A DNA stretch of 64,000 bases from Methanohalophilus levihalophilus (lineage in GTDB: Archaea; Halobacteriota; Methanosarcinia; Methanosarcinales; Methanosarcinaceae). Below are positions 1 to 64,000 of this stretch, in pieces (positions within the stretch are counted from its first letter, which is position 1; every line of letters begins with the position of its first letter). The stretch is taken from contig NZ_JAGGLK010000001.1 in assembly GCF_017874375.1 (NCBI RefSeq), forward strand, positions 598,150-662,149, written 5' to 3'. Under the pieces are notes generated by a model. That model did no database searches. It was not told where the DNA came from and saw only the letters and a list, made by a program, of their open reading frames with translations. The translations under genes were made by a program, and so were the position numbers.

Positions 1-1
1 C

Positions 2-661
2 TTCTTTGATGTAGAAGGAGATGGAGGAAACTCAGCAGAGGATACCAGCATTGTAATCAACGGCGATACTTCACGCGTAAAACTCATTGGCGCGAAAATG
101 ACAGCCGGAAAGATTACCGTAAAGGGTTCCACAGGAATGCATGTGGGATCTGAAATGGCTGGCGGAGAAATTGTCGTCGAAGGTGATGCAGATTCATGGC
201 CTGGAATGGAGATGACTGGAGGAGTCCTCCACATCAAAGGAAACGCAGGCGATCATGTCGGTTCTGCATACCGCGGAAGCTGGCATGGTATGAAAGGCGG
301 ACGCCTGATGGTTGACGGAAATGCCCGCAGCCAGATTGGTGGCGGAATGGAAGGCGGAGAAATCATTATCGGTGGCTCCATTGAGAACTTCTGTGGACTT
401 CACCAGACCGGCGGGCTTATTGTGGTAAAAGGTGACGCAATCCGTGCAGTCGGCGCAGAAATGAGCGGCGGCACAATTGTTGTCGGCGGACACATCCTGA
501 AATTCACACCTGGAATGCAGGCTGATGGCGAGGAATCCAATCTGGAATTCGGAGATGTTGCATGCGATGGCACTTTCAAGAAGTTTGTTGGTGACTATGC
601 AATTGCCAAGAAGCCAAAGGGTATCCTGTACGCAGGAAAAGAAACTAATCCGGATCTGTGA
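2..661 (+). CDS. fmdC: Formylmethanofuran dehydrogenase subunit C (5' end cut)
   Basis: The frame is open from the first bases, so the N-terminus lies outside the window. The visible 219 residues are dominated by glycine-rich repeats (G-x-x-x-G-x-x-M-x-G-G type) that build the parallel beta-helix seen in FwdC/FmdC and in the C-terminal domain of glutamate synthase. FmdC is part of the complex that reduces CO2 to formylmethanofuran, or runs in reverse during methylotrophic growth. It is followed 10 bp later by fmdD. The C-D-B order matches the end of the Methanosarcina fmdEFACDB (molybdenum) operon, so fmd is preferred over fwd; that choice is inference from gene order. Confidence 0.93.
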   Translation, partial: FFDVEGDGGNSAEDTSIVINGDTSRVKLIGAKMTAGKITVKGSTGMHVGSEMAGGEIVVEGDADSWPGMEMTGGVLHIKGNAGDHVGSAYRGSWHGMKGGRLMVDGNARSQIGGGMEGGEIIIGGSIENFCGLHQTGGLIVVKGDAIRAVGAEMSGGTIVVGGHILKFTPGMQADGEESNLEFGDVACDGTFKKFVGDYAIAKKPKGILYAGKETNPDL

Positions 662-671
662 GGTGACAACA

Positions 672-1061
672 ATGAAATTCTTACTCAACACCGGAAGTAC
701 TATTGATGAAGGAAGGCTTGCAAAAGGTGGAAACAAATACAGCCAGGATTACATGGATGAATGTGCTGTCTGCTGGATTTCCCCGGAAGATTTTAACATG
801 CTGGGATGCCCTGAAAAGGTAAAAGTTACCAGCACTGATGGCAAGCACTCAATCGTGGTTAACACAAAATGCACTGACAGTGTAGTGTGCGGAGATGTCT
901 TTATGCCCCGCGCCATCTGGTCAAACGTTGTAGTCGACCCATGGACATTCTCCACCGGTTCCCCACTTTACAAGGGAAGCCCTGTAACCGTGGAACCAAG
1001 TGACGAAGAGGTGCTCAGCGCCGAGGATGTCGTACAGAAATTATACTATGGAGGTGAGTGA
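672..1061 (+). CDS. fmdD: Formylmethanofuran dehydrogenase subunit D
   Basis: A 129-residue protein starting at ATG 672, five bases after an AGGTGA ribosome binding site. The same frame is open further upstream but that part overlaps fmdC and lacks a binding site. It matches the small molybdopterin-dinucleotide-binding subunit D, equivalent to the C-terminal domain of longer molybdopterin oxidoreductases; the N-terminal KFLLNTGSTIDEG stretch and the SPEDFNMLG segment are typical. It is encoded apart from the catalytic subunit B, as usual in methanogens. Its stop is one base before the fmdB start. Confidence 0.9.
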   Translation: MKFLLNTGSTIDEGRLAKGGNKYSQDYMDECAVCWISPEDFNMLGCPEKVKVTSTDGKHSIVVNTKCTDSVVCGDVFMPRAIWSNVVVDPWTFSTGSPLYKGSPVTVEPSDEEVLSAEDVVQKLYYGGE

Positions 1062-1062
1062 A

Positions 1063-2379
1063 ATGGTTGTCAAGAATGTAGTATGTCCTGTTTGCGGAGG
1101 TTCATGTGAAGACATCCAGGTAGAACTCAAGGACAACAGCATCACTGTAAAAAATGCCTGTAAAATGGGTAACGGTAAGTTCCAGGAAGTTGTAAGTGAA
1201 CACCGTATAAAGGACCCAATGATCAAGAAAGACGGCAAGTTTGTCAAGGTAAGCTGGGAAGAAGCTCTCGATAAAGCTGCCGAAATTCTTGCTAACTCCA
1301 GAAGACCTCTCTTTTTCATGGGAAGTGAAACATCCTGTGAAGCCCAGGAAGTTGGTCTTCATATGGGCGAATATCTTGGCGGTGCAGTTGACTCCAATGC
1401 AACTATCTGCCACGGACCTACCTGTATGGGTATTCAGGAAGCAGGTCTTGCTACATCCACCTGTGGAGAAGCAAAGAACCGTTCTGACCTGAACATTTAC
1501 TGGGGAACAAATCCACTTGCTTCAATGCCAAGGCACATGTCCAAATACGCCCTTTTCCCAAGGGGTTACTGGACAAAGAGAGGCAGGTTTGACAGGAAAG
1601 TAATCACCGTTGACCCACGTAAGACAGACACTGCAGTTGCTTCTGACCTGCACATCCAGCTCAAGCAAAACAGTGACTACGAGCTGCTGAATGCATTGAA
1701 TACCATTCTTAACGGGAAAACACCACACCACTCTGTGGAGCAGGTTACCGGTGTACCGATTTCCGTAATGGAAGAAATGGTTGAAATGATGCTTGAAGCC
1801 AAATTCGGAAGCGTGAACGTCGGTCTTGGAGCAAGTTCATCATTCGGTAAGCACCGCAATATCGAAATGGCACTGAACTTTATCAAGGAACTCAACAACA
1901 ACCATGGCACTAAATTCAGGATCGGTGCGCTTCGTGGACACTGCAATGTTGCAGGGTTCAACCAGATTGCATCCTACCTCTATGGATATCCATTCGCACT
2001 TGACTTCGGACGCGGATATCCAAGGTATAACCCTGGAGAGACTTCATGTGTTGATCTGCTGAGGGAACACGATGTTGATGCAGCCCTTGTACTTGGTGCT
2101 GACCTTGTGGGACACACTCCTGCAGATTCTGCAAAGTACCTCTGTAACATACCAATGGTTTGTATTGACATTGCACCGGGTCCAACCCCATCAGGTGCAG
2201 ATGTTCTCCTGCCAGGTGTTATCGATGCATTCGAATGTGATGGTACATTCTACAGGCTGGACAACGTACCAGTCTACTTCGAGCCATTTACTGACTCACC
2301 CTTTGAATTTACAAAGAGCAATGAAGATACCATGAAACAGCTCTTTGCAAAGGTCAAGGAACTCAAAGAGAAAGCATGA
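1063..2379 (+). CDS. fmdB: Formylmethanofuran dehydrogenase catalytic subunit B
   Basis: A 438-residue molybdopterin oxidoreductase; start ATG 1063 follows GAGGTGAG. Cys8, Cys11, Cys15 and Cys33 form the N-terminal [4Fe-4S] motif (CPVCGGSC). Cys116 in ICHGPTC is at the position of the metal ligand, which is selenocysteine in some methanogens; here it is an ordinary TGC codon. The enzyme interconverts CO2 and formate at the Mo or W bis-pterin site, with the formate passed to subunit A for attachment to methanofuran. It overlaps the fdhD-like gene by 4 bp, which couples the enzyme to a cofactor-sulfuration factor and supports a molybdenum-type (Fmd) assignment. Confidence 0.92.
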   Translation: MVVKNVVCPVCGGSCEDIQVELKDNSITVKNACKMGNGKFQEVVSEHRIKDPMIKKDGKFVKVSWEEALDKAAEILANSRRPLFFMGSETSCEAQEVGLHMGEYLGGAVDSNATICHGPTCMGIQEAGLATSTCGEAKNRSDLNIYWGTNPLASMPRHMSKYALFPRGYWTKRGRFDRKVITVDPRKTDTAVASDLHIQLKQNSDYELLNALNTILNGKTPHHSVEQVTGVPISVMEEMVEMMLEAKFGSVNVGLGASSSFGKHRNIEMALNFIKELNNNHGTKFRIGALRGHCNVAGFNQIASYLYGYPFALDFGRGYPRYNPGETSCVDLLREHDVDAALVLGADLVGHTPADSAKYLCNIPMVCIDIAPGPTPSGADVLLPGVIDAFECDGTFYRLDNVPVYFEPFTDSPFEFTKSNEDTMKQLFAKVKELKEKA

Positions 2380-3218
2380 GTCAGGACGACTGGCATTTCG
2401 ATAAGAAGCCAAAAACAAAAATCACGTGGAAAGAAGAGGAGCGGGATGAAACCGCTCCTTATGTTTCCATGAACTGCATTGAGATCAAGGGAGATGAAAC
2501 TCCAAAAGAGATCAGTGTGGACGTTGTCATTGAGGAAATGTATGACGTTTTCCTGAATGACAATTATATTTCTTCTTTTTTAGCAAGTCCAAGAGAACTT
2601 GAAGAGATGACCGTAGGCCACCTTATAGCTGAAGGTCATGTCAGCAGTGCTAATGAAATTTCATCAATTGAATTTGACGGTAGCAAGTTGCTTTGCAAAA
2701 CAAAGGAACCTACCAAAAGCAAGGATGAAATTGTTTCATCATACCTGTGTGACTGCTCGTTATGGAAATTCCACCAGCTTACAAAAAACAAGACTGCCCC
2801 TGACCCCGATATACGAGTCAAAAAAGATACACTCTTCGACCTTATTGATCATATTTTTGAAGAAGGTAAAATCTGGAGGCGTACCGGTGGCGCACATTCA
2901 ACCATCATTGCAAGCCCTGAAGGGGAAGTGCTCGCATTCTGCGAAGACGTCAGCCGGGCATCTTCTGTCGACAAAGCAATTGGGAAAGCCGCGCTTGATG
3001 GTGTGAAGCTACACAAATGCATCATGGCAACTTCCGGCAGGCTATCCGTCACAATGGTCGGAAAAGCAGTAAATGCAAGGATCCCGGTTATGGTAAGCAA
3101 AGCCGCACCAATGGATCAGGGAATCAAGCTTGCACAGGAAAATAATGTGACACTTGTTGGATTTGCACGCAAGCCTAATCTTTACATTTATGCAAATCCT
3201 GAAAGAATAGTGATTTGA
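2376..3218 (+). CDS. fdhD: FdhD-type sulfurtransferase for molybdoenzyme maturation
   Basis: 280 residues; the start overlaps the fmdB stop (ATGA). Family marks are a SPRELEEMTVGHLIAEG segment near residues 71-87, a cysteine pair Cys125/Cys127 in the sulfur-carrying loop, a TGGAHS motif, an EDVSRASSVDKAIG motif (canonical EDVGRHNAVDK) and the SGRLSVTMVGKA / PVMVSKAAP C-terminal signature. FdhD moves sulfur from a cysteine desulfurase to the Mo/W cofactor of formate dehydrogenase. Here the likely client is FmdB, by position. The loop is CxC rather than CxxC and the His-Asn of the EDVGRHN motif is changed, so it may be a methanogen-specific branch. Confidence 0.88.
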   Translation: MSQDDWHFDKKPKTKITWKEEERDETAPYVSMNCIEIKGDETPKEISVDVVIEEMYDVFLNDNYISSFLASPRELEEMTVGHLIAEGHVSSANEISSIEFDGSKLLCKTKEPTKSKDEIVSSYLCDCSLWKFHQLTKNKTAPDPDIRVKKDTLFDLIDHIFEEGKIWRRTGGAHSTIIASPEGEVLAFCEDVSRASSVDKAIGKAALDGVKLHKCIMATSGRLSVTMVGKAVNARIPVMVSKAAPMDQGIKLAQENNVTLVGFARKPNLYIYANPERIVI

Positions 3219-3244
3219 CAAGGGGTTTTACTGAAATCCCGTTT

Positions 3245-4042
3245 TCAGCTTTCGATTCGTTTTATTGTTGAAGTCATGTCAAGTGGCATTGCATAATAAG
3301 GAGCGGTTGTTACAATGACATCCGCATATGGTGCATATGCAGCCACATCCTTTGCATTGATTCCACCAACTGCAATTTCAAGACATGGGTTTATAGTTCT
3401 GAGAAGCGGGACAAGAACATCGAGTTTATCTGGAGTGTAATGATCCAGCAGGAGCATATCTGCAATCTTAGCATACCGGAAAGCGTCCTTATCATCCCGG
3501 GGTTCAATTTCTACTTTCCTGACAGCATTGGGTTTTTCCACCGGCCCGGCGACTTCAAGATGATTTTGTGTAATTAGAATCGAATCACTGAGGGAATTGC
3601 GATGATGTATGCCACCGCCGGCTTTCACAGCCTTTAACTCATATTTCCTGAAACCAAGATGTGTTTTCCTGCTTGTGGCTATCAGGACGTCCGGGTTTAC
3701 TGCTTTTGCCGCTTCAACCATTTCCCGTGTTTTTCCTGCAATAGCACAGGTCATCGAAAGAAAAGTCTGGGAAACCCGCCAGAGTTTGAAAATTGTCCGT
3801 AGATCACCACTGGCCGAAAAAAGAACAGTGTTAGCATCGAATGAGCAACCATTTGCAACATAAGCTACAACATCCAATCCTCGTTTACGGTAAAACTCAG
3901 CGAGATCATCAGTGCAGGCAGCTACTCCTGCGTCTCTTGAAATTATCTCAATTGTGCCTTTTCCGCTAATGCAAAGAAGATCAGTTGTCTCATCACCGTA
4001 CGGACAATCCTCCGCAAGATAATGCTCGAAATGATTAATCAT
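3245..4042 (-). CDS. modD: ModD-like nicotinate-nucleotide pyrophosphorylase family protein
   Basis: 265 residues with the fold signature of quinolinate phosphoribosyltransferase (NadC): an EDCPYGDETT N-terminus, TSRKTHLGFRKYELKAV near the middle, then KAGGGIHHRNSLSDSILI and a C-terminal EIAVGGINAKDVAAYA glycine motif. This divergent form is the ModD group, repeatedly found in molybdenum transport or enzyme loci; its reaction is not established. It converges on fdhD with 26 bp between stops, which fits a link to molybdenum enzyme maturation. A true NadC role is less likely but not excluded. Confidence 0.8.
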   Translation of the reverse strand: MINHFEHYLAEDCPYGDETTDLLCISGKGTIEIISRDAGVAACTDDLAEFYRKRGLDVVAYVANGCSFDANTVLFSASGDLRTIFKLWRVSQTFLSMTCAIAGKTREMVEAAKAVNPDVLIATSRKTHLGFRKYELKAVKAGGGIHHRNSLSDSILITQNHLEVAGPVEKPNAVRKVEIEPRDDKDAFRYAKIADMLLLDHYTPDKLDVLVPLLRTINPCLEIAVGGINAKDVAAYAPYADVIVTTAPYYAMPLDMTSTIKRIES

Positions 4043-4126
4043 ACCACACCATATCTATGAACTCTTTTGAGTTATATAAAATATTCGATATTTTAGTGGT
4101 TTGGATGCAGGACACAGTTACAAATT

Positions 4127-4597
4127 TTAATTTTTAATAACGGTTATCTCTTTCTTGATGATTACGCGTTCTCCTTCCTCCGTTTGTAAATCATCCAGAT
4201 CTGCATAGTCAAATTGCTCACAAACAGATTCATCAAGACTCCTCATCACACAAAGCCTGACAATCTCATCAGGAGCTAACTCGTCAATGAAATAGAAAGT
4301 TGTGTGTCCATTTGAGTTGGGGTAATTCTTATCTGAGACCTTTTCCACAAGATCAGTACCAAGGTATTCCTTATAAGGATCATAGGATGTGGCGTCTGCT
4401 TTTATCTTGAAAGCATCAAAGTGAATTTCCTCACGGGCATAGTACGGAGTCCCATCACTTTCCTTCACATAAACATCCAACCTGGCTGAAAAAGTAATAT
4501 TTTCAGTTTCCTCAGCCATCAGATCCAGATTGTCTACACAGCCGGAAAGAAATAATGAGCTTAGACATAGACACAAAATTAAAACTGCTGCTTTCAT
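4127..4597 (-). CDS. Predicted lipoprotein of unknown function
   Basis: 156 residues if the start is ATG 4597, which has an AAGGTGG binding site upstream; an in-frame ATG at 4636 would add 13 charged residues before the signal peptide and is less likely. The N-terminus is a hydrophobic signal ending in a lipobox (LFLSGC), so the mature protein should be membrane-anchored at the cell surface. The rest is acidic with no motif I recognise. Upstream AT-rich sequence is shared with the divergent Nif3-like gene. Confidence 0.7.
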   Translation of the reverse strand: MKAAVLILCLCLSSLFLSGCVDNLDLMAEETENITFSARLDVYVKESDGTPYYAREEIHFDAFKIKADATSYDPYKEYLGTDLVEKVSDKNYPNSNGHTTFYFIDELAPDEIVRLCVMRSLDESVCEQFDYADLDDLQTEEGERVIIKKEITVIKN

Positions 4598-4751
4598 GTT
4601 TTCACGTACCACCTTATCTTTCTCAATTGTCTTCATTAGAGGTAATTCTTGTTTTATATAAGTCTGTCTAATTTGTCTTTAAAAGTCTGGATCAAACCAA
4701 GATCTCCAAAAAAACGACACATTCATAAGAAAAACCAACCAATCAATACCC

Positions 4752-5492
4752 ATGCACCTTTATGAAGTGGTCAGAACACTTGAAGAAATTGCATCTCCTG
4801 AACTTGCAGAAGATTTCGATGAAGGAAAAATCGGCCTGAATCTTGATCTCAACAACGACATAAACAAGATAGCCGTTGCTCTTGATGCCACAGGATACGT
4901 AATAGAAAGAGCAGCGGACATTGATGCTGACCTGCTGGTTGTGCATCACCCTTTCATATTCCATTCAATAAACAGCATTTCCACTGGTTTTGCAGCATTG
5001 CTTGAAAAAGCTCTTGCAAACCGCATTTCCATTTACTCAATGCACACCAACTTCGATAAGGCAGCAGGAGGAATTAATGATGTTCTTGCAAAACGCCTAG
5101 GATTGAAAGGTGTTGAAGAACTGGAGGCCGGGAGAGTAGGCTTTATTGATGACTGTACAGCTGACATCTTTGTACATCATGTCTCAAAATCCCTTGACAC
5201 AACTATTCAGTATGTAGGGGAAAAAGAATCTATCACCAAGGTAATGGTTTTTGGAGGCAGTGGTTTTAACCCTGAATATCTTGAATCAGCCCGGAAAATG
5301 GGAGTTGATGCCTACGTTTCTGCCGAGCTTAAGCATAATATCATCCGTGACTTTACCGATATGCTGCTTGTTGATGCAACCCACTATGCCACTGAGAATC
5401 CCGGTATGGAAGAGCTGACTACTACAATTCGGGATAAAACCGGCATTGATACCGAGTTTATCGATCATAACCCATTCATAAAAGTGCTTTGA
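4752..5492 (+). CDS. Nif3-like dinuclear metal-centre protein
   Basis: 246 residues, about the length of the short Nif3/DUF34 form. A conserved HHP motif sits at residues 65-67, MHTNFDKAAGG near 99-109, and a C-terminal DATHYATENPG segment carries the remaining metal ligands. Members form hexamers with two metal ions per subunit and are often labelled GTP cyclohydrolase 1 type 2, without a settled physiological reaction. The ATG at 4752 is chosen because it sits just before the conserved N-terminal helix. Confidence 0.88.
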   Translation: MHLYEVVRTLEEIASPELAEDFDEGKIGLNLDLNNDINKIAVALDATGYVIERAADIDADLLVVHHPFIFHSINSISTGFAALLEKALANRISIYSMHTNFDKAAGGINDVLAKRLGLKGVEELEAGRVGFIDDCTADIFVHHVSKSLDTTIQYVGEKESITKVMVFGGSGFNPEYLESARKMGVDAYVSAELKHNIIRDFTDMLLVDATHYATENPGMEELTTTIRDKTGIDTEFIDHNPFIKVL

Positions 5493-5502
5493 GGGAGCTT
5501 TC

Positions 5503-5670
5503 GTGGCCGAAAAAAAATCAATAAATGAAGAAGAAATTACCGATGATGAACTGGAGGAAATACTCGTAAGCCAGTTCAGCAAGCAGGGCGATAAAAAGCA
5601 CCGTGGGTATGGCGGTTACGAAAGAAAACCTTTGCACAAAGGCCCAAAAGCGGAAAAAAAGAAAGATTAA
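5503..5670 (+). CDS. Small charged protein, function unknown
   Basis: 55 residues, GTG start 10 bp after the Nif3-like stop with GAGGGAG in front, so probably in the same operon. The N-terminal half is acidic ([15 protein letters not shown]) and predicted helical; the C-terminal half is basic and glycine-rich ([15 protein letters not shown]). It converges with the aTrm56 gene and the two stop codons overlap. No family recognised; codon usage and spacing look genuine. Confidence 0.65.
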
Positions 5671-6221
5671 TCAGGGTTCTCAATTACCTGCTTCCCGCAT
5701 TCGGTGGGAACAACTTCCAGTTTTGCCCCTTCAAACTTCTTATTCTTAAGTGGATCATTGCCTTCTGAAAGCCTGTCAAGGGTTACTGCAACTGCTGCAA
5801 CTTCCGAATGCGGTTGGCTGCCTACCGCAACGTTCCAGTCTGCAAGCCCATAGATTTCAAATGGTACTTTTTCAGCACCTACGACAATCATAAGCTTGTC
5901 AGGCAGTTTCATTGACTCTATTGCATCAGGCAAGTTTATCCCATACATGGAAAGATGGCAGATTTTACCGCCCGCTTCCTTCCAATCCCGAATAGCAGCT
6001 TTCCAGCTAACATTGTGCTTGATATAGAAATCACCGCCCCATCGCTCAACCACATCACTAACTGATCTGACAATACCCTTGTCTTCGGAAGCAAGCAGCA
6101 TGCCTTCGGCACCAAAAGCCCTTGCAGTCAACGCTACATGTGTGGTAATTCGCTTATCTCTCTCCGGACGATGCCCGAGACGAAGTATGACTATCCGTTT
6201 TTCTGTAGGAGAATCTGACAT
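5667..6221 (-). CDS. tRNA (cytidine(56)-2'-O)-methyltransferase
   Basis: 184 residues. The N-terminal [19 protein letters not shown] segment is highly characteristic of archaeal aTrm56, a SPOUT-class enzyme that 2'-O-methylates C56 in the T-loop of tRNA using S-adenosylmethionine. The C-terminal region ([20 protein letters not shown], then a [12 protein letters not shown] segment) forms the trefoil-knot cofactor site. It follows the AMP phosphorylase gene by 11 bp and is likely cotranscribed with it. Confidence 0.92.
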
Positions 6222-6232
6222 GAGACAAAGCC

Positions 6233-7753
6233 TCAGAGTTCCTTGATAGATGGAACCTTTTCAAGCAACATGCCCTCAACAACAATTGGAAGATCACGCT
6301 GGGCACTCTTGATTGCTTCCTCCAGCTTTTTTTCCTTGTCAGCATAAATTGTTAAAATCGGCTCACCTTTCTTGACAACCTCGCCATGCTTCTTGTGAAT
6401 CCGCACACCTGCACCCTTGTCATTGGGAGCACCTGCCGTCCTTGCAATCTGGACAATGCGCTTATTTCTGAATTCAAGAACATATCCCGTTGCCGGAGAT
6501 ACGAGATCAGCAGTGTACTGTCCGGGCTGGATATCATTAGAAGTTACATTCGGATCTCCACCCTGGATTTCAATAATTTCCTTAAATTTGGCAAGGGCCT
6601 TCCCGTTTTTCAGGGTCTCAAGAGCAAGTTCCTGACCCTGTCCCGGGGATGCAACGCCACCCATTTCAAGCAGCATTCCTGCAAGAACGGTACTCTTTTC
6701 AATCAGGCTGTTAGGACCTTCCAGTGTCTCAAGTACCTTCAATGCCTCATGTACTTCAAGTGCAGGACCAACAGTTCTTCCCACAGGGGATGCACCATAA
6801 GTAAGTGCACAATCCACATCCATGCCCAGGCGTTCCCCGAGGTTAATCAGATCCCTGGAAAGTTTCCGCCCTTCATGAACATCCTTAATCTTGGTGCCTG
6901 GTCCGGTTGGAATATCCATAACGACATGTGTAGCGCCTACAGCACCTTTCTTTGCCATAATTGAAGCCAGCATCTGACAGTGGGGATCAATGGAAAGCGG
7001 GTATTCAACCTTGATTAGTTTGTCATCTGCAGGTGCAATATTGGTAGCACCACCCCAGACAAGAACGCCACCAACCTTCTCGGTCATCTCTTTGACTTCG
7101 GAAGCAGAAAACTCCACAGGAGCGAGTATTTCCATCAGGTCCGCAGTGCCACCTGCCCCGGTAATGGCACGGGAGCTGGTTTTGGGAATCAACAATCCAT
7201 TGGCTGCAACAATTGGAACAATCAGCAATGATATCTTGTTACCAGGGACACCACCGATTGAATGCTTGTCCATTATTGGATTGGTAGCGAATTCCAGCTT
7301 TTCACCGGTATCAATCATGGCTCTTGTAAGCCACTCGGTTTCATCATCTGTCATGTCATTAATATAAGTGGACGCAAGAAATGCAGCAATTTCAATTTCA
7401 CTAAGATTCTCTTCAACAATATCCTTTACAAGCTCATGAACTTCATCCTGCTCCAGCTTGGCCCCATCCATTATTTTACGAATTATGCGAGCAGAGCGAG
7501 GTTTTTCAGCTGGCTCCACCTCTACGATTTCAGTCCACTCACGTTTCAGATCTTCCTTAATTTCATGATAAAGGCCAATCATTCCAGGCCCAATCATGTC
7601 TTCCGTGAAGTCAACAATCGCAGTTACCGTAACATGCCCGGTAACGCGTACCCTGTCACCCTCGTATACCCCGAGTTCCTTTGCGTCAATGGAATTGAGA
7701 ATTACCTTGTATTTCCCGACCTGAATGTCTATTGGTTGAACCTTGAGCTCCAT
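6233..7753 (-). CDS. deoA: AMP phosphorylase
   Basis: 506 residues, the length of archaeal AMP phosphorylase, longer than bacterial thymidine phosphorylase through an N-terminal extension. Seen are the [17 protein letters not shown] phosphate-binding segment and [15 protein letters not shown], both signatures of the thymidine/AMP phosphorylase family, and a C-terminal lipoyl-like domain. It splits NMPs into base and ribose-1,5-bisphosphate, which feeds the archaeal type III RuBisCO pathway of nucleotide salvage; the partner genes are not in the window. Confidence 0.93.
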
Positions 7754-7844
7754 TTCTTGTCACCTTGAACTAATTATCGTTAACTTGCTACCGAGTAATA
7801 AACTTATTTAAGCCGCTATTAAAAAGGGTTATATATCATTATCA

Positions 7845-7958
7845 TCATCATTATAATGTAATCATAATTATTATATACACCGAAACATTAAGTAAGAGAA
7901 AAAAATAATAGAAAATAGATTATATTAAATTTATAGATATATTTGTAGGGGACATGAG
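7845..7958 (+). promoter_or_regulatory. AT-rich promoter region of the pilus-like operon
   Basis: The 205 bp between the divergent deoA and MinD-like genes are strongly A+T rich. A TTATATAC box at 7871-7878 lies about 80 bp before the ATG and is a plausible archaeal TATA element for the rightward operon. A GGGGACAT ribosome binding stretch sits just before ATG 7959. Assignment is by composition only. Confidence 0.4.
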
Positions 7959-8753
7959 ATGGTGAGCAGTGTATTCGTTATAGCTTCCGGGAAGGGAGGA
8001 ACAGGCAAAACTACGCTTTCAGTAAATATTGCAACTGCTCTGGCCGGACTCGGAGAAAAAACGCTTTTAATTGATGCAGATCTTGGCATGCCCAACGTAG
8101 GCATGTTTATGAAACTCGATGAAATTACAGTCAATTTTTATGATGTCTTGAAGGGAACTGCAAAAATACAGGACGCGATTTACGAGGGACCCGCCGGGCT
8201 TAAAGTACTTCCATGCAGTCTTTCACTGGATTCATACCAGAATTCAAACATCGAAAGGCTAAAAAGTTCTATAGAACCAATTTTGGATGACTACGATCAT
8301 ATTATTATTGACACACCTCCGGGACTAAACAAGAATGCGCTTGTTCCGTTCCAGATATCTGACAAAATAGTTCTTGTAGTCAATGATGACATTACGTCAA
8401 TAGTTGACACCTTAAAATCTGCAAAAGTAGCAAAAAGTTACGGCAAGCACATTGAAGGAGTTATAGTAAACAGGATCAATGGAAATCTTGAAAGCGGCCT
8501 GAAGGCCAAGATCCAGAAAACTCTGGGAACAAACATTTTGTCCGAAATCCCAAATGATCCTATGATTGCAAAAGCATTATCCTTACAAACTCCTGTAGTA
8601 TCGAAATATCCGCAATCTGAAGCAGCTTTTACCCTGAAAAGAACAGCAGCAATGCTGGTGGGAATTGATGTTCCGGAATATTCGCTTCAACCTGCAGAAC
8701 CTGTTGTAGAGAGACTTGGATTCTTCAGCAGGGTAAAAGCCATGTTCGTATAA
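7959..8753 (+). CDS. MinD/ParA-family ATPase
   Basis: 264 residues with a deviant Walker A motif (GKGGTGKTT, residues 11-19), the LIDADLGMPNVG switch I region and HIIIDTPPG Walker B. The last 15 residues (GFFSRVKAMFV) could form an amphipathic membrane-targeting helix as in MinD. It starts the operon with a secretion ATPase (16 bp downstream) and two membrane-platform genes, so it may position or count a pilus-like machine rather than control division. Function is inferred from context. Confidence 0.85.
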   Translation: MVSSVFVIASGKGGTGKTTLSVNIATALAGLGEKTLLIDADLGMPNVGMFMKLDEITVNFYDVLKGTAKIQDAIYEGPAGLKVLPCSLSLDSYQNSNIERLKSSIEPILDDYDHIIIDTPPGLNKNALVPFQISDKIVLVVNDDITSIVDTLKSAKVAKSYGKHIEGVIVNRINGNLESGLKAKIQKTLGTNILSEIPNDPMIAKALSLQTPVVSKYPQSEAAFTLKRTAAMLVGIDVPEYSLQPAEPVVERLGFFSRVKAMFV

Positions 8754-8769
8754 CAATGGGTGGTACTTA

Positions 8770-10731
8770 ATGGATCAAGCTTCAAATACTCAACTGTCCA
8801 ATGCAGAAGAGGAAATACAAAAAGATATAAAAAGTGAAGAACTGGCAGAAAAAGTCACAGACAAGGAAGTTGAAAAAAAGATTGTGACCGAAGATAGTGA
8901 AGCCGGCGATTTGCTGGAAAAAGCACTGGACGACCTGCAAAGTGATGATGGTTTTACGGCAATTACTGAAGAAGATGTGCACGCAGAATCCCTACAGGAA
9001 ACTGCAGAACTTTCAGAGAACATTACCGTTGACAAATTAGGAAAGGTTCCAGAGGAAATCGAAAAGGTTTGGGAAGATGCAATTCGGGAAATTACCGAAG
9101 AGAAGGCAAAAGCAATTGAACCGGAAGTTTCCGAGATAAGAAAAGAACCTTTCTACAAGAAGATTGGCAGATTACTTACGGCAAGCAAGCTCAAATTTGA
9201 AGATTATGACATTACAAAGGATGGACCCCTTGTCGATCTTTCGATGCCTGCGGGAACTGCACAAAGAGAAGTTGAACTTTATCCTATTAATCCACCCTAT
9301 TCCTATGTACGGATAACATATGATACTGACATCCACGAATACATGTACACAGTCCTTGAGCCCTTATTGTCCGCAAGTGAAAAAGAACTGCTGGAAAATG
9401 TCAAGGAACGTCTCGTGGAGTCTATAGATATTAGCCTCAGTGAAACCAGCCGGACCAATGCAGAGAAACTACTCCGGGACGAATTCCTGCAATTCCTGAG
9501 GGATTACTCCATTGAAACATCTGCACTTGTCCGTGAAAAAGTGATTTACCACATTATCAGGGATTTCCTGAACTACGGGAAGATAGACGCAATGATGCGC
9601 GATCTCGATATTGAGGATATATCCTGTGACGGACCGAAGACTCCGGTTTACGTTTATCACAGGAAATATGAATCAATTCCTTCAATCGTCCAGTTTGACA
9701 CCGACGAGGAAGCGGATTCCTTTGTAATCAGGATGGCACAGATCTGTGGAAAACATATTTCCGTTGCTAACCCGCTTCTCGACGCCACAATGCCTGATGG
9801 GTCAAGGATCCAGTTAACCCTTGGAAGAGAAATTACCACAAGGGGAAGCACATTCACCATTCGTCGCTTTAATGAAAACCCAATTACTCCGGCAGAACTT
9901 GTGGATTTCCATACCTTCTCCAACGCTATGATGGCGTACATGTGGCTTGCTGTGGAATCCAGTAAAAGCATAATTTTCTCAGGCGGTACTGCATCAGGTA
10001 AGACAACTGCGATGAACGCAGTTTCAATGTTTGTCCAGCCCGAGATGAAAATCGTATCCATTGAAGATACCCGCGAATTAAACCTAGCACACCCCAACTG
10101 GATCCCCGGTGTTACAAGAGAAGCCTTTAGCGGGGAATCAAAGGGATCCATTGAGATGTACGAGCTTCTAAGGGCAGCGCTAAGACAGCGTCCCGAATAC
10201 ATCCTCGTGGGAGAAGTTCGTGGTTCTGAAGCTTACGTTCTTTTCCAGGCAATGTCTACAGGACATACCACATTCTCAACTATACACGCCGATTCTGTCC
10301 AGTCCATTGTACACAGGCTGGAAAACCCCCCAATTAATGTTCCAAGAATAATGATCCAGGCTCTGGATATTGTATCCGTACAGGCACAGGTAAAAGTTGG
10401 ATCTGAACGCGTCAGGCGTAGCAAATCCATTACGGAAATTGTAGGTGTTGATCCCCGTACCGGAGAATTGCTGACAAATGAAGTGTTTGTGTGGAATGCA
10501 GCAAAGGATTCCTTCCAGTATTCCGGAAGATCCTATGTTGTCGAAAGCGTCATGGAAAACAGGGGTTGGGATGAAGCCAGGGTGAAATTAGAACTGCAAC
10601 AGCGCCAGGACGTTCTCGAATGGGCCAGAAGAAAAGGAATCAGTAACTTCAAGGATTTCTCCAAGATTGTAGTGGCTTATAAGAGAGAACCGGAAACCAT
10701 AATGAAGCTTGTGGAACAGGATCTGGTATGA
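8770..10731 (+). CDS. Type II/IV secretion system ATPase (copy 1)
   Basis: 653 residues. An acidic, low-complexity N-terminal third (about residues 1-140) precedes a GspE/TadA/ArlI-type ATPase. Walker A is GGTASGKTT near residue 407, Walker B is YILVGEVRG, and the Asp/His box follows (TGHTTFSTIHADSV). Such hexameric ATPases drive assembly of archaeal type IV pili, adhesion filaments or archaella through a FlaJ/TadC-type membrane platform, encoded immediately downstream with a 4-bp overlap. A close paralogue lies at 32935. No pilin gene is visible nearby. Confidence 0.92.
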   Translation: MDQASNTQLSNAEEEIQKDIKSEELAEKVTDKEVEKKIVTEDSEAGDLLEKALDDLQSDDGFTAITEEDVHAESLQETAELSENITVDKLGKVPEEIEKVWEDAIREITEEKAKAIEPEVSEIRKEPFYKKIGRLLTASKLKFEDYDITKDGPLVDLSMPAGTAQREVELYPINPPYSYVRITYDTDIHEYMYTVLEPLLSASEKELLENVKERLVESIDISLSETSRTNAEKLLRDEFLQFLRDYSIETSALVREKVIYHIIRDFLNYGKIDAMMRDLDIEDISCDGPKTPVYVYHRKYESIPSIVQFDTDEEADSFVIRMAQICGKHISVANPLLDATMPDGSRIQLTLGREITTRGSTFTIRRFNENPITPAELVDFHTFSNAMMAYMWLAVESSKSIIFSGGTASGKTTAMNAVSMFVQPEMKIVSIEDTRELNLAHPNWIPGVTREAFSGESKGSIEMYELLRAALRQRPEYILVGEVRGSEAYVLFQAMSTGHTTFSTIHADSVQSIVHRLENPPINVPRIMIQALDIVSVQAQVKVGSERVRRSKSITEIVGVDPRTGELLTNEVFVWNAAKDSFQYSGRSYVVESVMENRGWDEARVKLELQQRQDVLEWARRKGISNFKDFSKIVVAYKREPETIMKLVEQDLV

Positions 10732-11651
10732 CTAACAGCTATTTTGTTTATGCCTACTCTTTGTTTGGAAAACATTTCAAACAAAGAAAGGATAAATATT
10801 ACAACCTCAGGATGGATCTCCTGAAAAACAGGATGAATCTCGGATACGACATGTATCTTTCAGGTGCCCTGTTAACCGCAATTTTGAGCACAGTCCTGAT
10901 ATTACTATTATTCAATTTGATCTTATTCATATTTGGAGTTCCTGATCTGCCAGGCAGCAGACTTATGATCCCTGCATGGATGGGATGGCTTGTACCATAC
11001 AAGCTGCTGATAATACAGTTTTTCGGAAGCCTGTTAACTATAGCCTTCTGCATGGCTGTTATCTACAAAACGTTTGTATTCTACCCTTCAATAATGGCAT
11101 CTAACAGGAAAAGAAACATCGAGCAAATCCTCCCCTATGCAATTAACTACATGACTGCAATGTCGGGTGCTGGTGTTTTGCCGGTAGAACTCTTCAGATC
11201 TCTTGCGCTGAACAAGATATACGGAGAAGTCTCAACCGAAGCACGCTATCTTGTAAGGGATATGGAAGTACTCGGAAAGGATCTGGTAACTGCAATGAAG
11301 AACCTCGCCCAGACAACCCCTTCACCAATGATGCAGGAATTTTTGCAGGGTGCAATAACAGTGGTTACTTCCGGAGGAGAACTGGAGCCTTATTTTAAGA
11401 TTAAGACGGAACAATACATTGTTGAAAACAGGCAACGACAGAAGGAATTCCTGGAAACATTGGGATTGCTGGGGGAGACATATGTAACGGCATTTGTCGC
11501 AGGCCCGCTTTTCCTGATTATAGTCATATCCATCATGTCGATAATGGGTGGAGCACAAACAGTCTTCCTTTACTTGCTAATATATGCCATCGTACCAATT
11601 GGAAGCATAATGTTCCTGGTAGTAATAAGTACCCTTACCCCGGAGGAATAA
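10728..11651 (+). CDS. Pilus assembly platform protein, TadC/FlaJ type (N-terminal partner)
   Basis: 307 residues with hydrophobic segments near residues 45-70, 85-115, 245-270 and 275-300, and a GspF-type cytoplasmic domain between them. It overlaps the ATPase gene by 4 bp and is followed 1 bp later by a second platform gene. Alignment by eye shows it matches the first half of the fused 739-residue protein at 34936 (for instance YETYVTAFVAGPLF-like and YAIVPIGSIMF segments in both). The two gene products here probably form a heteromeric platform. Confidence 0.85.
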   Translation: MTNSYFVYAYSLFGKHFKQRKDKYYNLRMDLLKNRMNLGYDMYLSGALLTAILSTVLILLLFNLILFIFGVPDLPGSRLMIPAWMGWLVPYKLLIIQFFGSLLTIAFCMAVIYKTFVFYPSIMASNRKRNIEQILPYAINYMTAMSGAGVLPVELFRSLALNKIYGEVSTEARYLVRDMEVLGKDLVTAMKNLAQTTPSPMMQEFLQGAITVVTSGGELEPYFKIKTEQYIVENRQRQKEFLETLGLLGETYVTAFVAGPLFLIIVISIMSIMGGAQTVFLYLLIYAIVPIGSIMFLVVISTLTPEE

Positions 11652-11652
11652 A

Positions 11653-12642
11653 ATGAAGGTCTTTGGTAAAAAACAGGAAGAAACAAATCTCGATTACCGG
11701 CTTACTGAAGAAGAATTGCTGGAAAGAGAAGACCTTCATATTGAAAAGAGGCTTGAGGAATCCAGACAATTTGTAAAGCTCAGGCAATTCTTGCGAGACC
11801 CAAGGAATTCATTTTATCAGTATCCGGAGTATGCATTCATATTCAGCACGCCTGCTGCGTTATTATTTTTCTTATTTGGTTTCCAGGCAACAAGAGGAAC
11901 TATCTTAATTGACGATGTGATTATTTTCACAGTCTTGATACTGATAGCCCCACCTGCAGTCACATACAACAGGAAGCGTAAGACAATTAACAGGATTGAA
12001 GAATCACTTCCAAACTTCCTTCGGGATCTTGCTGAAATGGGTCGTGCAGGGCTAACGCTGCCGGGAGCGGTTAATACCGTTACACGTGGTGAATACGGGG
12101 CTCTTACACCTGAAATTAAGAAAATGGATGCTTCACTGTCATGGGGTATTTCATTCGAAAATACGCTTGATCAGTTTGCAGCAAGAATGAACACTCCCCT
12201 TATATCCAGAACGGTAGCTTTGATTACACAGGCAAACAGGGCTGGAGGACGTGTTACATACGTGCTGGAAGCAGCTGCAAGAGATGCAAGTGAAATCAAG
12301 ACACTGCAAAGAGAAAGAAATGCGAACATGATGGTTTACGTGGTTATTGTATACATGGCATTCTTTGTCTTTATTTTTGTCATCCTGATGCTGTCATCCC
12401 GCTTTGTACCCACAATGGCAGAAGCCGGGCAGGCTGCAGCTGCTGCGGGTGCAGGAAGTCGTTTCATAGGTGCATTTGATCCGGATACATTCAGAAGATT
12501 ACTGTTCCACGCTTCTGTAATCCAGGGATTTGTTGCCGGTCTTGTCGCAGGACAGATGGGAGAAGGCGAGATATCAGCTGGTCTTAAGCATTCAATCGTT
12601 ATGACATTGGTCGCATGGGCTGCATTCACGTTCTTTATCTAA
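11653..12642 (+). CDS. Pilus assembly platform protein, TadC/FlaJ type (C-terminal partner)
   Basis: 329 residues, starting 1 bp after the preceding stop. Hydrophobic segments near residues 55-75, 80-100, 230-260 and 285-325 flank a GspF-type domain. A run of Ala and Gly (QAAAAAGAGS) precedes the last membrane segments. The C-terminus (MGEGEISAGLKHSIVMT) is nearly the same as the end of the fused protein at 34936, so this gene corresponds to that protein's second half. It closes the operon that starts with the MinD-like ATPase. Confidence 0.85.
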   Translation: MKVFGKKQEETNLDYRLTEEELLEREDLHIEKRLEESRQFVKLRQFLRDPRNSFYQYPEYAFIFSTPAALLFFLFGFQATRGTILIDDVIIFTVLILIAPPAVTYNRKRKTINRIEESLPNFLRDLAEMGRAGLTLPGAVNTVTRGEYGALTPEIKKMDASLSWGISFENTLDQFAARMNTPLISRTVALITQANRAGGRVTYVLEAAARDASEIKTLQRERNANMMVYVVIVYMAFFVFIFVILMLSSRFVPTMAEAGQAAAAAGAGSRFIGAFDPDTFRRLLFHASVIQGFVAGLVAGQMGEGEISAGLKHSIVMTLVAWAAFTFFI

Positions 12643-12651
12643 AAACGTGAG

Positions 12652-13218
12652 TTAACCAATCAGCCCTTTTGCTTTTTCTTTTATATTAGAAAACAGATCG
12701 TTTTCTATTGCATCCATTCCGACGATAAGGGGACCAAAGTTTTCCACCTCAAGTTCCCATACACCTTCAGCCATACCCAGATCCGGCCAGTGAAAAGTCT
12801 TTACCTTTTTAATTGCCCGGGCTGCAAGGGCAGCACAACCACCCGTGTAGGCAAGGTAGATGCAACGTCCTTCAAAAGAAGCCGATAAGCCATCCATCCC
12901 ACCTTTCCCGATAAGGACATGCACATCGTACAAATCCAGCAAAGAAGGTGTCATGGAAATCATCCTGGCACTTGTGGTAGGTCCTGCAGCCACAACTTCC
13001 CAGCCATTTTCGATTTGCTTCATGAGAGGACCGCAATGATAGATAACAGCACCATCAAGAGAAAAGGGAAGTTTTTCAACTTTTTCGTTGTATTCAAGCA
13101 TACGTGCATGTGCTTCGTCACGAGCCGTCAGTATCGTTCCTGAGAGGTAAACAACATCCCCACATTTCAGATCAAGAATGTCATCCCTGTAGAGTGGAGT
13201 CTTCAGATGATGTTCCAC
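12652..13218 (-). CDS. Class I fumarate hydratase, beta subunit
   Basis: 188 residues, GTG start at 13218, overlapping the alpha-subunit 3' end by 16 bp. It matches the C-terminal domain of iron-sulfur class I fumarases and L-tartrate dehydratase beta: GDVVYLSGTILTARDEAHARM near the start, then CGPLM, GPTTSARM and GKGGMDG. With the alpha subunit it hydrates fumarate to malate in the partial reductive or oxidative citrate route. Tartrate dehydratase cannot be separated from fumarase by sequence, but fumarase is expected in methanogens. Confidence 0.88.
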   Translation of the reverse strand: MEHHLKTPLYRDDILDLKCGDVVYLSGTILTARDEAHARMLEYNEKVEKLPFSLDGAVIYHCGPLMKQIENGWEVVAAGPTTSARMISMTPSLLDLYDVHVLIGKGGMDGLSASFEGRCIYLAYTGGCAALAARAIKKVKTFHWPDLGMAEGVWELEVENFGPLIVGMDAIENDLFSNIKEKAKGLIG

Positions 13219-14057
13219 TGAGAGCCCCTCCTGAAAACAACAGTCGAATGTCGATTAGCCCAGCATTGGATGTTAATTGCAACCGGCAGGGATGCAGTAT
13301 GGCAATGTGCCTTGTTAATATGAACTGCCAACGCAGTAGTGTCTCCACCCATACCCATTGGACCGATACCCAGTGAATTAATCCTGCGAAGAAGGTGAAG
13401 TTCTTCTTCGTCCATATCCTGAACATCACGTAGCAGGGATGTTTTTGCAAGAATTGCGGATTTGTCGAAGGAACCACCAACACCCACACCTACAATCACA
13501 GGTGGACACGGTTTCCCCCCGGCATTGAAAACCGATTCAAGTATGAAATCATCAATTGAGTTTACTTCAGTAGGGTTCATCATTTTAAGAACGCTCATAT
13601 TCTCAGACCCGGCACCTTTGGGTACGACAGTAACACGTAGTTCATCCTCATCAATAAAAGAATATTTGATATCAGGAAGACCGACTCCGGTGTTATCATT
13701 GCTGTTGTGGCGAGTAATCGGATGAACGGCATTTGGACGAAGCGGTATTTCAAGAGTAGCTTGTCTGAGTGCTTCCCTGAGAGCTTCCTCCAGATTAAAT
13801 GGCAGTACAATATTCCTTCCAATTTCAACCTTGAAAATAAAAATTCCCGTATCCTGGCACATTGGGATGCTTTTTTCCTTTGCAATAGACACATTCTTCA
13901 GGATTGCCTGCAGGTGCGATTTAGCCACATCTTCGGATTCGCTTTTTTCAGCTTTTTCAAGTGCCTGAACTACGTCTTTCGGAAGAACGGTTTGTGCCTG
14001 TTTTATGGCAGATTTGACGCCATCGATAACATCTTCATAGCTGAAAGATTCAGACAG
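13203..14057 (-). CDS. Class I fumarate hydratase, alpha subunit (non-ATG start)
   Basis: The conserved body includes IPMCQDTGI, GVGVGGSFDKSA, GIGPMGMGGDTTAL and HTASLPVAINIQCW, with the cysteines that hold the [4Fe-4S] cluster. The first ATG-type codon in frame would start at residue MAKSH (13928) and lose about 40 residues that are clearly coding (FSYEDVIDGVKSAIKQAQT). The frame runs up to a TGA at 14066-14064 with no ATG, GTG or TTG before it. Either CTG at 14057 or ATT at 14060 must be the start; CTG lies about five bases after a GGATGTGAT binding site. The tRNA-Leu gene ends only 22 bp upstream. Confidence 0.85.
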   Translation of the reverse strand: MSESFSYEDVIDGVKSAIKQAQTVLPKDVVQALEKAEKSESEDVAKSHLQAILKNVSIAKEKSIPMCQDTGIFIFKVEIGRNIVLPFNLEEALREALRQATLEIPLRPNAVHPITRHNSNDNTGVGLPDIKYSFIDEDELRVTVVPKGAGSENMSVLKMMNPTEVNSIDDFILESVFNAGGKPCPPVIVGVGVGGSFDKSAILAKTSLLRDVQDMDEEELHLLRRINSLGIGPMGMGGDTTALAVHINKAHCHTASLPVAINIQCWANRHSTVVFRRGSQWNII

Positions 14058-14078
14058 AATAAATCACATCCAGAAAAA

Positions 14079-14164
14079 TGGTGCGAGAGGGGGGATTCGA
14101 ACCCACGAACTCCTACAAGAATGGATCTTGAGTCCATCGCCGTTGGCCGCTTGGCTACTCTCGC
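14079..14164 (-). tRNA. tRNA-Leu (CAA)
   Basis: Class II tRNA. Acceptor strands GCGAGAG and CTCTCGC pair, with discriminator A and an encoded CCA at 14079-14081. The anticodon loop CTCAAGA between GATGGA and TCCATT gives anticodon CAA (reads UUG). A long variable arm and the GGTTCGAATCC T-loop are present; one T-stem pair looks mismatched. It is transcribed toward fumA and could share its transcript. Confidence 0.93.
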
Positions 14165-14270
14165 ACGCTGTTGTGTTAAGGTCTAAATAGCAGTATTTTT
14201 TATAAATCTATCGCAGGAGAATAAGTTTTAGGTAATATTTCCAACAAAATAGTCATCGTTTGACCTATAG

Positions 14271-14343
14271 TTGAAATCCATTTCAAATTTAATTGAAACC
14301 ACAATTCTCTTATACGACAAAAGCATTTCAATAATTATTGAAA
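14271..14343 (+). promoter_or_regulatory. Palindromic operator and TATA region of the arsenite exporter
   Basis: Three overlapping or nearby inverted repeats are built from the same TTGAAA/TTTCAA half-site. 14271-14286 is TTGAAAT-CC-ATTTCAA. 14281-14298 is TTTCAA-N6-TTGAAA. 14326-14343 is an exact 18-bp palindrome (TTTCAATAATTATTGAAA). A TATA-like CTTATACG lies between them at about 14309-14316. The last palindrome ends 18 bp before the chosen ATG. TTCAA/TTGAA palindromes are typical of ArsR/SmtB-family repressors, so metalloid-responsive repression is likely. No arsR gene is in the window. Confidence 0.65.
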
Positions 14344-14361
14344 CATGGGAGACATACAACT

Positions 14362-15555
14362 ATGGGTGAAGAGAGCTGCCCCCCGGTGGGACCAAAAGGA
14401 CTTGGTTTTTTTGAGAAATATCTTACAGTATGGGTTTTCCTGTGCATAATTGCTGGCATACTACTTGGTAAATTCGCACCCGGACTGGCCCTTTATCTTG
14501 ACAGCATTGCAATTTACTCGGATGGAGCACCAATTGTCTCAATCCCTATTGCAATCTGTCTTTTCTTCATGATGTATCCCATTATGGTTAAGATCGATTT
14601 CGGGGAAGTCATCAAAGCAGGCCAGAATCTGAAACCGGTAAGCTTGACTCTCTTCATAAACTGGGCAATCAAGCCTTTCACAATGTATGCTATCTCAATC
14701 TTTTTCCTTGGCACCGTATTCCTTCATTTCATCGGACCTGATGCAGTAGATCTAGTCAAGATGCCTCTGGGACTTGATCTCCCCGTAGGTGCAACCTACG
14801 GCGAAGGTACAGTGGTGCTTGTCGAAGGCATAAAGATGCTGGAAATACCACTTTGGAGAAGTTATCTTGCAGGCTGTATTCTGCTGGGAATTGCTCCATG
14901 TACCGCAATGGTACTGGTTTGGGGCTACCTGGCGAAAGGAAATGATTGCCATACGCTTGTAATGGTAGCAATCAACTCCCTTGCAATGCTCCTGTTCTAC
15001 GGCCCACTCGGAGGATTCCTCCTTGGTGTTGGCAATCTCCCTGTTCCATGGGAAGCACTTGCTATGTCCGTGGGAATCTACGTTGCACTTCCCCTTGGAG
15101 CCGGATACCTATCACGCAAAATTATATTCAGGACAAAGGGAGAAGAATGGTTCAACAATAATTTCCTTCACCTGCTGACACCTGTAACCATAATCGCACT
15201 CCTTGTAACCCTTATACTATTGTTCAGTTTCAAGGGAGAAACAATCCTTGCGCAACCACTGACAATACTCTGGATTGCAGTACCCCTGTTCCTTCAGACA
15301 TGTCTGATCTTTGTTCTTGGGTATGTAATGGCAAAGATGCTGAAACTCACATATGAGGATGCAGCCCCTTCAGCGATGATTGGTGCTTCCAATCACTTTG
15401 AAGTGGCAATTGCAACCGCAACAGTGCTGTTTGGCATTTCCTCAGGAGCCGCACTTGCTACAGTCGTTGGTGTACTAATTGAGGTACCTGTGATGCTGCT
15501 GTTGGTAAGATTTTGCCTACGAACAAAGGGCTGGTTTGGAACGGAAAATGCATGA
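14362..15555 (+). CDS. ACR3-family arsenite efflux transporter
   Basis: 397 residues with about ten membrane segments. ATG 14362 is preferred over the in-frame TTG 14338 because GGGAGA lies in front of it and because the exact palindrome overlaps the TTG. Conserved ACR3 features are [10 protein letters not shown] in the first helix, a [14 protein letters not shown] motif, [21 protein letters not shown] with the essential cysteine, and [11 protein letters not shown]. It exports arsenite (possibly antimonite) using the membrane potential or protons. No arsenate reductase or repressor is adjacent. Confidence 0.92.
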
Positions 15556-15606
15556 AAAGCTATATCAGCTTGCAAAGAAATCTCATATGTGGAGTGTGGC
15601 CATCAC

Positions 15607-16272
15607 ATGAAAAAAATCCTGTTTACCTTAACACTTATTCTGATCTTGCTTTCAGCCGGGTGTATATCGACTACTCCCGATGAGGCAGAAGTATCCCCGA
15701 TAAATGAAAACGAGACTGAAACACTGGAATATGACGGTGTAGATCTTACCCCTATTGATGAGCAGCGAAACAATGCGATTAAAGGAACACAGTATCTTTA
15801 TCCGGACGATTATCGGCTTGAAATAACCGGAATGGTAAACGAAACAACTGTCCTGACATACGACGATATACTGTCTTACCCGTCTGTCTCAAAGGCAGTT
15901 CCGCTGGATTGTGTTGAAGGCTGGGGATTTGCGGCAAAATGGACAGGTGTAAAAATGGAAACCCTGCTTGATGATGCCGGATTGCAGGAAGGGGCAACAA
16001 CAGTTATCTTTTATTCCGAAGATGGGTATTCCACAGCCCTTGAACTGGATTACCTGCTGGATAAGAACATTATTGTAGCCTACAAGATCAATGATGTAAC
16101 CCTGCCTCATGACAGAGGATTCCCCTTGCAGCTTGTTGCTGAAGGAAAATACGGTTACAAATGGGCAAAATGGATAGTGAAAATAGAAGTAACCAATGAG
16201 GACTATCAGGGTTACTGGGAAAGCCGCGGCTACAACAACAATGCTGACGTTGGCGGTCCAAGATTTGGATAA
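15607..16272 (+). CDS. Molybdopterin-dependent oxidoreductase-like lipoprotein
   Basis: 221 residues from ATG 15607 (an upstream in-frame start at 15589 would break the signal peptide). A signal peptide with lipobox LLSAGC is followed by an acidic linker and a sulfite-oxidase-fold domain. PLDCVEGWGF holds the cysteine that ligates Mo in the YedY/MsrP/sulfite oxidase superfamily. LTLPHDRGFPLQL-like and KWIVKIEV segments are also typical. It should act outside the cell on an unknown substrate. Confidence 0.82.
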   Translation: MKKILFTLTLILILLSAGCISTTPDEAEVSPINENETETLEYDGVDLTPIDEQRNNAIKGTQYLYPDDYRLEITGMVNETTVLTYDDILSYPSVSKAVPLDCVEGWGFAAKWTGVKMETLLDDAGLQEGATTVIFYSEDGYSTALELDYLLDKNIIVAYKINDVTLPHDRGFPLQLVAEGKYGYKWAKWIVKIEVTNEDYQGYWESRGYNNNADVGGPRFG

Positions 16273-16332
16273 TCTGTAAAGCAGTTATTAGAAAAATGGA
16301 AAAGATGAGGATTTCATCTTTTCCTGAAAAAA

Positions 16333-16764
16333 TCAGGATGAGATTTCCACAACTTTTATTTTAAAGTTAAGAGGTTTGCCGGCAAGAGGATGGTTCATAT
16401 CGAGAATAATTTCCGAATCTGAAACTCCTGTTACCTTCGCAGGTAATTCCATGCCCTCAGGTGTTTTAACGACAAGTATGACTCCAGGAGTAACCTCACC
16501 ATCAATCTGAATCTGGGCTCTGGGCACATGCTGAACAAGCTCAGGGTTAACATCGCCGTATGCATCTACGGCTTCAATCCTGAACTCTTTTTCTTCATCC
16601 ACTTCCATGCCGATTACCGCTTCTTCAAAACCCTTGATAACCTGTCCTGCACCAACGGTAAATTCAAGTGGTTGTTCATGATTTTCTGAACTGTCAAAAA
16701 CAGTTCCGTCATCCAGAGTCCCTGTATAATCAATTTTTACTGTATTTCCATCATTTACTGCCAA
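16333..16764 (-). CDS. FKBP-type peptidyl-prolyl isomerase, SlyD-like
   Basis: 143 residues, TTG start. The FKBP domain (VKIDYTGTLDDGTVFDSS, then VIKGFEEAVIGM) is interrupted after about residue 70 by an insert-in-flap domain and resumes with the NHPLAGKPLNFKIKVVEI C-terminus. This short archaeal form is a cytoplasmic folding catalyst and chaperone. The 294 bp between it and ppsA contain no gene I can support. Confidence 0.92.
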   Translation of the reverse strand: MAVNDGNTVKIDYTGTLDDGTVFDSSENHEQPLEFTVGAGQVIKGFEEAVIGMEVDEEKEFRIEAVDAYGDVNPELVQHVPRAQIQIDGEVTPGVILVVKTPEGMELPAKVTGVSDSEIILDMNHPLAGKPLNFKIKVVEISS

Positions 16765-17058
16765 TTTATCAACTCAGTGTTGTATTCAAATGAGAGTACC
16801 CATTCTTGGGTTGAAGTGCGCAGAGAGTTTATTTAGTTGTTGTGGTGATAGGAGAAAAACTACCAGAATAAGATGGTTAGTTCCCCTATTCCAAAAAAAG
16901 CATGTTAGAATTCAGGAAAACACTGCCTATCAAAATAGAAATATCCGGGATATTTCCCGGAAAATTGATTTCTCTTATTTCCATAGTTTCCGCAATTCCA
17001 AGTTTTTTCAAAATCACTTTATGGAACGAAACGGAAAAGTATAAGTCTTTAATTCCGT

Positions 17059-19467
17059 TCAATCCCCCATACCTTTTTCTGTTTCCAGCACTTTGAGACG
17101 TATCTTCAAAACCGAGTCCGGATTCAAGGAAATGGAATCGATGCTTTCTTTTACAAGAAACTCAGCAAATTCGGGAAAATCACTTGGAGCCTGTCCACAA
17201 AGACCACTGTGCTTATTGTTTCTCATTGACCCTTTAATTGCCATGGATACCATCGCCTTCACAGCTTCATCCCTTTCGTCAAAGGTTGAAGCCAAAATTT
17301 CAGAATCCCGGTCAACCCCAAGTGTAAGTTGTGTAAGATCATTTGAACCAATTGAAAACCCGTCAAAGTATTTACTAAATTCATCAATCAAAATAACATT
17401 ACTGGGTATTTCACACATCATATAGATTTGGAGATCATTAACACCCCTCTCCAGACCATGGTTTTCCATTTCTCCAATAACTTTCCTGGCTTCTTCTACA
17501 CGCCGGCAGAAAGGTATCATCAGAATAAGATTGGTGAGCCCCATCTCATCCCTTACCTTTTTCATTGCCCTGCATTCAAGAGCAAATCCTTCCCTGTATC
17601 TTTCATCGTAATATCTGGAGGCACCTCTGAAACCCAGCATTGGATTACTCTCTTTGATCTCAAAATCCTCTCCCCCGATGAGGGTTGCATATTCATTGGA
17701 TTTGAAATCACTCATACGCACCACTACCGGTTTTGGATAAAATGCTGCAGCAATTGTAGCGACACCTTCTGCAAGCCTCTCTACAAAATATTCACTTTTA
17801 TTGGAATAACCATATGTTAATTGCCCGATTGTTTCAATTACATCCTTATCCGTAACCTTTTCCATATGTATCAAAGCCATCGGATGAACTTTGATGTAAC
17901 TGCTAATGATGAACTCAAGCCTTGCAAGCCCGATCCCATCATTGGGTATTTTTGACAGTGAGAAAGCCTCTTCCGGATTTCCCAGATTCATCATAATCTC
18001 CGTTCTGGGTTTGCCCACGTCTTTTAGTTCCGTAATTTCTTTGTGGAAAGAAAGCTCACCTTCATAGACTTTTCCCGTATCCCCTTCGGCACAGCTTACA
18101 GTAACATCCATACCCTAACTCAGCTTTTCTGTGCCGTTATCTGCACCCACCACTGCCGGGATATCAAGTTCACGGCTGACGATAGCCGCATGACATGTCC
18201 GTCCTCCCTTGTTGGTAATGATGGCTGCTGCTTTTTTCATAACAGGTTCCCAGTCAGGGGTAGTGGTATCTGCTACCAGCACTTCTCCGGATTTAAAGGA
18301 AGATAAGCCTGAAATGTCCTTAATGACATGTACTTTGCCAGAAGCAATTTTGTCACCCACACTCCGACCGGTAACCAGTACTTTTCCTTTTTCATCCATG
18401 AAATAGGTTTCAAGTGTATCCTTCCTTTTCTGGGACTGCACAGTCTCCGGCCTTGCCTGGACAATGAATAATTCACCTGTATCCCCATCTTTCGCCCATT
18501 CGATATCCATAGGCATATTTTTATTGGCTTTGCCTGAATAGTGCTCCTCTATGATAACAGCATACCTGGCAAGTTGAAGGATTTCATCATCGCTTATGCA
18601 AAATTGTTTTCTGTCGGACTCAGGCACTTCAACATTACGTGTCAGCACTCTGGAATCCCCACGACCATAGATCATTTTGATTTCCTTGCTGCCAACCTTT
18701 TTGCGGATAATAGGCTTGTAGCCTTCCTTAAGGGTTGGTTTGAATACATAAAACTCATCCGGATTTACCAGCCCCTGAACTACATTTTCGCCCAAACCAT
18801 ATGCTCCGGTAATAAAGACTACATCTTCAAAACCTGTTTCCGTATCGATAGTGAATAAAACCCCGCTTGAAGCAAGATCAGAACGCACCATTTTCATGAT
18901 ACCAATAGATAATCCCACCTCAAAATGATCGAAATTGTTGTTTATCCTGTAAGAAATTGCCCTGTCAGTGAACAATGAAGCAAAACATCGGCTACAGGCA
19001 TCTCTCAGGGAGTGGTAACCATGAATGTTAAGATAGGTTTCCTGTTGCCCTGCAAAGGAAGCTGTCGGCAAATCTTCTGCTGTGGCTGAACTGCGCACAG
19101 CGACATCTGCATCAACACCATACTGTTCGCACAATTTATCATACGCATCTTTAATCTCATCCCATAAGTCGTCTGGAATGGAGGCATCCAGTATCATGTG
19201 CCTCGCTTTGTTGCCCACTTCAGGGAGATTGCTGAGATTTGCCGAATCCAGTTCATCAAGAGTTGCTTTTAATTCTTCAACAATATCTGCTGAATCAAGT
19301 ACATGCCAATAGGCCTTGGCAGTGATGGCAAATCCGTTTGGAATCTTGATATCTTTGTCTGTAAGTTCCCGGTACATCTCCCCAAGAGAGGCATTTTTGC
19401 CCCCTACAAGAGGAACATCATCGATAGTTATCTCTTCAAACCAACGTATATACTTGCTATTGCTCAT
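17059..19467 (-). CDS. ppsA: Phosphoenolpyruvate synthase with an internal in-frame TAG
   Basis: Read straight through one TAG (18117-18115), the frame gives 802 residues, the normal PpsA length. Residues 1-450 carry the ATP-grasp domain (VGGKNASLGEMY, VRSSATAEDLPTASFAGQQ) and the phosphohistidine domain with His426 in GGRTCHAAIVSRE. Residues 452-802 carry the PEP/pyruvate TIM barrel (GFRGASRY, DGFSIGSNDLTQLTLG, CGQAPSD). The TAG replaces a variable residue in the segment that reads KDG in E. coli PpsA, 25 residues after His426, and the frame is unbroken either side. The enzyme makes PEP from pyruvate and ATP for gluconeogenesis. Two separate proteins, or a fresh nonsense mutation, are the alternatives; readthrough as pyrrolysine is favoured. 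Confidence 0.87.
18115..18117 (-). other. Internal amber codon of ppsA (candidate pyrrolysine 451)
   Basis: TAG in frame with both halves of ppsA. The next codons are GGT ATG GAT, so a restart at that ATG would begin inside the conserved G-x-x-VTVSCAEGD segment. No ribosome binding site precedes it. Confidence 0.75.
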
Positions 19468-19632
19468 TGTAACCCCACCGGAATGTTAATCCCATATATG
19501 ATTGTTCTCAAGAAGTTTTATCTTTTCGTATATCCCACTGTACCCCAGATAGATCTACAGCATCCGATATCCTGTATCCATAGATTTCCCAATCTGCAAA
19601 ACTGTGAAAATGCGTGCATCAGTTTTTCATAA

Positions 19633-20205
19633 TCAACTATCGTTTAAATCTGAAGGATTCTGATGCCTGAGTGCAACTTCAAATACTGCACTAAAGAAAC
19701 TATCCTTCAGTTTTTCAACGTACAACGCTTCATCCAGATCTATCCAGACACTATCAGTATCTTTGCTTCTTTCCGGCTCTATCTGAATAACATAGGAATT
19801 TACCTGCCTTTCCCAAAACCAGTCTGCACTTCCAAATTGAATGTACTCAGCATCCTGTTGAGCAAGATTTTGAAAATCCTGAAACAACTTCTTCCCATCA
19901 GCATTGTTCTGAATACAAAATGTCAGATATCCAATTCGATAATTGACTTTCTCAATCTCATTAGAATACTTGTCAAGAGGAACAAGGTTGTGGGGGTCAC
20001 GCTCCGCATCATGAACAAAATGTCCATAGCAACATTGGATAGTAAAACAATGCGGGATTTTTGTAAATTCCTCCACTAATCTCAATATCGGAGAATCAAT
20101 CGATCCTTTATTGATCTCTTCCTTCAACTGAAATAGGGATTGCTTTCGCTCAATTTCATAGGATTTGTTGAGAACGAAAGGTTTCGCAGTTGTGAAAGTT
20201 TCCAT
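19633..20205 (-). CDS. Conserved hypothetical protein
   Basis: 190 residues, no signal peptide or membrane segment. An aromatic and cysteine-containing middle (HCFTIQCCYGHFVHD, then FGSADWFWERQVNSYV) and a regular helical N-terminus suggest a folded soluble domain. I do not recognise the family. It stands alone between ppsA and a divergent SnoaL-like gene. Confidence 0.65.
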   Translation of the reverse strand: METFTTAKPFVLNKSYEIERKQSLFQLKEEINKGSIDSPILRLVEEFTKIPHCFTIQCCYGHFVHDAERDPHNLVPLDKYSNEIEKVNYRIGYLTFCIQNNADGKKLFQDFQNLAQQDAEYIQFGSADWFWERQVNSYVIQIEPERSKDTDSVWIDLDEALYVEKLKDSFFSAVFEVALRHQNPSDLNDS

Positions 20206-20324
20206 GTTGAATTATTTGGGTTGGCTGTATTTAGCGATGATGTTCACTCCGAAAGTGAAAAACCAGATAAAACCCCTTGCTACCGACAACATTTATAAGT
20301 TAATACGTCACTTTTTAAAATACA

Positions 20325-20753
20325 ATGGGAGAAGCAGACGACTCTACAGAGAAAAAAAACAAAAAAACTGTGATGAAAGTCGCGAGTGCAGGCTGGAAAC
20401 CGGAAGTAGTTTCTAAATACTGCTCAGAGGATTACCTGATTCATTTTGGAACTGCCGATCTGGATCGTGACCATCTGATGGAATTCATGGGATCAATCCA
20501 TCACGCACTACCTGATCTCAGGTACAAGGTTAACGACATAATTGCAGAAGGAGATAAAGTCGTTACCCGTTGGGTTGCTCTAGGAACTCACAAACGAGCT
20601 TTCCAGGGGGTTTTACCTACACAGCAAACTGTCCAGTTTAGCGGAATTACTATTAGTCGCCTGAAAAACGGAAAAATTGTGGAAGACTGGGAAGAAGTCG
20701 ATCAGCTGAATTTCAGCCAGCAGTTTGGAGCATTTCCTCAAGAATCAATGTGA
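20325..20753 (+). CDS. SnoaL-like / ester cyclase family protein
   Basis: 142 residues. The pattern HFGTADLDRDHLMEFMGSIH, then LPDLRYKVNDIIAEGDKVVTRW and GITISRLKNGKIVEDWEEVD, is that of the SnoaL-like polyketide cyclase fold (NTF2-like cone). Family members catalyse varied small-molecule reactions or only bind ligands, so no substrate is assigned. A second in-frame ATG 48 bp downstream is possible. It precedes the S2P-type protease by 86 bp. Confidence 0.8.
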   Translation: MGEADDSTEKKNKKTVMKVASAGWKPEVVSKYCSEDYLIHFGTADLDRDHLMEFMGSIHHALPDLRYKVNDIIAEGDKVVTRWVALGTHKRAFQGVLPTQQTVQFSGITISRLKNGKIVEDWEEVDQLNFSQQFGAFPQESM

Positions 20754-20839
20754 TATATCCTGCTGATTTTCCGTAGACCGGTTGGATTTAATACAAAAAG
20801 CTACACCTAAACAATATACTAACCCGGCGGAGAGTAATC

Positions 20840-22522
20840 TTGACAAATACAACAACTGCACTGGCAGTCTTTTTTGTTTACTGGATGATAGTAGTCCTGC
20901 TTGAAAAGAGGGGAATACTTGCTAAATATAACATCTCTACTTATGGCCCTATCCTCATGATCAGGACCCTCAGGGGACAGGGATTACTTAACTGGCTTGC
21001 AAGACCACGAAACTTCTGGAAAAAGTTTGCTGATGCGGGTATTATCCTCATGTTTGTGGGAATGTTCGCCATGTTGCTTGTGGTGATAGTCTCGGATATT
21101 GCCCTGCTGTCATCCCTTACTACAGATTCCATGCCGGAACCCAGTAGCTTTAATGAAGCAAGGAACATCTTCCTTATACCGGGAGTTAATGAATTCATAC
21201 CCCTTACATGGGGAATAATTGCCCTTGTTGTTACCCTTGTGGTACACGAGCTTGCACATGCAGTTCTCTGCCGTGCCGAAGACATCCGTGTGAAATCAAT
21301 GGGCCTGTTGGTTGCAATCGTGCCTATCGGCGGATTTGCCGAGCCTGACGAAGATGAACTGTTCGGAGAAGAGGAAGTTGATGAGGAAGGAAATATTCTC
21401 GGAAGAGTGAATCCTAAAGCTACGCAAAAACAACGTGCACGTATTCTTGCTGCAGGAGTTATGTCCAACTTTATTGTAGCCCTAATTGCTTTTGCACTTC
21501 TTTTTGGCCCTGTTATGGGAGCAATTGCACCTGTCGGAAACGCTCTGGTTATGGACGTGCAAAATGGATCCTCTGCAGCAAATGCCGGAATTGAGGGCGG
21601 AATGATAATAACCGGGATTAACGATGTCCAGATCTCCAACGTCAGCGAACTCATAGCCTACACAGATACACTTGCAAATGGCTCAATTGTAACTGTTTAT
21701 GCATCAAAGGACAGGATTGTTGAACCCTATGAAGTGACAGTAATTCAAACCGCTGATGAAATAAAAACAGGCATTGCCATAAATGACATTGTGGATGAGT
21801 CACCCGCAGAAGCAGTAGGACTTGAAGCCGGAATGGTAATTCTGGAAATCGACGGAAACCCAACAGAAACTCCGGATGATTTCGTTTCATACATGAATAC
21901 TACTACAGCAGGCCAGGAAATTGAACTTCTGATAAGAACAACAACCAGCGATGAACCTGTGTCTTACAGGATTACACTTGCTGCGCATCCAAATCCAGAG
22001 AATGAAAAAGGTTTCTTGGGAATTTTCTACGCACCGGATGGCATCCGGCAAACGCCCCTTGGAATAACCGTTGGTGAATATCCTGCAAAAGAATACCTGG
22101 AACTTCTCAAAAGTATCCCGTCAATGCTTACCGGCATAGCAGGATGGATAATCATTTTCGGATTGCCAATCGTAGGTTTTGCAGGAGAAGGATTCCCTGG
22201 ATTTACAGGAGCACTTACGCAGCTTTACCAGCCTGTGGGATGGGCAGAACCTCTGGGAGTAGGAATATTCTGGATTGCGAATAGCTTGCTCTGGATCGGA
22301 TGGCTGAATTTCTATGTAGGACTTTTCAACTGCATGCCTGCAGTTCCACTGGATGGTGGACATGTGTTCCGTGATTACCTGCAGAAATTTATTGGCGGAA
22401 TTGTCAGGGATACCGAGAAGGCAAAAGGTCTTTCATCATCCATAGCAGCTGGATTTACAATCCTGATTATCATGTCATTCGCTTTCATGATATTCGGTCC
22501 GTATCTGGTGCATGGTTTCTGA
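20840..22522 (+). CDS. Site-2-protease family membrane metalloprotease with PDZ domains
   Basis: 560 residues, TTG start after GGCGGAGAG. Zinc-binding HELAH is at residues 136-140 in a membrane segment, and the third ligand motif NCMPAVPLDGGH lies near residue 500. Between them are two PDZ-like domains (SSAANAGIEGGMIITGIN and SPAEAVGLEAGMVILEID). Such enzymes cut transmembrane segments of regulators or signal-peptide remnants. It is likely cotranscribed with the K+ channel gene 14 bp downstream; no substrate is evident. Confidence 0.9.
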   Translation: MTNTTTALAVFFVYWMIVVLLEKRGILAKYNISTYGPILMIRTLRGQGLLNWLARPRNFWKKFADAGIILMFVGMFAMLLVVIVSDIALLSSLTTDSMPEPSSFNEARNIFLIPGVNEFIPLTWGIIALVVTLVVHELAHAVLCRAEDIRVKSMGLLVAIVPIGGFAEPDEDELFGEEEVDEEGNILGRVNPKATQKQRARILAAGVMSNFIVALIAFALLFGPVMGAIAPVGNALVMDVQNGSSAANAGIEGGMIITGINDVQISNVSELIAYTDTLANGSIVTVYASKDRIVEPYEVTVIQTADEIKTGIAINDIVDESPAEAVGLEAGMVILEIDGNPTETPDDFVSYMNTTTAGQEIELLIRTTTSDEPVSYRITLAAHPNPENEKGFLGIFYAPDGIRQTPLGITVGEYPAKEYLELLKSIPSMLTGIAGWIIIFGLPIVGFAGEGFPGFTGALTQLYQPVGWAEPLGVGIFWIANSLLWIGWLNFYVGLFNCMPAVPLDGGHVFRDYLQKFIGGIVRDTEKAKGLSSSIAAGFTILIIMSFAFMIFGPYLVHGF

Positions 22523-22536
22523 GAAGAGGAGTCTGA

Positions 22537-23568
22537 ATGGAACTTCCATCCATTTTAAGAAAACCGCTTGCAAAGCACCTCATTTTAGCGCTCTCAGTGA
22601 TCATAATCCATATCCTCCTTTTCCTTTATTTTGCTTCAAGAGAAGGACAAATAGAATACGTCAATGTTGTCGACGCCACCTACTGGGTCATCAGTACGGT
22701 TACAACTGTCGGGTATGGGGATATAGTGCTCACTTCAATGGGTGGGAAAATTTTCACAATGATTGTACAGCTTACAGGCGTGACAATGGTATTCGGGATA
22801 CTCATTTCTTTCGTTGTGACACCATGGTTTGAAAAATCCCTTCACACACAATTGCCGAGGAAAGCGCCTCCGAATCTGGCCGATCACATAATAATATGCG
22901 GATACAACCGACTTGTTGAGACTCTCATAGAAGAGCTAACAGAGCAAAATGTAGATTTCCTTATAGTAGAAGAGGATGAGGGAATTGTGGAGAGCATTGC
23001 ACAAAGGAAATTACCATGTATATTGGGTTCTTCAACAAGTGAAGAAGTCTTGAAAAATGCAAGCATTGAAAATGCACGTTTTTTGATAGCTAACGGGAAT
23101 GATGAGGAAAACGCAAATATCGTCCTCACTGCAACAAACTTTGCAGATGTATACATAATTGCAGTTGCCGATGAAATGTCGAATGTAAAATACCTCAAAT
23201 ATGCCGGAGCAGATAAGATTGTGTCCCCGAAACTCGTTCTGGGAAGATTCCTGGGAAACAAGGCAGTTGATCCCTGTTCGGGAAATCTGGGAGATGCTAC
23301 GAATTTCTTTGATGGGTATAGCATTGTGGAGCTGCCCATATATCCGGGAAGTGAACTGCTGGGCAAAAGTCTCGGAGCTTCCAAAATCGAAGAAGAAACT
23401 GGAGCATCTATTATAGGTCTTCGTAAAAGCGGCGTCCTGACTTTTGAAATCAAACCAACGGAAATTATTCGTGAAAATTCCGTTCTTCTTGCAACCGGAA
23501 CACTGGAACAGCTTTCCTACCTTAAGCAAATGACACGTGGAGGGACAATATGCAAACTGAACACATAA
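22537..23568 (+). CDS. Two-helix potassium channel with RCK (TrkA) domains
   Basis: 343 residues. Two membrane helices flank a pore loop with the K+ selectivity filter TVGYGD (about residues 56-61), like MthK. A Rossmann-type TrkA-N domain (HIIICGYNRLVETLIEEL) and a TrkA-C domain follow. The channel is probably gated by ligand binding to the RCK ring. Its 3' end overlaps the next TrkA gene by 19 bp, suggesting the two RCK proteins form a mixed ring. Confidence 0.92.
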   Translation: MELPSILRKPLAKHLILALSVIIIHILLFLYFASREGQIEYVNVVDATYWVISTVTTVGYGDIVLTSMGGKIFTMIVQLTGVTMVFGILISFVVTPWFEKSLHTQLPRKAPPNLADHIIICGYNRLVETLIEELTEQNVDFLIVEEDEGIVESIAQRKLPCILGSSTSEEVLKNASIENARFLIANGNDEENANIVLTATNFADVYIIAVADEMSNVKYLKYAGADKIVSPKLVLGRFLGNKAVDPCSGNLGDATNFFDGYSIVELPIYPGSELLGKSLGASKIEEETGASIIGLRKSGVLTFEIKPTEIIRENSVLLATGTLEQLSYLKQMTRGGTICKLNT

Positions 23569-24239
23569 TTGTCATGGGCTACGGAGACGTCGGGAAGAAT
23601 ATTATCGGAATACTTGAGAAAGAAAAGGCAGATTTCGTAGTCATAGATATTTCCGAAGAAACATTTTCAAAAGCTTCTTTTAATTACATCGTTGGTAACG
23701 CAGCTGATGAAGAAGTTCTCAGGGAAGCGGGTATTGAAAATGCCTCAACTGTGATTATTACTTTAAACAATGATACCAGTGTAATTTTTGCAACCTTAAT
23801 CGCAAGAGGGCTAAATCCCCTGGCAAATATTTTTGCCCGTGCCAATTCCGTTGATTCAATTGATAAGATATACAAAGCAGGTGCTGACTACGTTGCATCC
23901 CTTTCAATTGTTGCAGGGCAAATGCTTGCAAGAATTACAGCAAGCTGCATTAATGTGGAGTGCGAGGAACTCAAGGAAGAAATTCACCTGTATGAAGGTA
24001 TTGAAATCGAAAAATACCAGATTCCGGAAAACTCTGCTCTTGCAAGGAAAACACCAAAGGAGCTGGATCTCATAAGGCAAATGGGATGCAGAGTGATAGG
24101 AATCCAGACAGGAGACAATGTTATTGTTAAAGGGTTTGAGTCCCATGAACTCCTGCCCGGGGACATTATTGCTGTTGCCGGAACGCTTGAGAGCATAGGC
24201 CAGTTCAAGCAACAATACATGCATCCAGTCAATGACTGA
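23550..24239 (+). CDS. TrkA-family RCK protein
   Basis: 229 residues: TrkA-N nucleotide-binding domain (IIVMGYGDVGKNIIGIL; GxGxxG-type) and TrkA-C domain (EIEKYQIPENSALARKTPKEL). It has no membrane segment. It overlaps the channel gene by 19 bp and is therefore probably translationally coupled as a soluble regulatory subunit of that channel. Confidence 0.9.
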   Translation: MQTEHIIVMGYGDVGKNIIGILEKEKADFVVIDISEETFSKASFNYIVGNAADEEVLREAGIENASTVIITLNNDTSVIFATLIARGLNPLANIFARANSVDSIDKIYKAGADYVASLSIVAGQMLARITASCINVECEELKEEIHLYEGIEIEKYQIPENSALARKTPKELDLIRQMGCRVIGIQTGDNVIVKGFESHELLPGDIIAVAGTLESIGQFKQQYMHPVND

Positions 24240-24250
24240 AAGGAAGAAAA

Positions 24251-25027
24251 GTGCCAATGCTTGAGCTATTCGAATTTATTCCAATAATTTTCTGCCTCTC
24301 AGCAGTCTTCGCCCTTCTGGGGGTAGGGGGTGCAGTAATTTATATCCCCCTGTTTTACCTGCTGGGAATGGATCTCCTCGTCGCAATTCCCCTGGCTCTT
24401 TTGCTCAATGTAGTAACAGCGGGTTCTGCATCGATTACTTATATTCACAAAAAGACCACTGATTTCCACACGGCATTTCCAATTATAATCGCAGCCGTTA
24501 TAGGCGCTCCCGCAGGTGCATATTTTACCGGCATCCTGCCTGAAAAGACATTGCTCATACTGTTCAGTCTTGCTCTTGTAATTGCCGGAATCATCTTAAT
24601 TCGATCAAAGGATCGAGGTACAGAAGTACATGCAATTCCACTGAAAAAGAAGATCTTTTTCGGATCCATCCTTGGTTTTTTCATCGGTATCATAACAGGT
24701 CTGCTGGGTCTGGGTGGAGGGATCTTTTTAGTACCAATGCTCCTGATGCTTGGATACAGCACAAAGGAAGCTCCTGCAACATCAATGCTGGTTGTTGCGT
24801 TTTCCTCGCTTTCAGGATTCCTGGCACATGTTGCTGAGATTGATATTGAAATCACTTTTCTGGCAGCACTCTGTATCGCAGCCCTTGCAGGAAGCCAGAT
24901 AGGCTCCCGCCTGATGTACACAAGGAAGCTGGGACTGGATAGCCATCTCAAAATTCATTTCAGGCATATCTTTGGAGTACTTCTGCTTTTTGTTGCGGTT
25001 ATGCTCCAATACTGGAATGGTGCGTGA
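24251..25027 (+). CDS. TauE/SafE family permease
   Basis: 258 residues with about eight hydrophobic segments and a duplicated glycine-rich motif (LGVGGAVIYIPLF near residue 25, LGLGGGIFLVPMLLMLGYS near 155), the mark of the sulfite/organosulfonate exporter family (DUF81). It follows the TrkA gene by 11 bp and is probably the last gene of this membrane-protein operon. Substrate unknown. Confidence 0.88.
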   Translation: MPMLELFEFIPIIFCLSAVFALLGVGGAVIYIPLFYLLGMDLLVAIPLALLLNVVTAGSASITYIHKKTTDFHTAFPIIIAAVIGAPAGAYFTGILPEKTLLILFSLALVIAGIILIRSKDRGTEVHAIPLKKKIFFGSILGFFIGIITGLLGLGGGIFLVPMLLMLGYSTKEAPATSMLVVAFSSLSGFLAHVAEIDIEITFLAALCIAALAGSQIGSRLMYTRKLGLDSHLKIHFRHIFGVLLLFVAVMLQYWNGA

Positions 25028-25088
25028 GCTACAGTTTTAAAATTGCACAGAAAACTTTAATACTGACAGCAGTCTAGTTAGTTCCGCT

Positions 25089-25187
25089 GGGCCTGTAGGG
25101 TAGCGGATATCCTCATGGGCTTCGGAGAACTATAAAAAATAGTTTCGGAGACACCCATTGACCCGTGTTCGAATCGCGGCAGGCCCG
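25089..25187 (+). tRNA. tRNA-Arg (UCG) with intron
   Basis: Acceptor GGGCCTG pairs with CAGGCCC; discriminator G; CCA not encoded. The anticodon stem ATGGG/CCCAT is split by an intron I place at 25126-25152 (27 nt), after position 37. Removing it leaves loop CTTCGGA with anticodon TCG. The intron folds with AACTAT/ATAGTT as the central helix of a bulge-helix-bulge substrate for the archaeal splicing endonuclease. TTCGGAG occurs on both sides of that helix. Confidence 0.9.
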
Positions 25188-25204
25188 TTTATCCCTTCTT
25201 ATCC

Positions 25205-26827
25205 TTATTTTGGAGTAATGTCCATTTCAAAGCCTACGGTAGCGTGTCCCATTCCAAAATTGGTGAGCACTTCGGGGTGGAATTCACCCATGACTCCAAC
25301 CTGAACTCCGTCAACAAAAATATCAGCAGCTCTGCCCGGAATAAAGGCCGGATCATCGGACTTGGCAGTGGTATACTCCACGCATTTCTCTCTCATCACG
25401 GCATCAACCAATTCCCTGACTTCCTCAAAGTTTGCCTGTGAATGAATGGAAATAGCTGCTAAATGAACACGGTTTCTGCAATCTTCCACTACTTCACCGA
25501 CTTCAAAAAGGCGCTGTGGAAGCTCATGGTGCTGGTTTAATGACAGTATTTCCATCAGGTTTGGCAGGATGGTAGGACGCACAAGTGTCTGGTCCTCGCT
25601 AATCGGTTTCAGGACTTTTGTGATTCCCTCCTGCTCCGGGCGCCTCATCCAGTCAAAATGAACCCTTTCGCTTGTAAGGGTGAATGGCATGACTTCCATA
25701 TACCCCAGACCAACCATTATCTCACGCATTCTTGTGCCAAGAAGGGAGAGTGGATGTGCCGCTCCAACTGCTGCGTTTTTGGGTGGAACAGGTTCGATAT
25801 TATCATAACCAATTCCGATTGCGATATCCTCAATTAAATCATAACTGTGGAGTATGTCAGCCCTGAAGGAAGGAACCTGAATCTCAATATTCCCGTTCCC
25901 GGCATCCTTTGCACCTAACCTCATTTTCTCAAGACAGGCAACAATTTGGTCCACAGGCATTTCCACACCGATAAGGGATTCAATGTCGTCTCTGGTCAGG
26001 TGACGAACAGTCGGGGAGAGGTCAGGAGTAACCTGTGTACTGCCGTCAGGAGAGATGACTTTTACAGTCTCAATCCGGGCGCCTCTCTCAGCAAGAGCGG
26101 AAACCACAATGTTAAGAGCCGTATAGACTTCCTTGCTGAGACCGGTGACATCAATGAAAAGATCTGTTGTGCTTTCTTCCACCATAGTCAGAGTACCGTT
26201 GATGATTGGCGGGAAAGAAAGGACATTGTCATTGGCATCCTTGATAAGCGGGTAGTAGTCAAATCCTTCAAGCAGGTTTGCAAAGCGAACTCCCTTGGGG
26301 TGTTTCTCAAGGATTTCACGCATGCTCATCGGCTCTGTAAACCCGAGTGGCACAAACTCGAATTCCGGATCTGCTGCCATATACCTGAATGGCGGCTTAA
26401 TATTGGCAAGATCATGAACACCTATGGATACTTTTTTGCGATCCCTTCCAAGTCCCCAGTGAAGGGACTCCTGAAGATCCATGAGTGATTTGATTGAAGA
26501 AGAGGTGAAATTGATTCCACGTACGATTGCACAGCCTAACACCGGACGAATATCTGCAATTTTCTTATCCAGAGTTATTTCAACACCTGATTCTTTAGTC
26601 GTGTATTCAGGAAGACCGGGTTCAATGTCCATGAAACCACGCATTGCCCTGGCTACGCCTTCAACACTGTAAAGATCGGGCCTGTCAGGGAAGAACTCAA
26701 TGTCAATGGAAGATTCTTCTTTTCTTTCAATGTCTGCACCGATCATGGGGACACGATCAATAATTGTATCCCTGTCACTTCCGGTAAGTTCTTCGAGGTC
26801 GTTGTAATCCAGTGTTATTATAGGCAT
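25205..26827 (-). CDS. pheT: Phenylalanine-tRNA ligase beta subunit
   Basis: 540 residues, the short archaeal/eukaryotic form. It begins with the [14 protein letters not shown]-terminal helix and contains [20 protein letters not shown], the B3/B4 editing domain in the middle and the [15 protein letters not shown] motif before the catalytic-like domain. It pairs with PheS (not in the window) to charge tRNA-Phe. Confidence 0.94.
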
Positions 26828-26972
26828 AGGAATCGCTCGGCCAATTTGTTAGTGTGGATGTATCCTACATGTTGGTCTATGATTTAAACATTTTTCATGC
26901 GAAAAGAGAGAAAAATGGTAATAGCAGACCGCCGAAATTAAATGAAGCAAAAATGGGTGTCAAAAAGTACTA

Positions 26973-27296
26973 TTATTTGAATAGCTTCGAAACAGTAGAT
27001 TTTAATTCCCAATACTTCTCAACTATCGATGGATCTTCATCAGAATGATCCAACAACTTTTCCAGATCCCAGTCCGGATTTTGATCATGCAGTTCTTTTA
27101 GTTGCATAAATTTTTGAGTGGCTTTTTTTTGCTCAGCTGTTGCATCAGAATGAATTAAAACAGAATCTGACGAATGGTTACCTACCCATCCACATTCCAC
27201 ACAGGTATAAACGGTAGAAAAAATGAAAATGTTAAAGGTTGTTCCACCACAATTTGGGCATGGATTGCCACTTATTTCTTTACTCATATTGTCCAT
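26973..27296 (-). CDS. Zinc-ribbon protein of unknown function
   Basis: 107 residues. Two CxxC pairs (CPNCGG near residue 13 and CVECGW near residue 33) make an N-terminal zinc ribbon; the rest is charged and helical (LKELHDQNPDWDLEKLL). Its start lies inside the end of the small ribbon-helix-helix gene upstream (17-bp overlap), implying coupled translation. A nucleic-acid-binding or regulatory role is plausible but not shown. Confidence 0.7.
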   Translation of the reverse strand: MDNMSKEISGNPCPNCGGTTFNIFIFSTVYTCVECGWVGNHSSDSVLIHSDATAEQKKATQKFMQLKELHDQNPDWDLEKLLDHSDEDPSIVEKYWELKSTVSKLFK

Positions 27297-27453
27297 TGAT
27301 ACCCCGCTCCCTCTTTATCTGCTCAATTCCCTTTCTTAATGCTGCACGTGCTGCATCACTTGAGCTTGTGAAAACACCCTTTCTCACCAGATACTCTAGA
27401 TCCTCCCTATCTACAGGAGCCAGACGGAAACTTGTTGGTTTGTTTTGACTCAT
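27280..27453 (-). CDS. Small ribbon-helix-helix DNA-binding protein
   Basis: 57 residues, ATG at 27453. The order beta strand (PTSFRLAP), helix (REDLEYLVRKGVF), turn, helix (SSSDAARAALRKGIEQIKRE) is the ribbon-helix-helix/CopG pattern. It precedes and overlaps the zinc-ribbon gene. An antitoxin-like arrangement is possible, but the partner does not look like a known toxin. A second ribbon-helix-helix gene diverges 131 bp away. Confidence 0.7.
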   Translation of the reverse strand: MSQNKPTSFRLAPVDREDLEYLVRKGVFTSSSDAARAALRKGIEQIKRERGINGQYE

Positions 27454-27583
27454 TTATGCACCCAGGTAGTATACAGAATACTAAATAAGTACACATTGTA
27501 TAAAAATTCTTTTGATCAAACATTATATTATCAGCCATACGTAGTAAATAGTCTTATAAGTATCTACTACCATTGTATTCTCA

Positions 27584-27856
27584 ATGAAAACACATGGAAA
27601 AATAAAGACTTCAATTTCATTAAGTACCCACCTCTACGATTCAGCCAAAGAAATGGTAGACTCCAACAGGTTTTCTTCAATATCAGATCTGGTTTCAACT
27701 GCATTGACGGACTTTTTGGCAAGGCTGGAAGAAAGGGAATTGAGTGAAAAAGATCAATCTAATATGAAATTTAAGGAACTTCTGGAAGCATATTCCAAAA
27801 CAGATGAAGGACACAAATTCCTTGAAGAACTGGCCAGGTATGAGAAGAAAAGGTGA
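27584..27856 (+). CDS. Ribbon-helix-helix (CopG/ParD-like) regulator
   Basis: 90 residues. KIKTSISLSTHLYDSAKEMVDSN and FSSISDLVSTALTDFLARLEE give strand-helix-helix of a CopG-type dimer, followed by an acidic helical tail that could bind a partner protein as in ParD antitoxins. No toxin gene follows; the next gene is convergent. The intergenic stretch before it is AT-rich with TAGTA/TACTA inverted pieces that could be its operator. Confidence 0.75.
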   Translation: MKTHGKIKTSISLSTHLYDSAKEMVDSNRFSSISDLVSTALTDFLARLEERELSEKDQSNMKFKELLEAYSKTDEGHKFLEELARYEKKR

Positions 27857-27891
27857 ATATTATTCAACCAACTTCTTCCCTCACTAACCTT

Positions 27892-29814
27892 TTATCCTTT
27901 TATTTTCGAAGTCTGTCCGAGGACCATGAGTTTTGTCTCCAGTGGATTAACCATGCCTTCCACAAGGAGCTCGTTTTTCTGAACATTGATGTGAACAGAC
28001 TCTGAATTCAGTCCTGCATCTTCCATATATTGCTTCACCGTAGTCTCCCCAAAACTAACCGCATAATCAACTGCCTCATGGTAACTGAGGAAGCTTTTTC
28101 TTCCATGCTCGGAGAAAACAAAAAATTCCCAATCCGGTGTCGCAAGATTTGCGGGCCTTATCAGGAAGTCAACCCTGCGAATACCTTTTGCGGCTACTGC
28201 TCCCGCAGCATTCCCAACATAGGAATATTCCGGAAGAATTATTTCAGCATCAAGGATCTCTTCAAGATCTTTCTGATAGGCTACCACCGGCCCTCCAATA
28301 AGAACCACAGGAACACCTACTTTGAACTTAATCGGAGATTCAATGTCAAAAAGCCTGCGGATATCTTCTTCCGGGACGCCGTTCATGAAGAAAGAAACCA
28401 GATTTGAAGCCATTTTTCTGGCAAATTGCTGCTTAACAGATGAAGCAAATTCCTTTGCGTCTTTCCGAGAAACTATGCCAAGAAATTCAGCACCAATTTG
28501 TGCAGCTTCAACATTGTGATCTGTATAGTCTCCAAGCACGTGCAGGGCATCGGTTGGAGTAAAACCTATTGTCTGAATCAAACGTTTCTGAAGCAGTGAA
28601 TCAAGAACCTTGGAAGAAGGGTAGCTGTTGAGAATCCTCCGAATCTCACGCAGGGACGTCGGTTCATTGGATATTGCTTCATAAACCCTGGTTTCAAGAG
28701 GAGTGAGGTCAAAGGGTTCATAGCCTGATTTCATAAAGAAAGAAGTTGGCTGGATATTATGGTTTAAAATTGCCTTGGAAGGACGTGTATTAACTTTTAA
28801 TGCATCAAGAAATTCTGGATACAAATCCGCCGCCCTGCTTAAAGGAATAACCCGTCTTGGACCAATATGGATTTTGCCCTCCTTTACCCAGACGTGACTA
28901 TCGCCACCCATTGCAGAAGTTTCCATCCTGAGTGCTTTTACACGGGTTTTCCAGCCACCAACAACCGCACCATCATCACTAATTTCAGGGACACCATCAT
29001 AAATAACCGAAACATCGGTACTTGTACCTCCGACATCGATAACAGCGCATGTTTCATTATTGCTAAGAAATGAAGCACCAACAAGACTACCTGCCGGACC
29101 TGAAAAAATAGATTCAATCGGTTTTTCAAGAGCTTTCTTGATACCTATAACCGAACCATCACACTTCAACATAAAAATTGAAGCATCAATGCCTCGCGAC
29201 TTGACCTCGGATTCTACAGAACGCATGAATTTTTCCGTTACAGGAATGAGTTGCGCATTCAACATTGCTGTAACTGCCCTCTCAAAAGCTCCCAGATCCT
29301 GGGACAAATGATGAGCACAGACTACCGGCAATCCGGTAAGGTCTCGTATTGTATCCCTTATCTGTTCTTCATGCTCTGGATTTCGGATACTGAAAAGTGA
29401 AGATACTGCAAAAGCGGAAACGTTGTTTTTTGCAGAATGAACGAATGCCTTCACAGCACTCATATCTAATGGCTCGGCTTCCCTTCCGTTGGTATTATGC
29501 CCACCCTTCACCTGAACAAAATACTTCGTTGGTAATTCCTTCTGAATATTGAAATCCCCTACAAGGATCAAACCTACAGGGAAACCCGTTCCTTCCAAAA
29601 CAGTATTTGTCGCCAATGTAGTGGAAACAGAAACAATTTCCACCTTTTGGAGATTTTGTTCAGACAGCCCTCCAAGCGCATCTTTGATCCCTTTAAGGGG
29701 GTCAGGATACGTTGTAAGGGCCTTATTTGCTTCAATAACCCTGTTTTTTTCATCGTCCAGTATTACGGCATCTGTGTATGTTCCACCGGCATCAATTCCA
29801 AGGCTTACGCTCAT
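27892..29814 (-). CDS. Hydantoinase/oxoprolinase family protein
   Basis: 640 residues. The N-terminus has the ASKHA phosphate loop GIDAGGTYTDAV, and a second one (VIDVGGTSTDVSV) lies near residue 250, as in HyuA (N-methylhydantoinase A) and 5-oxoprolinase. A winged-helix-like insert around residues 345-400 (TPLETRVYEAISNEPTSLREIRRIL) is unusual for HyuA. No HyuB partner is present. It is the third gene of a same-strand set after the MtmB-like and Orc1/Cdc6-like genes, so a role in activating or recycling a methyltransferase system is possible but speculative. Confidence 0.82.
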   Translation of the reverse strand: MSVSLGIDAGGTYTDAVILDDEKNRVIEANKALTTYPDPLKGIKDALGGLSEQNLQKVEIVSVSTTLATNTVLEGTGFPVGLILVGDFNIQKELPTKYFVQVKGGHNTNGREAEPLDMSAVKAFVHSAKNNVSAFAVSSLFSIRNPEHEEQIRDTIRDLTGLPVVCAHHLSQDLGAFERAVTAMLNAQLIPVTEKFMRSVESEVKSRGIDASIFMLKCDGSVIGIKKALEKPIESIFSGPAGSLVGASFLSNNETCAVIDVGGTSTDVSVIYDGVPEISDDGAVVGGWKTRVKALRMETSAMGGDSHVWVKEGKIHIGPRRVIPLSRAADLYPEFLDALKVNTRPSKAILNHNIQPTSFFMKSGYEPFDLTPLETRVYEAISNEPTSLREIRRILNSYPSSKVLDSLLQKRLIQTIGFTPTDALHVLGDYTDHNVEAAQIGAEFLGIVSRKDAKEFASSVKQQFARKMASNLVSFFMNGVPEEDIRRLFDIESPIKFKVGVPVVLIGGPVVAYQKDLEEILDAEIILPEYSYVGNAAGAVAAKGIRRVDFLIRPANLATPDWEFFVFSEHGRKSFLSYHEAVDYAVSFGETTVKQYMEDAGLNSESVHINVQKNELLVEGMVNPLETKLMVLGQTSKIKG

Positions 29815-29925
29815 TCATATCAACTCCATACTTTTTTTGCGATGCCTTTTGGCACCCACTTATATCAGAAAATTGGTTTTTCAGAGATTGTGCTTATTTT
29901 TGCTTGCTCACTTCCCTGACGCTTG

Positions 29926-31104
29926 TTACAAATCCTTCAACTTGTAATCGTAATACAAGGCTTCCTTAATGCGATCCCGATCCCATTTTACATTGATCAA
30001 ACGTGTTTTCCCATATCTGCCACGACTTCTATGGGAAGCGGAAATAATATCCTGCATGTCAAATTCGGAAATCATTTTTGAAACACTTGTTCTTCCAAGT
30101 GGATTAAGATCCAGTTTTGAGCAAAGATCCTGATACTCTGCAACAACCTGCCCGGTAGTTATTTTTTCATCACTGACTTTTGCAAGCCTGACAACACTGA
30201 GAAGAACCAGCTTCTGATGTATTGGAAGCTTTTTCAGGGTTTCAATTCCACTTTCGGATTTCAGCTCATCATTTGCAAGAAAAACATGCTTATCACTAAC
30301 GAAATCTTCATTTTTCCTTTCTGCAATATTCCCGGCTTTTTCCAGTAGCTTAATCGCTTTGTATGCATAGCCGTCTTTCTGGGAAAGTAAAATACATGTT
30401 GGAATGACGTATTCATCAATTACTTCTTCCCTGAAGGCGATGGAAGAGCGGGAATTCAATATTTCTGCCAGTTCTTCCTCGTTGTAAGGTGGAAAAATTA
30501 CCTCTTTGTAATTGACAGACTGGATCAAGCCCGGAGACAGTTTTTCCGTGAAAAAAACATCATTTGAAATCCCAATAATGCCTATGTGAACATCGTTGGC
30601 AATATGCATCTTCCCCCCTGCCTGACTTAATGACATCAGGATATCAAGGTTTTTGAGCATTTCCAAATCATCAAGAACCACAATTATAGAAGTCTGTTTC
30701 TCGTTAAGTGCATCCCAGAGAATATTGTAATATTCATTCATTGAAAGACCGGTTTTTGGAACCTGCAATTCCGGACTCACCTGATGTACAATTTCAAGAA
30801 TCACGCGACTTACGGTATTTGCAATACCACAATTCACAAAAATACATACTGTATCAATTTCATCCTTCGGTGCAATCTCATTGAACTGTTTGATTACAAA
30901 CTTTGCAACGCTTGTCTTTCCAGTGCCTTTTTGTCCCATGATTAATCCGTTATTTGGGACTCCCCGATGAAGAGAAGGCTCTATAAGTTCCGCAATCTCT
31001 CTTATTTGCCCATCTCTTGCAATCAGACTGTCGGGCAAATACTGTTCGGAAAGAACTGCCTTTTTCTGGAAGATAATAGATTCTGTCTTGAAGATATCGT
31101 TCAT
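29926..31104 (-). CDS. Orc1/Cdc6-family AAA+ ATPase (divergent)
   Basis: 392 residues. AAA+ core with Walker A GQKGTGKTS near residue 57, IFVNCGIANTVSRVILEI (the family's VNCR-N-T-x-R segment), Walker B IIVVLDDLE, and a C-terminal winged helix near residues 310-370 (GRTSVSKMISEFDMQDII). The Walker B Asp-Asp-Leu instead of Asp-Glu makes it a divergent member. I see no convincing origin recognition boxes beside it. It may be a paralogue with a regulatory role rather than the main initiator. Confidence 0.82.
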   Translation of the reverse strand: MNDIFKTESIIFQKKAVLSEQYLPDSLIARDGQIREIAELIEPSLHRGVPNNGLIMGQKGTGKTSVAKFVIKQFNEIAPKDEIDTVCIFVNCGIANTVSRVILEIVHQVSPELQVPKTGLSMNEYYNILWDALNEKQTSIIVVLDDLEMLKNLDILMSLSQAGGKMHIANDVHIGIIGISNDVFFTEKLSPGLIQSVNYKEVIFPPYNEEELAEILNSRSSIAFREEVIDEYVIPTCILLSQKDGYAYKAIKLLEKAGNIAERKNEDFVSDKHVFLANDELKSESGIETLKKLPIHQKLVLLSVVRLAKVSDEKITTGQVVAEYQDLCSKLDLNPLGRTSVSKMISEFDMQDIISASHRSRGRYGKTRLINVKWDRDRIKEALYYDYKLKDL

Positions 31105-31228
31105 TGGAAACCTCTACACCTGAATAAAGCATAAAAATTGGGATTCTGGAATTCATACCGTTTTTCCTTTGGAAGAGAGTCGACAGAAAACACAGCTTTG
31201 CATCCCAACTTTTATGCCTGCAATTTAC

Positions 31229-32599
31229 TCACTCAATGGAGCAGTATTCATGTATTTCATTACTCACTTCCTTATATAGTTGCATATATTCATCGGTTGG
31301 ATGCATCTCATACTCTGAGTTTACAACATAACATTCGCTGAATGGTTTTCCGGGAGGTGCGGCAGATAGCATGTTTCCATATTTGGAATAGATTTTTCCA
31401 ATAACATAATTGGCTTCATCTACAGATAATTCAGTTGCCAGATGAGCCATTTCTCCCATGAACCTTGACTCCAGTCCTGTTGAATGATCCGCACCAGCAC
31501 CCCGTGCACCGACCGGTCCTGCAAGGACATCCCTTCCACTGACAGTGTCTCCTATTGCCTGGGCAGCTGTTTCATAGAACATCATGTCAGTGCAGCACCC
31601 GGCAAGATTCCAATAATATCTCCCAATATAGTGATGGAAGTTTCTGGAAATCGCAATTGAAGAAAGGTTTGAGGCCCAGAGAATTTCTTTTGTTGAAGAC
31701 GAGTTCGTATTTATGTGCACCGCACCTGACAAATGCACACTTGCACCTGTAACAACCTTTGATTGAATGGCTTCCGCAGCATCAATGATTGCAAGACCTG
31801 CAGGAGAACCAATCGCCGGCCCTCCGAATACAGGACATTGCCCGGAGAGGAAATTGCCACCTCGTTCCTTATGGAAAATCGATTTGTAGAATGTTTCATA
31901 GTCAGTCTTTAGCTCATCAAGCTGGTATACTTCCTGCACATCGGAAGGAGAATACAGCTCATCTGTTGATACTAGCATATATGCCTGGGAGATAGTCGGA
32001 GTACCCGGGCCCATCAGCGCCATGCCTTCCCTATTTGCAAGCTTGGTGGCAAGTCTTTCCAGTCTCGCCTCCTTCAGCGCCGCCATCATTTCCATAGGTG
32101 TTTTGCCTTTTATGCCCTTGCCACCCATTTTTTCGATAGCTCCTGCATAAATTCCCTGAACAATGGGTTCCATTGCTGAGCTGAGGTGCACCTCGAGGAA
32201 ATTTTCTTCTGAGACAGTACCACCCATAGGCCCTCCAATTATGACAGGAGGTTCGGAGTCCTGCATGTACCTGTTGGGAACAAGCACTTTTTCCCTGAGA
32301 CGACCTATTTCCAGAGTTTCGGTGGCATTAGCAGCTTTAGTAATATCCTCTTCATCAATCCGGACAGATTTGTTTGTGTCAATACAGTAAATCCCGGTTG
32401 ATACCAGAAGTTCAACTGCAGCCTCATAAACCGAATCTGCCATAGAATAATCATTCGGAATGAAAGTGCCCGGATCATATTCAATTTCATATTCCTTTGC
32501 CAGCTCTTCAGATTTCATGAATACTGACATATCGTGCTGGCTTTCACTTTTTTCATCGCCAGTCATCGCAGATTTCAGATATTTGTATATATCACTCAT
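31229..32599 (-). CDS. MtmB-like corrinoid methyltransferase lacking pyrrolysine
   Basis: 456 residues, the length of monomethylamine methyltransferase MtmB. Shared features include GIYC, GGPMGG, ANREGMALMGPGTPTIS, CPVFGGPAIG, HLSGAVHI, CCTDMM, AQAIGDTVSGRDVL and AAPPGKPFSECY. In MtmB the pyrrolysine lies in a GMGV-Pyl-GPET context. Here the aligned residue is Met (codon ATG) in GMALMGPGT, so the catalytic residue is missing and neighbouring residues also differ. It is therefore probably not a monomethylamine methyltransferase; it may act on another methylated substrate, as non-pyrrolysine MttB relatives do, or have another role. No corrinoid protein gene is adjacent. Confidence 0.83.
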   Translation of the reverse strand: MSDIYKYLKSAMTGDEKSESQHDMSVFMKSEELAKEYEIEYDPGTFIPNDYSMADSVYEAAVELLVSTGIYCIDTNKSVRIDEEDITKAANATETLEIGRLREKVLVPNRYMQDSEPPVIIGGPMGGTVSEENFLEVHLSSAMEPIVQGIYAGAIEKMGGKGIKGKTPMEMMAALKEARLERLATKLANREGMALMGPGTPTISQAYMLVSTDELYSPSDVQEVYQLDELKTDYETFYKSIFHKERGGNFLSGQCPVFGGPAIGSPAGLAIIDAAEAIQSKVVTGASVHLSGAVHINTNSSSTKEILWASNLSSIAISRNFHHYIGRYYWNLAGCCTDMMFYETAAQAIGDTVSGRDVLAGPVGARGAGADHSTGLESRFMGEMAHLATELSVDEANYVIGKIYSKYGNMLSAAPPGKPFSECYVVNSEYEMHPTDEYMQLYKEVSNEIHEYCSIE

Positions 32600-32934
32600 A
32601 TTTACACCCGCCTAAACTTGTGGATCGCAACCAGAAACATTTCCATAATACCATCTTTCACGTGGAACTATATATAGATTTCCACATTCTTGCATAAAGA
32701 CCAAATTTCACATGTAGATGTAATGGTTTATTTAAGTGCCAAAATACAAACCATTTTTCACATAGAACTTGGCCAATGGCAACTGAGTTATTGACGAAAA
32801 AAATCAACACAACAAAACCGAAAATCTTTAATCATGGAAATTTATAAAAACCATTATAATTATAATGATAATATCAGATCTGGAGATCCGGTTAGATCAA
32901 GAAGCAATCCACAAGGAAGTTGCGGGGATAGAAA
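32600..32934. promoter_or_regulatory. Divergent promoter region between the MtmB-like gene and secretion ATPase 2
   Basis: 335 bp without a gene. A TATATATAG box at about 32669-32677, read leftward, is well placed for the MtmB-like gene. AT-rich stretches near 32840-32880 may drive the rightward ATPase gene. Three direct repeats with exact 50-bp spacing lie upstream of the leftward TATA box. Confidence 0.6.
32650..32769. repeat. Three 20-bp direct repeats at exact 50-bp intervals
   Basis: Copies at 32650-32669, 32700-32719 and 32750-32769 share the pattern ACCA-N2-TTTCACRT followed by AGAACT-like sequence. The first overlaps the leftward TATA region; the other two are upstream. Regular spacing of about five helical turns puts them on one DNA face, as for a cooperatively binding activator of the MtmB-like gene. 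Confidence 0.6.
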
Positions 32935-34917
32935 ATGCATACTGATGATGATAAGAAAAAAGAGGGAAATGATACAAAGGATACCCAGTCCGGTAAAAGA
33001 AAAATTATTTCCCAAAAGGACAAGGACAAAACATCCGGTCCAAAGGTTTTCAAACCAAGCCAGGCAGAAAATCCATTCTTCAAAAGCCGCCCTGTTAATC
33101 CTACAATAAGCGTAAGTGAAGAACCTGAAACTACAAAAGATGCGGATTTTTTAGCATCAAAAATTGACAACATTGAACTTTCCGATGACAAAAATATTGA
33201 TCAAACATCAGGAGATCTGGAACTTGAGGAAATGAAAAACGAAGACCTCCTCGAAAAACCTGACTCAAAAGCGGAGGAACAAGCCCCTGTAAGTCCGGAA
33301 AAGGAAAGCGGCCAATGCGCACCCGAAACCGAAAAAAAGAAGAAACTGGACTTTGGCGGTAAAATAAGAAACCTGTTTGAAAATGAAAGTGAGCCAATTG
33401 AAGCATATGAACCGGAAAAACACGGAGATATCACTGTTTTTTGTGGAGTTGACAACTATGAAGAACAGGAAAGATATTGGCTGAACGAACCTTACTGTTT
33501 TACTGTCATCCTGTACAATCCTACTACAAACGACTATAAGTACCACGTAGTTGAGCCGGAACTTACTGACTTTGAAGAAGTCTTCCTGGCAGAAATACGC
33601 GATAGACTTAGGAATGTCTTACTTGTGGAAGACATACCCGAAGATTCAGACAGGGAAGAAATACTGGAACTGGAAATCCGGAAAATTGTCCGCGATTATG
33701 CTATTGAAGTAACTCCAATGATGCTTGCAAAGATTCTCTATTACATAAAAAGAGATTTTGTAAGATTCGGGAAAATTGATTGTGTGATGTATGATGAAGG
33801 GATCGAGGATATTTCCGGAAACGGACATGATAAGCCCATTTTCCTTTTCCATCACAAGTACCAGAATATTGCCACTAACATCACGTTTGATGAAGACGAA
33901 CTGGATTCATATATAATACAACTTGCACAGAAAAGTGGCAAGCATATCTCAATTGCAGAACCAATGATTGACGCGACTATGCCGGATGGATCAAGGATCC
34001 AGATGACACTGGGAACCAGCGTAACCACACACGGAAGTACATTTACCATCCGTAAGTTCAATGAAAAACCGATTACTCCTGTTGATCTGATAAACTGGGG
34101 AACTTTTTCATCCGAACAAATGGCTTACCTCTGGCTTTGCATTGAAAATAACAAGAGCTTGATATATGCCGGAGGTACAGCATCCGGTAAGACCTCATCT
34201 CTTAATGCGGTTTCCCTTTTCATTCCGGAAAAAGCCAAGATTATTACCCTGGAAGATACAAGGGAATTGAAGCTTCCTCATGCAAACTGGATCCCCGGTG
34301 TTACGAGAGACTCTTTCACAGCGGATGAAAGAGGTGCTGTTGATATGTATGACTTACTAAAAGCAGCTCTCAGGCAGCGCCCTGAATACCTGCTTGTGGG
34401 TGAAGTCAGGGGTCACGAAGCCCTTACACTTTTCCAGGCAATGTCAACAGGCCACACCACTTTTTCTACAATGCATGCAGATTCAGTTTCTTCAGCAATC
34501 CACAGGCTTGAAAACCCTCCTATCAGCGTCCCACGTAACATGATACAGGCACTTGATATCATGAGTATTCAGGCACAGACCTATTCGCAGGGGAGAAGAG
34601 TCAGGAGAAATATCAAACTTGTAGAAATCACCGACATTGATCCGCATACAAGAAACATCAGGACAAGTGATATTTTTACATGGGATTCAACCAGTGATTT
34701 CTTCAGGAAAACAGGCGATTCAAAGGCCCTTGAAGAGATCAAAATGCGAAGAGGATGGAATGATTCCAAACTTGCAAAAGAGCTCGATAATAGAAGAAGA
34801 ATCCTAGAGCACATGCTAGACAATCAGATCTACGATTTCGGGACAATTTCATCGATAATAAATGAATACCAGTCAATTCCTGACAGGCTAATGGAAAAGC
34901 TGGGTTTGGACTATTAA
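32935..34917 (+). CDS. Type II/IV secretion system ATPase (copy 2)
   Basis: 660 residues, clearly paralogous to the ATPase at 8770. A long charged, Lys/Glu-rich N-terminus (about residues 1-165) is followed by the conserved region (YKYHVVEPELTDFE), Walker A GGTASGKTS near 416, Walker B YLLVGEVRG and STGHTTFSTMHADSV. It powers a pilus-like assembly platform encoded by the next gene, 18 bp away. No MinD-like gene accompanies this copy. Confidence 0.92.
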   Translation: MHTDDDKKKEGNDTKDTQSGKRKIISQKDKDKTSGPKVFKPSQAENPFFKSRPVNPTISVSEEPETTKDADFLASKIDNIELSDDKNIDQTSGDLELEEMKNEDLLEKPDSKAEEQAPVSPEKESGQCAPETEKKKKLDFGGKIRNLFENESEPIEAYEPEKHGDITVFCGVDNYEEQERYWLNEPYCFTVILYNPTTNDYKYHVVEPELTDFEEVFLAEIRDRLRNVLLVEDIPEDSDREEILELEIRKIVRDYAIEVTPMMLAKILYYIKRDFVRFGKIDCVMYDEGIEDISGNGHDKPIFLFHHKYQNIATNITFDEDELDSYIIQLAQKSGKHISIAEPMIDATMPDGSRIQMTLGTSVTTHGSTFTIRKFNEKPITPVDLINWGTFSSEQMAYLWLCIENNKSLIYAGGTASGKTSSLNAVSLFIPEKAKIITLEDTRELKLPHANWIPGVTRDSFTADERGAVDMYDLLKAALRQRPEYLLVGEVRGHEALTLFQAMSTGHTTFSTMHADSVSSAIHRLENPPISVPRNMIQALDIMSIQAQTYSQGRRVRRNIKLVEITDIDPHTRNIRTSDIFTWDSTSDFFRKTGDSKALEEIKMRRGWNDSKLAKELDNRRRILEHMLDNQIYDFGTISSIINEYQSIPDRLMEKLGLDY

Positions 34918-34935
34918 GGAGCCGGTGGGGTAACT

Positions 34936-37155
34936 GTGACAGGACCTGAAGAAGAAAAAATCGACCTTCCAAACCCGGAAAATGCTGCCGGAGAGGACAC
35001 TTCTGAGTCTGATAATGAAGCTGCACTAACCAGTGCACCTGAGAACAAGCCCAAACTGAAACAAAAGGGAAGTAAGAAAAAATTCAGTTTTGAGCAGATA
35101 AAGAAAAAACTGAAAGGCAAAACAAAGGATCCAAAGCAGGATTCCGGCGAAAGCAATCTTTTCCATATTTTACAGAAAATACCGTTCACCTTACTGGGAG
35201 ATCGAATACGTAACCGCCGGGAAAAATATGCCAGCCTCGAACTACAACTCAAACAGGCACGAGTTCCTACTTCATATGAGATGTACGTATCCAGTGCACT
35301 CTTTTATTCCCTAGTTACGGCATTTGTTGGAATGGTTATAGGGCTCACTCTTACGTACTTTGTTTTCGTTGTTTTCGGATTACCAGAGCAGCTGACCAAC
35401 GTGAGGATTAACGAGTCATTTGCATGGCTCTTAGTATTCAGGGATGTCATCCTGGGCGCATTTCTTGTAATTTTCTCGGTTGTTTTCTTTGGAGGAATCA
35501 CATATGCACTTTTCATGCTTTATCCTTCATTCCAGGCAGGAGAGAGAAAAAATGAAATTGATCAGCAATTACCCTATGCCGTTACCTTCATGTATGCCCT
35601 GAGCAAAGGCGGAATGAACATCATAGAGGTTTTCCGTTCCCTGGCAAAATCCGAAAATACGTATGGAGAAGTGTCAAAAGAGATTGACACCATACTCAGG
35701 GAAATGGATTATTTTGGGCATGATTTGCGTACAGCCATTGCAAATGTGTCTGAAACCACACCCTCCACCAGAATGCAGGATTTACTATATAACCTCCTTA
35801 CAATAATTGACAGTGGCGGAGACATTTCAAAATACTTCCAGGACAAATCAGAAAACTATCTCCAAAAAGCTGTTGTAGACCAGAAAGGATTCCTTGAGAC
35901 CCTTGCCTTACTGGCAGAATCATACGTAACTGCTTTTGTCGCAGGACCCCTGTTTATCATAATTCTTGGAGTTATGATGTCTGTCATGGGATCCGGATCT
36001 GACACCATGGTTTATGCCATCATCTACGCCGTGCTCCCAATCGGCTCTATCATGTTTGTAGTGATGATCAGCATTATTACACCCGGTGAACTTGCGGATC
36101 CTGAATTATTAAAGACAAGAGAAAACTTGGACCATGGAATTCCTGAAATTCCCGAGCATCTGCAGCCTGCTTTTGATGAAAATGGCAACCCACTTGAAGA
36201 ATCGGAAGAAAATATTGCAGAAAGGGAAAACTACGAGAATTTTATCAAATCAAAAAAGAACTTAAAGTTAAAGGGATACATCAAAAACCCGGTAAAACCG
36301 TTTTTGGAAAATCCAGTTTATTCACTCGGAATTTTCGGACCCTTGGGTCTCATGGTTATGGTTCTTCCATTACTGCTGAACATAAGAACCCTGAACGGAC
36401 CCGCTGAAATTGTTGATTTTGCAGATGATTACATTGTATTTGGCGCATTTTTGATGATACTACCATTAGCCATATTCTTTGAAATCAAATCCAGAAGGCT
36501 GAAAAAACTGGAACGAAGCGTCCCTGATTTGCTCAAAAGGCTTGCGAGCACAAACGAAACTGGAATGACCCTTCAGGAATCCATCAAACTCATTGCAAGA
36601 ACCGAAACCGATGAAATCAGCAAGGAAGTACGGAAAGTCTGGAGAGATATTGATTGGGGACTGGGGATTAATGACGGATTGATTCGTTTTGCAAACCGTC
36701 TCCGGACACAGGTGGTATCCAGATCATTTACCCTGATTACCAAAGCAAATGAATCAAGCGGTGATATCGGGGAAGTGCTCAGGGTAGCCGCCAGGGATGC
36801 TGCTTCCGAACAGGATATGAAACGTGAACGTGCAATGAATATGATGATTTACATTGTCATCATCTATATTTCGTTCCTTGTTTTCGTAGGAGTCATCTAC
36901 GTTATTTCCACAACATTCCTTACTGAAATGGCACGGGCAGGTGAACAAATATCATCATCCGGAGCAAGTGGTGGATTCATTACAAGTTTTAATCTTGAAG
37001 ATTACACACGCCTTTTCAAACATGCAGCCCTAATTCAGGGACTGAGCTCAGGCCTGATGGCAGGTGCAATGGGTGAAGGAAGAATCCTCGCAGGACTGAA
37101 ACATTCAATTATCATGATGACCTTTGCTTATGTCATATTTACTATGTTCATCTGA
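34936..37155 (+). CDS. Fused TadB/TadC-type pilus platform protein
   Basis: 739 residues, GTG start. A charged N-terminal 65 residues precede two successive GspF/FlaJ-type modules. The first (to about residue 390) matches the protein at 10728; the second (about 455-739) matches the protein at 11653, ending MGEGRILAGLKHSIIMM. The separate genes of the first cluster are thus joined here into one polypeptide with eight or more membrane segments. It should form the membrane ring for secretion ATPase 2. Confidence 0.88.
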   Translation: MTGPEEEKIDLPNPENAAGEDTSESDNEAALTSAPENKPKLKQKGSKKKFSFEQIKKKLKGKTKDPKQDSGESNLFHILQKIPFTLLGDRIRNRREKYASLELQLKQARVPTSYEMYVSSALFYSLVTAFVGMVIGLTLTYFVFVVFGLPEQLTNVRINESFAWLLVFRDVILGAFLVIFSVVFFGGITYALFMLYPSFQAGERKNEIDQQLPYAVTFMYALSKGGMNIIEVFRSLAKSENTYGEVSKEIDTILREMDYFGHDLRTAIANVSETTPSTRMQDLLYNLLTIIDSGGDISKYFQDKSENYLQKAVVDQKGFLETLALLAESYVTAFVAGPLFIIILGVMMSVMGSGSDTMVYAIIYAVLPIGSIMFVVMISIITPGELADPELLKTRENLDHGIPEIPEHLQPAFDENGNPLEESEENIAERENYENFIKSKKNLKLKGYIKNPVKPFLENPVYSLGIFGPLGLMVMVLPLLLNIRTLNGPAEIVDFADDYIVFGAFLMILPLAIFFEIKSRRLKKLERSVPDLLKRLASTNETGMTLQESIKLIARTETDEISKEVRKVWRDIDWGLGINDGLIRFANRLRTQVVSRSFTLITKANESSGDIGEVLRVAARDAASEQDMKRERAMNMMIYIVIIYISFLVFVGVIYVISTTFLTEMARAGEQISSSGASGGFITSFNLEDYTRLFKHAALIQGLSSGLMAGAMGEGRILAGLKHSIIMMTFAYVIFTMFI

Positions 37156-37164
37156 TGAGGGAAT

Positions 37165-37806
37165 ATGAAAGTAGCAGGAATTGACGAGGCCGGAAAGGGG
37201 CCGGTTATCGGCCCGATGTGTATTGGAGGAGTTCTGACAGATGAAGAAAATCTCCATTCAATAAAGAATCTTGGAGTTGCGGATTCCAAAAAACTAAGCC
37301 CTAAACGAAGAGAAGATCTTTTTCTCAAAATTGAAAAATATGCATCAAAGACTTTTGTTCTCGAAATTAGTCCATCCCAAATAGATGAATTGCGGAAAAT
37401 AATGACCATGAATGAGATTACGGTGATGGGTTTTTCAAAGGTTCTTGAAAACTTACAACCTGATACTGCATACGTGGATGCCGCAGATGTTAAGGCAGAG
37501 CGTTTCGGGAAAAAACTTACCGAAAGTTATACGGTAAATGTGAGAAAGCCACTTACGGTTGTTTCCGAACACAAAGCAGATGATAAGTACCCCATTGTTT
37601 CTGCCGCTTCTATTGTTGCAAAAGTAACTCGCGACAGGCGTATTGAAGAGCTTAAGAAAAGTATTGGAAAAGATTTTGGAAGTGGGTATCCATCTGACAG
37701 GAAAACAAAAGATTTTCTTGATAACTGGGTTAAAGAAAATGGAAGCCTGCCCGATTTTGTCCGCCATTCCTGGAAGACTGCCGAGCAGTGCCTGGAAAAC
37801 AAATAA
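37165..37806 (+). CDS. rnhB: Ribonuclease HII
   Basis: 213 residues. GIDEAGKGPVIGPM carries the first catalytic Asp-Glu, DSKKLSPKRRE and AYVDAADVKAERF the next Asp, and VSAASIVAKVTRDRRIE the fourth. It removes RNA from RNA-DNA hybrids and single ribonucleotides. It starts 9 bp after the platform gene. Its TAA stop touches the stop of the displaced purQ end, so before integration rnhB and purQ were convergent neighbours. Confidence 0.94.
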   Translation: MKVAGIDEAGKGPVIGPMCIGGVLTDEENLHSIKNLGVADSKKLSPKRREDLFLKIEKYASKTFVLEISPSQIDELRKIMTMNEITVMGFSKVLENLQPDTAYVDAADVKAERFGKKLTESYTVNVRKPLTVVSEHKADDKYPIVSAASIVAKVTRDRRIEELKKSIGKDFGSGYPSDRKTKDFLDNWVKENGSLPDFVRHSWKTAEQCLENK

Positions 37807-37839
37807 TCACTTTATGTGTTCAACCATTGATTTGAACAT
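37807..37839 (-). pseudogene. Displaced original 3' end of purQ
   Basis: Read leftward this encodes MFKSMVEHIK then TGA, matching the C-terminus of purQ 8.7 kb away (MFKSMVEHC, stop). It is the chromosomal end of purQ cut off when the element integrated; the present purQ uses the copy brought by the element. Confidence 0.8.
37817..37839. repeat. attL: 23-bp integration site
   Basis: Identical to 46507-46529. Internally it has 7-bp inverted arms (TGTTCAA / TTGAACA) around an 8-bp spacer CCATTGAT, the usual core layout for a tyrosine recombinase: two monomer sites and an overlap region. Confidence 0.85.
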
Positions 37840-37855
37840 CCTTGGGCTGGTGCTT

Positions 37856-37916
37856 GGGCCTGCCGACGCACGAAACATGAATCGGCAGACCGATTAAAGT
37901 AAATTTTGGCAGGCCC
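37856..37916. repeat. Nested inverted repeats next to attL
   Basis: GGGCCTGCC at 37856-37864 can pair with GGCAGGCCC at 37908-37916, while CTGCCGA at 37860-37866 can pair with TCGGCAG at 37882-37888. The two stems share an arm and exclude each other. GACGCACGA also occurs twice (37865-37873, 37924-37932). These may be arm-type recombinase/excisionase sites or an RNA switch; TATA boxes at about 37963 and 37994 follow. Confidence 0.45.
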
Positions 37917-38071
37917 TCGCGTTGACGCACGATGCACCGGCAAAGATAGATTGTTTCCAGTTCTATATATAAGCTTCCGCTAATTTTCCAAAGTTATATA
38001 TATTGATAATTATATCGCTTTTTTTAGAGAGGTTTTGACGGACCTCTACTAGTTGAAGGAAAGTACGAAAC

Positions 38072-38359
38072 ATGACAGAAGAAAACAAACAAACGGATAG
38101 CGTAAGCTTTGTAACGGCACGTGAAAAGCTCCTGAAAGCAATTCTTGACAATAGTAGTGAGACTCTTCTTTCCATGATAAAGGAACACGGAAAGGACAGT
38201 CAAAAGTATGTAATGACTGATCATATTTTCCAGGTCATTAAAAAGGAATATGAGTTCCTGAGAGAGAAGAGGAAGCTCCGGGAATTCTGCCATGAAAATG
38301 GCCTGAGTCCTCTTGTCATCCTCGCACATGTTGAAGAACTGCAGGAGCTGAAGGTATGA
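38072..38359 (+). CDS. Element protein, 95 residues, unknown
   Basis: First gene of the element. It is helical and charged (AREKLLKAILDNSSETLLSM, then KKEYEFLREKRKLREFCHENG), ending in a helix (PLVILAHVEELQELKV). It could be a small regulator or excisionase-like protein, but no family is recognised. A 6-bp-arm hairpin (38028-38047) lies just upstream. It overlaps the next gene by 4 bp. Confidence 0.65.
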   Translation: MTEENKQTDSVSFVTAREKLLKAILDNSSETLLSMIKEHGKDSQKYVMTDHIFQVIKKEYEFLREKRKLREFCHENGLSPLVILAHVEELQELKV

Positions 38360-38511
38360 GCAAAGTACCTCCCACATTTCTTGAGTATATTGCAGAATGC
38401 GCTCAGGAATAGCTCGGTGCACTGGATTATGAAATCGTGAATGTACAGGAACAAGTCGACGCTGGTGACCGTGTCCTGAGTGTCGATCTCCGGATCCAGT
38501 TGGAGATGTGA
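38356..38511 (+). CDS. Element protein, 51 codons, with an internal TAG
   Basis: The ATG overlaps the previous stop (ATGA). The frame contains TAG at 38410-38412 (codon 19) and then continues to TGA at 38509-38511, two bases before the next ATG. Read through, it is MSKVPPTFLEYIAECAQE, the TAG residue, then LGALDYEIVNVQEQVDAG and a short tail. The second part has no start with a binding site. Continuous coupling with both neighbours argues for a single gene with UAG as sense. A decayed gene is the alternative. Confidence 0.65.
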
Positions 38512-38513
38512 GC

Positions 38514-38633
38514 ATGTGGATCGAATTCCTGCCGGAATATATGGAAGTGGAGGAGCTGCCCCCTCTCACCATAGATCAGGCACTTCTGAGAATTGCGGAA
38601 AAGGTGAACGAGGCCACGAGGGGATCCCTGTGA
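38514..38633 (+). CDS. Element protein, 39 residues, unknown
   Basis: ATG 38514, two bases after the preceding stop; its TGA overlaps the next ATG by one base. Acidic and helical (YMEVEELPPLTIDQALLRIAEKV). No family recognised; support comes from tight gene packing. Confidence 0.5.
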   Translation: MWIEFLPEYMEVEELPPLTIDQALLRIAEKVNEATRGSL

Positions 38634-38848
38634 TGAGGAAGTGGACTGACGAGGAAACGGATACTTTGAAAGAGCTATATCAAAGCTCTCCGCTCAAGGT
38701 TTCGGAAATCGGGGAACAACTTTCCAGGACAAAGTACAGCATCTACGGAAAGGCCAGATCCTTGCAGATTCGCAGGTCTTCAATGAGGTTAAGGCGCCGT
38801 ACGTACCAGAGCTCAAAGCTCACTGATTTTTCTGCAGGAGTGGAATAA
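38633..38848 (+). CDS. SANT/Myb-like or HTH DNA-binding protein
   Basis: 71 residues from ATG 38633. RKWTDEETDTLKELYQSSP, then VSEIGEQLSRTKYSIYGKA and SLQIRR, is the pattern of Myb/SANT-like or GcrA-like DNA-binding domains (Trp-rich first helix, recognition helix R-T-x-x-S-I). A basic tail follows. It overlaps the next gene start by one base. Likely a transcription regulator of the element. Confidence 0.65.
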   Translation: MRKWTDEETDTLKELYQSSPLKVSEIGEQLSRTKYSIYGKARSLQIRRSSMRLRRRTYQSSKLTDFSAGVE

Positions 38849-39060
38849 TGGCCCTGCAGCTTACCATGGAAGAAGCTGAGAGGTGGGCCGAGCTTCGGAA
38901 CTTCAGCGCAAGAAGTTCCAGGAAAACCTCTCCTAAAAGAAAGGCAAAAGCACTCAAACTATACCATGTTTTCAACGGTAAAAAAAGGCGAGTGTGTGAG
39001 GAAATGCACATGAGTGTCGTTACTCTCAACAACATCCTCAAGGAAGAGGGGATCCAGTGA
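38848..39060 (+). CDS. Small HTH protein
   Basis: 70 residues. A basic N-terminal half precedes KALKLYHVFNGKKRRVCEEMHMSVVTLNNILKEEG, resembling a helix-turn-helix of a terminase-small-subunit or resolvase type. It overlaps the next gene by 4 bp (GTGA-type), within the early operon. Confidence 0.55.
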   Translation: MALQLTMEEAERWAELRNFSARSSRKTSPKRKAKALKLYHVFNGKKRRVCEEMHMSVVTLNNILKEEGIQ

Positions 39061-39701
39061 CTGAGCTCAGAGCCTGCATTACTACTCCTACTACTGTGCA
39101 AACAAACAGGATCCGGGGATATTCCCTGGATATCCTTTCTGAATTACAGAACACCGTCTTAACCGGCCCCGAAATTGCAGGAAAAATAGATCGAGGATAT
39201 GCGTACACTAAAGTCTATCTTTATCGCTTGTACAATTATGGATGCATAGATCGGATCGAAAGATGGAGCTGGAAAATCACTCCGCTTGGCACTGAAATAC
39301 TCTCTACTAATACTAATACTAAACTTGGTAACAGAAGAGTAACAGAAAAGGAACAGAAGAGTAACAGAAGAGTAACAGAAGAGTCCAATAAATCTTACAC
39401 AACCGATTCCTCAAGACAACTCAATCTTTCCCTCTATACCTCCGATCCGGATGTCACAGAGCCAGAGAGAGTAGTAGTACTGGCACTGGCCAGTCACTAT
39501 GAGAAAACTGGCGAGAAATACCGGTACTTCAGAGACATGTATGACTTCTGCGAACAGATCGAGATCTCAGCCGTAGGTATCAATGAACTTCTTGCCAAGC
39601 TCAAGCAGGAAGGAGTGATCTACATTCGGCAGGAGAAAATGCTTGGAATGTGGAAAATAGGTTTAAAAGTTAACTTTGTAGAACGCTTAACAATGTGTTG
39701 A
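39057..39701 (+). CDS. Winged-helix protein containing iteron-like repeats; candidate replication initiator
   Basis: 214 residues, GTG-type start overlapping the previous stop. An N-terminal winged helix (LSELQNTVLTGPEIAGKIDRGYAYTKVYLYRL) and a C-terminal helix-turn-helix (EQIEISAVGINELLAKLKQEG) are joined by a polar linker (about residues 85-125) whose DNA consists of tandem 11-bp repeats. Initiators such as lambda O have this layout, with the origin inside the initiator gene. That role is inference; a plain transcription factor is possible. Confidence 0.55.
   Translation: MTELRACITTPTTVQTNRIRGYSLDILSELQNTVLTGPEIAGKIDRGYAYTKVYLYRLYNYGCIDRIERWSWKITPLGTEILSTNTNTKLGNRRVTEKEQKSNRRVTEESNKSYTTDSSRQLNLSLYTSDPDVTEPERVVVLALASHYEKTGEKYRYFRDMYDFCEQIEISAVGINELLAKLKQEGVIYIRQEKMLGMWKIGLKVNFVERLTMC
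39328..39382 (+). repeat. Five tandem ~11-bp repeats (iteron-like)
   Basis: Units of GTAACAGAAGA, two of them slightly altered, run head to tail. They encode a repeated NRRVTE peptide and are preceded by ACTAAT repeats at about 39306-39321. They may be origin iterons or simply linker expansion. Confidence 0.6.
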
Positions 39702-39719
39702 GGGGAACGGGGTTTTAAC

Positions 39720-40745
39720 ATGTATTTGTACTACGATGAATTCTTAGAAGAATGTGCAGCGAGGGATCTTGTTCCTCAAACCATCGCAACGTATCGAAGC
39801 AATGTAGGCCTTTTTCTCCTGCACTTAACGCAGAATGGAAAAGATCCTCTGGATATCCAGATGAGCGATTTGCGTTCATTCCTGGTATATCTCAAAAATA
39901 TGGATTATACCGTCGGGCGCCAGAGACGCAAGGGAGTTGCTCCGGCAACCCTCAAGGCCTATTTTACAGCGATATCCTCTTTCTATGACTTCCTTGTGTG
40001 GGAAAAATACATAGACTCAAACCCTGTGCCGATGTTCCGGAAAAGATACCTCAAGATCAAACTGCAGAGAGGAGGAGAAAATAGCAGGCAAGTTGTCAGC
40101 ATTCCCGTGATGATGGAACTCCTGGAACGTGCTCTTCTTGAGAAAGATATTGTAGCCTGGGCCTACATGTTCTTTTCAGCCAAAACAGGAATGCGTAAAG
40201 GAGAGCTCCTTGCAATGAATCTCGCAGATCTGGATCTTGAGAAAATGGAATTCATAGTTCCTGGAAAAGCCAAAAGGACAAACCGTCGGGGATTCCTGGA
40301 TGCTGAAACTGCCTATGTACTGCATCAATATCTGGAATGGAGAGAACCACGGGCAAGGGTTGACGATGCACTCTGGATATCTCCTGAAGGTTTCCGGATG
40401 AGCCGAAACGGACCTTATGACCTGGTCACTTATTACGCACAGCTTATTGGCATACATAATCCAGACGGGCCACTTATCCAGAAGTTCACTCCGCACTGTT
40501 TCAGGCATTTCTTTACAACTCACTTGAGACGTGCAGGCATGTCCCGCGAGTTCCGGATGGAGCTCCGGGGAGATGTCACCACAAAAGCCATGGATGACTA
40601 TGACGACATCGAAACCGAAGAGCTTAGGCAGGCATACCTGCAGTATATTCCAAAGCTCTTGAGAATCGATTCAAAGCAGAGCACATTGATACCATTTGCC
40701 CAGGAGGTGAGCTATGTCAATCCAGTTGGAGCTCTCGGAAGATGA
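39720..40745 (+). CDS. Tyrosine recombinase / integrase (XerD-like)
   Basis: 341 residues. An N-terminal SAM-like DNA-binding domain (about 1-100) is followed by the catalytic domain: Arg in GMRKGELLAMNLADLDLE, HxxR box PHCFRHFFTTHLR, and a probable nucleophile Tyr in KAMDDYDDIE. It presumably recombines the TGTTCAA-N8-TTGAACA core in the 3' end of purQ. Its 3' end overlaps a 51-residue gene by 32 bp. Confidence 0.9.
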   Translation: MYLYYDEFLEECAARDLVPQTIATYRSNVGLFLLHLTQNGKDPLDIQMSDLRSFLVYLKNMDYTVGRQRRKGVAPATLKAYFTAISSFYDFLVWEKYIDSNPVPMFRKRYLKIKLQRGGENSRQVVSIPVMMELLERALLEKDIVAWAYMFFSAKTGMRKGELLAMNLADLDLEKMEFIVPGKAKRTNRRGFLDAETAYVLHQYLEWREPRARVDDALWISPEGFRMSRNGPYDLVTYYAQLIGIHNPDGPLIQKFTPHCFRHFFTTHLRRAGMSREFRMELRGDVTTKAMDDYDDIETEELRQAYLQYIPKLLRIDSKQSTLIPFAQEVSYVNPVGALGR

Positions 40746-40869
40746 AGCCAGAAAATTGCATCTGATTCTGCTAGGTACAAGCTACGGTTTCTTACTTGCA
40801 AGACGTGACCATTATTTCCAATTTGTAAACAGAATTGCCAAACGTCTTGATCAGAAATTATCCCCCTGA
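40714..40869 (+). CDS. Element protein, 51 residues, unknown
   Basis: ATG 40714 follows CAGGAGGTGAG, one of the strongest ribosome binding sites in the element, inside the integrase gene in another frame. The product is basic and helical (EDEARKLHLILLGTSYGFLL, then FVNRIAKRLDQKLSP). It could be an excisionase or regulator; no family recognised. Confidence 0.6.
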   Translation: MSIQLELSEDEARKLHLILLGTSYGFLLARRDHYFQFVNRIAKRLDQKLSP

Positions 40870-40927
40870 CAGGATCCTATCAATCTGATAGTTTCTGATG
40901 AAAATTGATATAAAATTTTTTACCTTT

Positions 40928-40959
40928 GTGTTCCGACCTCAATCGGAACACCGTTTTTT
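40928..40959 (+). terminator. Hairpin with T-run after the integrase block
   Basis: GTGTTCCGA and TCGGAACAC form a 9-bp stem with a 6-base loop, followed by CCG and six T. It separates the early block from the next transcription unit. Confidence 0.7.
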
Positions 40960-40963
40960 ACAA

Positions 40964-40996
40964 TGTTATTTTTGGGGTTAATTATCGTTATTTTCG
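40964..40996. repeat. Element-specific promoter repeat, copy A
   Basis: Shares GTTATTTTTGGGGTTAA and TATCGTTATTTTCG with copies at 42057 and 45423. Each copy stands just upstream of a gene block in the element. Confidence 0.65.
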
Positions 40997-41034
40997 ATAT
41001 CTACAAAAGTACAAGTCATCAATTTGACTCTTGT

Positions 41035-41286
41035 ATGGTACTTGCACTAGACTTGCAGAAACAAATTCTTGACTTGTACCTGGATGGAAAGAAAGCATAC
41101 GCTATTTCCCAGGAACTTAAAATCAATTACAGGACTGCGAAAAAGTACACTGATCGCCTTGACCTTGTAATGGCCGAGATCAGGACAGCTGTTGTATGTT
41201 GTATTTTCGATGAAATCAGAAAAAACCCTGAAAATTTCGTTGATTATTACATGCAAGTGCAAGACATGCAGGAGGAAAATACATGA
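41035..41286 (+). CDS. HTH protein of the element
   Basis: 83 residues from ATG 41035; a longer start at 40963 would run through promoter repeat copy A. LQKQILDLYLDGKKAYAISQELKINYRTAKKYTDRLD is a helix-turn-helix of the resolvase/Hin type, and the C-terminal half is helical. It overlaps the next gene by 4 bp. Confidence 0.65.
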   Translation: MVLALDLQKQILDLYLDGKKAYAISQELKINYRTAKKYTDRLDLVMAEIRTAVVCCIFDEIRKNPENFVDYYMQVQDMQEENT

Positions 41287-41600
41287 AACAATTACCTGCC
41301 ACAACTGAACAGGTTGAAAGGCCCAATGCTTCCACTGCAATGGTAGAAGACATCAAGAATAATTTTGGCATTGATGTGGGGGAAATTGCCGGATCCATTG
41401 CCAGGGATTACGTGAAAGAGAACGTCTTTGGAAGGAAGAGCACCACGCCTGCAGGCCGGTCCAAGTTTGCAAAGGCCTTGTTTGGGATATCCGAGTTCTT
41501 CAGGTCTGTCTGGTGGGTTCCTGCAGCGGCCTATGCTGCCATGATGCTGGTTGTGATTGCTGTCAGGCTTCTGGCTAATATTGCAGGTGTTGAAGTATGA
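41283..41600 (+). CDS. Element membrane protein, 105 residues
   Basis: Polar N-terminal 75 residues (including a DVGEIAGSIARDYVKENVFG helix) precede one strong membrane segment (WWVPAAAYAAMMLVVIAVRL). Its stop overlaps the start of the first of three tiny membrane-peptide genes. Likely a virion-membrane or host-interaction protein; no family recognised. Confidence 0.6.
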   Translation: MKQLPATTEQVERPNASTAMVEDIKNNFGIDVGEIAGSIARDYVKENVFGRKSTTPAGRSKFAKALFGISEFFRSVWWVPAAAYAAMMLVVIAVRLLANIAGVEV

Positions 41601-41680
41601 CCTTCCATGAAGCAAAAGTATAGCTCTCCGTGATGACACTCTGTTTCCTGGGAGGAATTCTTGTGGGGTTGAGTCTATGA
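41597..41680 (+). CDS. Tiny membrane peptide gene with internal TAG (A)
   Basis: ATG overlaps the previous stop as ATGA. The frame is MTFHEAKV, TAG (41621-41623), then LSVMTLCFLGGILVGLSL and TGA, which again overlaps the next ATG as ATGA. Only readthrough of the TAG keeps the coupling and joins the polar start to the hydrophobic helix (27 residues). Confidence 0.55.
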
Positions 41681-41757
41681 ATCGAATGGGGCTAATGCTG
41701 ATTGTCGCATTTATTTGCGGAATGTAGACAGGGATAATGCTGGGAGTATGTCTATGA
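41677..41757 (+). CDS. Tiny membrane peptide gene with internal TAG (B)
   Basis: Starts on an ATGA overlap. MNRMGLMLIVAFICGM, TAG (41725-41727), TGIMLGVCL, then TGA overlapping the next ATG. Read through it is a 26-residue single hydrophobic helix of membrane-spanning length; stopping at TAG would leave 16 residues and break the overlap chain. Confidence 0.55.
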
Positions 41758-41837
41758 GCGATGATGAGGCGGATTTACTGTACTACTTCATTGTGGTGCT
41801 TGTTATCGTTTTGTTTTTGATTGGAGGGAAGCTATGA
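41754..41837 (+). CDS. Tiny membrane peptide gene (C)
   Basis: 27 residues: acidic MSDDEADLL followed by a hydrophobic helix (YYFIVVLVIVLFLIGG) and KL. ATGA overlaps on both sides. Third member of the tandem run of single-helix peptides, without a TAG. Possibly virion-membrane, holin-like or small regulatory peptides. Confidence 0.55.
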   Translation: MSDDEADLLYYFIVVLVIVLFLIGGKL

Positions 41838-42043
41838 AGAAAGAAAAAGTATGCCTGACAGAAACTCAGATGGAGCATATAATTGACGCTGCCAGGAATG
41901 AGCCGGGGGCATGTCCCAAGGCCAAGGATTTTGTCGAGAGCTTCAGGCCTACAAAAGAAAGCAATATTGTCCTGCAGGCAGTTGACAGGCATCTCGAAAA
42001 GAAAGCAAAAAAGCTAATCAGAGACTTCCAACGCTGGTTTTAA
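41834..42043 (+). CDS. Element protein, 69 residues, unknown
   Basis: Begins on an ATGA overlap with the tiny peptide gene and has GGAGGGAAG in front. Charged and helical (LTETQMEHIIDAARNEPG, then RHLEKKAKKLIRDFQRWF). Two cysteines. Last gene of this unit; a palindrome and promoter repeat copy B follow. Confidence 0.55.
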   Translation: MKKEKVCLTETQMEHIIDAARNEPGACPKAKDFVESFRPTKESNIVLQAVDRHLEKKAKKLIRDFQRWF

Positions 42044-42086
42044 TGTTGTTCAACATTGTTATTGGGGTTAAATATCATTATTTTTG
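42042..42086. promoter_or_regulatory. Palindrome plus promoter repeat, copy B
   Basis: AATGTTG-TT-CAACATT (42042-42057) is a perfect 7-2-7 inverted repeat directly followed by repeat copy B (GTTATTGGGGTTAAATATC and onward to 42086), 65 bp before the next gene. Together they look like the control region of the virion-type operon. Confidence 0.6.
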
Positions 42087-42151
42087 TTAAGTTTTTATTC
42101 TGATTTTCCCCTCTCGAAATTGAGACCTGGTAAAATCCAGGGAGGAATTTC

Positions 42152-42277
42152 ATGGCAAAAAAAGGCATGAATAAAGGATTACGCAAAGCGCAGTGCGTCC
42201 GGAAAAAGAAAGCACAGGGTAAATCCCTGGCGCAAGCCCGGAAGATCTGCAAGGTCAAGGGGGCCAAGAAAAGATGA
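42152..42277 (+). CDS. Very basic 41-residue protein
   Basis: ATG 42152 after GGGAGGAAT. About 40% Lys/Arg (MAKKGMNKGLRKAQ, then KAQGKSLAQARKI, ending KGAKKR), with two cysteines. A DNA-condensing virion protein is plausible, as in PM2-like and other small viruses, but this is inference. Overlaps the next gene as ATGA. Confidence 0.6.
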   Translation: MAKKGMNKGLRKAQCVRKKKAQGKSLAQARKICKVKGAKKR

Positions 42278-42396
42278 ATCAGAGTGAAATGGAAGTCAAG
42301 ATCCTTGCCTTAGAGGAAAGGGTTGCAGCACTCGAAGGAAAAGCAGACGAACCCGTCACAGTCGATGTAGACAAGATCCTCGAGGAGGGTAAGTAA
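42274..42396 (+). CDS. Short coiled-coil protein, 40 residues
   Basis: MNQSEMEVKILALEERVAAL shows a heptad pattern of a short coiled coil, followed by an acidic tail. ATGA overlap upstream, TAATG overlap downstream. Possibly an oligomerisation or scaffold peptide of the virion block. Confidence 0.55.
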   Translation: MNQSEMEVKILALEERVAALEGKADEPVTVDVDKILEEGK

Positions 42397-42785
42397 TGGC
42401 ACGCAGACCAATCGGAATAAGTGCAAAATGGCTGAAATACTTCCCACAGCTTGCCGCTGTCTATGCATTTTATGAGTATTATGCGGCTGTTGGAGTGGAA
42501 GGTATCAAGGCAGACCTGGAAGCTCTCACATTTGAAGGAATCAAAGCACAGGCACAGAATATTCTTTCAGGGCTTGCAGCATTCCTCATCGGTGATGTAA
42601 TCGCTTCAAGAGTGAAAGACAAGTACATCAAAACAATTGTAAGGACAATTGCCTACTACGTAGGTGCAAAGCAGATTGCAGGAGCACTTGACGCAGGATC
42701 TACCGTATCCCGTCAGGTAGAAGCAACAAAGCCGGCAGTAACACACGGAGGCCCGGCAATATCAAACGCTATCAGGGGGTACTAA
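42396..42785 (+). CDS. Membrane-associated virion-block protein, 129 residues
   Basis: Hydrophobic/amphipathic segments near residues 12-30 (YFPQLAAVYAFYEYYAAVG), 50-65 (LSGLAAFLIGDVIAS) and 77-95 lie in a basic protein, with a flexible C-terminus. It sits 4 bp before the 262-residue protein, as internal-membrane proteins often precede capsid genes in membrane-containing viruses. No family recognised. Confidence 0.6.
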   Translation: MARRPIGISAKWLKYFPQLAAVYAFYEYYAAVGVEGIKADLEALTFEGIKAQAQNILSGLAAFLIGDVIASRVKDKYIKTIVRTIAYYVGAKQIAGALDAGSTVSRQVEATKPAVTHGGPAISNAIRGY

Positions 42786-42789
42786 GTAA

Positions 42790-43578
42790 ATGGGATTCAC
42801 TACAATAGCATTCTACGAATCAAGAGCAGGCACAACCGCACTCAGCAATGTTGCAGGCCTTGAAGATACGCATGTTGCCGTAAATGGTGACAACATCACC
42901 GTACCGCCAAGATGGAACCAGCTCATAGCTGCATGGGGTGGAATGAGCAATGCAACAGATGTACTTGTAGCAGCTCGTCTTTCCTCACCATCCTTGCGTA
43001 AGACATCCCTGGTGGACCTTGCAAACCTTGAGGCAATCGCTGCAGGTGGAGCACTCCAGCCAAGCTCTCCAACTCCTATTGACATCTTCCTGCAGAGAGC
43101 TGTACAGCTCGTTTCAGGGGAATTCCTGAACTATCTGCAGGCATCAGATGGTACTACAGCTGCTAACCTCTGTACTGCTGTTGTGTTCCTGGGAGATGGA
43201 AATTATGGCAATCCGTATGCTGGGAGGCCTATCCAGACTGTCAGGGCTACTTCATCCACAACCCTTACAGCAAACAAATGGTCTGCATGCACACTGACAC
43301 TTGATCAGCAGCTGGAGTCCGGAAGTTATGCAATCGTGGGAATGAGAGCTCAGTCTGCAGGCGCAAAGGCTGCCAGGCTTATTATGCAGGAAACTCCTGC
43401 ACGTCCTGGCTGTATTGCCTATGACAGCAACGCTGACATTGAACACCCAATGTTCCGCAACGGAAACCTTGGTGTATGGGGTACTTTCGTGCACACTGCA
43501 ATCCCTCAGGTTGAATTCCTGAGTTTGTCTGCAGACACCAGCGAGACTGTATTCCTGGACATTGTGAAGATAGGCTAA
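42790..43578 (+). CDS. Putative major virion (capsid) protein, 262 residues
   Basis: No membrane segment or cofactor motif. The sequence is rich in Ser/Thr/Ala/Gly with alternating strand-like stretches (TLTANKWSACTLTLD, SYAIVGMRAQS, QVEFLSLSADTSETVFLDIV), typical of beta-sandwich capsid or spike proteins. At 262 residues it is close to the smallest double jelly-roll capsid proteins. It is the largest protein in the virion-type block and has an unusually regular, highly-expressed codon pattern. Capsid role is inference; structure prediction would decide it. Confidence 0.5.
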   Translation: MGFTTIAFYESRAGTTALSNVAGLEDTHVAVNGDNITVPPRWNQLIAAWGGMSNATDVLVAARLSSPSLRKTSLVDLANLEAIAAGGALQPSSPTPIDIFLQRAVQLVSGEFLNYLQASDGTTAANLCTAVVFLGDGNYGNPYAGRPIQTVRATSSTTLTANKWSACTLTLDQQLESGSYAIVGMRAQSAGAKAARLIMQETPARPGCIAYDSNADIEHPMFRNGNLGVWGTFVHTAIPQVEFLSLSADTSETVFLDIVKIG

Positions 43579-43611
43579 GCCTATCTTTTTTCCTTTTCCG
43601 GAGGCAAAGCC

Positions 43612-43938
43612 ATGGGGAAGAAACCAATCGTGTGGAGTCGTCCGGATTCCTCTGGGAAACGGACGGACATCACCTCTGAAAGGACAAATTTGTCCAGGAA
43701 ACAAAAGGAAGCACTGGCCAACGGCGGAAGTGTCAAAAGGAAACAGAAAACAGAGGACACTGCTCCTGTAACTTCCGGTCCAGCTTCAAGCTCCGGAAGC
43801 TCCGGCAAAGAGTATGTTTTCGAATTCTCAAGGCCTATCAGCTCACGGGCTGCAAAGTATGCAGGCAAGCTGGCGAAGCTCCTTGGAGGGAAACAGGCCT
43901 ACATTGAGGACCAGACAAAGCTAGTGGTGGTGATGTAA
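43612..43938 (+). CDS. Virion-block protein with linker and basic N-terminus, 108 residues
   Basis: A Lys/Arg- and Ser-rich N-terminal 65 residues, ending in a SSSGSSG linker, precede a small folded domain (YVFEFSRPISSRAAKYAGKLAKLLGG). TAA is directly followed by the next ATG. No family recognised. Confidence 0.55.
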   Translation: MGKKPIVWSRPDSSGKRTDITSERTNLSRKQKEALANGGSVKRKQKTEDTAPVTSGPASSSGSSGKEYVFEFSRPISSRAAKYAGKLAKLLGGKQAYIEDQTKLVVVM

Positions 43939-44256
43939 ATGGTTGCACCTGTTGTCATTGGAGCCGGCGCAATGGCCTTAGTGAGGCTCATAGCATGGCT
44001 CTCATCAGCCGTTCTCATCACATCCTATGTCAGGGATATCCTGACAAAGGAACCCGGAGAAGACGTTGAAATAAGCCGTGATGATGTAGTCGAGAAAATC
44101 CTTGATAATCCGGATTTAACTGAGGAACAAAAGGAAAAAGCTCTCCTGGAATACCTGAAGATCTCAGGCTCCGGAGGCGGTGGCCTTGAGGAATATGCAA
44201 AATACATTCCAGTAGCCGTTGCTGGATTTGTGGCCATCTCGATTTTTAGGAGGTAA
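43939..44256 (+). CDS. Membrane protein of the virion block, 105 residues
   Basis: Two hydrophobic segments: residues about 3-30 (VVIGAGAMALVRLIAWLSSA) and 88-103 (YIPVAVAGFVAISIF), separated by an acidic region (REDVVEKILDNPDLTEEQKEKALLEYL-type) and a GSGGGG linker. Probably a virion-membrane or pore-forming protein. Confidence 0.55.
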   Translation: MVAPVVIGAGAMALVRLIAWLSSAVLITSYVRDILTKEPGEDVEISRDDVVEKILDNPDLTEEQKEKALLEYLKISGSGGGGLEEYAKYIPVAVAGFVAISIFRR

Positions 44257-44260
44257 AGAT

Positions 44261-44425
44261 ATGCTAGATGCTGAATTCTGGTTAAGGGTTGCACAGATAC
44301 TCGGTGTGCCTGTGGTGGTTGCTGCGTATTTCATGTATCGGGATTACAAGTTCAATCAGAAACTGGTTGAAACACTGACAAAAATCAGCACAACGCTGGA
44401 GCTTGTTCATAAGAAGGAGAACTGA
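44261..44425 (+). CDS. Small single-helix protein, holin-like
   Basis: 54 residues, ATG 44261 after TTAGGAGGTAAAG. One N-terminal membrane helix (WLRVAQILGVPVVVAAYFMY) and a charged coiled tail (RDYKFNQKLVETLTKISTTL) recall BhlA-type holins and small phage membrane proteins. The role is a guess. Confidence 0.5.
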   Translation: MLDAEFWLRVAQILGVPVVVAAYFMYRDYKFNQKLVETLTKISTTLELVHKKEN

Positions 44426-44427
44426 TC

Positions 44428-44709
44428 ATGGTATACAAACCACGAGCATTCAATGTAACAACCGATCCGGAAATGGCTGTAAACCCGGATCCTGATCGTG
44501 ACGTTGTCGTCATCACGAACCTGTCCGGGGCTACAATCTACTGGGGCGTGGATCCGGAGCTCAGCACTGCCAACGGTGCGCCTATCTTCAATAATGGAAG
44601 GGCTGAGTTTTCCCGGGAGAATGGAAGGGATCCCAGGATTGCCAGGTATCTGGTAATAGGCTCTGGCTCCGGAGACGTCAGGATCGATGAAGAAAGCACA
44701 GGAGAATGA
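44428..44709 (+). CDS. Small beta-rich virion-block protein, 93 residues
   Basis: Strand-like pattern with Asp/Gly/Asn turns (PDRDVVVITNLSGATIYWG, then RYLVIGSGSGDVRIDEES), as in small virion decoration or baseplate-like proteins. Overlaps the next gene as ATGA. Confidence 0.5.
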   Translation: MVYKPRAFNVTTDPEMAVNPDPDRDVVVITNLSGATIYWGVDPELSTANGAPIFNNGRAEFSRENGRDPRIARYLVIGSGSGDVRIDEESTGE

Positions 44710-45167
44710 TTATGGGAACATATTCAGATCCTGCATTGATTCTGCCTGGAAGTGTTGACACTACCGGACTTGCTGATGATGCAGTTACAACTGCAAAAAT
44801 AATAAATGATGCAGTGACAGCTGCCAAAATTGACACTCTGACAGAGGCATTAATTGATGCTGCAATGGGTGGAGATGTCCCGGTGATCTCCTCCGATTCC
44901 TTTGTTGGAAACAATACTCAGAATCGTGCTATTCCGCATGGTCTTGGTCGAACTCCAAAAATGGTACTAATCCGGGCGCAGGACAGAGGGTGGAATCAGG
45001 TACAGCTAAATGGTGGGGCTCGAATACATTATCAAGATACAGTTAACCAAAGCGTTCGCAGTGTTACCGCACCAGATTCAACTAATTTCTATGTTGGTGA
45101 TGGTGTAGACTATGCCATATCTTGTAACTCATCTTCCCATACTTGGGAATGGATAGCAATTGGGTGA
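44706..45167 (+). CDS. Spike/fibre-like protein
   Basis: 153 residues. N-terminal repeats DAVTTAKIINDAVTAAKID are common in phage tail-fibre and receptor-binding proteins, where they form trimeric shafts. The C-terminal beta-rich domain (HGLGRTPKMVLIRAQD, then FYVGDGVDYAISCNSS) also resembles fibre tips. It is probably the host-recognition protein of the element. Confidence 0.65.
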   Translation: MIMGTYSDPALILPGSVDTTGLADDAVTTAKIINDAVTAAKIDTLTEALIDAAMGGDVPVISSDSFVGNNTQNRAIPHGLGRTPKMVLIRAQDRGWNQVQLNGGARIHYQDTVNQSVRSVTAPDSTNFYVGDGVDYAISCNSSSHTWEWIAIG

Positions 45168-45173
45168 TTTTAA

Positions 45174-45392
45174 ATGAAGTACTGGAGAAAACCAGACGGG
45201 ACATGTGGAACTTACGATGATGACGGCTTTGTCCCTGATTCAGAGGAAGTTGACCAGGCTACTTATGATGCCTGGGTAGCAGCTCAGCCAGTTCCGGAAC
45301 CTGAGCCAGACCTGAAGGTTGAGTACAAAAAGCTCACAGATGACAATGCCAGAATCAAATTCATTGCTAAGAAGCTTGGATTTGATGACTGA
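45174..45392 (+). CDS. Small protein after the fibre gene, 72 residues
   Basis: Acidic, proline-containing (EPEPDLKVEYKKLTDD) with an aromatic N-terminus (YWRKPDGTCGTYDDDG). Position after a fibre gene recalls fibre-assembly or accessory tip proteins of phages. No family assigned. Confidence 0.5.
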   Translation: MKYWRKPDGTCGTYDDDGFVPDSEEVDQATYDAWVAAQPVPEPEPDLKVEYKKLTDDNARIKFIAKKLGFDD

Positions 45393-45415
45393 AAAGGTAT
45401 ACCTTTCTGCAGATG

Positions 45416-45456
45416 GGAAATATCGTTATTTTTAGGGTTAAATAATGATATTTCCG
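45416..45456. promoter_or_regulatory. 16-bp-arm palindrome containing promoter repeat copy C
   Basis: GGAAATATCGTTATTT (45416-45431) and AAATAATGATATTTCC (45440-45455) form an inverted repeat with one mismatch around TTAGGGTT. The right part is copy C of the element repeat. It lies 35 bp before the AbrB-like gene, as an autoregulatory operator would. A TTGTATACAA palindrome follows at about 45472. Confidence 0.65.
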
Positions 45457-45490
45457 AATGTTTTTTTATTGTTGTATACAATGTTGTTGC

Positions 45491-45661
45491 ATGCCTATTT
45501 TACAGCAGGGATCGGATGGTAAATTCACGGTCACAGTACCAAAGTCTTTTGTCGTTGCGAAGAACTGGAAAAAAGGTGACAAAATCGGTTTTTCAATCGT
45601 TGATGAAATAAACAGGCCACAGCCTGGAGATATCTACATCCGGAGAAATGCCAGCCGGTAA
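45491..45661 (+). CDS. AbrB/SpoVT-like DNA-binding protein
   Basis: 56 residues from ATG 45491. KFTVTVPKSFVVAKNWKKGDKIGFSIVD is the swapped-hairpin AbrB pattern (strand, PK-hinge, helix, GDK turn, strand). It is a candidate repressor or switch protein of the element acting on the three promoter repeats. It overlaps the resolvase gene by 14 bp. Confidence 0.7.
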   Translation: MPILQQGSDGKFTVTVPKSFVVAKNWKKGDKIGFSIVDEINRPQPGDIYIRRNASR

Positions 45662-46154
45662 AAGTACGGTTGTGCAACCAGGAATACACAACCCTGGTAA
45701 AGTTGCCTATGCCAGGGTTTCTGCAGATCACCAGAACCTGGACTCTCAGCTTGACGCTCTGGTTTCTGCAGGTTTCCGGAAAAATGAGATCCTTGTAGAT
45801 GTCGAGAGCGGAACACATGACGGCAGGAAGGCCTATCAGGACCTGTGTGAGCTCATCAGAAAAGGCAATATCTCGGAAGTCTGGGTATATCGTATTGATC
45901 GCCTGGGAAGAAATCACTATGAACTTGTTTCTTTTTTGAAGCTCCTTGAAGATTCTGGATGCGAACTTATCAGCCTGTGTGAACCGTTCGTGAAAGAGTG
46001 GAGATCTTTCAGTTGGGCATTCCGTGCAACCTGGGAAGCACTCGGTGATGCACGCTATGAGCTCATGAGATTGAAGGAACGACAGAAGGCAGGCATTACT
46101 GCAGCAAAAGGAAGGGGGAAACATCTTGGAAGACCAAGGAAAAAAAAGTCATAA
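45648..46154 (+). CDS. Serine recombinase (resolvase/invertase family)
   Basis: 168 residues. AYARVSADHQNLDSQLDAL carries the nucleophilic Ser, with VYRIDRLGRN and the catalytic arginines following; a short C-terminal HTH-like tail ends GRGKHLGRPRKKK. The domain is resolvase-sized, so it probably resolves multimers or inverts DNA, separate from the tyrosine integrase. A second recombinase on so small an element is notable. Confidence 0.85.
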   Translation: MPAGKSTVVQPGIHNPGKVAYARVSADHQNLDSQLDALVSAGFRKNEILVDVESGTHDGRKAYQDLCELIRKGNISEVWVYRIDRLGRNHYELVSFLKLLEDSGCELISLCEPFVKEWRSFSWAFRATWEALGDARYELMRLKERQKAGITAAKGRGKHLGRPRKKKS

Positions 46155-46159
46155 AATAG

Positions 46160-46360
46160 TCATAAAAAAGAACCTTGCCTCCAGCTAGGCACAAATCCAT
46201 GAGGACACATACCTATCATATCAGCTTCATTGAAATCTGGCTCGTCATGTGATTCTGATACAAAGGAACAGTTTCTTACAGCACATTTTGTACATTTCCA
46301 AATTTCCATACAATAACCTATCCCGGATTCTTTAAAAGCGTTACTTTCCTTTTTGTACAC
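46160..46360 (-). CDS. Small cysteine-rich protein
   Basis: 66 residues, or 49 if it starts at the internal Met before EIWKCTKCAVRNCSF. Cys pairs (CTKC, a later CPHG) suggest a zinc site. It is the only leftward gene of the element. Function unknown. Confidence 0.45.
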   Translation of the reverse strand: MYKKESNAFKESGIGYCMEIWKCTKCAVRNCSFVSESHDEPDFNEADMIGMCPHGFVPSWRQGSFL

Positions 46361-46499
46361 CTTGCAACTGATACTGATTATATCCCCAGCTGAGCTGGTC
46401 CTGGAGAAAGGCCTTTCTTTGAAACTAACCTAAAAAGGAAAAAAGGAGGTTTGGTGTTGGTGGTGGAGTGACAATAGGATGCCGCACCACCCAAGGATG

Positions 46500-47186
46500 T
46501 CAGCAATGTTCAACCATTGATTTGAACATTGCAAGGCCATCTGCAGACCCGAGGATGTCTTCAGAAGCACGCTCAGGGTGTGGCATCAAACCCACTACAT
46601 TCCCTTCGGAATTGCTTATTCCCGCAATGTTGTTTCGGGAACCGTTTGGATTTGCTTCCCCTGTAGCATTCCCTTTTTCATCGACATATCGAAAAGCAAC
46701 CTGATTATTCTCTTCGAGATTTTCCAGCCCTAAGTCATTGATGTAATAATTGCCATCTTTGTGAGCAATCGGAATACGGACAATCTGCCCTTCCTTAAAA
46801 CCGGAAGTAAAGGGAGTATTAGTATTTTCAACCCTGAGATATGTCCATTCACATCTGAATTTTGGATAGCGGTTGGTAGCAAGCGCACCGTCAAGAAGAC
46901 CTGATTCAGTTAGTATCTGGAAACCATTGCAAATTCCAAGTATTGGTTTTCCGTCTTCGGCCATTCTGCGAACGGAATCCATTATTGGAGTTCTGGAAGC
47001 AATAGCCCCTGAACGCAGGTAATCGCCATAGGAGAAACCTCCTGGAATTACTGCTCCTTCATAGTCACTGAGGTCCGCATCCTTATACCATACAAGATTG
47101 GCATCTGCACCCACTACATCTTTCAATACATGCAGTACATCAAGGTCGCAATTACTTCCACCAAACTGCACGATTGCGATGCTCAT
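46500..47186 (-). CDS. purQ: Phosphoribosylformylglycinamidine synthase, glutaminase subunit
   Basis: 228 residues. Class I glutamine amidotransferase: VIPGGFSYGDYLRSG, the nucleophile Cys in ILGICNGFQIL and the C-terminal GLMPHPERA with His and Glu. It supplies ammonia to PurL for purine synthesis. Its last codons come from the integrated element: the C-terminus is now VEHC instead of the ancestral VEHIK. It overlaps purS by 4 bp. Confidence 0.95.
   Translation of the reverse strand: MSIAIVQFGGSNCDLDVLHVLKDVVGADANLVWYKDADLSDYEGAVIPGGFSYGDYLRSGAIASRTPIMDSVRRMAEDGKPILGICNGFQILTESGLLDGALATNRYPKFRCEWTYLRVENTNTPFTSGFKEGQIVRIPIAHKDGNYYINDLGLENLEENNQVAFRYVDEKGNATGEANPNGSRNNIAGISNSEGNVVGLMPHPERASEDILGSADGLAMFKSMVEHC
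46507..46529. repeat. attR: 23-bp integration site
   Basis: Second copy of the direct repeat. It forms the last coding bases of the current purQ (FKSMVEH). The 7-8-7 core palindrome is identical to attL. Confidence 0.85.
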
Positions 47187-47434
47187 TCAATCTCCCTCAA
47201 ATCAATGGTATAATCATGGATAATAGGATTGGCAATTAATTTCTGGCACATCTGGTCAATTTGATCACGTGCCATGTCGGAAGACTCAGCTTCAAGTTCA
47301 ATAAGGTATTCTTTTGCACTCCGGACACTGTCAGGGAAATAGCCAAGGTGTTCAAGAGCACGTTTGATTGTGGTACCTTCAGGATCCAGCATCCCTGCTT
47401 TGAGTTTAACGGTAACTTCTGCGGAATAGCGCAT
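47183..47434 (-). CDS. purS: Phosphoribosylformylglycinamidine synthase subunit PurS
   Basis: 83 residues from ATG 47434 (a longer in-frame start would add 22 unrelated residues). YSAEVTVKLKAGMLDPEGTT and the end of the small ferredoxin-like fold (IANPIIHDYTID) are typical. PurS dimers link PurQ and PurL. Confidence 0.93.
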   Translation of the reverse strand: MRYSAEVTVKLKAGMLDPEGTTIKRALEHLGYFPDSVRSAKEYLIELEAESSDMARDQIDQMCQKLIANPIIHDYTIDLREIE

Positions 47435-47519
47435 TGTAGGGCCTCTTAATAATTCTGATATGAGTAGTATAAAACAATCAGGCAGGTTAAACACCTGCAA
47501 TTTGGTATATAACCTTTAT

Positions 47520-48104
47520 TCACAATCTCTCTTTTGCGGAAATAATCCTCTGTAATAGTGTTACATGAGTGATAAGGGCAATGAATGCTAAAATCGGTCC
47601 GAGGAAACCGGTGAAAGCAGCAATTATCAAAAGGATCATACGTTCGGAACGCTCGGCAATTCCCACATTTAAAACACCGGAACCGGCAGCTTCAGCCCTT
47701 GCACGAGTATAGCTCACTAAAAAAGAACCAATCATTGCAAACATAGCCCAAAGCCAGACATCGATTCCAAGGAGAGGGGATTGTACCATATTTCCTGAAA
47801 TAAGGCCATAAATGATACCAGCAAAGATTAATGCATCTGCATAGCGATCACAGACGGAGTCCAGAACTCCCCCAAACCGGGTGGTAAAATTCGAAGCGCG
47901 GGCAACTGCTCCGTCAAATACGTCAAAAATACCACTAAGTAAAAGCAGTACGCCACCCAGGATCATGCTACCCCTTGCAAACATAAAAGCTGCTATTGCA
48001 CTGACAACAAGTCCAAGAACAGTCAGGGTATTCGGAGACAAAGGAATCCGGGCAGCAACAGGAAGAACTTTGACTCTTACGGTATCTTTTAAATCACCTA
48101 GAAT
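47520..48104 (-). CDS. CDP-alcohol phosphatidyltransferase, probable archaetidylinositol-phosphate synthase type
   Basis: Integral membrane enzyme with the CDP-alcohol signature DVFDGAVARASNFTTRFGGVLDSVCDRYAD (DG..AR....G..D...D). Starting at TTG 48041 gives 173 residues but drops the usual N-terminal segment before SPNTLTVLG. The frame is open 21 codons further (KVLPVAARIPLSPN) without ATG, GTG or TTG; ATT 48104 with GAGGGAT in front is the best longer start, giving 194 residues. It transfers an alcohol phosphate to CDP-archaeol-type lipids; inositol-1-phosphate is the likely acceptor. Confidence 0.78.
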   Translation of the reverse strand: MLGDLKDTVRVKVLPVAARIPLSPNTLTVLGLVVSAIAAFMFARGSMILGGVLLLLSGIFDVFDGAVARASNFTTRFGGVLDSVCDRYADALIFAGIIYGLISGNMVQSPLLGIDVWLWAMFAMIGSFLVSYTRARAEAAGSGVLNVGIAERSERMILLIIAAFTGFLGPILAFIALITHVTLLQRIISAKERL

Positions 48105-48293
48105 TCGTTATCCCTCGCGATATTTGTTTCCGGTTTAGATAAAGGGATTCTTAGTATTAAAAGTGACTGGATTTGCAGGCAATGAAGGTTTCTAATCTCA
48201 AAATTGATGATAACACTGGAAATAGAAAGCGAAGAAGGAATTGGAACAACAGTAAAGTTATTGATTCCAAATAAATGAAAATAAAGAAGTGCA

Positions 48294-48920
48294 TCAGACT
48301 TTATTATCGTTTTCAGACAATTTTCGAATAACTTTCTGCATGTTTAATTTAGCGTCATGGTAATCAGGATCAATGTGCAAAACATGGGCAAAGCAGTTGA
48401 TAGCATCATCATATTCTTCCAGGTTTGAATGGGCTATCCCTTTATTGTTCCAGACAAAAGCTTTTTTCTCATCCGAAATTGAATGTCCTTCAAAAGAGAT
48501 GTTTTCATAGCATTTGATGGCATCCTGATGTTTGCCAAGCATGCACAACATTAAGCCTTTGTTTATCCAGGCATTGTCATATGAAGGATCTATTTTGAGA
48601 ACTTCGTCAAAACAGGAAAGAGCGCATTCCAGATCATAAAGATTGGAGCAGGCAACTCCTTTATTATACCAGACAAATGGATTAGTTGAATCAAGAGCCA
48701 GAGCCTTTTCAAAGCATTCAATCGCTGATTCATACTCACTCAAATCACAGTGAGCAATACCCTAATTTACCCACACAAGAGCCACTGCTTCATCTTTCCA
48801 GAGATGTGGGTCACGTGGACCTTCAAGAACCATGGAGTAATACTTGATTTTGTCTTCGGGATACTCCGAGTGAAAGGCCATATGAAACCATTTTTCAGCC
48901 GTTTTGTCTTCAGATGACAC
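48294..48920 (-). CDS. TPR-repeat protein with an internal in-frame TAG
   Basis: From GTG 48920 the frame gives 208 residues if TAG at 48764-48762 (codon 53) is read. Downstream are three TPR-type units whose first helices contain WYNKGVA, WINKGLM and WNNKGIA. The first unit reads WVN-TAG-GIAHCDL, so the TAG stands where the others have Lys. AAG to TAG is one base change and pyrrolysine is a lysine derivative. A TTG at 48743 could start a shorter protein but would begin within the first repeat. It is probably a protein-interaction scaffold; partner unknown. Confidence 0.75.
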
Positions 48921-49079
48921 AATAAAACGCCTACCACATTAATGTAATCTGTTATTGCAGCAATAACGATAAAAGTTATAGTCAACGTTAACCTTCAAAT
49001 ACCTATTGTTTCTTTAAAAGCTGTAAATTACATCTACAAAAAACTCCAATTTACCTACTACTCCAGCGAAGTATCCCAC

Positions 49080-51212
49080 ATGACCAGAATTGCCGCATAC
49101 TTTGATTTGAATCTACAAAATTCTTTTTTGGAGGATCTGAATAAGAAATTGCATGCTCGCAATCATTCAAACATCCGTATCTACTCTGAAAAAGAAGGTT
49201 GGAAATATACACATCTAGTTAAACCGGAATTTGGTTGTAAGAATATCATAATTGAAGCATCAACAGATAAAAAAAAAGATACATCAGGAGATGCAATTGT
49301 ATTAGATTGCGATATTGTAAACCTTAACCATCTGGTGCAGAAGTATGCAGTAAGGATAAACAGTTCAAATGAAATCCTGAAAGAAATACTCAGGAAAAAA
49401 CTTCAAGAAATTGCTCCTTCCAAAAAAAGCATTGCAGAAACTCTGGACAATACTCTCCGGGACGCGAGAGGATCTTATGCAATAATAGGCAAACTTGATA
49501 ACTACGTATTTCTCTCCTGCGATCTCGAAGGGGTAAAAAATCTCTGGTATTCCTGCAAAAACGGGTTTGCAGCAGCTTCCGAAAAGAAATTCTTGCCAAC
49601 AGATACGGATGCCGAAAAGCTGGACCCCAGAACAATTCTTGTTTTTGATACAGAAGAAAAAGCGTGTGAGTCTTTTAAGAGGGCGCATAATTTCGGATTC
49701 AGCAGAGCAGAAAAAGAATGTGATACTGCAGCCAAAGAATTACTGGAACTGGTGGAAGAAACTACTGATATCCGGATACCAGATGAACCGTTCGGAATCC
49801 TGTTTTCCGGAGGGCTGGACTCATCATTAATTGCGACTATTTGTAAAAAGGTGAATCCTGAAGCCCAATTTACCTGCTACACAGCAGGTTTTGGAGAAGA
49901 AAGTGAAGTCCCGGACGTGGAACATGCAAGAAGAGCAGCAGAAAGACTTGGGGTCAAATTAAAAATAGCAACCTTATCACTTGAACAGGCTGAAAAATAT
50001 CTACAAAAACTTGTTCCCCTTCTTGAGACCACATCCGTTCCGATGGTGGGTGTGGGCCTTGCACTTTACGCAGCAACAAAGGCAGCCAGTGAAGATGGGA
50101 TTAAAGTCCTTCTAACCGGCAGCGGAGCCGACGAGATGTTTGGGGGCTACAACAGACATAAAACAGCTGAAAACCTTTCAGAAGAATGCCTGAACGATAC
50201 ACTGAATATCCATATTCGTGATACCTACCGGGATGAACTAATCGGTTCAGAATGTGGCATAATCATGAGGGCTCCGCTTCTTGACAGGAAAGTGATGGAA
50301 TATGCACTGGAACTTCCTGATGAATGCAAAATGCATGACGATGAGAACAAATATGTTTTGAGGCTGATAGCCGGGAAACTTGGAATGACTGAAGAAACCA
50401 CCCACAGGCCAAAAAAGGCAGCACAATACGGAAGCCGATCCGATAAAGCAATTGAGAAGCTGGCAAAAAAATATGGATATAGCTGTAAATCCGATTATCT
50501 TGAAAGTCTGAAAAATGAAGATAAGCCTCCTTTAGGCGTGCTTTTCAGTTCGGGAAAAGACTGCACCTATGCCCTTCACCTTATGCACGATAAAGGATAT
50601 CCAATCAAATGTCTCATCACTATCAGGAGCCAGAATCCCGATTCATACATGTTCCATACCCCAAATATCAATCTTGCACAGATGCAGGCTGATGCGATGG
50701 AAATTCCACTCATTGAATGGAACACCGAAGGGGAAAAGGAAGTCGAGCTCGAAGACCTGAAAAATGCACTCCAGGAAGCAATAGATAAGTTTGGTATCAG
50801 GGGAATCATAACCGGTGCCTTGCATTCAAATTACCAGAGAGAAAGGATAGAAAACATCTGCAGGGAACTTGGAATTGAAGCATTTTCTCCCCTCTGGGGC
50901 ATGGATCAGGAGAACGAAATGAGAGAACTTCTTGATTATGGTTTTTCATTCATTTTCAGCAGCATTGCAGCATACGGGCTTAACAGCAATTGGGTTGGGA
51001 GAGAGATAGCCGAGGGAGATATTGAGAAGCTTGTAAAGCTTAATGAAAAGATAGGACTAAATGTTGCCGGAGAAGGCGGGGAGTTCGAGAGTTTTGTGCT
51101 GGATGCGCCACTTTTCAAGAAGAGAATTGAAATACTGGAAAGCAAGGTCATCGAACTTGACGAGTACACTGCGCGCTTTGTAATTGAAAAAGCTTTATTG
51201 GTGGACAAATAA
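49080..51212 (+). CDS. Asparagine-synthase-like / diphthine-ammonia ligase fusion
   Basis: 710 residues with two PP-loop ATPase domains. Residues about 1-225 resemble a degenerate glutaminase-type N-domain without the catalytic Cys2. Residues about 240-470 are the asparagine synthase B domain (LFSGGLDSSLIA, GSGADEMFGGYNRH). Residues about 475-710 are the Dph6 domain (LFSSGKDCTYAL, GALHSNYQRERIENICRELG, PLWG). Dph6 amidates diphthine on elongation factor 2. The first half may deliver ammonia or be a separate amidotransferase. Confidence 0.85.
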   Translation: MTRIAAYFDLNLQNSFLEDLNKKLHARNHSNIRIYSEKEGWKYTHLVKPEFGCKNIIIEASTDKKKDTSGDAIVLDCDIVNLNHLVQKYAVRINSSNEILKEILRKKLQEIAPSKKSIAETLDNTLRDARGSYAIIGKLDNYVFLSCDLEGVKNLWYSCKNGFAAASEKKFLPTDTDAEKLDPRTILVFDTEEKACESFKRAHNFGFSRAEKECDTAAKELLELVEETTDIRIPDEPFGILFSGGLDSSLIATICKKVNPEAQFTCYTAGFGEESEVPDVEHARRAAERLGVKLKIATLSLEQAEKYLQKLVPLLETTSVPMVGVGLALYAATKAASEDGIKVLLTGSGADEMFGGYNRHKTAENLSEECLNDTLNIHIRDTYRDELIGSECGIIMRAPLLDRKVMEYALELPDECKMHDDENKYVLRLIAGKLGMTEETTHRPKKAAQYGSRSDKAIEKLAKKYGYSCKSDYLESLKNEDKPPLGVLFSSGKDCTYALHLMHDKGYPIKCLITIRSQNPDSYMFHTPNINLAQMQADAMEIPLIEWNTEGEKEVELEDLKNALQEAIDKFGIRGIITGALHSNYQRERIENICRELGIEAFSPLWGMDQENEMRELLDYGFSFIFSSIAAYGLNSNWVGREIAEGDIEKLVKLNEKIGLNVAGEGGEFESFVLDAPLFKKRIEILESKVIELDEYTARFVIEKALLVDK

Positions 51213-51241
51213 AATATATTCATCAATTGGGAGGGTTTTAA

Positions 51242-51436
51242 GTGGGAAATATCAATCCAGATAAAAAGAAAGATGAAATTACTGACAAGGAAGCAGAGGA
51301 TACCGAAGAAGAAATCGAAGACTGGTGTGAATCTTTCGTCGGTCCTGAAGATGAAATGACCGATGCTGACAAGCAGGTCAGTCAATGGTGTCGTCTGGAA
51401 TCCGACGACAAGAAAAAGAAAGAAGATAAGGATTGA
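51242..51436 (+). CDS. Small acidic protein, unknown
   Basis: 64 residues, GTG start after GGGAGGG. Highly charged with two Trp-Cys pairs (IEDWCESF, SQWCRLES). It sits between the Dph6 fusion and pyruvate kinase with short gaps. The paired WC motifs are unusual in so acidic a peptide. No family recognised. Confidence 0.6.
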   Translation: MGNINPDKKKDEITDKEAEDTEEEIEDWCESFVGPEDEMTDADKQVSQWCRLESDDKKKKEDKD

Positions 51437-51469
51437 GACTGCTATAAATTATTCTTCGGGGTAAAAGAA

Positions 51470-52972
51470 ATGGATCTTCCTGAACACCAGACAAAAATCG
51501 TATGTACAATCGGCCCTGCCTCATCTTCTGAAAGTAAGTTGAAGCAATTGATTCCTGCAGGCCTGAATGTTGCCCGCCTGAATTTTTCCCATGGAGATCT
51601 TGAGCAGCACCGAAATACCATTAAAAATATCCGCAAAGCTGCCTCTGATCTTAATGCTATTGTTAATATAATGGTTGACTTGCCCGGGCCCCGAATAAGA
51701 GTTGGAGACATGGGTGATGAGCCCGTTGACATCGAAACCGGGAATTTTGTCTATTTAACTACGGATGAAGTAAAAGGCAATTCGGAAATAATTCCTGTCA
51801 ACTATAGCCAGCTATATGACAGTCTTGAACCTAATTCGAATGTATACCTCAATGATGGATTTATCCAGCTACTGTGCCATGAAATAACGGATAAAGGTGC
51901 CAGGTGTGAAGTTCTCGTCGGAGGAATACTATCATCACATAAAGGAATGAATCTTCCCCGTTCAAAGCTTTTTATCGATTCTATCACAGAGAAAGACCTG
52001 GAGTTCATGGATTTCGCTCTTTCAGAAGGGATTCATACCTTTAGCCTTTCATTCATAGAAAAAGCAGATGATGTCAAAAAAGCCCGCGAATTTGCTGCAA
52101 GTAAAGGTAAAAATGTCTACCTGATAGCAAAAATCGAAAGAGAGACTGCTGTCCAGAATATCGATGCTATCATCGAAGAAGCAGATGCTATTATGCTTGC
52201 ACGAGGCGATCTTGGAGTAGAGGTTCCCATCGAAGGAGTGCCAATACTTCAAAAGGTAATCATTCACAAGGCGAATCTTGCGGGCAAACCTGTGATTACC
52301 GCAACCCACATGCTCGAATCCATGATTGAAAACAACCGTCCTACAAGAGCTGAAGTAACCGATGTCGCAAACGCCATCCTTGATGGCACCGATGCCGTAA
52401 TGCTCTCCGGTGAAACCACAATCGGAAAATACCCGGTTGCATCAGTTCGCATGATGGCTGAAATTGCCGAAAGGACCGAAAGCTGGAGAAATGAAACCGG
52501 CTGGGGCCTGGATATCCTGACAAAAGGGATTGATAAAATCGCAAGTTCCATCAGAGCAAAATATAATGAGGGAGCGGTTTGTACCCTGGGTGACGATTTC
52601 GGCAATATTAACTCGTCCATAAGCGATGTGATAGCTCTGCAGGTGAATGAGGCCATCCAGAAGCTGAATGTGGACTATGTAATCACTCCAACGGTTTCCG
52701 GACGAACACCACGTCATATTTCCAGATTTAAGCCCAAATGCTGGATATATGCAATGAGCAAAAATTCCGATATATGCGAGCAGCTTGCATTGTCATACGG
52801 CGTATACCCAATCTGTGTTAAAGACGGAAAAGAGGATTGGGAAAACCAGGCAATTGATATTCTGAAGGATATGGACATTGCATACTGTGGTGAACTTGTG
52901 GTGCTTACTCAGGGTGCAAGCTCAGAATCCGGAAGCGGAACAAATCTGCTGAAGATTTTCAACATTGAGTGA
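51470..52972 (+). CDS. pyk: Pyruvate kinase
   Basis: 500 residues. TKIVCTIGPAS and NVARLNFSHGD at the N-terminus, the active-site IIEEADAIMLARGDLGVEVP region and ATHMLESMIENNRPTRAEVTDVANAILDGTDAVMLS are diagnostic. It converts PEP and ADP to pyruvate and ATP, opposite in direction to the PpsA encoded at 17-19 kb, so both directions of this step are in the window. Confidence 0.95.
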   Translation: MDLPEHQTKIVCTIGPASSSESKLKQLIPAGLNVARLNFSHGDLEQHRNTIKNIRKAASDLNAIVNIMVDLPGPRIRVGDMGDEPVDIETGNFVYLTTDEVKGNSEIIPVNYSQLYDSLEPNSNVYLNDGFIQLLCHEITDKGARCEVLVGGILSSHKGMNLPRSKLFIDSITEKDLEFMDFALSEGIHTFSLSFIEKADDVKKAREFAASKGKNVYLIAKIERETAVQNIDAIIEEADAIMLARGDLGVEVPIEGVPILQKVIIHKANLAGKPVITATHMLESMIENNRPTRAEVTDVANAILDGTDAVMLSGETTIGKYPVASVRMMAEIAERTESWRNETGWGLDILTKGIDKIASSIRAKYNEGAVCTLGDDFGNINSSISDVIALQVNEAIQKLNVDYVITPTVSGRTPRHISRFKPKCWIYAMSKNSDICEQLALSYGVYPICVKDGKEDWENQAIDILKDMDIAYCGELVVLTQGASSESGSGTNLLKIFNIE

Positions 52973-53009
52973 GTAAATTGTACAACTCCCAATACACAGG
53001 AAATCAAGA

Positions 53010-54248
53010 ATGGAAAGTATCCTGATATTCGCCCTTACACTCATTGGAATCACTGCTATTCTCTGGCGTTTCAGGCTACCTCCCTTTTTCGCCCTGACAG
53101 GAGCTGCACTTTTTTACGGTTTTCTTTCCGGCATGCAGGAGATGACAATTGTTTTTACGACACAGGGAGCCGGAAAAATATTTGCACTACTTGCAATTCC
53201 CATATTTTGCGGGTCCCTCATCGCACAGGTTGTCAGGCAGGAAAAATACGGATCAAGAATCGTTACGGATATTGAGAAGCTTTCAGGAAAACCGGCTCTT
53301 TCATCAGGTATCGTGGGTTACCTGCTTTCAATACCACTGATGTGCTGCATGACAGCCTATGTTGTAATGGTGCCTCTTGTGGAAAACCTGAAAGTGGATG
53401 AACATGTCAGGAAAAAATGTTTCTATGCAGCAGCTATCGGCAGTACTCTCTCATTTGTCCTCCTGTTTCCCCTTCCTGTGCTATACAGTATTACTACTAA
53501 CCTTGGAATTGAGAATGTTGCCGCCTTTAATGGAATAACCTTACCTGCTTCAATTGTACTGTTTATTATTGGTTATCTTGTACTCTGGAAAAAGGATGTT
53601 CTTGCAGATGTATGGAAAGGCAGTGATGAGTTAGCTAAAAACATATCGAGAATTGCGTGGATTCCGATACTTCTGCCAATACTATTACTTGCAATCGGCT
53701 ATGCTTATCAGGGATTCAGTCTTCTGACAAATATCAACCTGGCTATGTTTCTTGCAGCCCTGTTCTCCCTTTTTCTGCTCAAAGAAAAGAATCGCAGTGT
53801 TGTTTTCGAAAAAGGAACAAAGAATGCTGGCATAATTCTACTTGATCTTTGTGGTGCCGGAGCCCTGGGAGGAGTGATTGCTGCAAGCTCTCTTGCAGAC
53901 GATACCTACCTTTTACTTGAAGGAGCATTCCCTATAATCGTTATTCCATTCATTCTGGCAGCACTTGTGCAAACCGCACAGGGTTCCAGAGTTGTGACTG
54001 CAATTGTTGCATCTTCGATTATCGCGCAGAGCTCATATGCAGCAGAGCTTACAGCATCCTCGCTTATCCTTATGATTTCCGCAGGAACTTTGATCGTTTC
54101 ATATGTAACAGACCCTTATTTCTGGCTGATCCAGAGAACAACCAAAGATTCGATAAGGGAAGTTATTTGCAACTATACTCTGCCGCTGGCAACTCTTGGA
54201 CTACTGCTTTTTGCTGCAACTCTTGTGTTGGATGCTTTCCTGTTTTAA
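53010..54248 (+). CDS. GntP/DUF401-like permease
   Basis: 412 residues with about ten hydrophobic segments. Features such as GSLIAQVVRQE, LAALVQTAQGSRVVTAIVASS and VTDPYFWLIQ resemble the gluconate permease (GntP) superfamily and its archaeal DUF401 branch. Substrate unknown; probably an organic acid. It stands 37 bp after pyruvate kinase. Confidence 0.7.
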   Translation: MESILIFALTLIGITAILWRFRLPPFFALTGAALFYGFLSGMQEMTIVFTTQGAGKIFALLAIPIFCGSLIAQVVRQEKYGSRIVTDIEKLSGKPALSSGIVGYLLSIPLMCCMTAYVVMVPLVENLKVDEHVRKKCFYAAAIGSTLSFVLLFPLPVLYSITTNLGIENVAAFNGITLPASIVLFIIGYLVLWKKDVLADVWKGSDELAKNISRIAWIPILLPILLLAIGYAYQGFSLLTNINLAMFLAALFSLFLLKEKNRSVVFEKGTKNAGIILLDLCGAGALGGVIAASSLADDTYLLLEGAFPIIVIPFILAALVQTAQGSRVVTAIVASSIIAQSSYAAELTASSLILMISAGTLIVSYVTDPYFWLIQRTTKDSIREVICNYTLPLATLGLLLFAATLVLDAFLF

Positions 54249-54290
54249 CTGGCGATAGCTATTAATCCAAACAGAGGTCACCTCTCTTTC

Positions 54291-54833
54291 ATGGCACATC
54301 CAAAAATCGAAGTGATAAAGGGAGACATCGTGGAGCAGCATGTTGACGCAATTGTGAACGCTGCAAACAACAGCCTTCTTGGGGGAGGTGGTGTTGACGG
54401 TGCAATTCACAAGGCTGCAGGGCCACAGCTTTTAGAAGAATGTCGAGCTTTGGGAGGATGTGAAACCGGAGAAGCAAAGGTAACCAGAGGTTACAATCTT
54501 CCTGCGAAATGGGTTATTCATACTGTAGGACCTATCTGGAAAGACGGGAAACACGGGGAAGATGAATTGCTGAAACAATGTTACACAAATTCCCTCAATC
54601 TTGCTGTGAAAAACGAGATAAAGACTATTGCATTTCCGTCAATTAGTACCGGTGTTTATCATTTTCCAGTAACAAGAGCTGCAAAAATTGCAATAAAAGC
54701 AATTCACAATTTCTTATTACATAGTAATGAAATAGAGAATGTAATGATTGTTTGTTACAACAATGAGGCCTTTGAAAGCTATATGAAATCATTGGAACAA
54801 GCTCTGAATAGCATTCCAAAGAGGAAAGAATAA
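54291..54833 (+). CDS. Macro-domain protein (O-acetyl-ADP-ribose deacetylase type)
   Basis: 180 residues covering one macro domain: [37 protein letters not shown] (with the Asn and the GGGVDG loop) and [14 protein letters not shown]. This is the MacroD/YmdB type that removes ADP-ribose from proteins or deacetylates O-acetyl-ADP-ribose. It shares one base with the next gene start (TAATG). Confidence 0.93.
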
Positions 54834-55324
54834 TGATTGGTATAATCTCAGACACTCACGACCATCTCAATGCTGCAGAAGAAGCAATTGAAATCCTCAA
54901 TAAAAACGAGTTAACTGCTGTACTGCATGCCGGAGATCTTGTATCCCCTTTCATGGCCCGTGCATTCAGCAAACTGGAACCTGAATTATACATGGTTTCC
55001 GGGAATAATGATGGAGATAAAATGACCATAAAAACATTGTTCGAGGAATTCGGCACTAATATATGCGGGGATTTTGCATCAATTGAAATTGAAAACCGAA
55101 AAATAGCACTTCTTCACGGAACCGATGAACTCATCATTGACTCTCTTGCAAAATCGGGAAACTTCGATCTTGTTGTACGTGGACATACACACGAAACATC
55201 GATTAAGAAAATTGGAAAAAGCCTGATAATCAATCCAGGAGAATGTTGTGGTGTCCTCAGCGGAAAAAGAACACTTGCCTTTTGGGATCCGGAGACAAAT
55301 GAAGCTGAAATTGTAGAGTTCTGA
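54833..55324 (+). CDS. YfcE/MJ0936-type metallophosphoesterase
   Basis: 163 residues. GIISDTHDHL, AVLHAGDLVSP, VSGNNDGD, LLHGTDE and VRGHTHE give the full set of metal-binding Asp/His/Asn of the calcineurin-like small phosphodiesterase family. The physiological substrate is unknown. TAATG overlap with the macro-domain gene suggests a joint role in nucleotide or ADP-ribose metabolism. Confidence 0.92.
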   Translation: MIGIISDTHDHLNAAEEAIEILNKNELTAVLHAGDLVSPFMARAFSKLEPELYMVSGNNDGDKMTIKTLFEEFGTNICGDFASIEIENRKIALLHGTDELIIDSLAKSGNFDLVVRGHTHETSIKKIGKSLIINPGECCGVLSGKRTLAFWDPETNEAEIVEF

Positions 55325-55541
55325 TAGAAAATTGCCAATTTGCGACAAAAGAGAGGAGGGGGCATCTTTGTACCCCCGTGTCTGAATACTTTTAGGCTGA
55401 TAACAATTATTTAATAAGACGTAATACTTAATTATACTTAACGGTTGTCTAAATAATAATTAATATTTTTTGATGCTCATACATATTCATTACTGTTGCT
55501 TTTTTGACATCAGTAGCCATATAATTATAGAAACTTTAATG

Positions 55542-55560
55542 TATGTTATTTGGTAACATA
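55542..55560. promoter_or_regulatory. Palindromic operator upstream of symporter unit 1
   Basis: TATGTTA-TTTGG-TAACATA, perfect 7-5-7 inverted repeat 31 bp before the accessory-gene ATG. A near copy stands at the same place before unit 2 (57392-57410). The 267-bp gap from 55325 holds no gene otherwise; a GGGGG/CCCCC hairpin at about 55358-55377 lacks a T-run. Confidence 0.6.
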
Positions 55561-55591
55561 CATCATGTTAACATTGTTATAAGGTGAAAAA

Positions 55592-55708
55592 ATGCTTGGC
55601 ATAGATGATCCGTACATTTGGAGTGCTTACATTCTTTGCATCGTTAGTGCAATAGGATGTGCAGTATACGGTATTTTAAAATGGAACGAAGAAGAGGAGG
55701 ATGAATAA
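55592..55708 (+). CDS. Symporter small accessory protein 1
   Basis: 38 residues: MLGIDDPYIWSAYILCIVSA begins a single membrane helix, ending WNEEEEDE. AAGGTGAAA binding site in front. Its TAA overlaps the symporter ATG (TAATG), so translation is coupled. Small one-helix partners of this kind accompany several solute:sodium symporters; the exact role is unproven. Confidence 0.8.
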   Translation: MLGIDDPYIWSAYILCIVSAIGCAVYGILKWNEEEEDE

Positions 55709-57300
55709 TGGCTGTCAGTACCCCCCTGCTGGGAGTTATCGTCCTGATCTACCTCATGGTTGTTTTCTGGTGTGGTTGGCTCGCTTACAAGCGTACCAAA
55801 GAAGTAGATGACTACATGGTTGCGGGAAGAAACGTACACCCGGTCATATTAGCCCTTTCATACGGCGCGGCTTTCATCAGCACATCCGCAATTGTAGGTT
55901 TTGGCGGTGCTGCCGGTGTCCTTGGAATGGGACTTTTGTGGCTCGCTGTTATGAATATCATCGTAGGAATCTTTATCGCTTTTGTATTCTTTGGCTCCAG
56001 AACCAGACGCATGGGAGTTAACCTTAAGGCAGTCACTTTCCCGGAACTCCTTGGAAAACGTTTCCAGTCACGCTTCATACAGGGTTTTTCAGGAGCAGTA
56101 ATTGGCCTGTTCATGCCCCTGTATGCAGGAATTGTCCTTATTGGAGGAGCAAGATTTGTTGAAACCACTCTTGGAATCAATTATGACATTGCAGTATTAA
56201 TCCTCGCGATTATTGTTGCAGCTTACGTTATCACAGGAGGCCTGCTCGCTGTAATGTATACCGATGCATTGCAGGGAGGATTAATGTTCATAGGAATGGC
56301 GATTCTTCTGGCACTTACATACATTAAGCTTGGAGGCATTTCCGAAGCCCATCTGGCTCTAACCAATATGGCAAGCCTTGTTCCAGATAGTCTGGCTGCC
56401 GGAGGACATACCGGCTGGACTTCGATGCCTGCATTTGGTTCGCCGATCTGGTGGACATTGGTTTCCACCCTGATTCTGGGAGTAGGAATTGGTGTGCTTG
56501 CACAGCCACAACTTGCAGTTAGGTTCATGACAGTGGACAGCAAAAAATCCCTGAACAGGGCAGTGCTTGTTGGCGGTCCTTTCATTCTTATGATGACAGG
56601 TGTTGCTTTTGTTGTTGGTTCACTTTCCAACGTCTACTTCTTCCAACAGGATGGGCTCATTGCAATCGCTGCAGCCGGTGGAAATCAGGATCTGGTTATT
56701 CCGGAATACATCAATAGCGCAATGCCGGACATGTTTGTAATAGTGTTCATGGTAACCCTGCTTGCAGCAGCAATGTCAACCATGAGTTCACAATATCACA
56801 CAATGGGAAGCGCAATTGGTCATGACTTCTATCGCGAATTCCTGAAGAAAGGCAACGCCGGAAAAACCATTACCATGACAAGGCTTGGAATTTCCGTTAC
56901 CATTATTGCAAGTGTAATTCTCGCATACATCCTGCCTATCAGCATAATTGCAAGGGCAACAGCTATCTTCTTTGGAATCTGCGCAGCAGCATTCCTTCCA
57001 ATGTATGCAGGTGCATTGTTCTGGAAGAGGATGACAAGAGAAGGTGCCATTGCAAGTCTTCTGGTAGGTACTTTCAGCAGTCTCTTCTGGCTGGCATTTG
57101 TCCACGCAAAAGAAGCTGTACCACTGGGAATTTCACAGGCGCTCTTCGGTGTTGATACAATTCTCACCGGAACCTGGACAGTAGTAGATCCAATACTGGT
57201 AGCTACTCCACTCTCAGCAATCGTAGCAATCGGTGTAAGCCTCATGACAAAACCTACTCCTGAGGAACATCTCGACTTGTGCTACAAGGGGCAAAAGTAA
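55708..57300 (+). CDS. Sodium:solute symporter family transporter 1
   Basis: 530 residues, about 13 membrane helices. SSF-family features include KEVDDYMVAGRNVHP, GAAFISTSAIVGFGG and YVITGGLLAVMYTDALQGG (family signature region), and AAAMSTMSSQYHTMGSAIGHDFY with the Na+-site serines/threonines. The substrate cannot be read from sequence; in methylotrophic methanogens a methylated amine, betaine or an organic acid is possible. Nearly duplicated by the gene at 57547. Confidence 0.9.
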   Translation: MAVSTPLLGVIVLIYLMVVFWCGWLAYKRTKEVDDYMVAGRNVHPVILALSYGAAFISTSAIVGFGGAAGVLGMGLLWLAVMNIIVGIFIAFVFFGSRTRRMGVNLKAVTFPELLGKRFQSRFIQGFSGAVIGLFMPLYAGIVLIGGARFVETTLGINYDIAVLILAIIVAAYVITGGLLAVMYTDALQGGLMFIGMAILLALTYIKLGGISEAHLALTNMASLVPDSLAAGGHTGWTSMPAFGSPIWWTLVSTLILGVGIGVLAQPQLAVRFMTVDSKKSLNRAVLVGGPFILMMTGVAFVVGSLSNVYFFQQDGLIAIAAAGGNQDLVIPEYINSAMPDMFVIVFMVTLLAAAMSTMSSQYHTMGSAIGHDFYREFLKKGNAGKTITMTRLGISVTIIASVILAYILPISIIARATAIFFGICAAAFLPMYAGALFWKRMTREGAIASLLVGTFSSLFWLAFVHAKEAVPLGISQALFGVDTILTGTWTVVDPILVATPLSAIVAIGVSLMTKPTPEEHLDLCYKGQK

Positions 57301-57391
57301 GCCCCATCTTTCTTCTTTTTTATTGTACAATTTTTAGCATTATTGCTCTTTTTTCGCCACCGGTTGACGCTACCGCATGCAAAGCTTCAAG

Positions 57392-57410
57392 TATGTTACT
57401 TGCTAACACA
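57392..57410. promoter_or_regulatory. Palindromic operator upstream of symporter unit 2
   Basis: TATGTTA-CTTGC-TAACACA, the same 7-5-7 element as before unit 1 with one arm mismatch, 23 bp before the accessory gene. Conservation of only this block in otherwise diverged spacers suggests a shared regulator. Confidence 0.6.
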
Positions 57411-57433
57411 AACCGTTACTTTGAGGTGGCTAA

Positions 57434-57547
57434 ATGCTAGGTATTGACGATCCGTATATCTGGAGTGCATATATCCTCTGCATCGCGAGTGCAATCGGAT
57501 GTGCAGTGTATGGTCTTTTGAAATGGAACGAAGAGGAGGAAGAATAA
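57434..57547 (+). CDS. Symporter small accessory protein 2
   Basis: 37 residues, nearly identical to accessory protein 1 (MLGIDDPYIWSAYILCIASA, then a WNEEEEE tail). GAGGTGG precedes it; TAATG overlap with the second symporter. Confidence 0.8.
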   Translation: MLGIDDPYIWSAYILCIASAIGCAVYGLLKWNEEEEE

Positions 57548-59139
57548 TGGCTGTAAGCACAGCACTCTTCGGACTCGTAATCCTTGTGTATCTTCTTCTT
57601 GTTTTCTGGTGTGGATGGATAGCATACAAACGCACCAAGGAAGTAGACGACTACATGTTGGCCGGAAGGAAGGTTCATCCTGTAATTCTTGCACTGTCCT
57701 ACGGTGCCGCTTTCATAAGCACAGCAGCAATCATTGGTTTTGGAGGAGTTACCGCAACCCTTGGTCTTGGAACTCTTTGGCTTGTATTCATGAATATAGT
57801 AGTGGGAATTTTCATTGCTTTCGCAATATTCGGGTCCCGCACCCGCCGCATGGGTGTCAATCTTAATGCAATAACCTTCCCCGAGCTTCTCGGAAAAAGA
57901 TTCCAGTCACGTTTCATACAGGGTTTTTCCGGTGCATTAATCGGACTTTTCATGCCTCTCTATGCGGGAATTGTTTTAATCGGCGGTGCAAGGTTTGTGG
58001 AAACCGCACTTGGAATAGATTATGATATCGCGGTCCTTATTCTCACAGTAATGGTCGCTGCCTATGTTATTACCGGCGGCTTACTGGCAGTCATGTACAC
58101 TGACGCACTTCAGGGCGGACTTATGATAGTTGGTATGACAATCCTTCTCGCATTGACCTATGCCAAACTCGGGGGAATCGTAGAAGCCCATCAGGCACTC
58201 ACCAATATGGCAGGTCTTGTTCCGGAAGGTCTGGCAGCAGGCGGTCATACAGGCTGGACTTCGATGCCCACATTCGGTACACCCATATGGTGGACAATGG
58301 TATCAACCATTATTCTAGGTGTTGGAATAGGCGTTCTTGCCCAGCCACAGCTTGCAGTTAGGTTCATGACAGTAGACAGCAAGAAATCCCTTAACAGGGC
58401 AGTCTTTGTCGGTGGTCCATTCATTCTCATGATGGCAGGAGTCGCTTACATCGTCGGTGCACTCTCAAATGTTTACTTCTTTGAAACACAAGGAGTTATT
58501 GCCCTTGTGGCAGCAGGCGGAAACATGGATTCAATCATGCCTGAGTATATCAACAGCGCAATGCCGGATATTTTTGTTGTCATTTTCATGGTAACACTCC
58601 TTGCAGCAGCAATGTCAACCATGAGTTCACAATACCACACAATGGGAACCGCAATTGGCCATGATTTCTTTAAGGAATTCCTGATGAAAGGAAAATCCCA
58701 GCAAACTGTAACCGTTACAAGACTTGGGATTTCTGTTACGATTATTATCAGTGTGATCCTTGCTTACATCCTTCCGATAAGTATCATCGCCAGAGGAACA
58801 GCAATTTTCTTCGGACTTTGTGCAGCCGCATTTCTCCCAATGTACGCAGGAGCATTGTTCTGGAGAAGAATGACAAGAGAAGGTGCAATTGCAAGTCTTG
58901 TAGTCGGTACATTCAGCAGTTTATTCTGGCTGACTTTTGTCCACGCAAAAGAAGCTGTACCTCTTGGAATCTCACAGGCAATCTTTGGGGTCGATACAAT
59001 CCTAACAGGAACATGGACCGTTGTAGATCCAATTCTTGTTGCAACGCCAATAGCAGCAATCGCAGCAGTCGTGGTAAGTCTAGCCACAAAACCTACTCCA
59101 AAAGAACATGTGGACTTTTGCTATAAAGGATTAAAATAA
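57547..59139 (+). CDS. Sodium:solute symporter family transporter 2
   Basis: 530 residues, same length as transporter 1 and closely similar throughout, so a tandem duplication of the two-gene unit. ATG 57547 is chosen by the TAATG overlap and by alignment with copy 1. Differences cluster in loops (for example residues 310-335). It carries the same SSF signatures. The next gene is a DUF1638 protein 70 bp away. Confidence 0.9.
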   Translation: MAVSTALFGLVILVYLLLVFWCGWIAYKRTKEVDDYMLAGRKVHPVILALSYGAAFISTAAIIGFGGVTATLGLGTLWLVFMNIVVGIFIAFAIFGSRTRRMGVNLNAITFPELLGKRFQSRFIQGFSGALIGLFMPLYAGIVLIGGARFVETALGIDYDIAVLILTVMVAAYVITGGLLAVMYTDALQGGLMIVGMTILLALTYAKLGGIVEAHQALTNMAGLVPEGLAAGGHTGWTSMPTFGTPIWWTMVSTIILGVGIGVLAQPQLAVRFMTVDSKKSLNRAVFVGGPFILMMAGVAYIVGALSNVYFFETQGVIALVAAGGNMDSIMPEYINSAMPDIFVVIFMVTLLAAAMSTMSSQYHTMGTAIGHDFFKEFLMKGKSQQTVTVTRLGISVTIIISVILAYILPISIIARGTAIFFGLCAAAFLPMYAGALFWRRMTREGAIASLVVGTFSSLFWLTFVHAKEAVPLGISQAIFGVDTILTGTWTVVDPILVATPIAAIAAVVVSLATKPTPKEHVDFCYKGLK

Positions 59140-59209
59140 ACTCCCAGCGCGTCAGCGTTAAATACGGGCAACCTGCAAATTCCTGTAAAAGGAAAACGGA
59201 GGAGAAAGG

Positions 59210-59995
59210 TTGCCTGTATTAACCCTTATTTGCTGCAGGATGTTTGAAGACGAAGTTGTACATCTTCTGGAAGAAGACCCACTGATTACTGACATTACTG
59301 TTATTGAAAATGATGAATCTGAAGGAATACAGCGAAAGCTGGAAGCTTCAGGCGTCCATCACCATCTCGCGCCATTGGAATCACTCAGCCCTGATGATTT
59401 CAACAAAATGGGATTCCATGTAGTGGTTCAGATGCTTGAATTTGCATTGCATGCAGTACCTGCAAAACTGAAAGATGAAGTATATGCAAATATAGAAAAA
59501 TTCACTCCATTCTCAAATGGCATTCTCCTTTTCTACGGACTATGTGGCAACATCTTAAGGGATGTTGAGAAGGATTTTGAAGATCATAAGTGCAGAGTTG
59601 CCATCCTGAAAGAACCAAACGGTGAAATTATCGATGATTGTATCGGAGCCGTACTTGGGGGCAGGGACGCTTACCTCCAGACCCTGAAAAGTTTCAACGG
59701 GGAAGGAACGTTTTTCCTTACACCCATGTGGGCAGCTAACTGGAGAGATATGCTTGTATCATCTGGTTTTGGAAAGGATCCAAACGATATTGAAACATCC
59801 CGATTTGTTTTTGAGACGGTGGGTTACGTGCATGTTGCCAAGGTTGAAACCGGACTGCATTATGAGAAAGACTTCGATGCACAGGTCAATGAGTTTGCAG
59901 AACTCTTTGAATTTGACATTATGAATATTCCTGCAAGTCTTAGTACCCTCAAAGCCTGTTATGCAAATGTTCGGGATGCGGTCCTTGAAGGATAA
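59210..59995 (+). CDS. DUF1638 family protein
   Basis: 261 residues, TTG start after CGGAGGAGAAAGG. Conserved features are an N-terminal TLICCRMFEDEVVHLLEED, FYGLCGN, DDCIGAVLGGRDAYL and FFLTPMWAANWRDM. DUF1638 proteins are common in methanogens and in organisms with corrinoid-dependent methyltransferases of the MttB type; their function is unknown. Its place after the symporters may link them to methylated-compound use. Confidence 0.82.
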   Translation: MPVLTLICCRMFEDEVVHLLEEDPLITDITVIENDESEGIQRKLEASGVHHHLAPLESLSPDDFNKMGFHVVVQMLEFALHAVPAKLKDEVYANIEKFTPFSNGILLFYGLCGNILRDVEKDFEDHKCRVAILKEPNGEIIDDCIGAVLGGRDAYLQTLKSFNGEGTFFLTPMWAANWRDMLVSSGFGKDPNDIETSRFVFETVGYVHVAKVETGLHYEKDFDAQVNEFAELFEFDIMNIPASLSTLKACYANVRDAVLEG

Positions 59996-60055
59996 TTGGG
60001 AAAGTTCAAAAATCCTAAATAGTTTGTCACCTATGGAATTCAAACAGGTGATATT

Positions 60056-60484
60056 TTGACGAGAGTACTTGCAACCGGCACATTTGACCTTCTTCATCCC
60101 GGCCATCTCTTTTTTCTTGAGGAAGCAAAAAAGCTGGGCGATGAGTTGTACGTAATCGTTGCAAGGGATTCCAAAATAGAGCATAAACCTAAACCCATTA
60201 TTCCCGAAGAACAGAGAGTCAGGATGATTACAGCATTAAAAGTTGTGGATTATGCAATCTTAGGAAGTGAAGGCGATATGTTTGAGCCTCTTGAAGAAAT
60301 CCAGCCTGACATAATAGCTCTTGGACATGATCAGGTTTTTGATTCCGACAAACTCAAAGAAGAACTTGCAAAAAGAGGATTTGCATCCGAAATTACAAGA
60401 ATCGAAAAATCAGAAGCCTGCAGATTCTGCAGCAGTGGAAAGATCATAAAAGAAATTCTGAAAAGATATGGAAAAAAGGATTAA
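60056..60484 (+). CDS. ribL: Archaeal FAD synthase (RibL)
   Basis: 142 residues, TTG start three bases after AGGTGAT. Nucleotidyltransferase motif GTFDLLHPGHLFFLEEAK (HxGH), RDSKIEHKP and a C-terminal CRFCSSGKIIKEI. Archaeal RibL adenylates FMN to FAD and carries these conserved cysteines. Two riboflavin genes lie 1.2-2 kb downstream on the other strand. Confidence 0.9.
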   Translation: MTRVLATGTFDLLHPGHLFFLEEAKKLGDELYVIVARDSKIEHKPKPIIPEEQRVRMITALKVVDYAILGSEGDMFEPLEEIQPDIIALGHDQVFDSDKLKEELAKRGFASEITRIEKSEACRFCSSGKIIKEILKRYGKKD

Positions 60485-61623
60485 AGCAGACAATCTTCAA
60501 TCCTTTTCAGGGCTTCCCTTATTCTTTCCTGTGAAGTCGCGTAGGAAATCCTTACGAAATTCTTACCACTTGCACCAAATGCAGAACCAGGGGTTAAAGC
60601 AACGTGAGCTTCGGAAAGCAGTTTTTCTGCGATGGTGTCACCATCACCATATTCACTGACGTCTGCAAATGCGTAGAAAGCACCATCAGGTTTGTTGCAC
60701 TTGATTCCAATTGCATTCAAACCGTCAATAAGAATGTCGCGCCTCTTCCTGAATTCGTCCACCATCTCCATTACAGGTTCCTGTGGACCTTCCAGTGCAG
60801 CCACTCCCCCATATTGGGCAAAAGTGGTCGCGCTGCTTACTGAATGGGAATGAATCTTCTTGAATCCCTGAAGAAGTTCCGGATTGGCGTGGACATAACC
60901 AAGTCTCCAGCCTGTCATTGCATAAGCTTTGGAGAAACCATTTACTGTGATTGTACGATCCTGCATCCCGTCCATCGCCCCGATGCTAAGGTGCTTGCGA
61001 TCGTACACAATTTTCTCATAGATTTCATCGGAAAGTACGAGAAGATCGTGATCAATTGCCAGATCTGCAATGTTCTTGAGTTCTTTCTGGCTAAAAACAC
61101 CCCCAGTAGGATTGCATGGGCTGTTTACCACGATAATACGGGTTTTATCCGTAATGTAGTCAGCTACATCCACAGGCATAAACCCGTTGTCTGGATCTGT
61201 TGGAACCCAGGTCGTGTTTGCACCTGCAAAGCTGATACATGGATCATAAGACACCCAGGCCGGATCAAAAATAATGGCCTCATCACCGTCGTCAAGAACA
61301 GACATCATTATTTCAAAAATTGCCTGTTTGGCACCAGGAGTAACAAGTATGTCGGATGCTTTTGCTTCAAGCCCGTTTTCGGATACAAGCTTGTTGGCAA
61401 TGGCTTCCCTTAATTCAGGGATCCCGGGAGATGGAGCATAATGGGTAGCACCATTGTAAAGTGCCTCACTTGCAGCATCTGATATGTGTTTTGGAGTGTC
61501 AAAATCAGGTTCTCCAAGACTAAAGCTTATGACATCAATTCCATCGCTTTTCATCTGGCTCGCAATATTTGCAATGCGAATCGTGGGAGATTCACCTACC
61601 CTTTTTAAGCGTGAAGAAGACAT
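60481..61623 (-). CDS. PLP-dependent aspartate-type aminotransferase
   Basis: 380 residues, class I fold type I. YAPSPGIPELREAIANKL, NSPCNPTGGVFSQ, LSDEIYEKIVYD, the PLP lysine in TVNGFSKAYAMTGWRLGY and the C-terminal Arg in FVRISYATS are all present. The Iγ subgroup aspartate aminotransferase is likely; aromatic or alanine transamination is possible. Its stop overlaps the ribL stop. Confidence 0.92.
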   Translation of the reverse strand: MSSSRLKRVGESPTIRIANIASQMKSDGIDVISFSLGEPDFDTPKHISDAASEALYNGATHYAPSPGIPELREAIANKLVSENGLEAKASDILVTPGAKQAIFEIMMSVLDDGDEAIIFDPAWVSYDPCISFAGANTTWVPTDPDNGFMPVDVADYITDKTRIIVVNSPCNPTGGVFSQKELKNIADLAIDHDLLVLSDEIYEKIVYDRKHLSIGAMDGMQDRTITVNGFSKAYAMTGWRLGYVHANPELLQGFKKIHSHSVSSATTFAQYGGVAALEGPQEPVMEMVDEFRKRRDILIDGLNAIGIKCNKPDGAFYAFADVSEYGDGDTIAEKLLSEAHVALTPGSAFGASGKNFVRISYATSQERIREALKRIEDCLL

Positions 61624-61637
61624 ACAATTTCCCTCAA

Positions 61638-62042
61638 TTAAAGGCGGGTAAGAAGTTTAACTGCAGCTTCAACGGCCCTTTTTGCATAGTCCACACGCTG
61701 GTGTGCTTCCATGCGGGTCATACCCGGACCGGCAATACCAAGAGTTACAGGCTTATCGAATTCGAGGGAAAGATCAGTTATTTTACGTGCTGCATGCTGG
61801 ACTACAATCTCATCATGCTTGGTTGCACCTTCGATGACAGCACCGATTGTTACTACAGCATCTATATCATCCCGACTGCAAAGTTTCTTGATTGCAAGAG
61901 GCATATCATAGACACCCGGAACAAGAATTGTATCTACAACTTCTGCACCAAGGAAAGTTGCATGCTCCTTTCCGAGGAGTTCCATCTGGTAAGTCAGATC
62001 CCTGTTAAATTCTGCTACAACAAATCCCAGCTTCATAGTCAT
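61638..62042 (-). CDS. ribH: 6,7-dimethyl-8-ribityllumazine synthase
   Basis: 134 residues. [46 protein letters not shown] and [19 protein letters not shown] match the archaeal RibH. It makes lumazine, the riboflavin precursor; in methanogens the pathway also feeds F420 and flavin cofactors of electron transfer. It lies 68 bp after the riboflavin synthase gene. Confidence 0.93.
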
Positions 62043-62110
62043 TTAATAACACTCCTGAGCAAATATTGGTTTATCAATTAATATAAGGTTAAGCAATAAT
62101 TTTTGATTTT

Positions 62111-62581
<471 letters not shown>

Positions 62582-63730
62582 TCAAGCTTTGTCTATAACA
62601 TCGGCAGCAGCTTCAATTGCCGGGCCAACGGAGTTGATAAGACCTTCTTTCTTGAATATAAGAGCAGCTTGCTGTATGGTTCTCATCATGTCACCATAGG
62701 TAACATTGCCCATACTGCCTATCCTGAATATCTTACCACTGAGATGTGCCTGCCCGCCTGCGATCATAATACCGCTCTTAAGCATAGCTTTCTTAATCGC
62801 ATTACCATCAAGACCCTCAGGTGCTTTCATGGCAGAAACAGTATTTGAGTAGTTGCTGTGTTCATCGAGTTGTGGGAACATCTCAATACCCATGACATCC
62901 ATTGCGGCCCTGACTGCTGCAGCGCCCGTTGCATGACGTTTGATTCGTGCTTCCATTCCTTCTTCAGCAACTATGTGGAGAGCCTCCTGTAACCCATAGA
63001 AAAGTGGAATTGCAGGTGTGTAAGGAGTCTGTGTTTTATCCTTGTTTGCACTCTTGCGATATGCTTTAAGATCAAGGTAGTAAGGAAGGCTTTCCTTGTC
63101 CATTGCCTCGAATGCACGTTCACTTACGGAAATCATTGACAGACCCGGTGGTGCTGCGACACATTTCTGGGAACCGACAATTGCAATATCTGCACCCCAT
63201 TCGTCTACGCGGACATCGTCACCGCCAATGGAAGTAACACCGTCCATAATGAAAAGAGCACCATATTTCCTGGCAAGTGCACCGATTTCCTTTGCAGGAT
63301 TGAGAATACCTGAAGAGGTTTCATTGTGAACCATTGTGACAGCTTTTGCTCCTTCCTGAAGGGCTTTTTCCAGCTCATCAAGATCAAAGGAGTGACCCCA
63401 TTCGTATTCAAGGGGTACAACATCACCATACATTCCGGCAAGGTCTTTGAGACGTTCACCGAATTTACCGTTTTCAAGAGAAATAATGCGATCAGAAGGA
63501 CCGGCAATACAGCCTACAGCTGCTTCCATTGCGGCAGTTCCTGAGCCGCTTATCACAAAAATATCATTCTTGGTCTGGAATACATCTGCAAGAATGTTGC
63601 GGCAATCGTCATACATTTCTGAAAAAGCATCGCCCCTATGATTAATCATGGGTTTTGACATTGCCCTTAAAACTCGCGGGACAACAGTAACAGGTCCCGG
63701 CATCATTAATAGTGTGTCTTCAAGATCCAT
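62582..63730 (-). CDS. Alanine-glyoxylate / serine-pyruvate type aminotransferase
   Basis: 382 residues, class V PLP enzyme. MMPGPVTVVPRVLRAMSKPM, ISGSGTAAMEAAVG, FIMDGVTSIGGDDVRVDEWG and the PLP lysine in IVGSQKCVAAPPGLSM are present. It may serve serine/glycine or phosphoserine metabolism; the true amino donor is not determinable. It is followed 7 bp later by ribC. Confidence 0.9.
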   Translation of the reverse strand: MDLEDTLLMMPGPVTVVPRVLRAMSKPMINHRGDAFSEMYDDCRNILADVFQTKNDIFVISGSGTAAMEAAVGCIAGPSDRIISLENGKFGERLKDLAGMYGDVVPLEYEWGHSFDLDELEKALQEGAKAVTMVHNETSSGILNPAKEIGALARKYGALFIMDGVTSIGGDDVRVDEWGADIAIVGSQKCVAAPPGLSMISVSERAFEAMDKESLPYYLDLKAYRKSANKDKTQTPYTPAIPLFYGLQEALHIVAEEGMEARIKRHATGAAAVRAAMDVMGIEMFPQLDEHSNYSNTVSAMKAPEGLDGNAIKKAMLKSGIMIAGGQAHLSGKIFRIGSMGNVTYGDMMRTIQQAALIFKKEGLINSVGPAIEAAADVIDKA

Positions 63731-63811
63731 AGGAATACCTCTAGTGTTTGTAATCCAACTCTATCCTAATGAATCCTTGCTATATAACTCTACTCAAATT
63801 CCAAAATAGAG

Positions 63812-64000
63812 TTATTCATGAAGCAATTTTATGACATCATGCTTTGTAACAAAGCCGATTGTCTGACCTTTTTCAACAACAAGAACGGCTGGATATCTTT
63901 CCAGAACCTGGGACACAAGACCTATGTCGGTTGTTGGTGATACAACAGGGAATGATTCACCCATAAAATCCGCAACTTCCATACGTGAAAGCTGGGAAGC
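63812..64000 (-). CDS. CBS-domain protein (5' end cut)
   Basis: The visible 62 residues form a CBS half: RMEVADFMGESFPVVSPTTD, then PAVLVVEKGQTIGFVTKHDV. The gene enters from the right edge, so the full architecture (stand-alone CBS pair, or attached to a regulator or enzyme) cannot be told. Confidence 0.8.
   Translation of the reverse strand, partial: ASQLSRMEVADFMGESFPVVSPTTDIGLVSQVLERYPAVLVVEKGQTIGFVTKHDVIKLLHE

Follow-up and report, generated by a model that had tools for sequence, protein, structure and literature searches.

Pyrrolysine decoding in the Methanosarcinaceae is represented by MtmB, MtbB and MttB, and archaea that decode TAG as pyrrolysine throughout the genome are also known. 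The locus described here shares with MtmB, MtbB and MttB the host family, a complete pylTSBCD set and the presence of genes with in-frame TAG. However, it differs from them in that the genes that carry TAG are micro-genes of an integrated virus-like element, not methylamine methyltransferases, and in that TAG does not fall on any known catalytic site. As in the archaea with genome-wide TAG reassignment, TAG is depleted as a terminator and is read through in many unrelated genes; the difference from those archaea is that a mobile element appears to follow the same usage here. What is new is the place of TAG use, whereas the decoding mechanism, pyrrolysine, is already known.

A further point of comparison is Methanosarcina spherical virus (MetSV), which has 22 ORFs in 10.6 kb, many of them short and unknown (PMC10342651). 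MetSV resembles the present element in its small size, its host family and its many short ORFs of unknown function. It differs in its linear form, its terminal inverted repeats and its type B DNA polymerase.

At the center of the locus lie three micro-genes, B, C and D, of which B and C each contain one in-frame TAG. We propose, with a probability of roughly 0.7, that B and C are best explained as being read through TAG to yield pyrrolysine-containing membrane micropeptides.

The element and its coupled micro-genes

The micro-gene run is carried by an integrated virus-like element of 8.7 kb that occupies positions 37817-46529 of the window, the 64-kb stretch of DNA that was analyzed as a whole (Table 1). 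The element is bracketed by a perfect direct repeat, and in four genus relatives rnhB directly adjoins purQ with the site empty. The boundaries are firm because of this empty site, together with the repeat. The genus-mate G002 carries no such element at purQ, and the neighborhood there differs. The features expected of a temperate element, namely an integrase, flanking att repeats and an empty site, are present. A search for capsid and packaging functions returned the tail-fibre-like match and a weak holin-like match (E 0.089) and left the 262-aa protein unmatched; gene content suggests that the element is a provirus. The 262-aa protein, a putative main structural protein, is among the most conserved of the element. 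Searches of Pfam, PHROGs and solved structures gave no hit for it, and its AlphaFold model is a low-quality prediction (pLDDT 37). The 262-aa, 129-aa and 93-aa proteins have no tblastn match in a phage collection that may not include MetSV. None of the listed element genes ends in TAG.

Table 1. Features of the integrated element, in window coordinates (O, residue at TAG; L004, the relative element)
Feature	Position	Strand	Description
Left att copy	37817..37839	+	TGTTCAACCATTGATTTGAACAT; perfect 23-bp direct repeat with 46507-46529
95-aa gene	38072..38359	+	ATGA-coupled to gene 38356..38511
Third TAG-containing gene	38356..38511	+	51 codons, TAG 38410-38412 (codon 19); MSKVPPTFLEYIAECAQE-O-LGALDYEIVNVQEQVDAGDRVLSVDLRIQLEM
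Tyrosine integrase	39720..40745	+	Phage_integrase 2.8e-15; PHROG integrase 2.9e-32
Helix-turn-helix-like gene (weak match)	40963..41286	+	ATGA-coupled to gene A
Gene A	41283..41600	+	105 aa; hydrophobic segment at C-terminus; 45% identity to L004:8786-9079
Micro-gene B	41597..41680	+	27 codons, TAG at 41621-41623; MTFHEAKV-O-LSVMTLCFLGGILVGLSL
Micro-gene C	41677..41757	+	26 codons, TAG at 41725-41727; MNRMGLMLIVAFICGM-O-TGIMLGVCL; partly similar to L004 micro-genes
Micro-gene D	41754..41837	+	27 codons, without TAG; MSDDEADLLYYFIVVLVIVLFLIGGKL
Gene E	41834..42043	+	69 aa; 58% identity to L004:9228-9443
129-aa conserved protein	42396..42785	+	hydrophobic stretches; 69% identity to L004
262-aa protein	42790..43578	+	large module protein, highly conserved; 80% identity to L004
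Tail-fibre-like protein	44706..45167	+	PHROG tail fiber 7.5e-06
Serine resolvase	45648..46154	+	PF00239 1.2e-24
Right att copy	46507..46529	+	inside purQ 3' end (purQ 46500-47186, - strand)

A first-pass annotation of the locus had described five consecutive genes joined by four exact ATGA overlaps. Its frames and coordinates stand, as do the positions of the single in-frame TAG in each of B and C, but the junctions number five rather than four. The additional ATGA, at 41283, joins the helix-turn-helix-like gene to gene A, and six successive genes are thus coupled. Within this run, B, C and D would be genes of single-pass membrane micropeptides placed head to tail, and their 4-nt start/stop overlaps could allow a ribosome that ends one micro-gene to initiate the next. 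B is preceded by AGGTG at normal spacing, and D and E carry their own motifs, GGAG and GGAGG, respectively. B, C and D all end in CTATGA (41675, 41752 and 41832), as does a micro-gene of the relative element (L004:9223). The ending common to the three may hint at an origin by duplication or at a preferred coupling sequence; protein similarity among B, C and D is weak.

How often would such an arrangement arise by chance? Chains of at least three ATGA-linked frames of 20-60 codons, with TAG counted as sense, were sought on both strands of 464 kb of host DNA, and the run from A to E was the only one found. In simulated sequence, 0.6 chains arose per Mb of each strand when the host composition was used and 2.4 when the local composition was used; chains with two TAG frames arose at 0.4. 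When the stop of A and the start of E were fixed and the span between them was filled at random, ~0.5% of the fillings chained exactly from A to E, and ~0.04% did so when each link had to span 20 codons or more (p ~4e-4). The earlier view that a chance origin is unlikely is borne out by the uniqueness of the chain in 464 kb and by A-to-E p values of ~4e-4 to 5e-3, which stand before a discount for selection that they require because the run was singled out by eye within 64 kb of sequence.

The predicted products are each hydrophobic, as had been annotated, with peak 15-residue hydropathies of 2.17 (B), 2.25 (C) and 3.23 (D) that exceed those of composition-matched frames (p = 0.02, 0.02 and 0.002, respectively). 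Codon usage gives no support for reading B, C or D as genes. C (-0.129) and B (-0.002) score lower for codon usage than every other element gene, and synonymous-codon scores are low for C and D too, in tests that are weakened by the short length and membrane composition of these frames. The TAG density of B and C together, 2 in 53 codons, is far higher than that of host genes.

The best evidence for TAG as a sense codon in the element itself comes from a third TAG-containing gene, at 38356-38511. This gene starts on an ATGA with AGGAG upstream and ends 2 nt short of the start of the next gene. Its codon score is 0.154 overall and 0.214 for the 32 codons after TAG, compared with a gene mean of 0.127. 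A protein search with this gene in 200 genomes returned only the self-match.

TAG usage in the host

The host has a genome of 2.1 Mb and belongs to the same family as the Methanosarcinaceae metagenome-assembled genome (MAG) that holds the relative element. It encodes PylS and a tRNA-Pyl with the anticodon CUA, beside which lie genes that we take, from operon position and sequence, to be pylB, pylC and pylD; a search with the Pfam PylC-like_N profile gave no match. Among host ORFs of at least 100 codons in 1.2 Mb, TAG ends 36 of 1080 (3.3%), and the median continuation of the frame past the terminator is 70 codons after TAG versus 24 after TAA or TGA. Five Pfam domains in host ORFs span TAG (integrase, HD, D12 methyltransferase, GNAT-type acetyltransferase and Methyltransf_25). 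Given that so few ORFs end in TAG and that the frames of many such ORFs extend past it within one conserved domain, TAG is largely a sense codon in the host. Within the window, ppsA (17059-19467, - strand) contains an in-frame TAG at codon 451, where six relatives have Thr. In two genus relatives (G001 and G005), ppsA is split into pieces with TGA.

Two host genes, for the D12 DNA methyltransferase and for a further tyrosine integrase (C2:460127-460730, C1:272571-273000), are interrupted by TAG ahead of their catalytic motifs. Read-through thus extends to gene types that other mobile elements commonly carry.

TAG in the host is not exclusively sense, given pylB and the short continuations of several further TAG-ended ORFs. 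The pylB gene (host C2:321243-322298, - strand) seemingly ends in TAG directly before the start of pylC, and read-through would add ~39 residues and overlap pylC; this is possibly a self-regulating arrangement.

The first-pass proposal that TAG is sense is supported at two levels: strongly in the host, by the complete pylTSBCD set, the rarity of TAG as a terminator and Pfam domains that extend across TAG, and also in the element, by the tests of chance and by a third, independent frame that is interrupted by TAG, coupled through ATGA and gene-like in its codon usage.

The relative element and the reading of TAG

The sole relative element that was found, L004, lies on contig JAUWQD010000003.1 of the Methanosarcinaceae MAG CSMAG_2493 and has syntenic genes for the integrase, A, E, the 129-aa, 262-aa and 93-aa proteins and the fibre-like protein. 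Whereas the present element places three micro-genes, two of them with TAG, between A and E, L004 has in this slot one hydrophobic membrane micro-gene of 50 codons that is TAG-free and ATGA-coupled at both ends. Elsewhere in L004 (L004:6190-6631), further short genes form a second ATGA-coupled run, one of them a membrane micro-gene of 30 codons. Because ATGA-coupled membrane micro-genes occur in L004 too, they seem to be a habit of these elements. The host of L004 ends 54 of 336 ORFs (16%) in TAG, with short continuations, which indicates that TAG is an ordinary stop there despite the presence of pylS. A TAG-free slot where the host treats TAG as a stop fits a confinement of TAG micro-genes to the other host, a suggestive point drawn from two elements. 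The first-pass annotation had proposed that related elements be searched for the same run, with frames conserved across TAG. The search yielded one relative with a single, TAG-free micro-gene, and the similarity that spans TAG is weak: C aligns with the L004:6348 micro-gene as GM-O-TG / GS-I-TG (p 0.003) and with the L004:9076 micro-gene as GM-O-TG / GI-L-TG (p 0.13), both being short alignments among seven comparisons.

In the reading that we favor, the locus would be an operon segment of a temperate virus-like element that sits at the purQ 3' end of a pyrrolysine-decoding methanogen. The tRNA-Pyl(CUA) would decode TAG in this host, mostly as a sense codon, and the element, adapted to the host code, would tolerate TAG in B, C and gene 38356, so that the product of each would be one pyrrolysine-containing peptide. 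We infer that translation of B and C continues past TAG, that pyrrolysine is the residue inserted there and that the peptides are components of the membrane or of a virion envelope. If B and C are made in this way, a mobile element would have pyrrolysine in very small membrane proteins, a setting remote from the methylamine enzymes in which this residue was discovered, and the locus would constitute a natural test of TAG as a true sense codon in such archaea. Standard gene callers treat TAG as a stop and, in such genomes and the viruses associated with them, would overlook genes or cut them short. The idea can also be raised that an altered host code limits the hosts that an element can use.

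A more far-reaching proposal is that the element is fitted to the 62-sense-codon code of its host and so depends on pyrrolysine for its membrane micropeptides and for an early gene. We regard this proposal as doubtful. If it were true, the element would be fully expressed only in pyrrolysine-decoding cells, and the TAGs in the coupled run would tie element expression to the pyrrolysine supply.

Does TAG instead terminate B and C? Termination would leave leader-like peptides of 8 and 16 codons and a 15-codon peptide from the internal ATG at 41633, with D and E starting at their own ribosome-binding sites and the TAG-crossing overlaps being partly coincidence or the remnants of decayed micro-genes. 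The first-pass claim that both overlaps vanish when TAG is a stop was too strong, since the 15-codon frame from ATG 41633 also terminates in the ATGA where C starts, so that a link to C persists, a point in favor of termination. This ATG, however, has no Shine-Dalgarno-like sequence upstream, unlike the start of B, and the chain from A to E is absent from the observed sequence when TAG is counted as a stop. The GGAG of D and the GGAGG of E would permit independent starts, gene-like codon usage is absent from B and C, and L004 manages with one TAG-free micro-gene, all of which agree with termination. Nonetheless, TAG is sense in many host genes and apparently in gene 38356 of the element, and we consider termination in B and C unlikely.

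Read-through of B and C might alternatively be conditional. Scarce charged tRNA-Pyl would cause translation to stop in B and C and reduce the coupled starts downstream, and plentiful pyrrolysine, as during growth on methylamines, would allow the whole run to be expressed. Pyrrolysine insertion has been modeled as a competition between Pyl-tRNA and the release factor for which a cis element is not required (PMC9499178; PMC8211752), and the meaning of UAG depends on the growth substrate in Acetohalobium (PMC8211752). Such a gate is in line with both observations, with the tight coupling of the run and with the lack of special RNA structure 3' of the TAGs, where PYLIS-like stem-loops are no stronger than in shuffled sequence. 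It is nevertheless the least probable of these readings, because ribosome-binding motifs precede D and E individually, the occurrence of TAG in unrelated host genes argues for constitutive reading, and L004 has no TAG in the corresponding slot.

Search for further relatives

Relatives of the element were also sought in the genome_contigs collection and at the class and phylum levels, and none was found in viral contigs, phages, plasmids or the phylum sample. A weak gene-A match in genome G022 (L040) was rejected as spurious, as it falls in an apparently ordinary host gene region. Another match (L041) proved to be a decayed gene-A-like fragment that adjoins L004 and is accompanied by a second integrase (L004:15454-19144). 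This integrase and the fragment are perhaps the remains of another such element.
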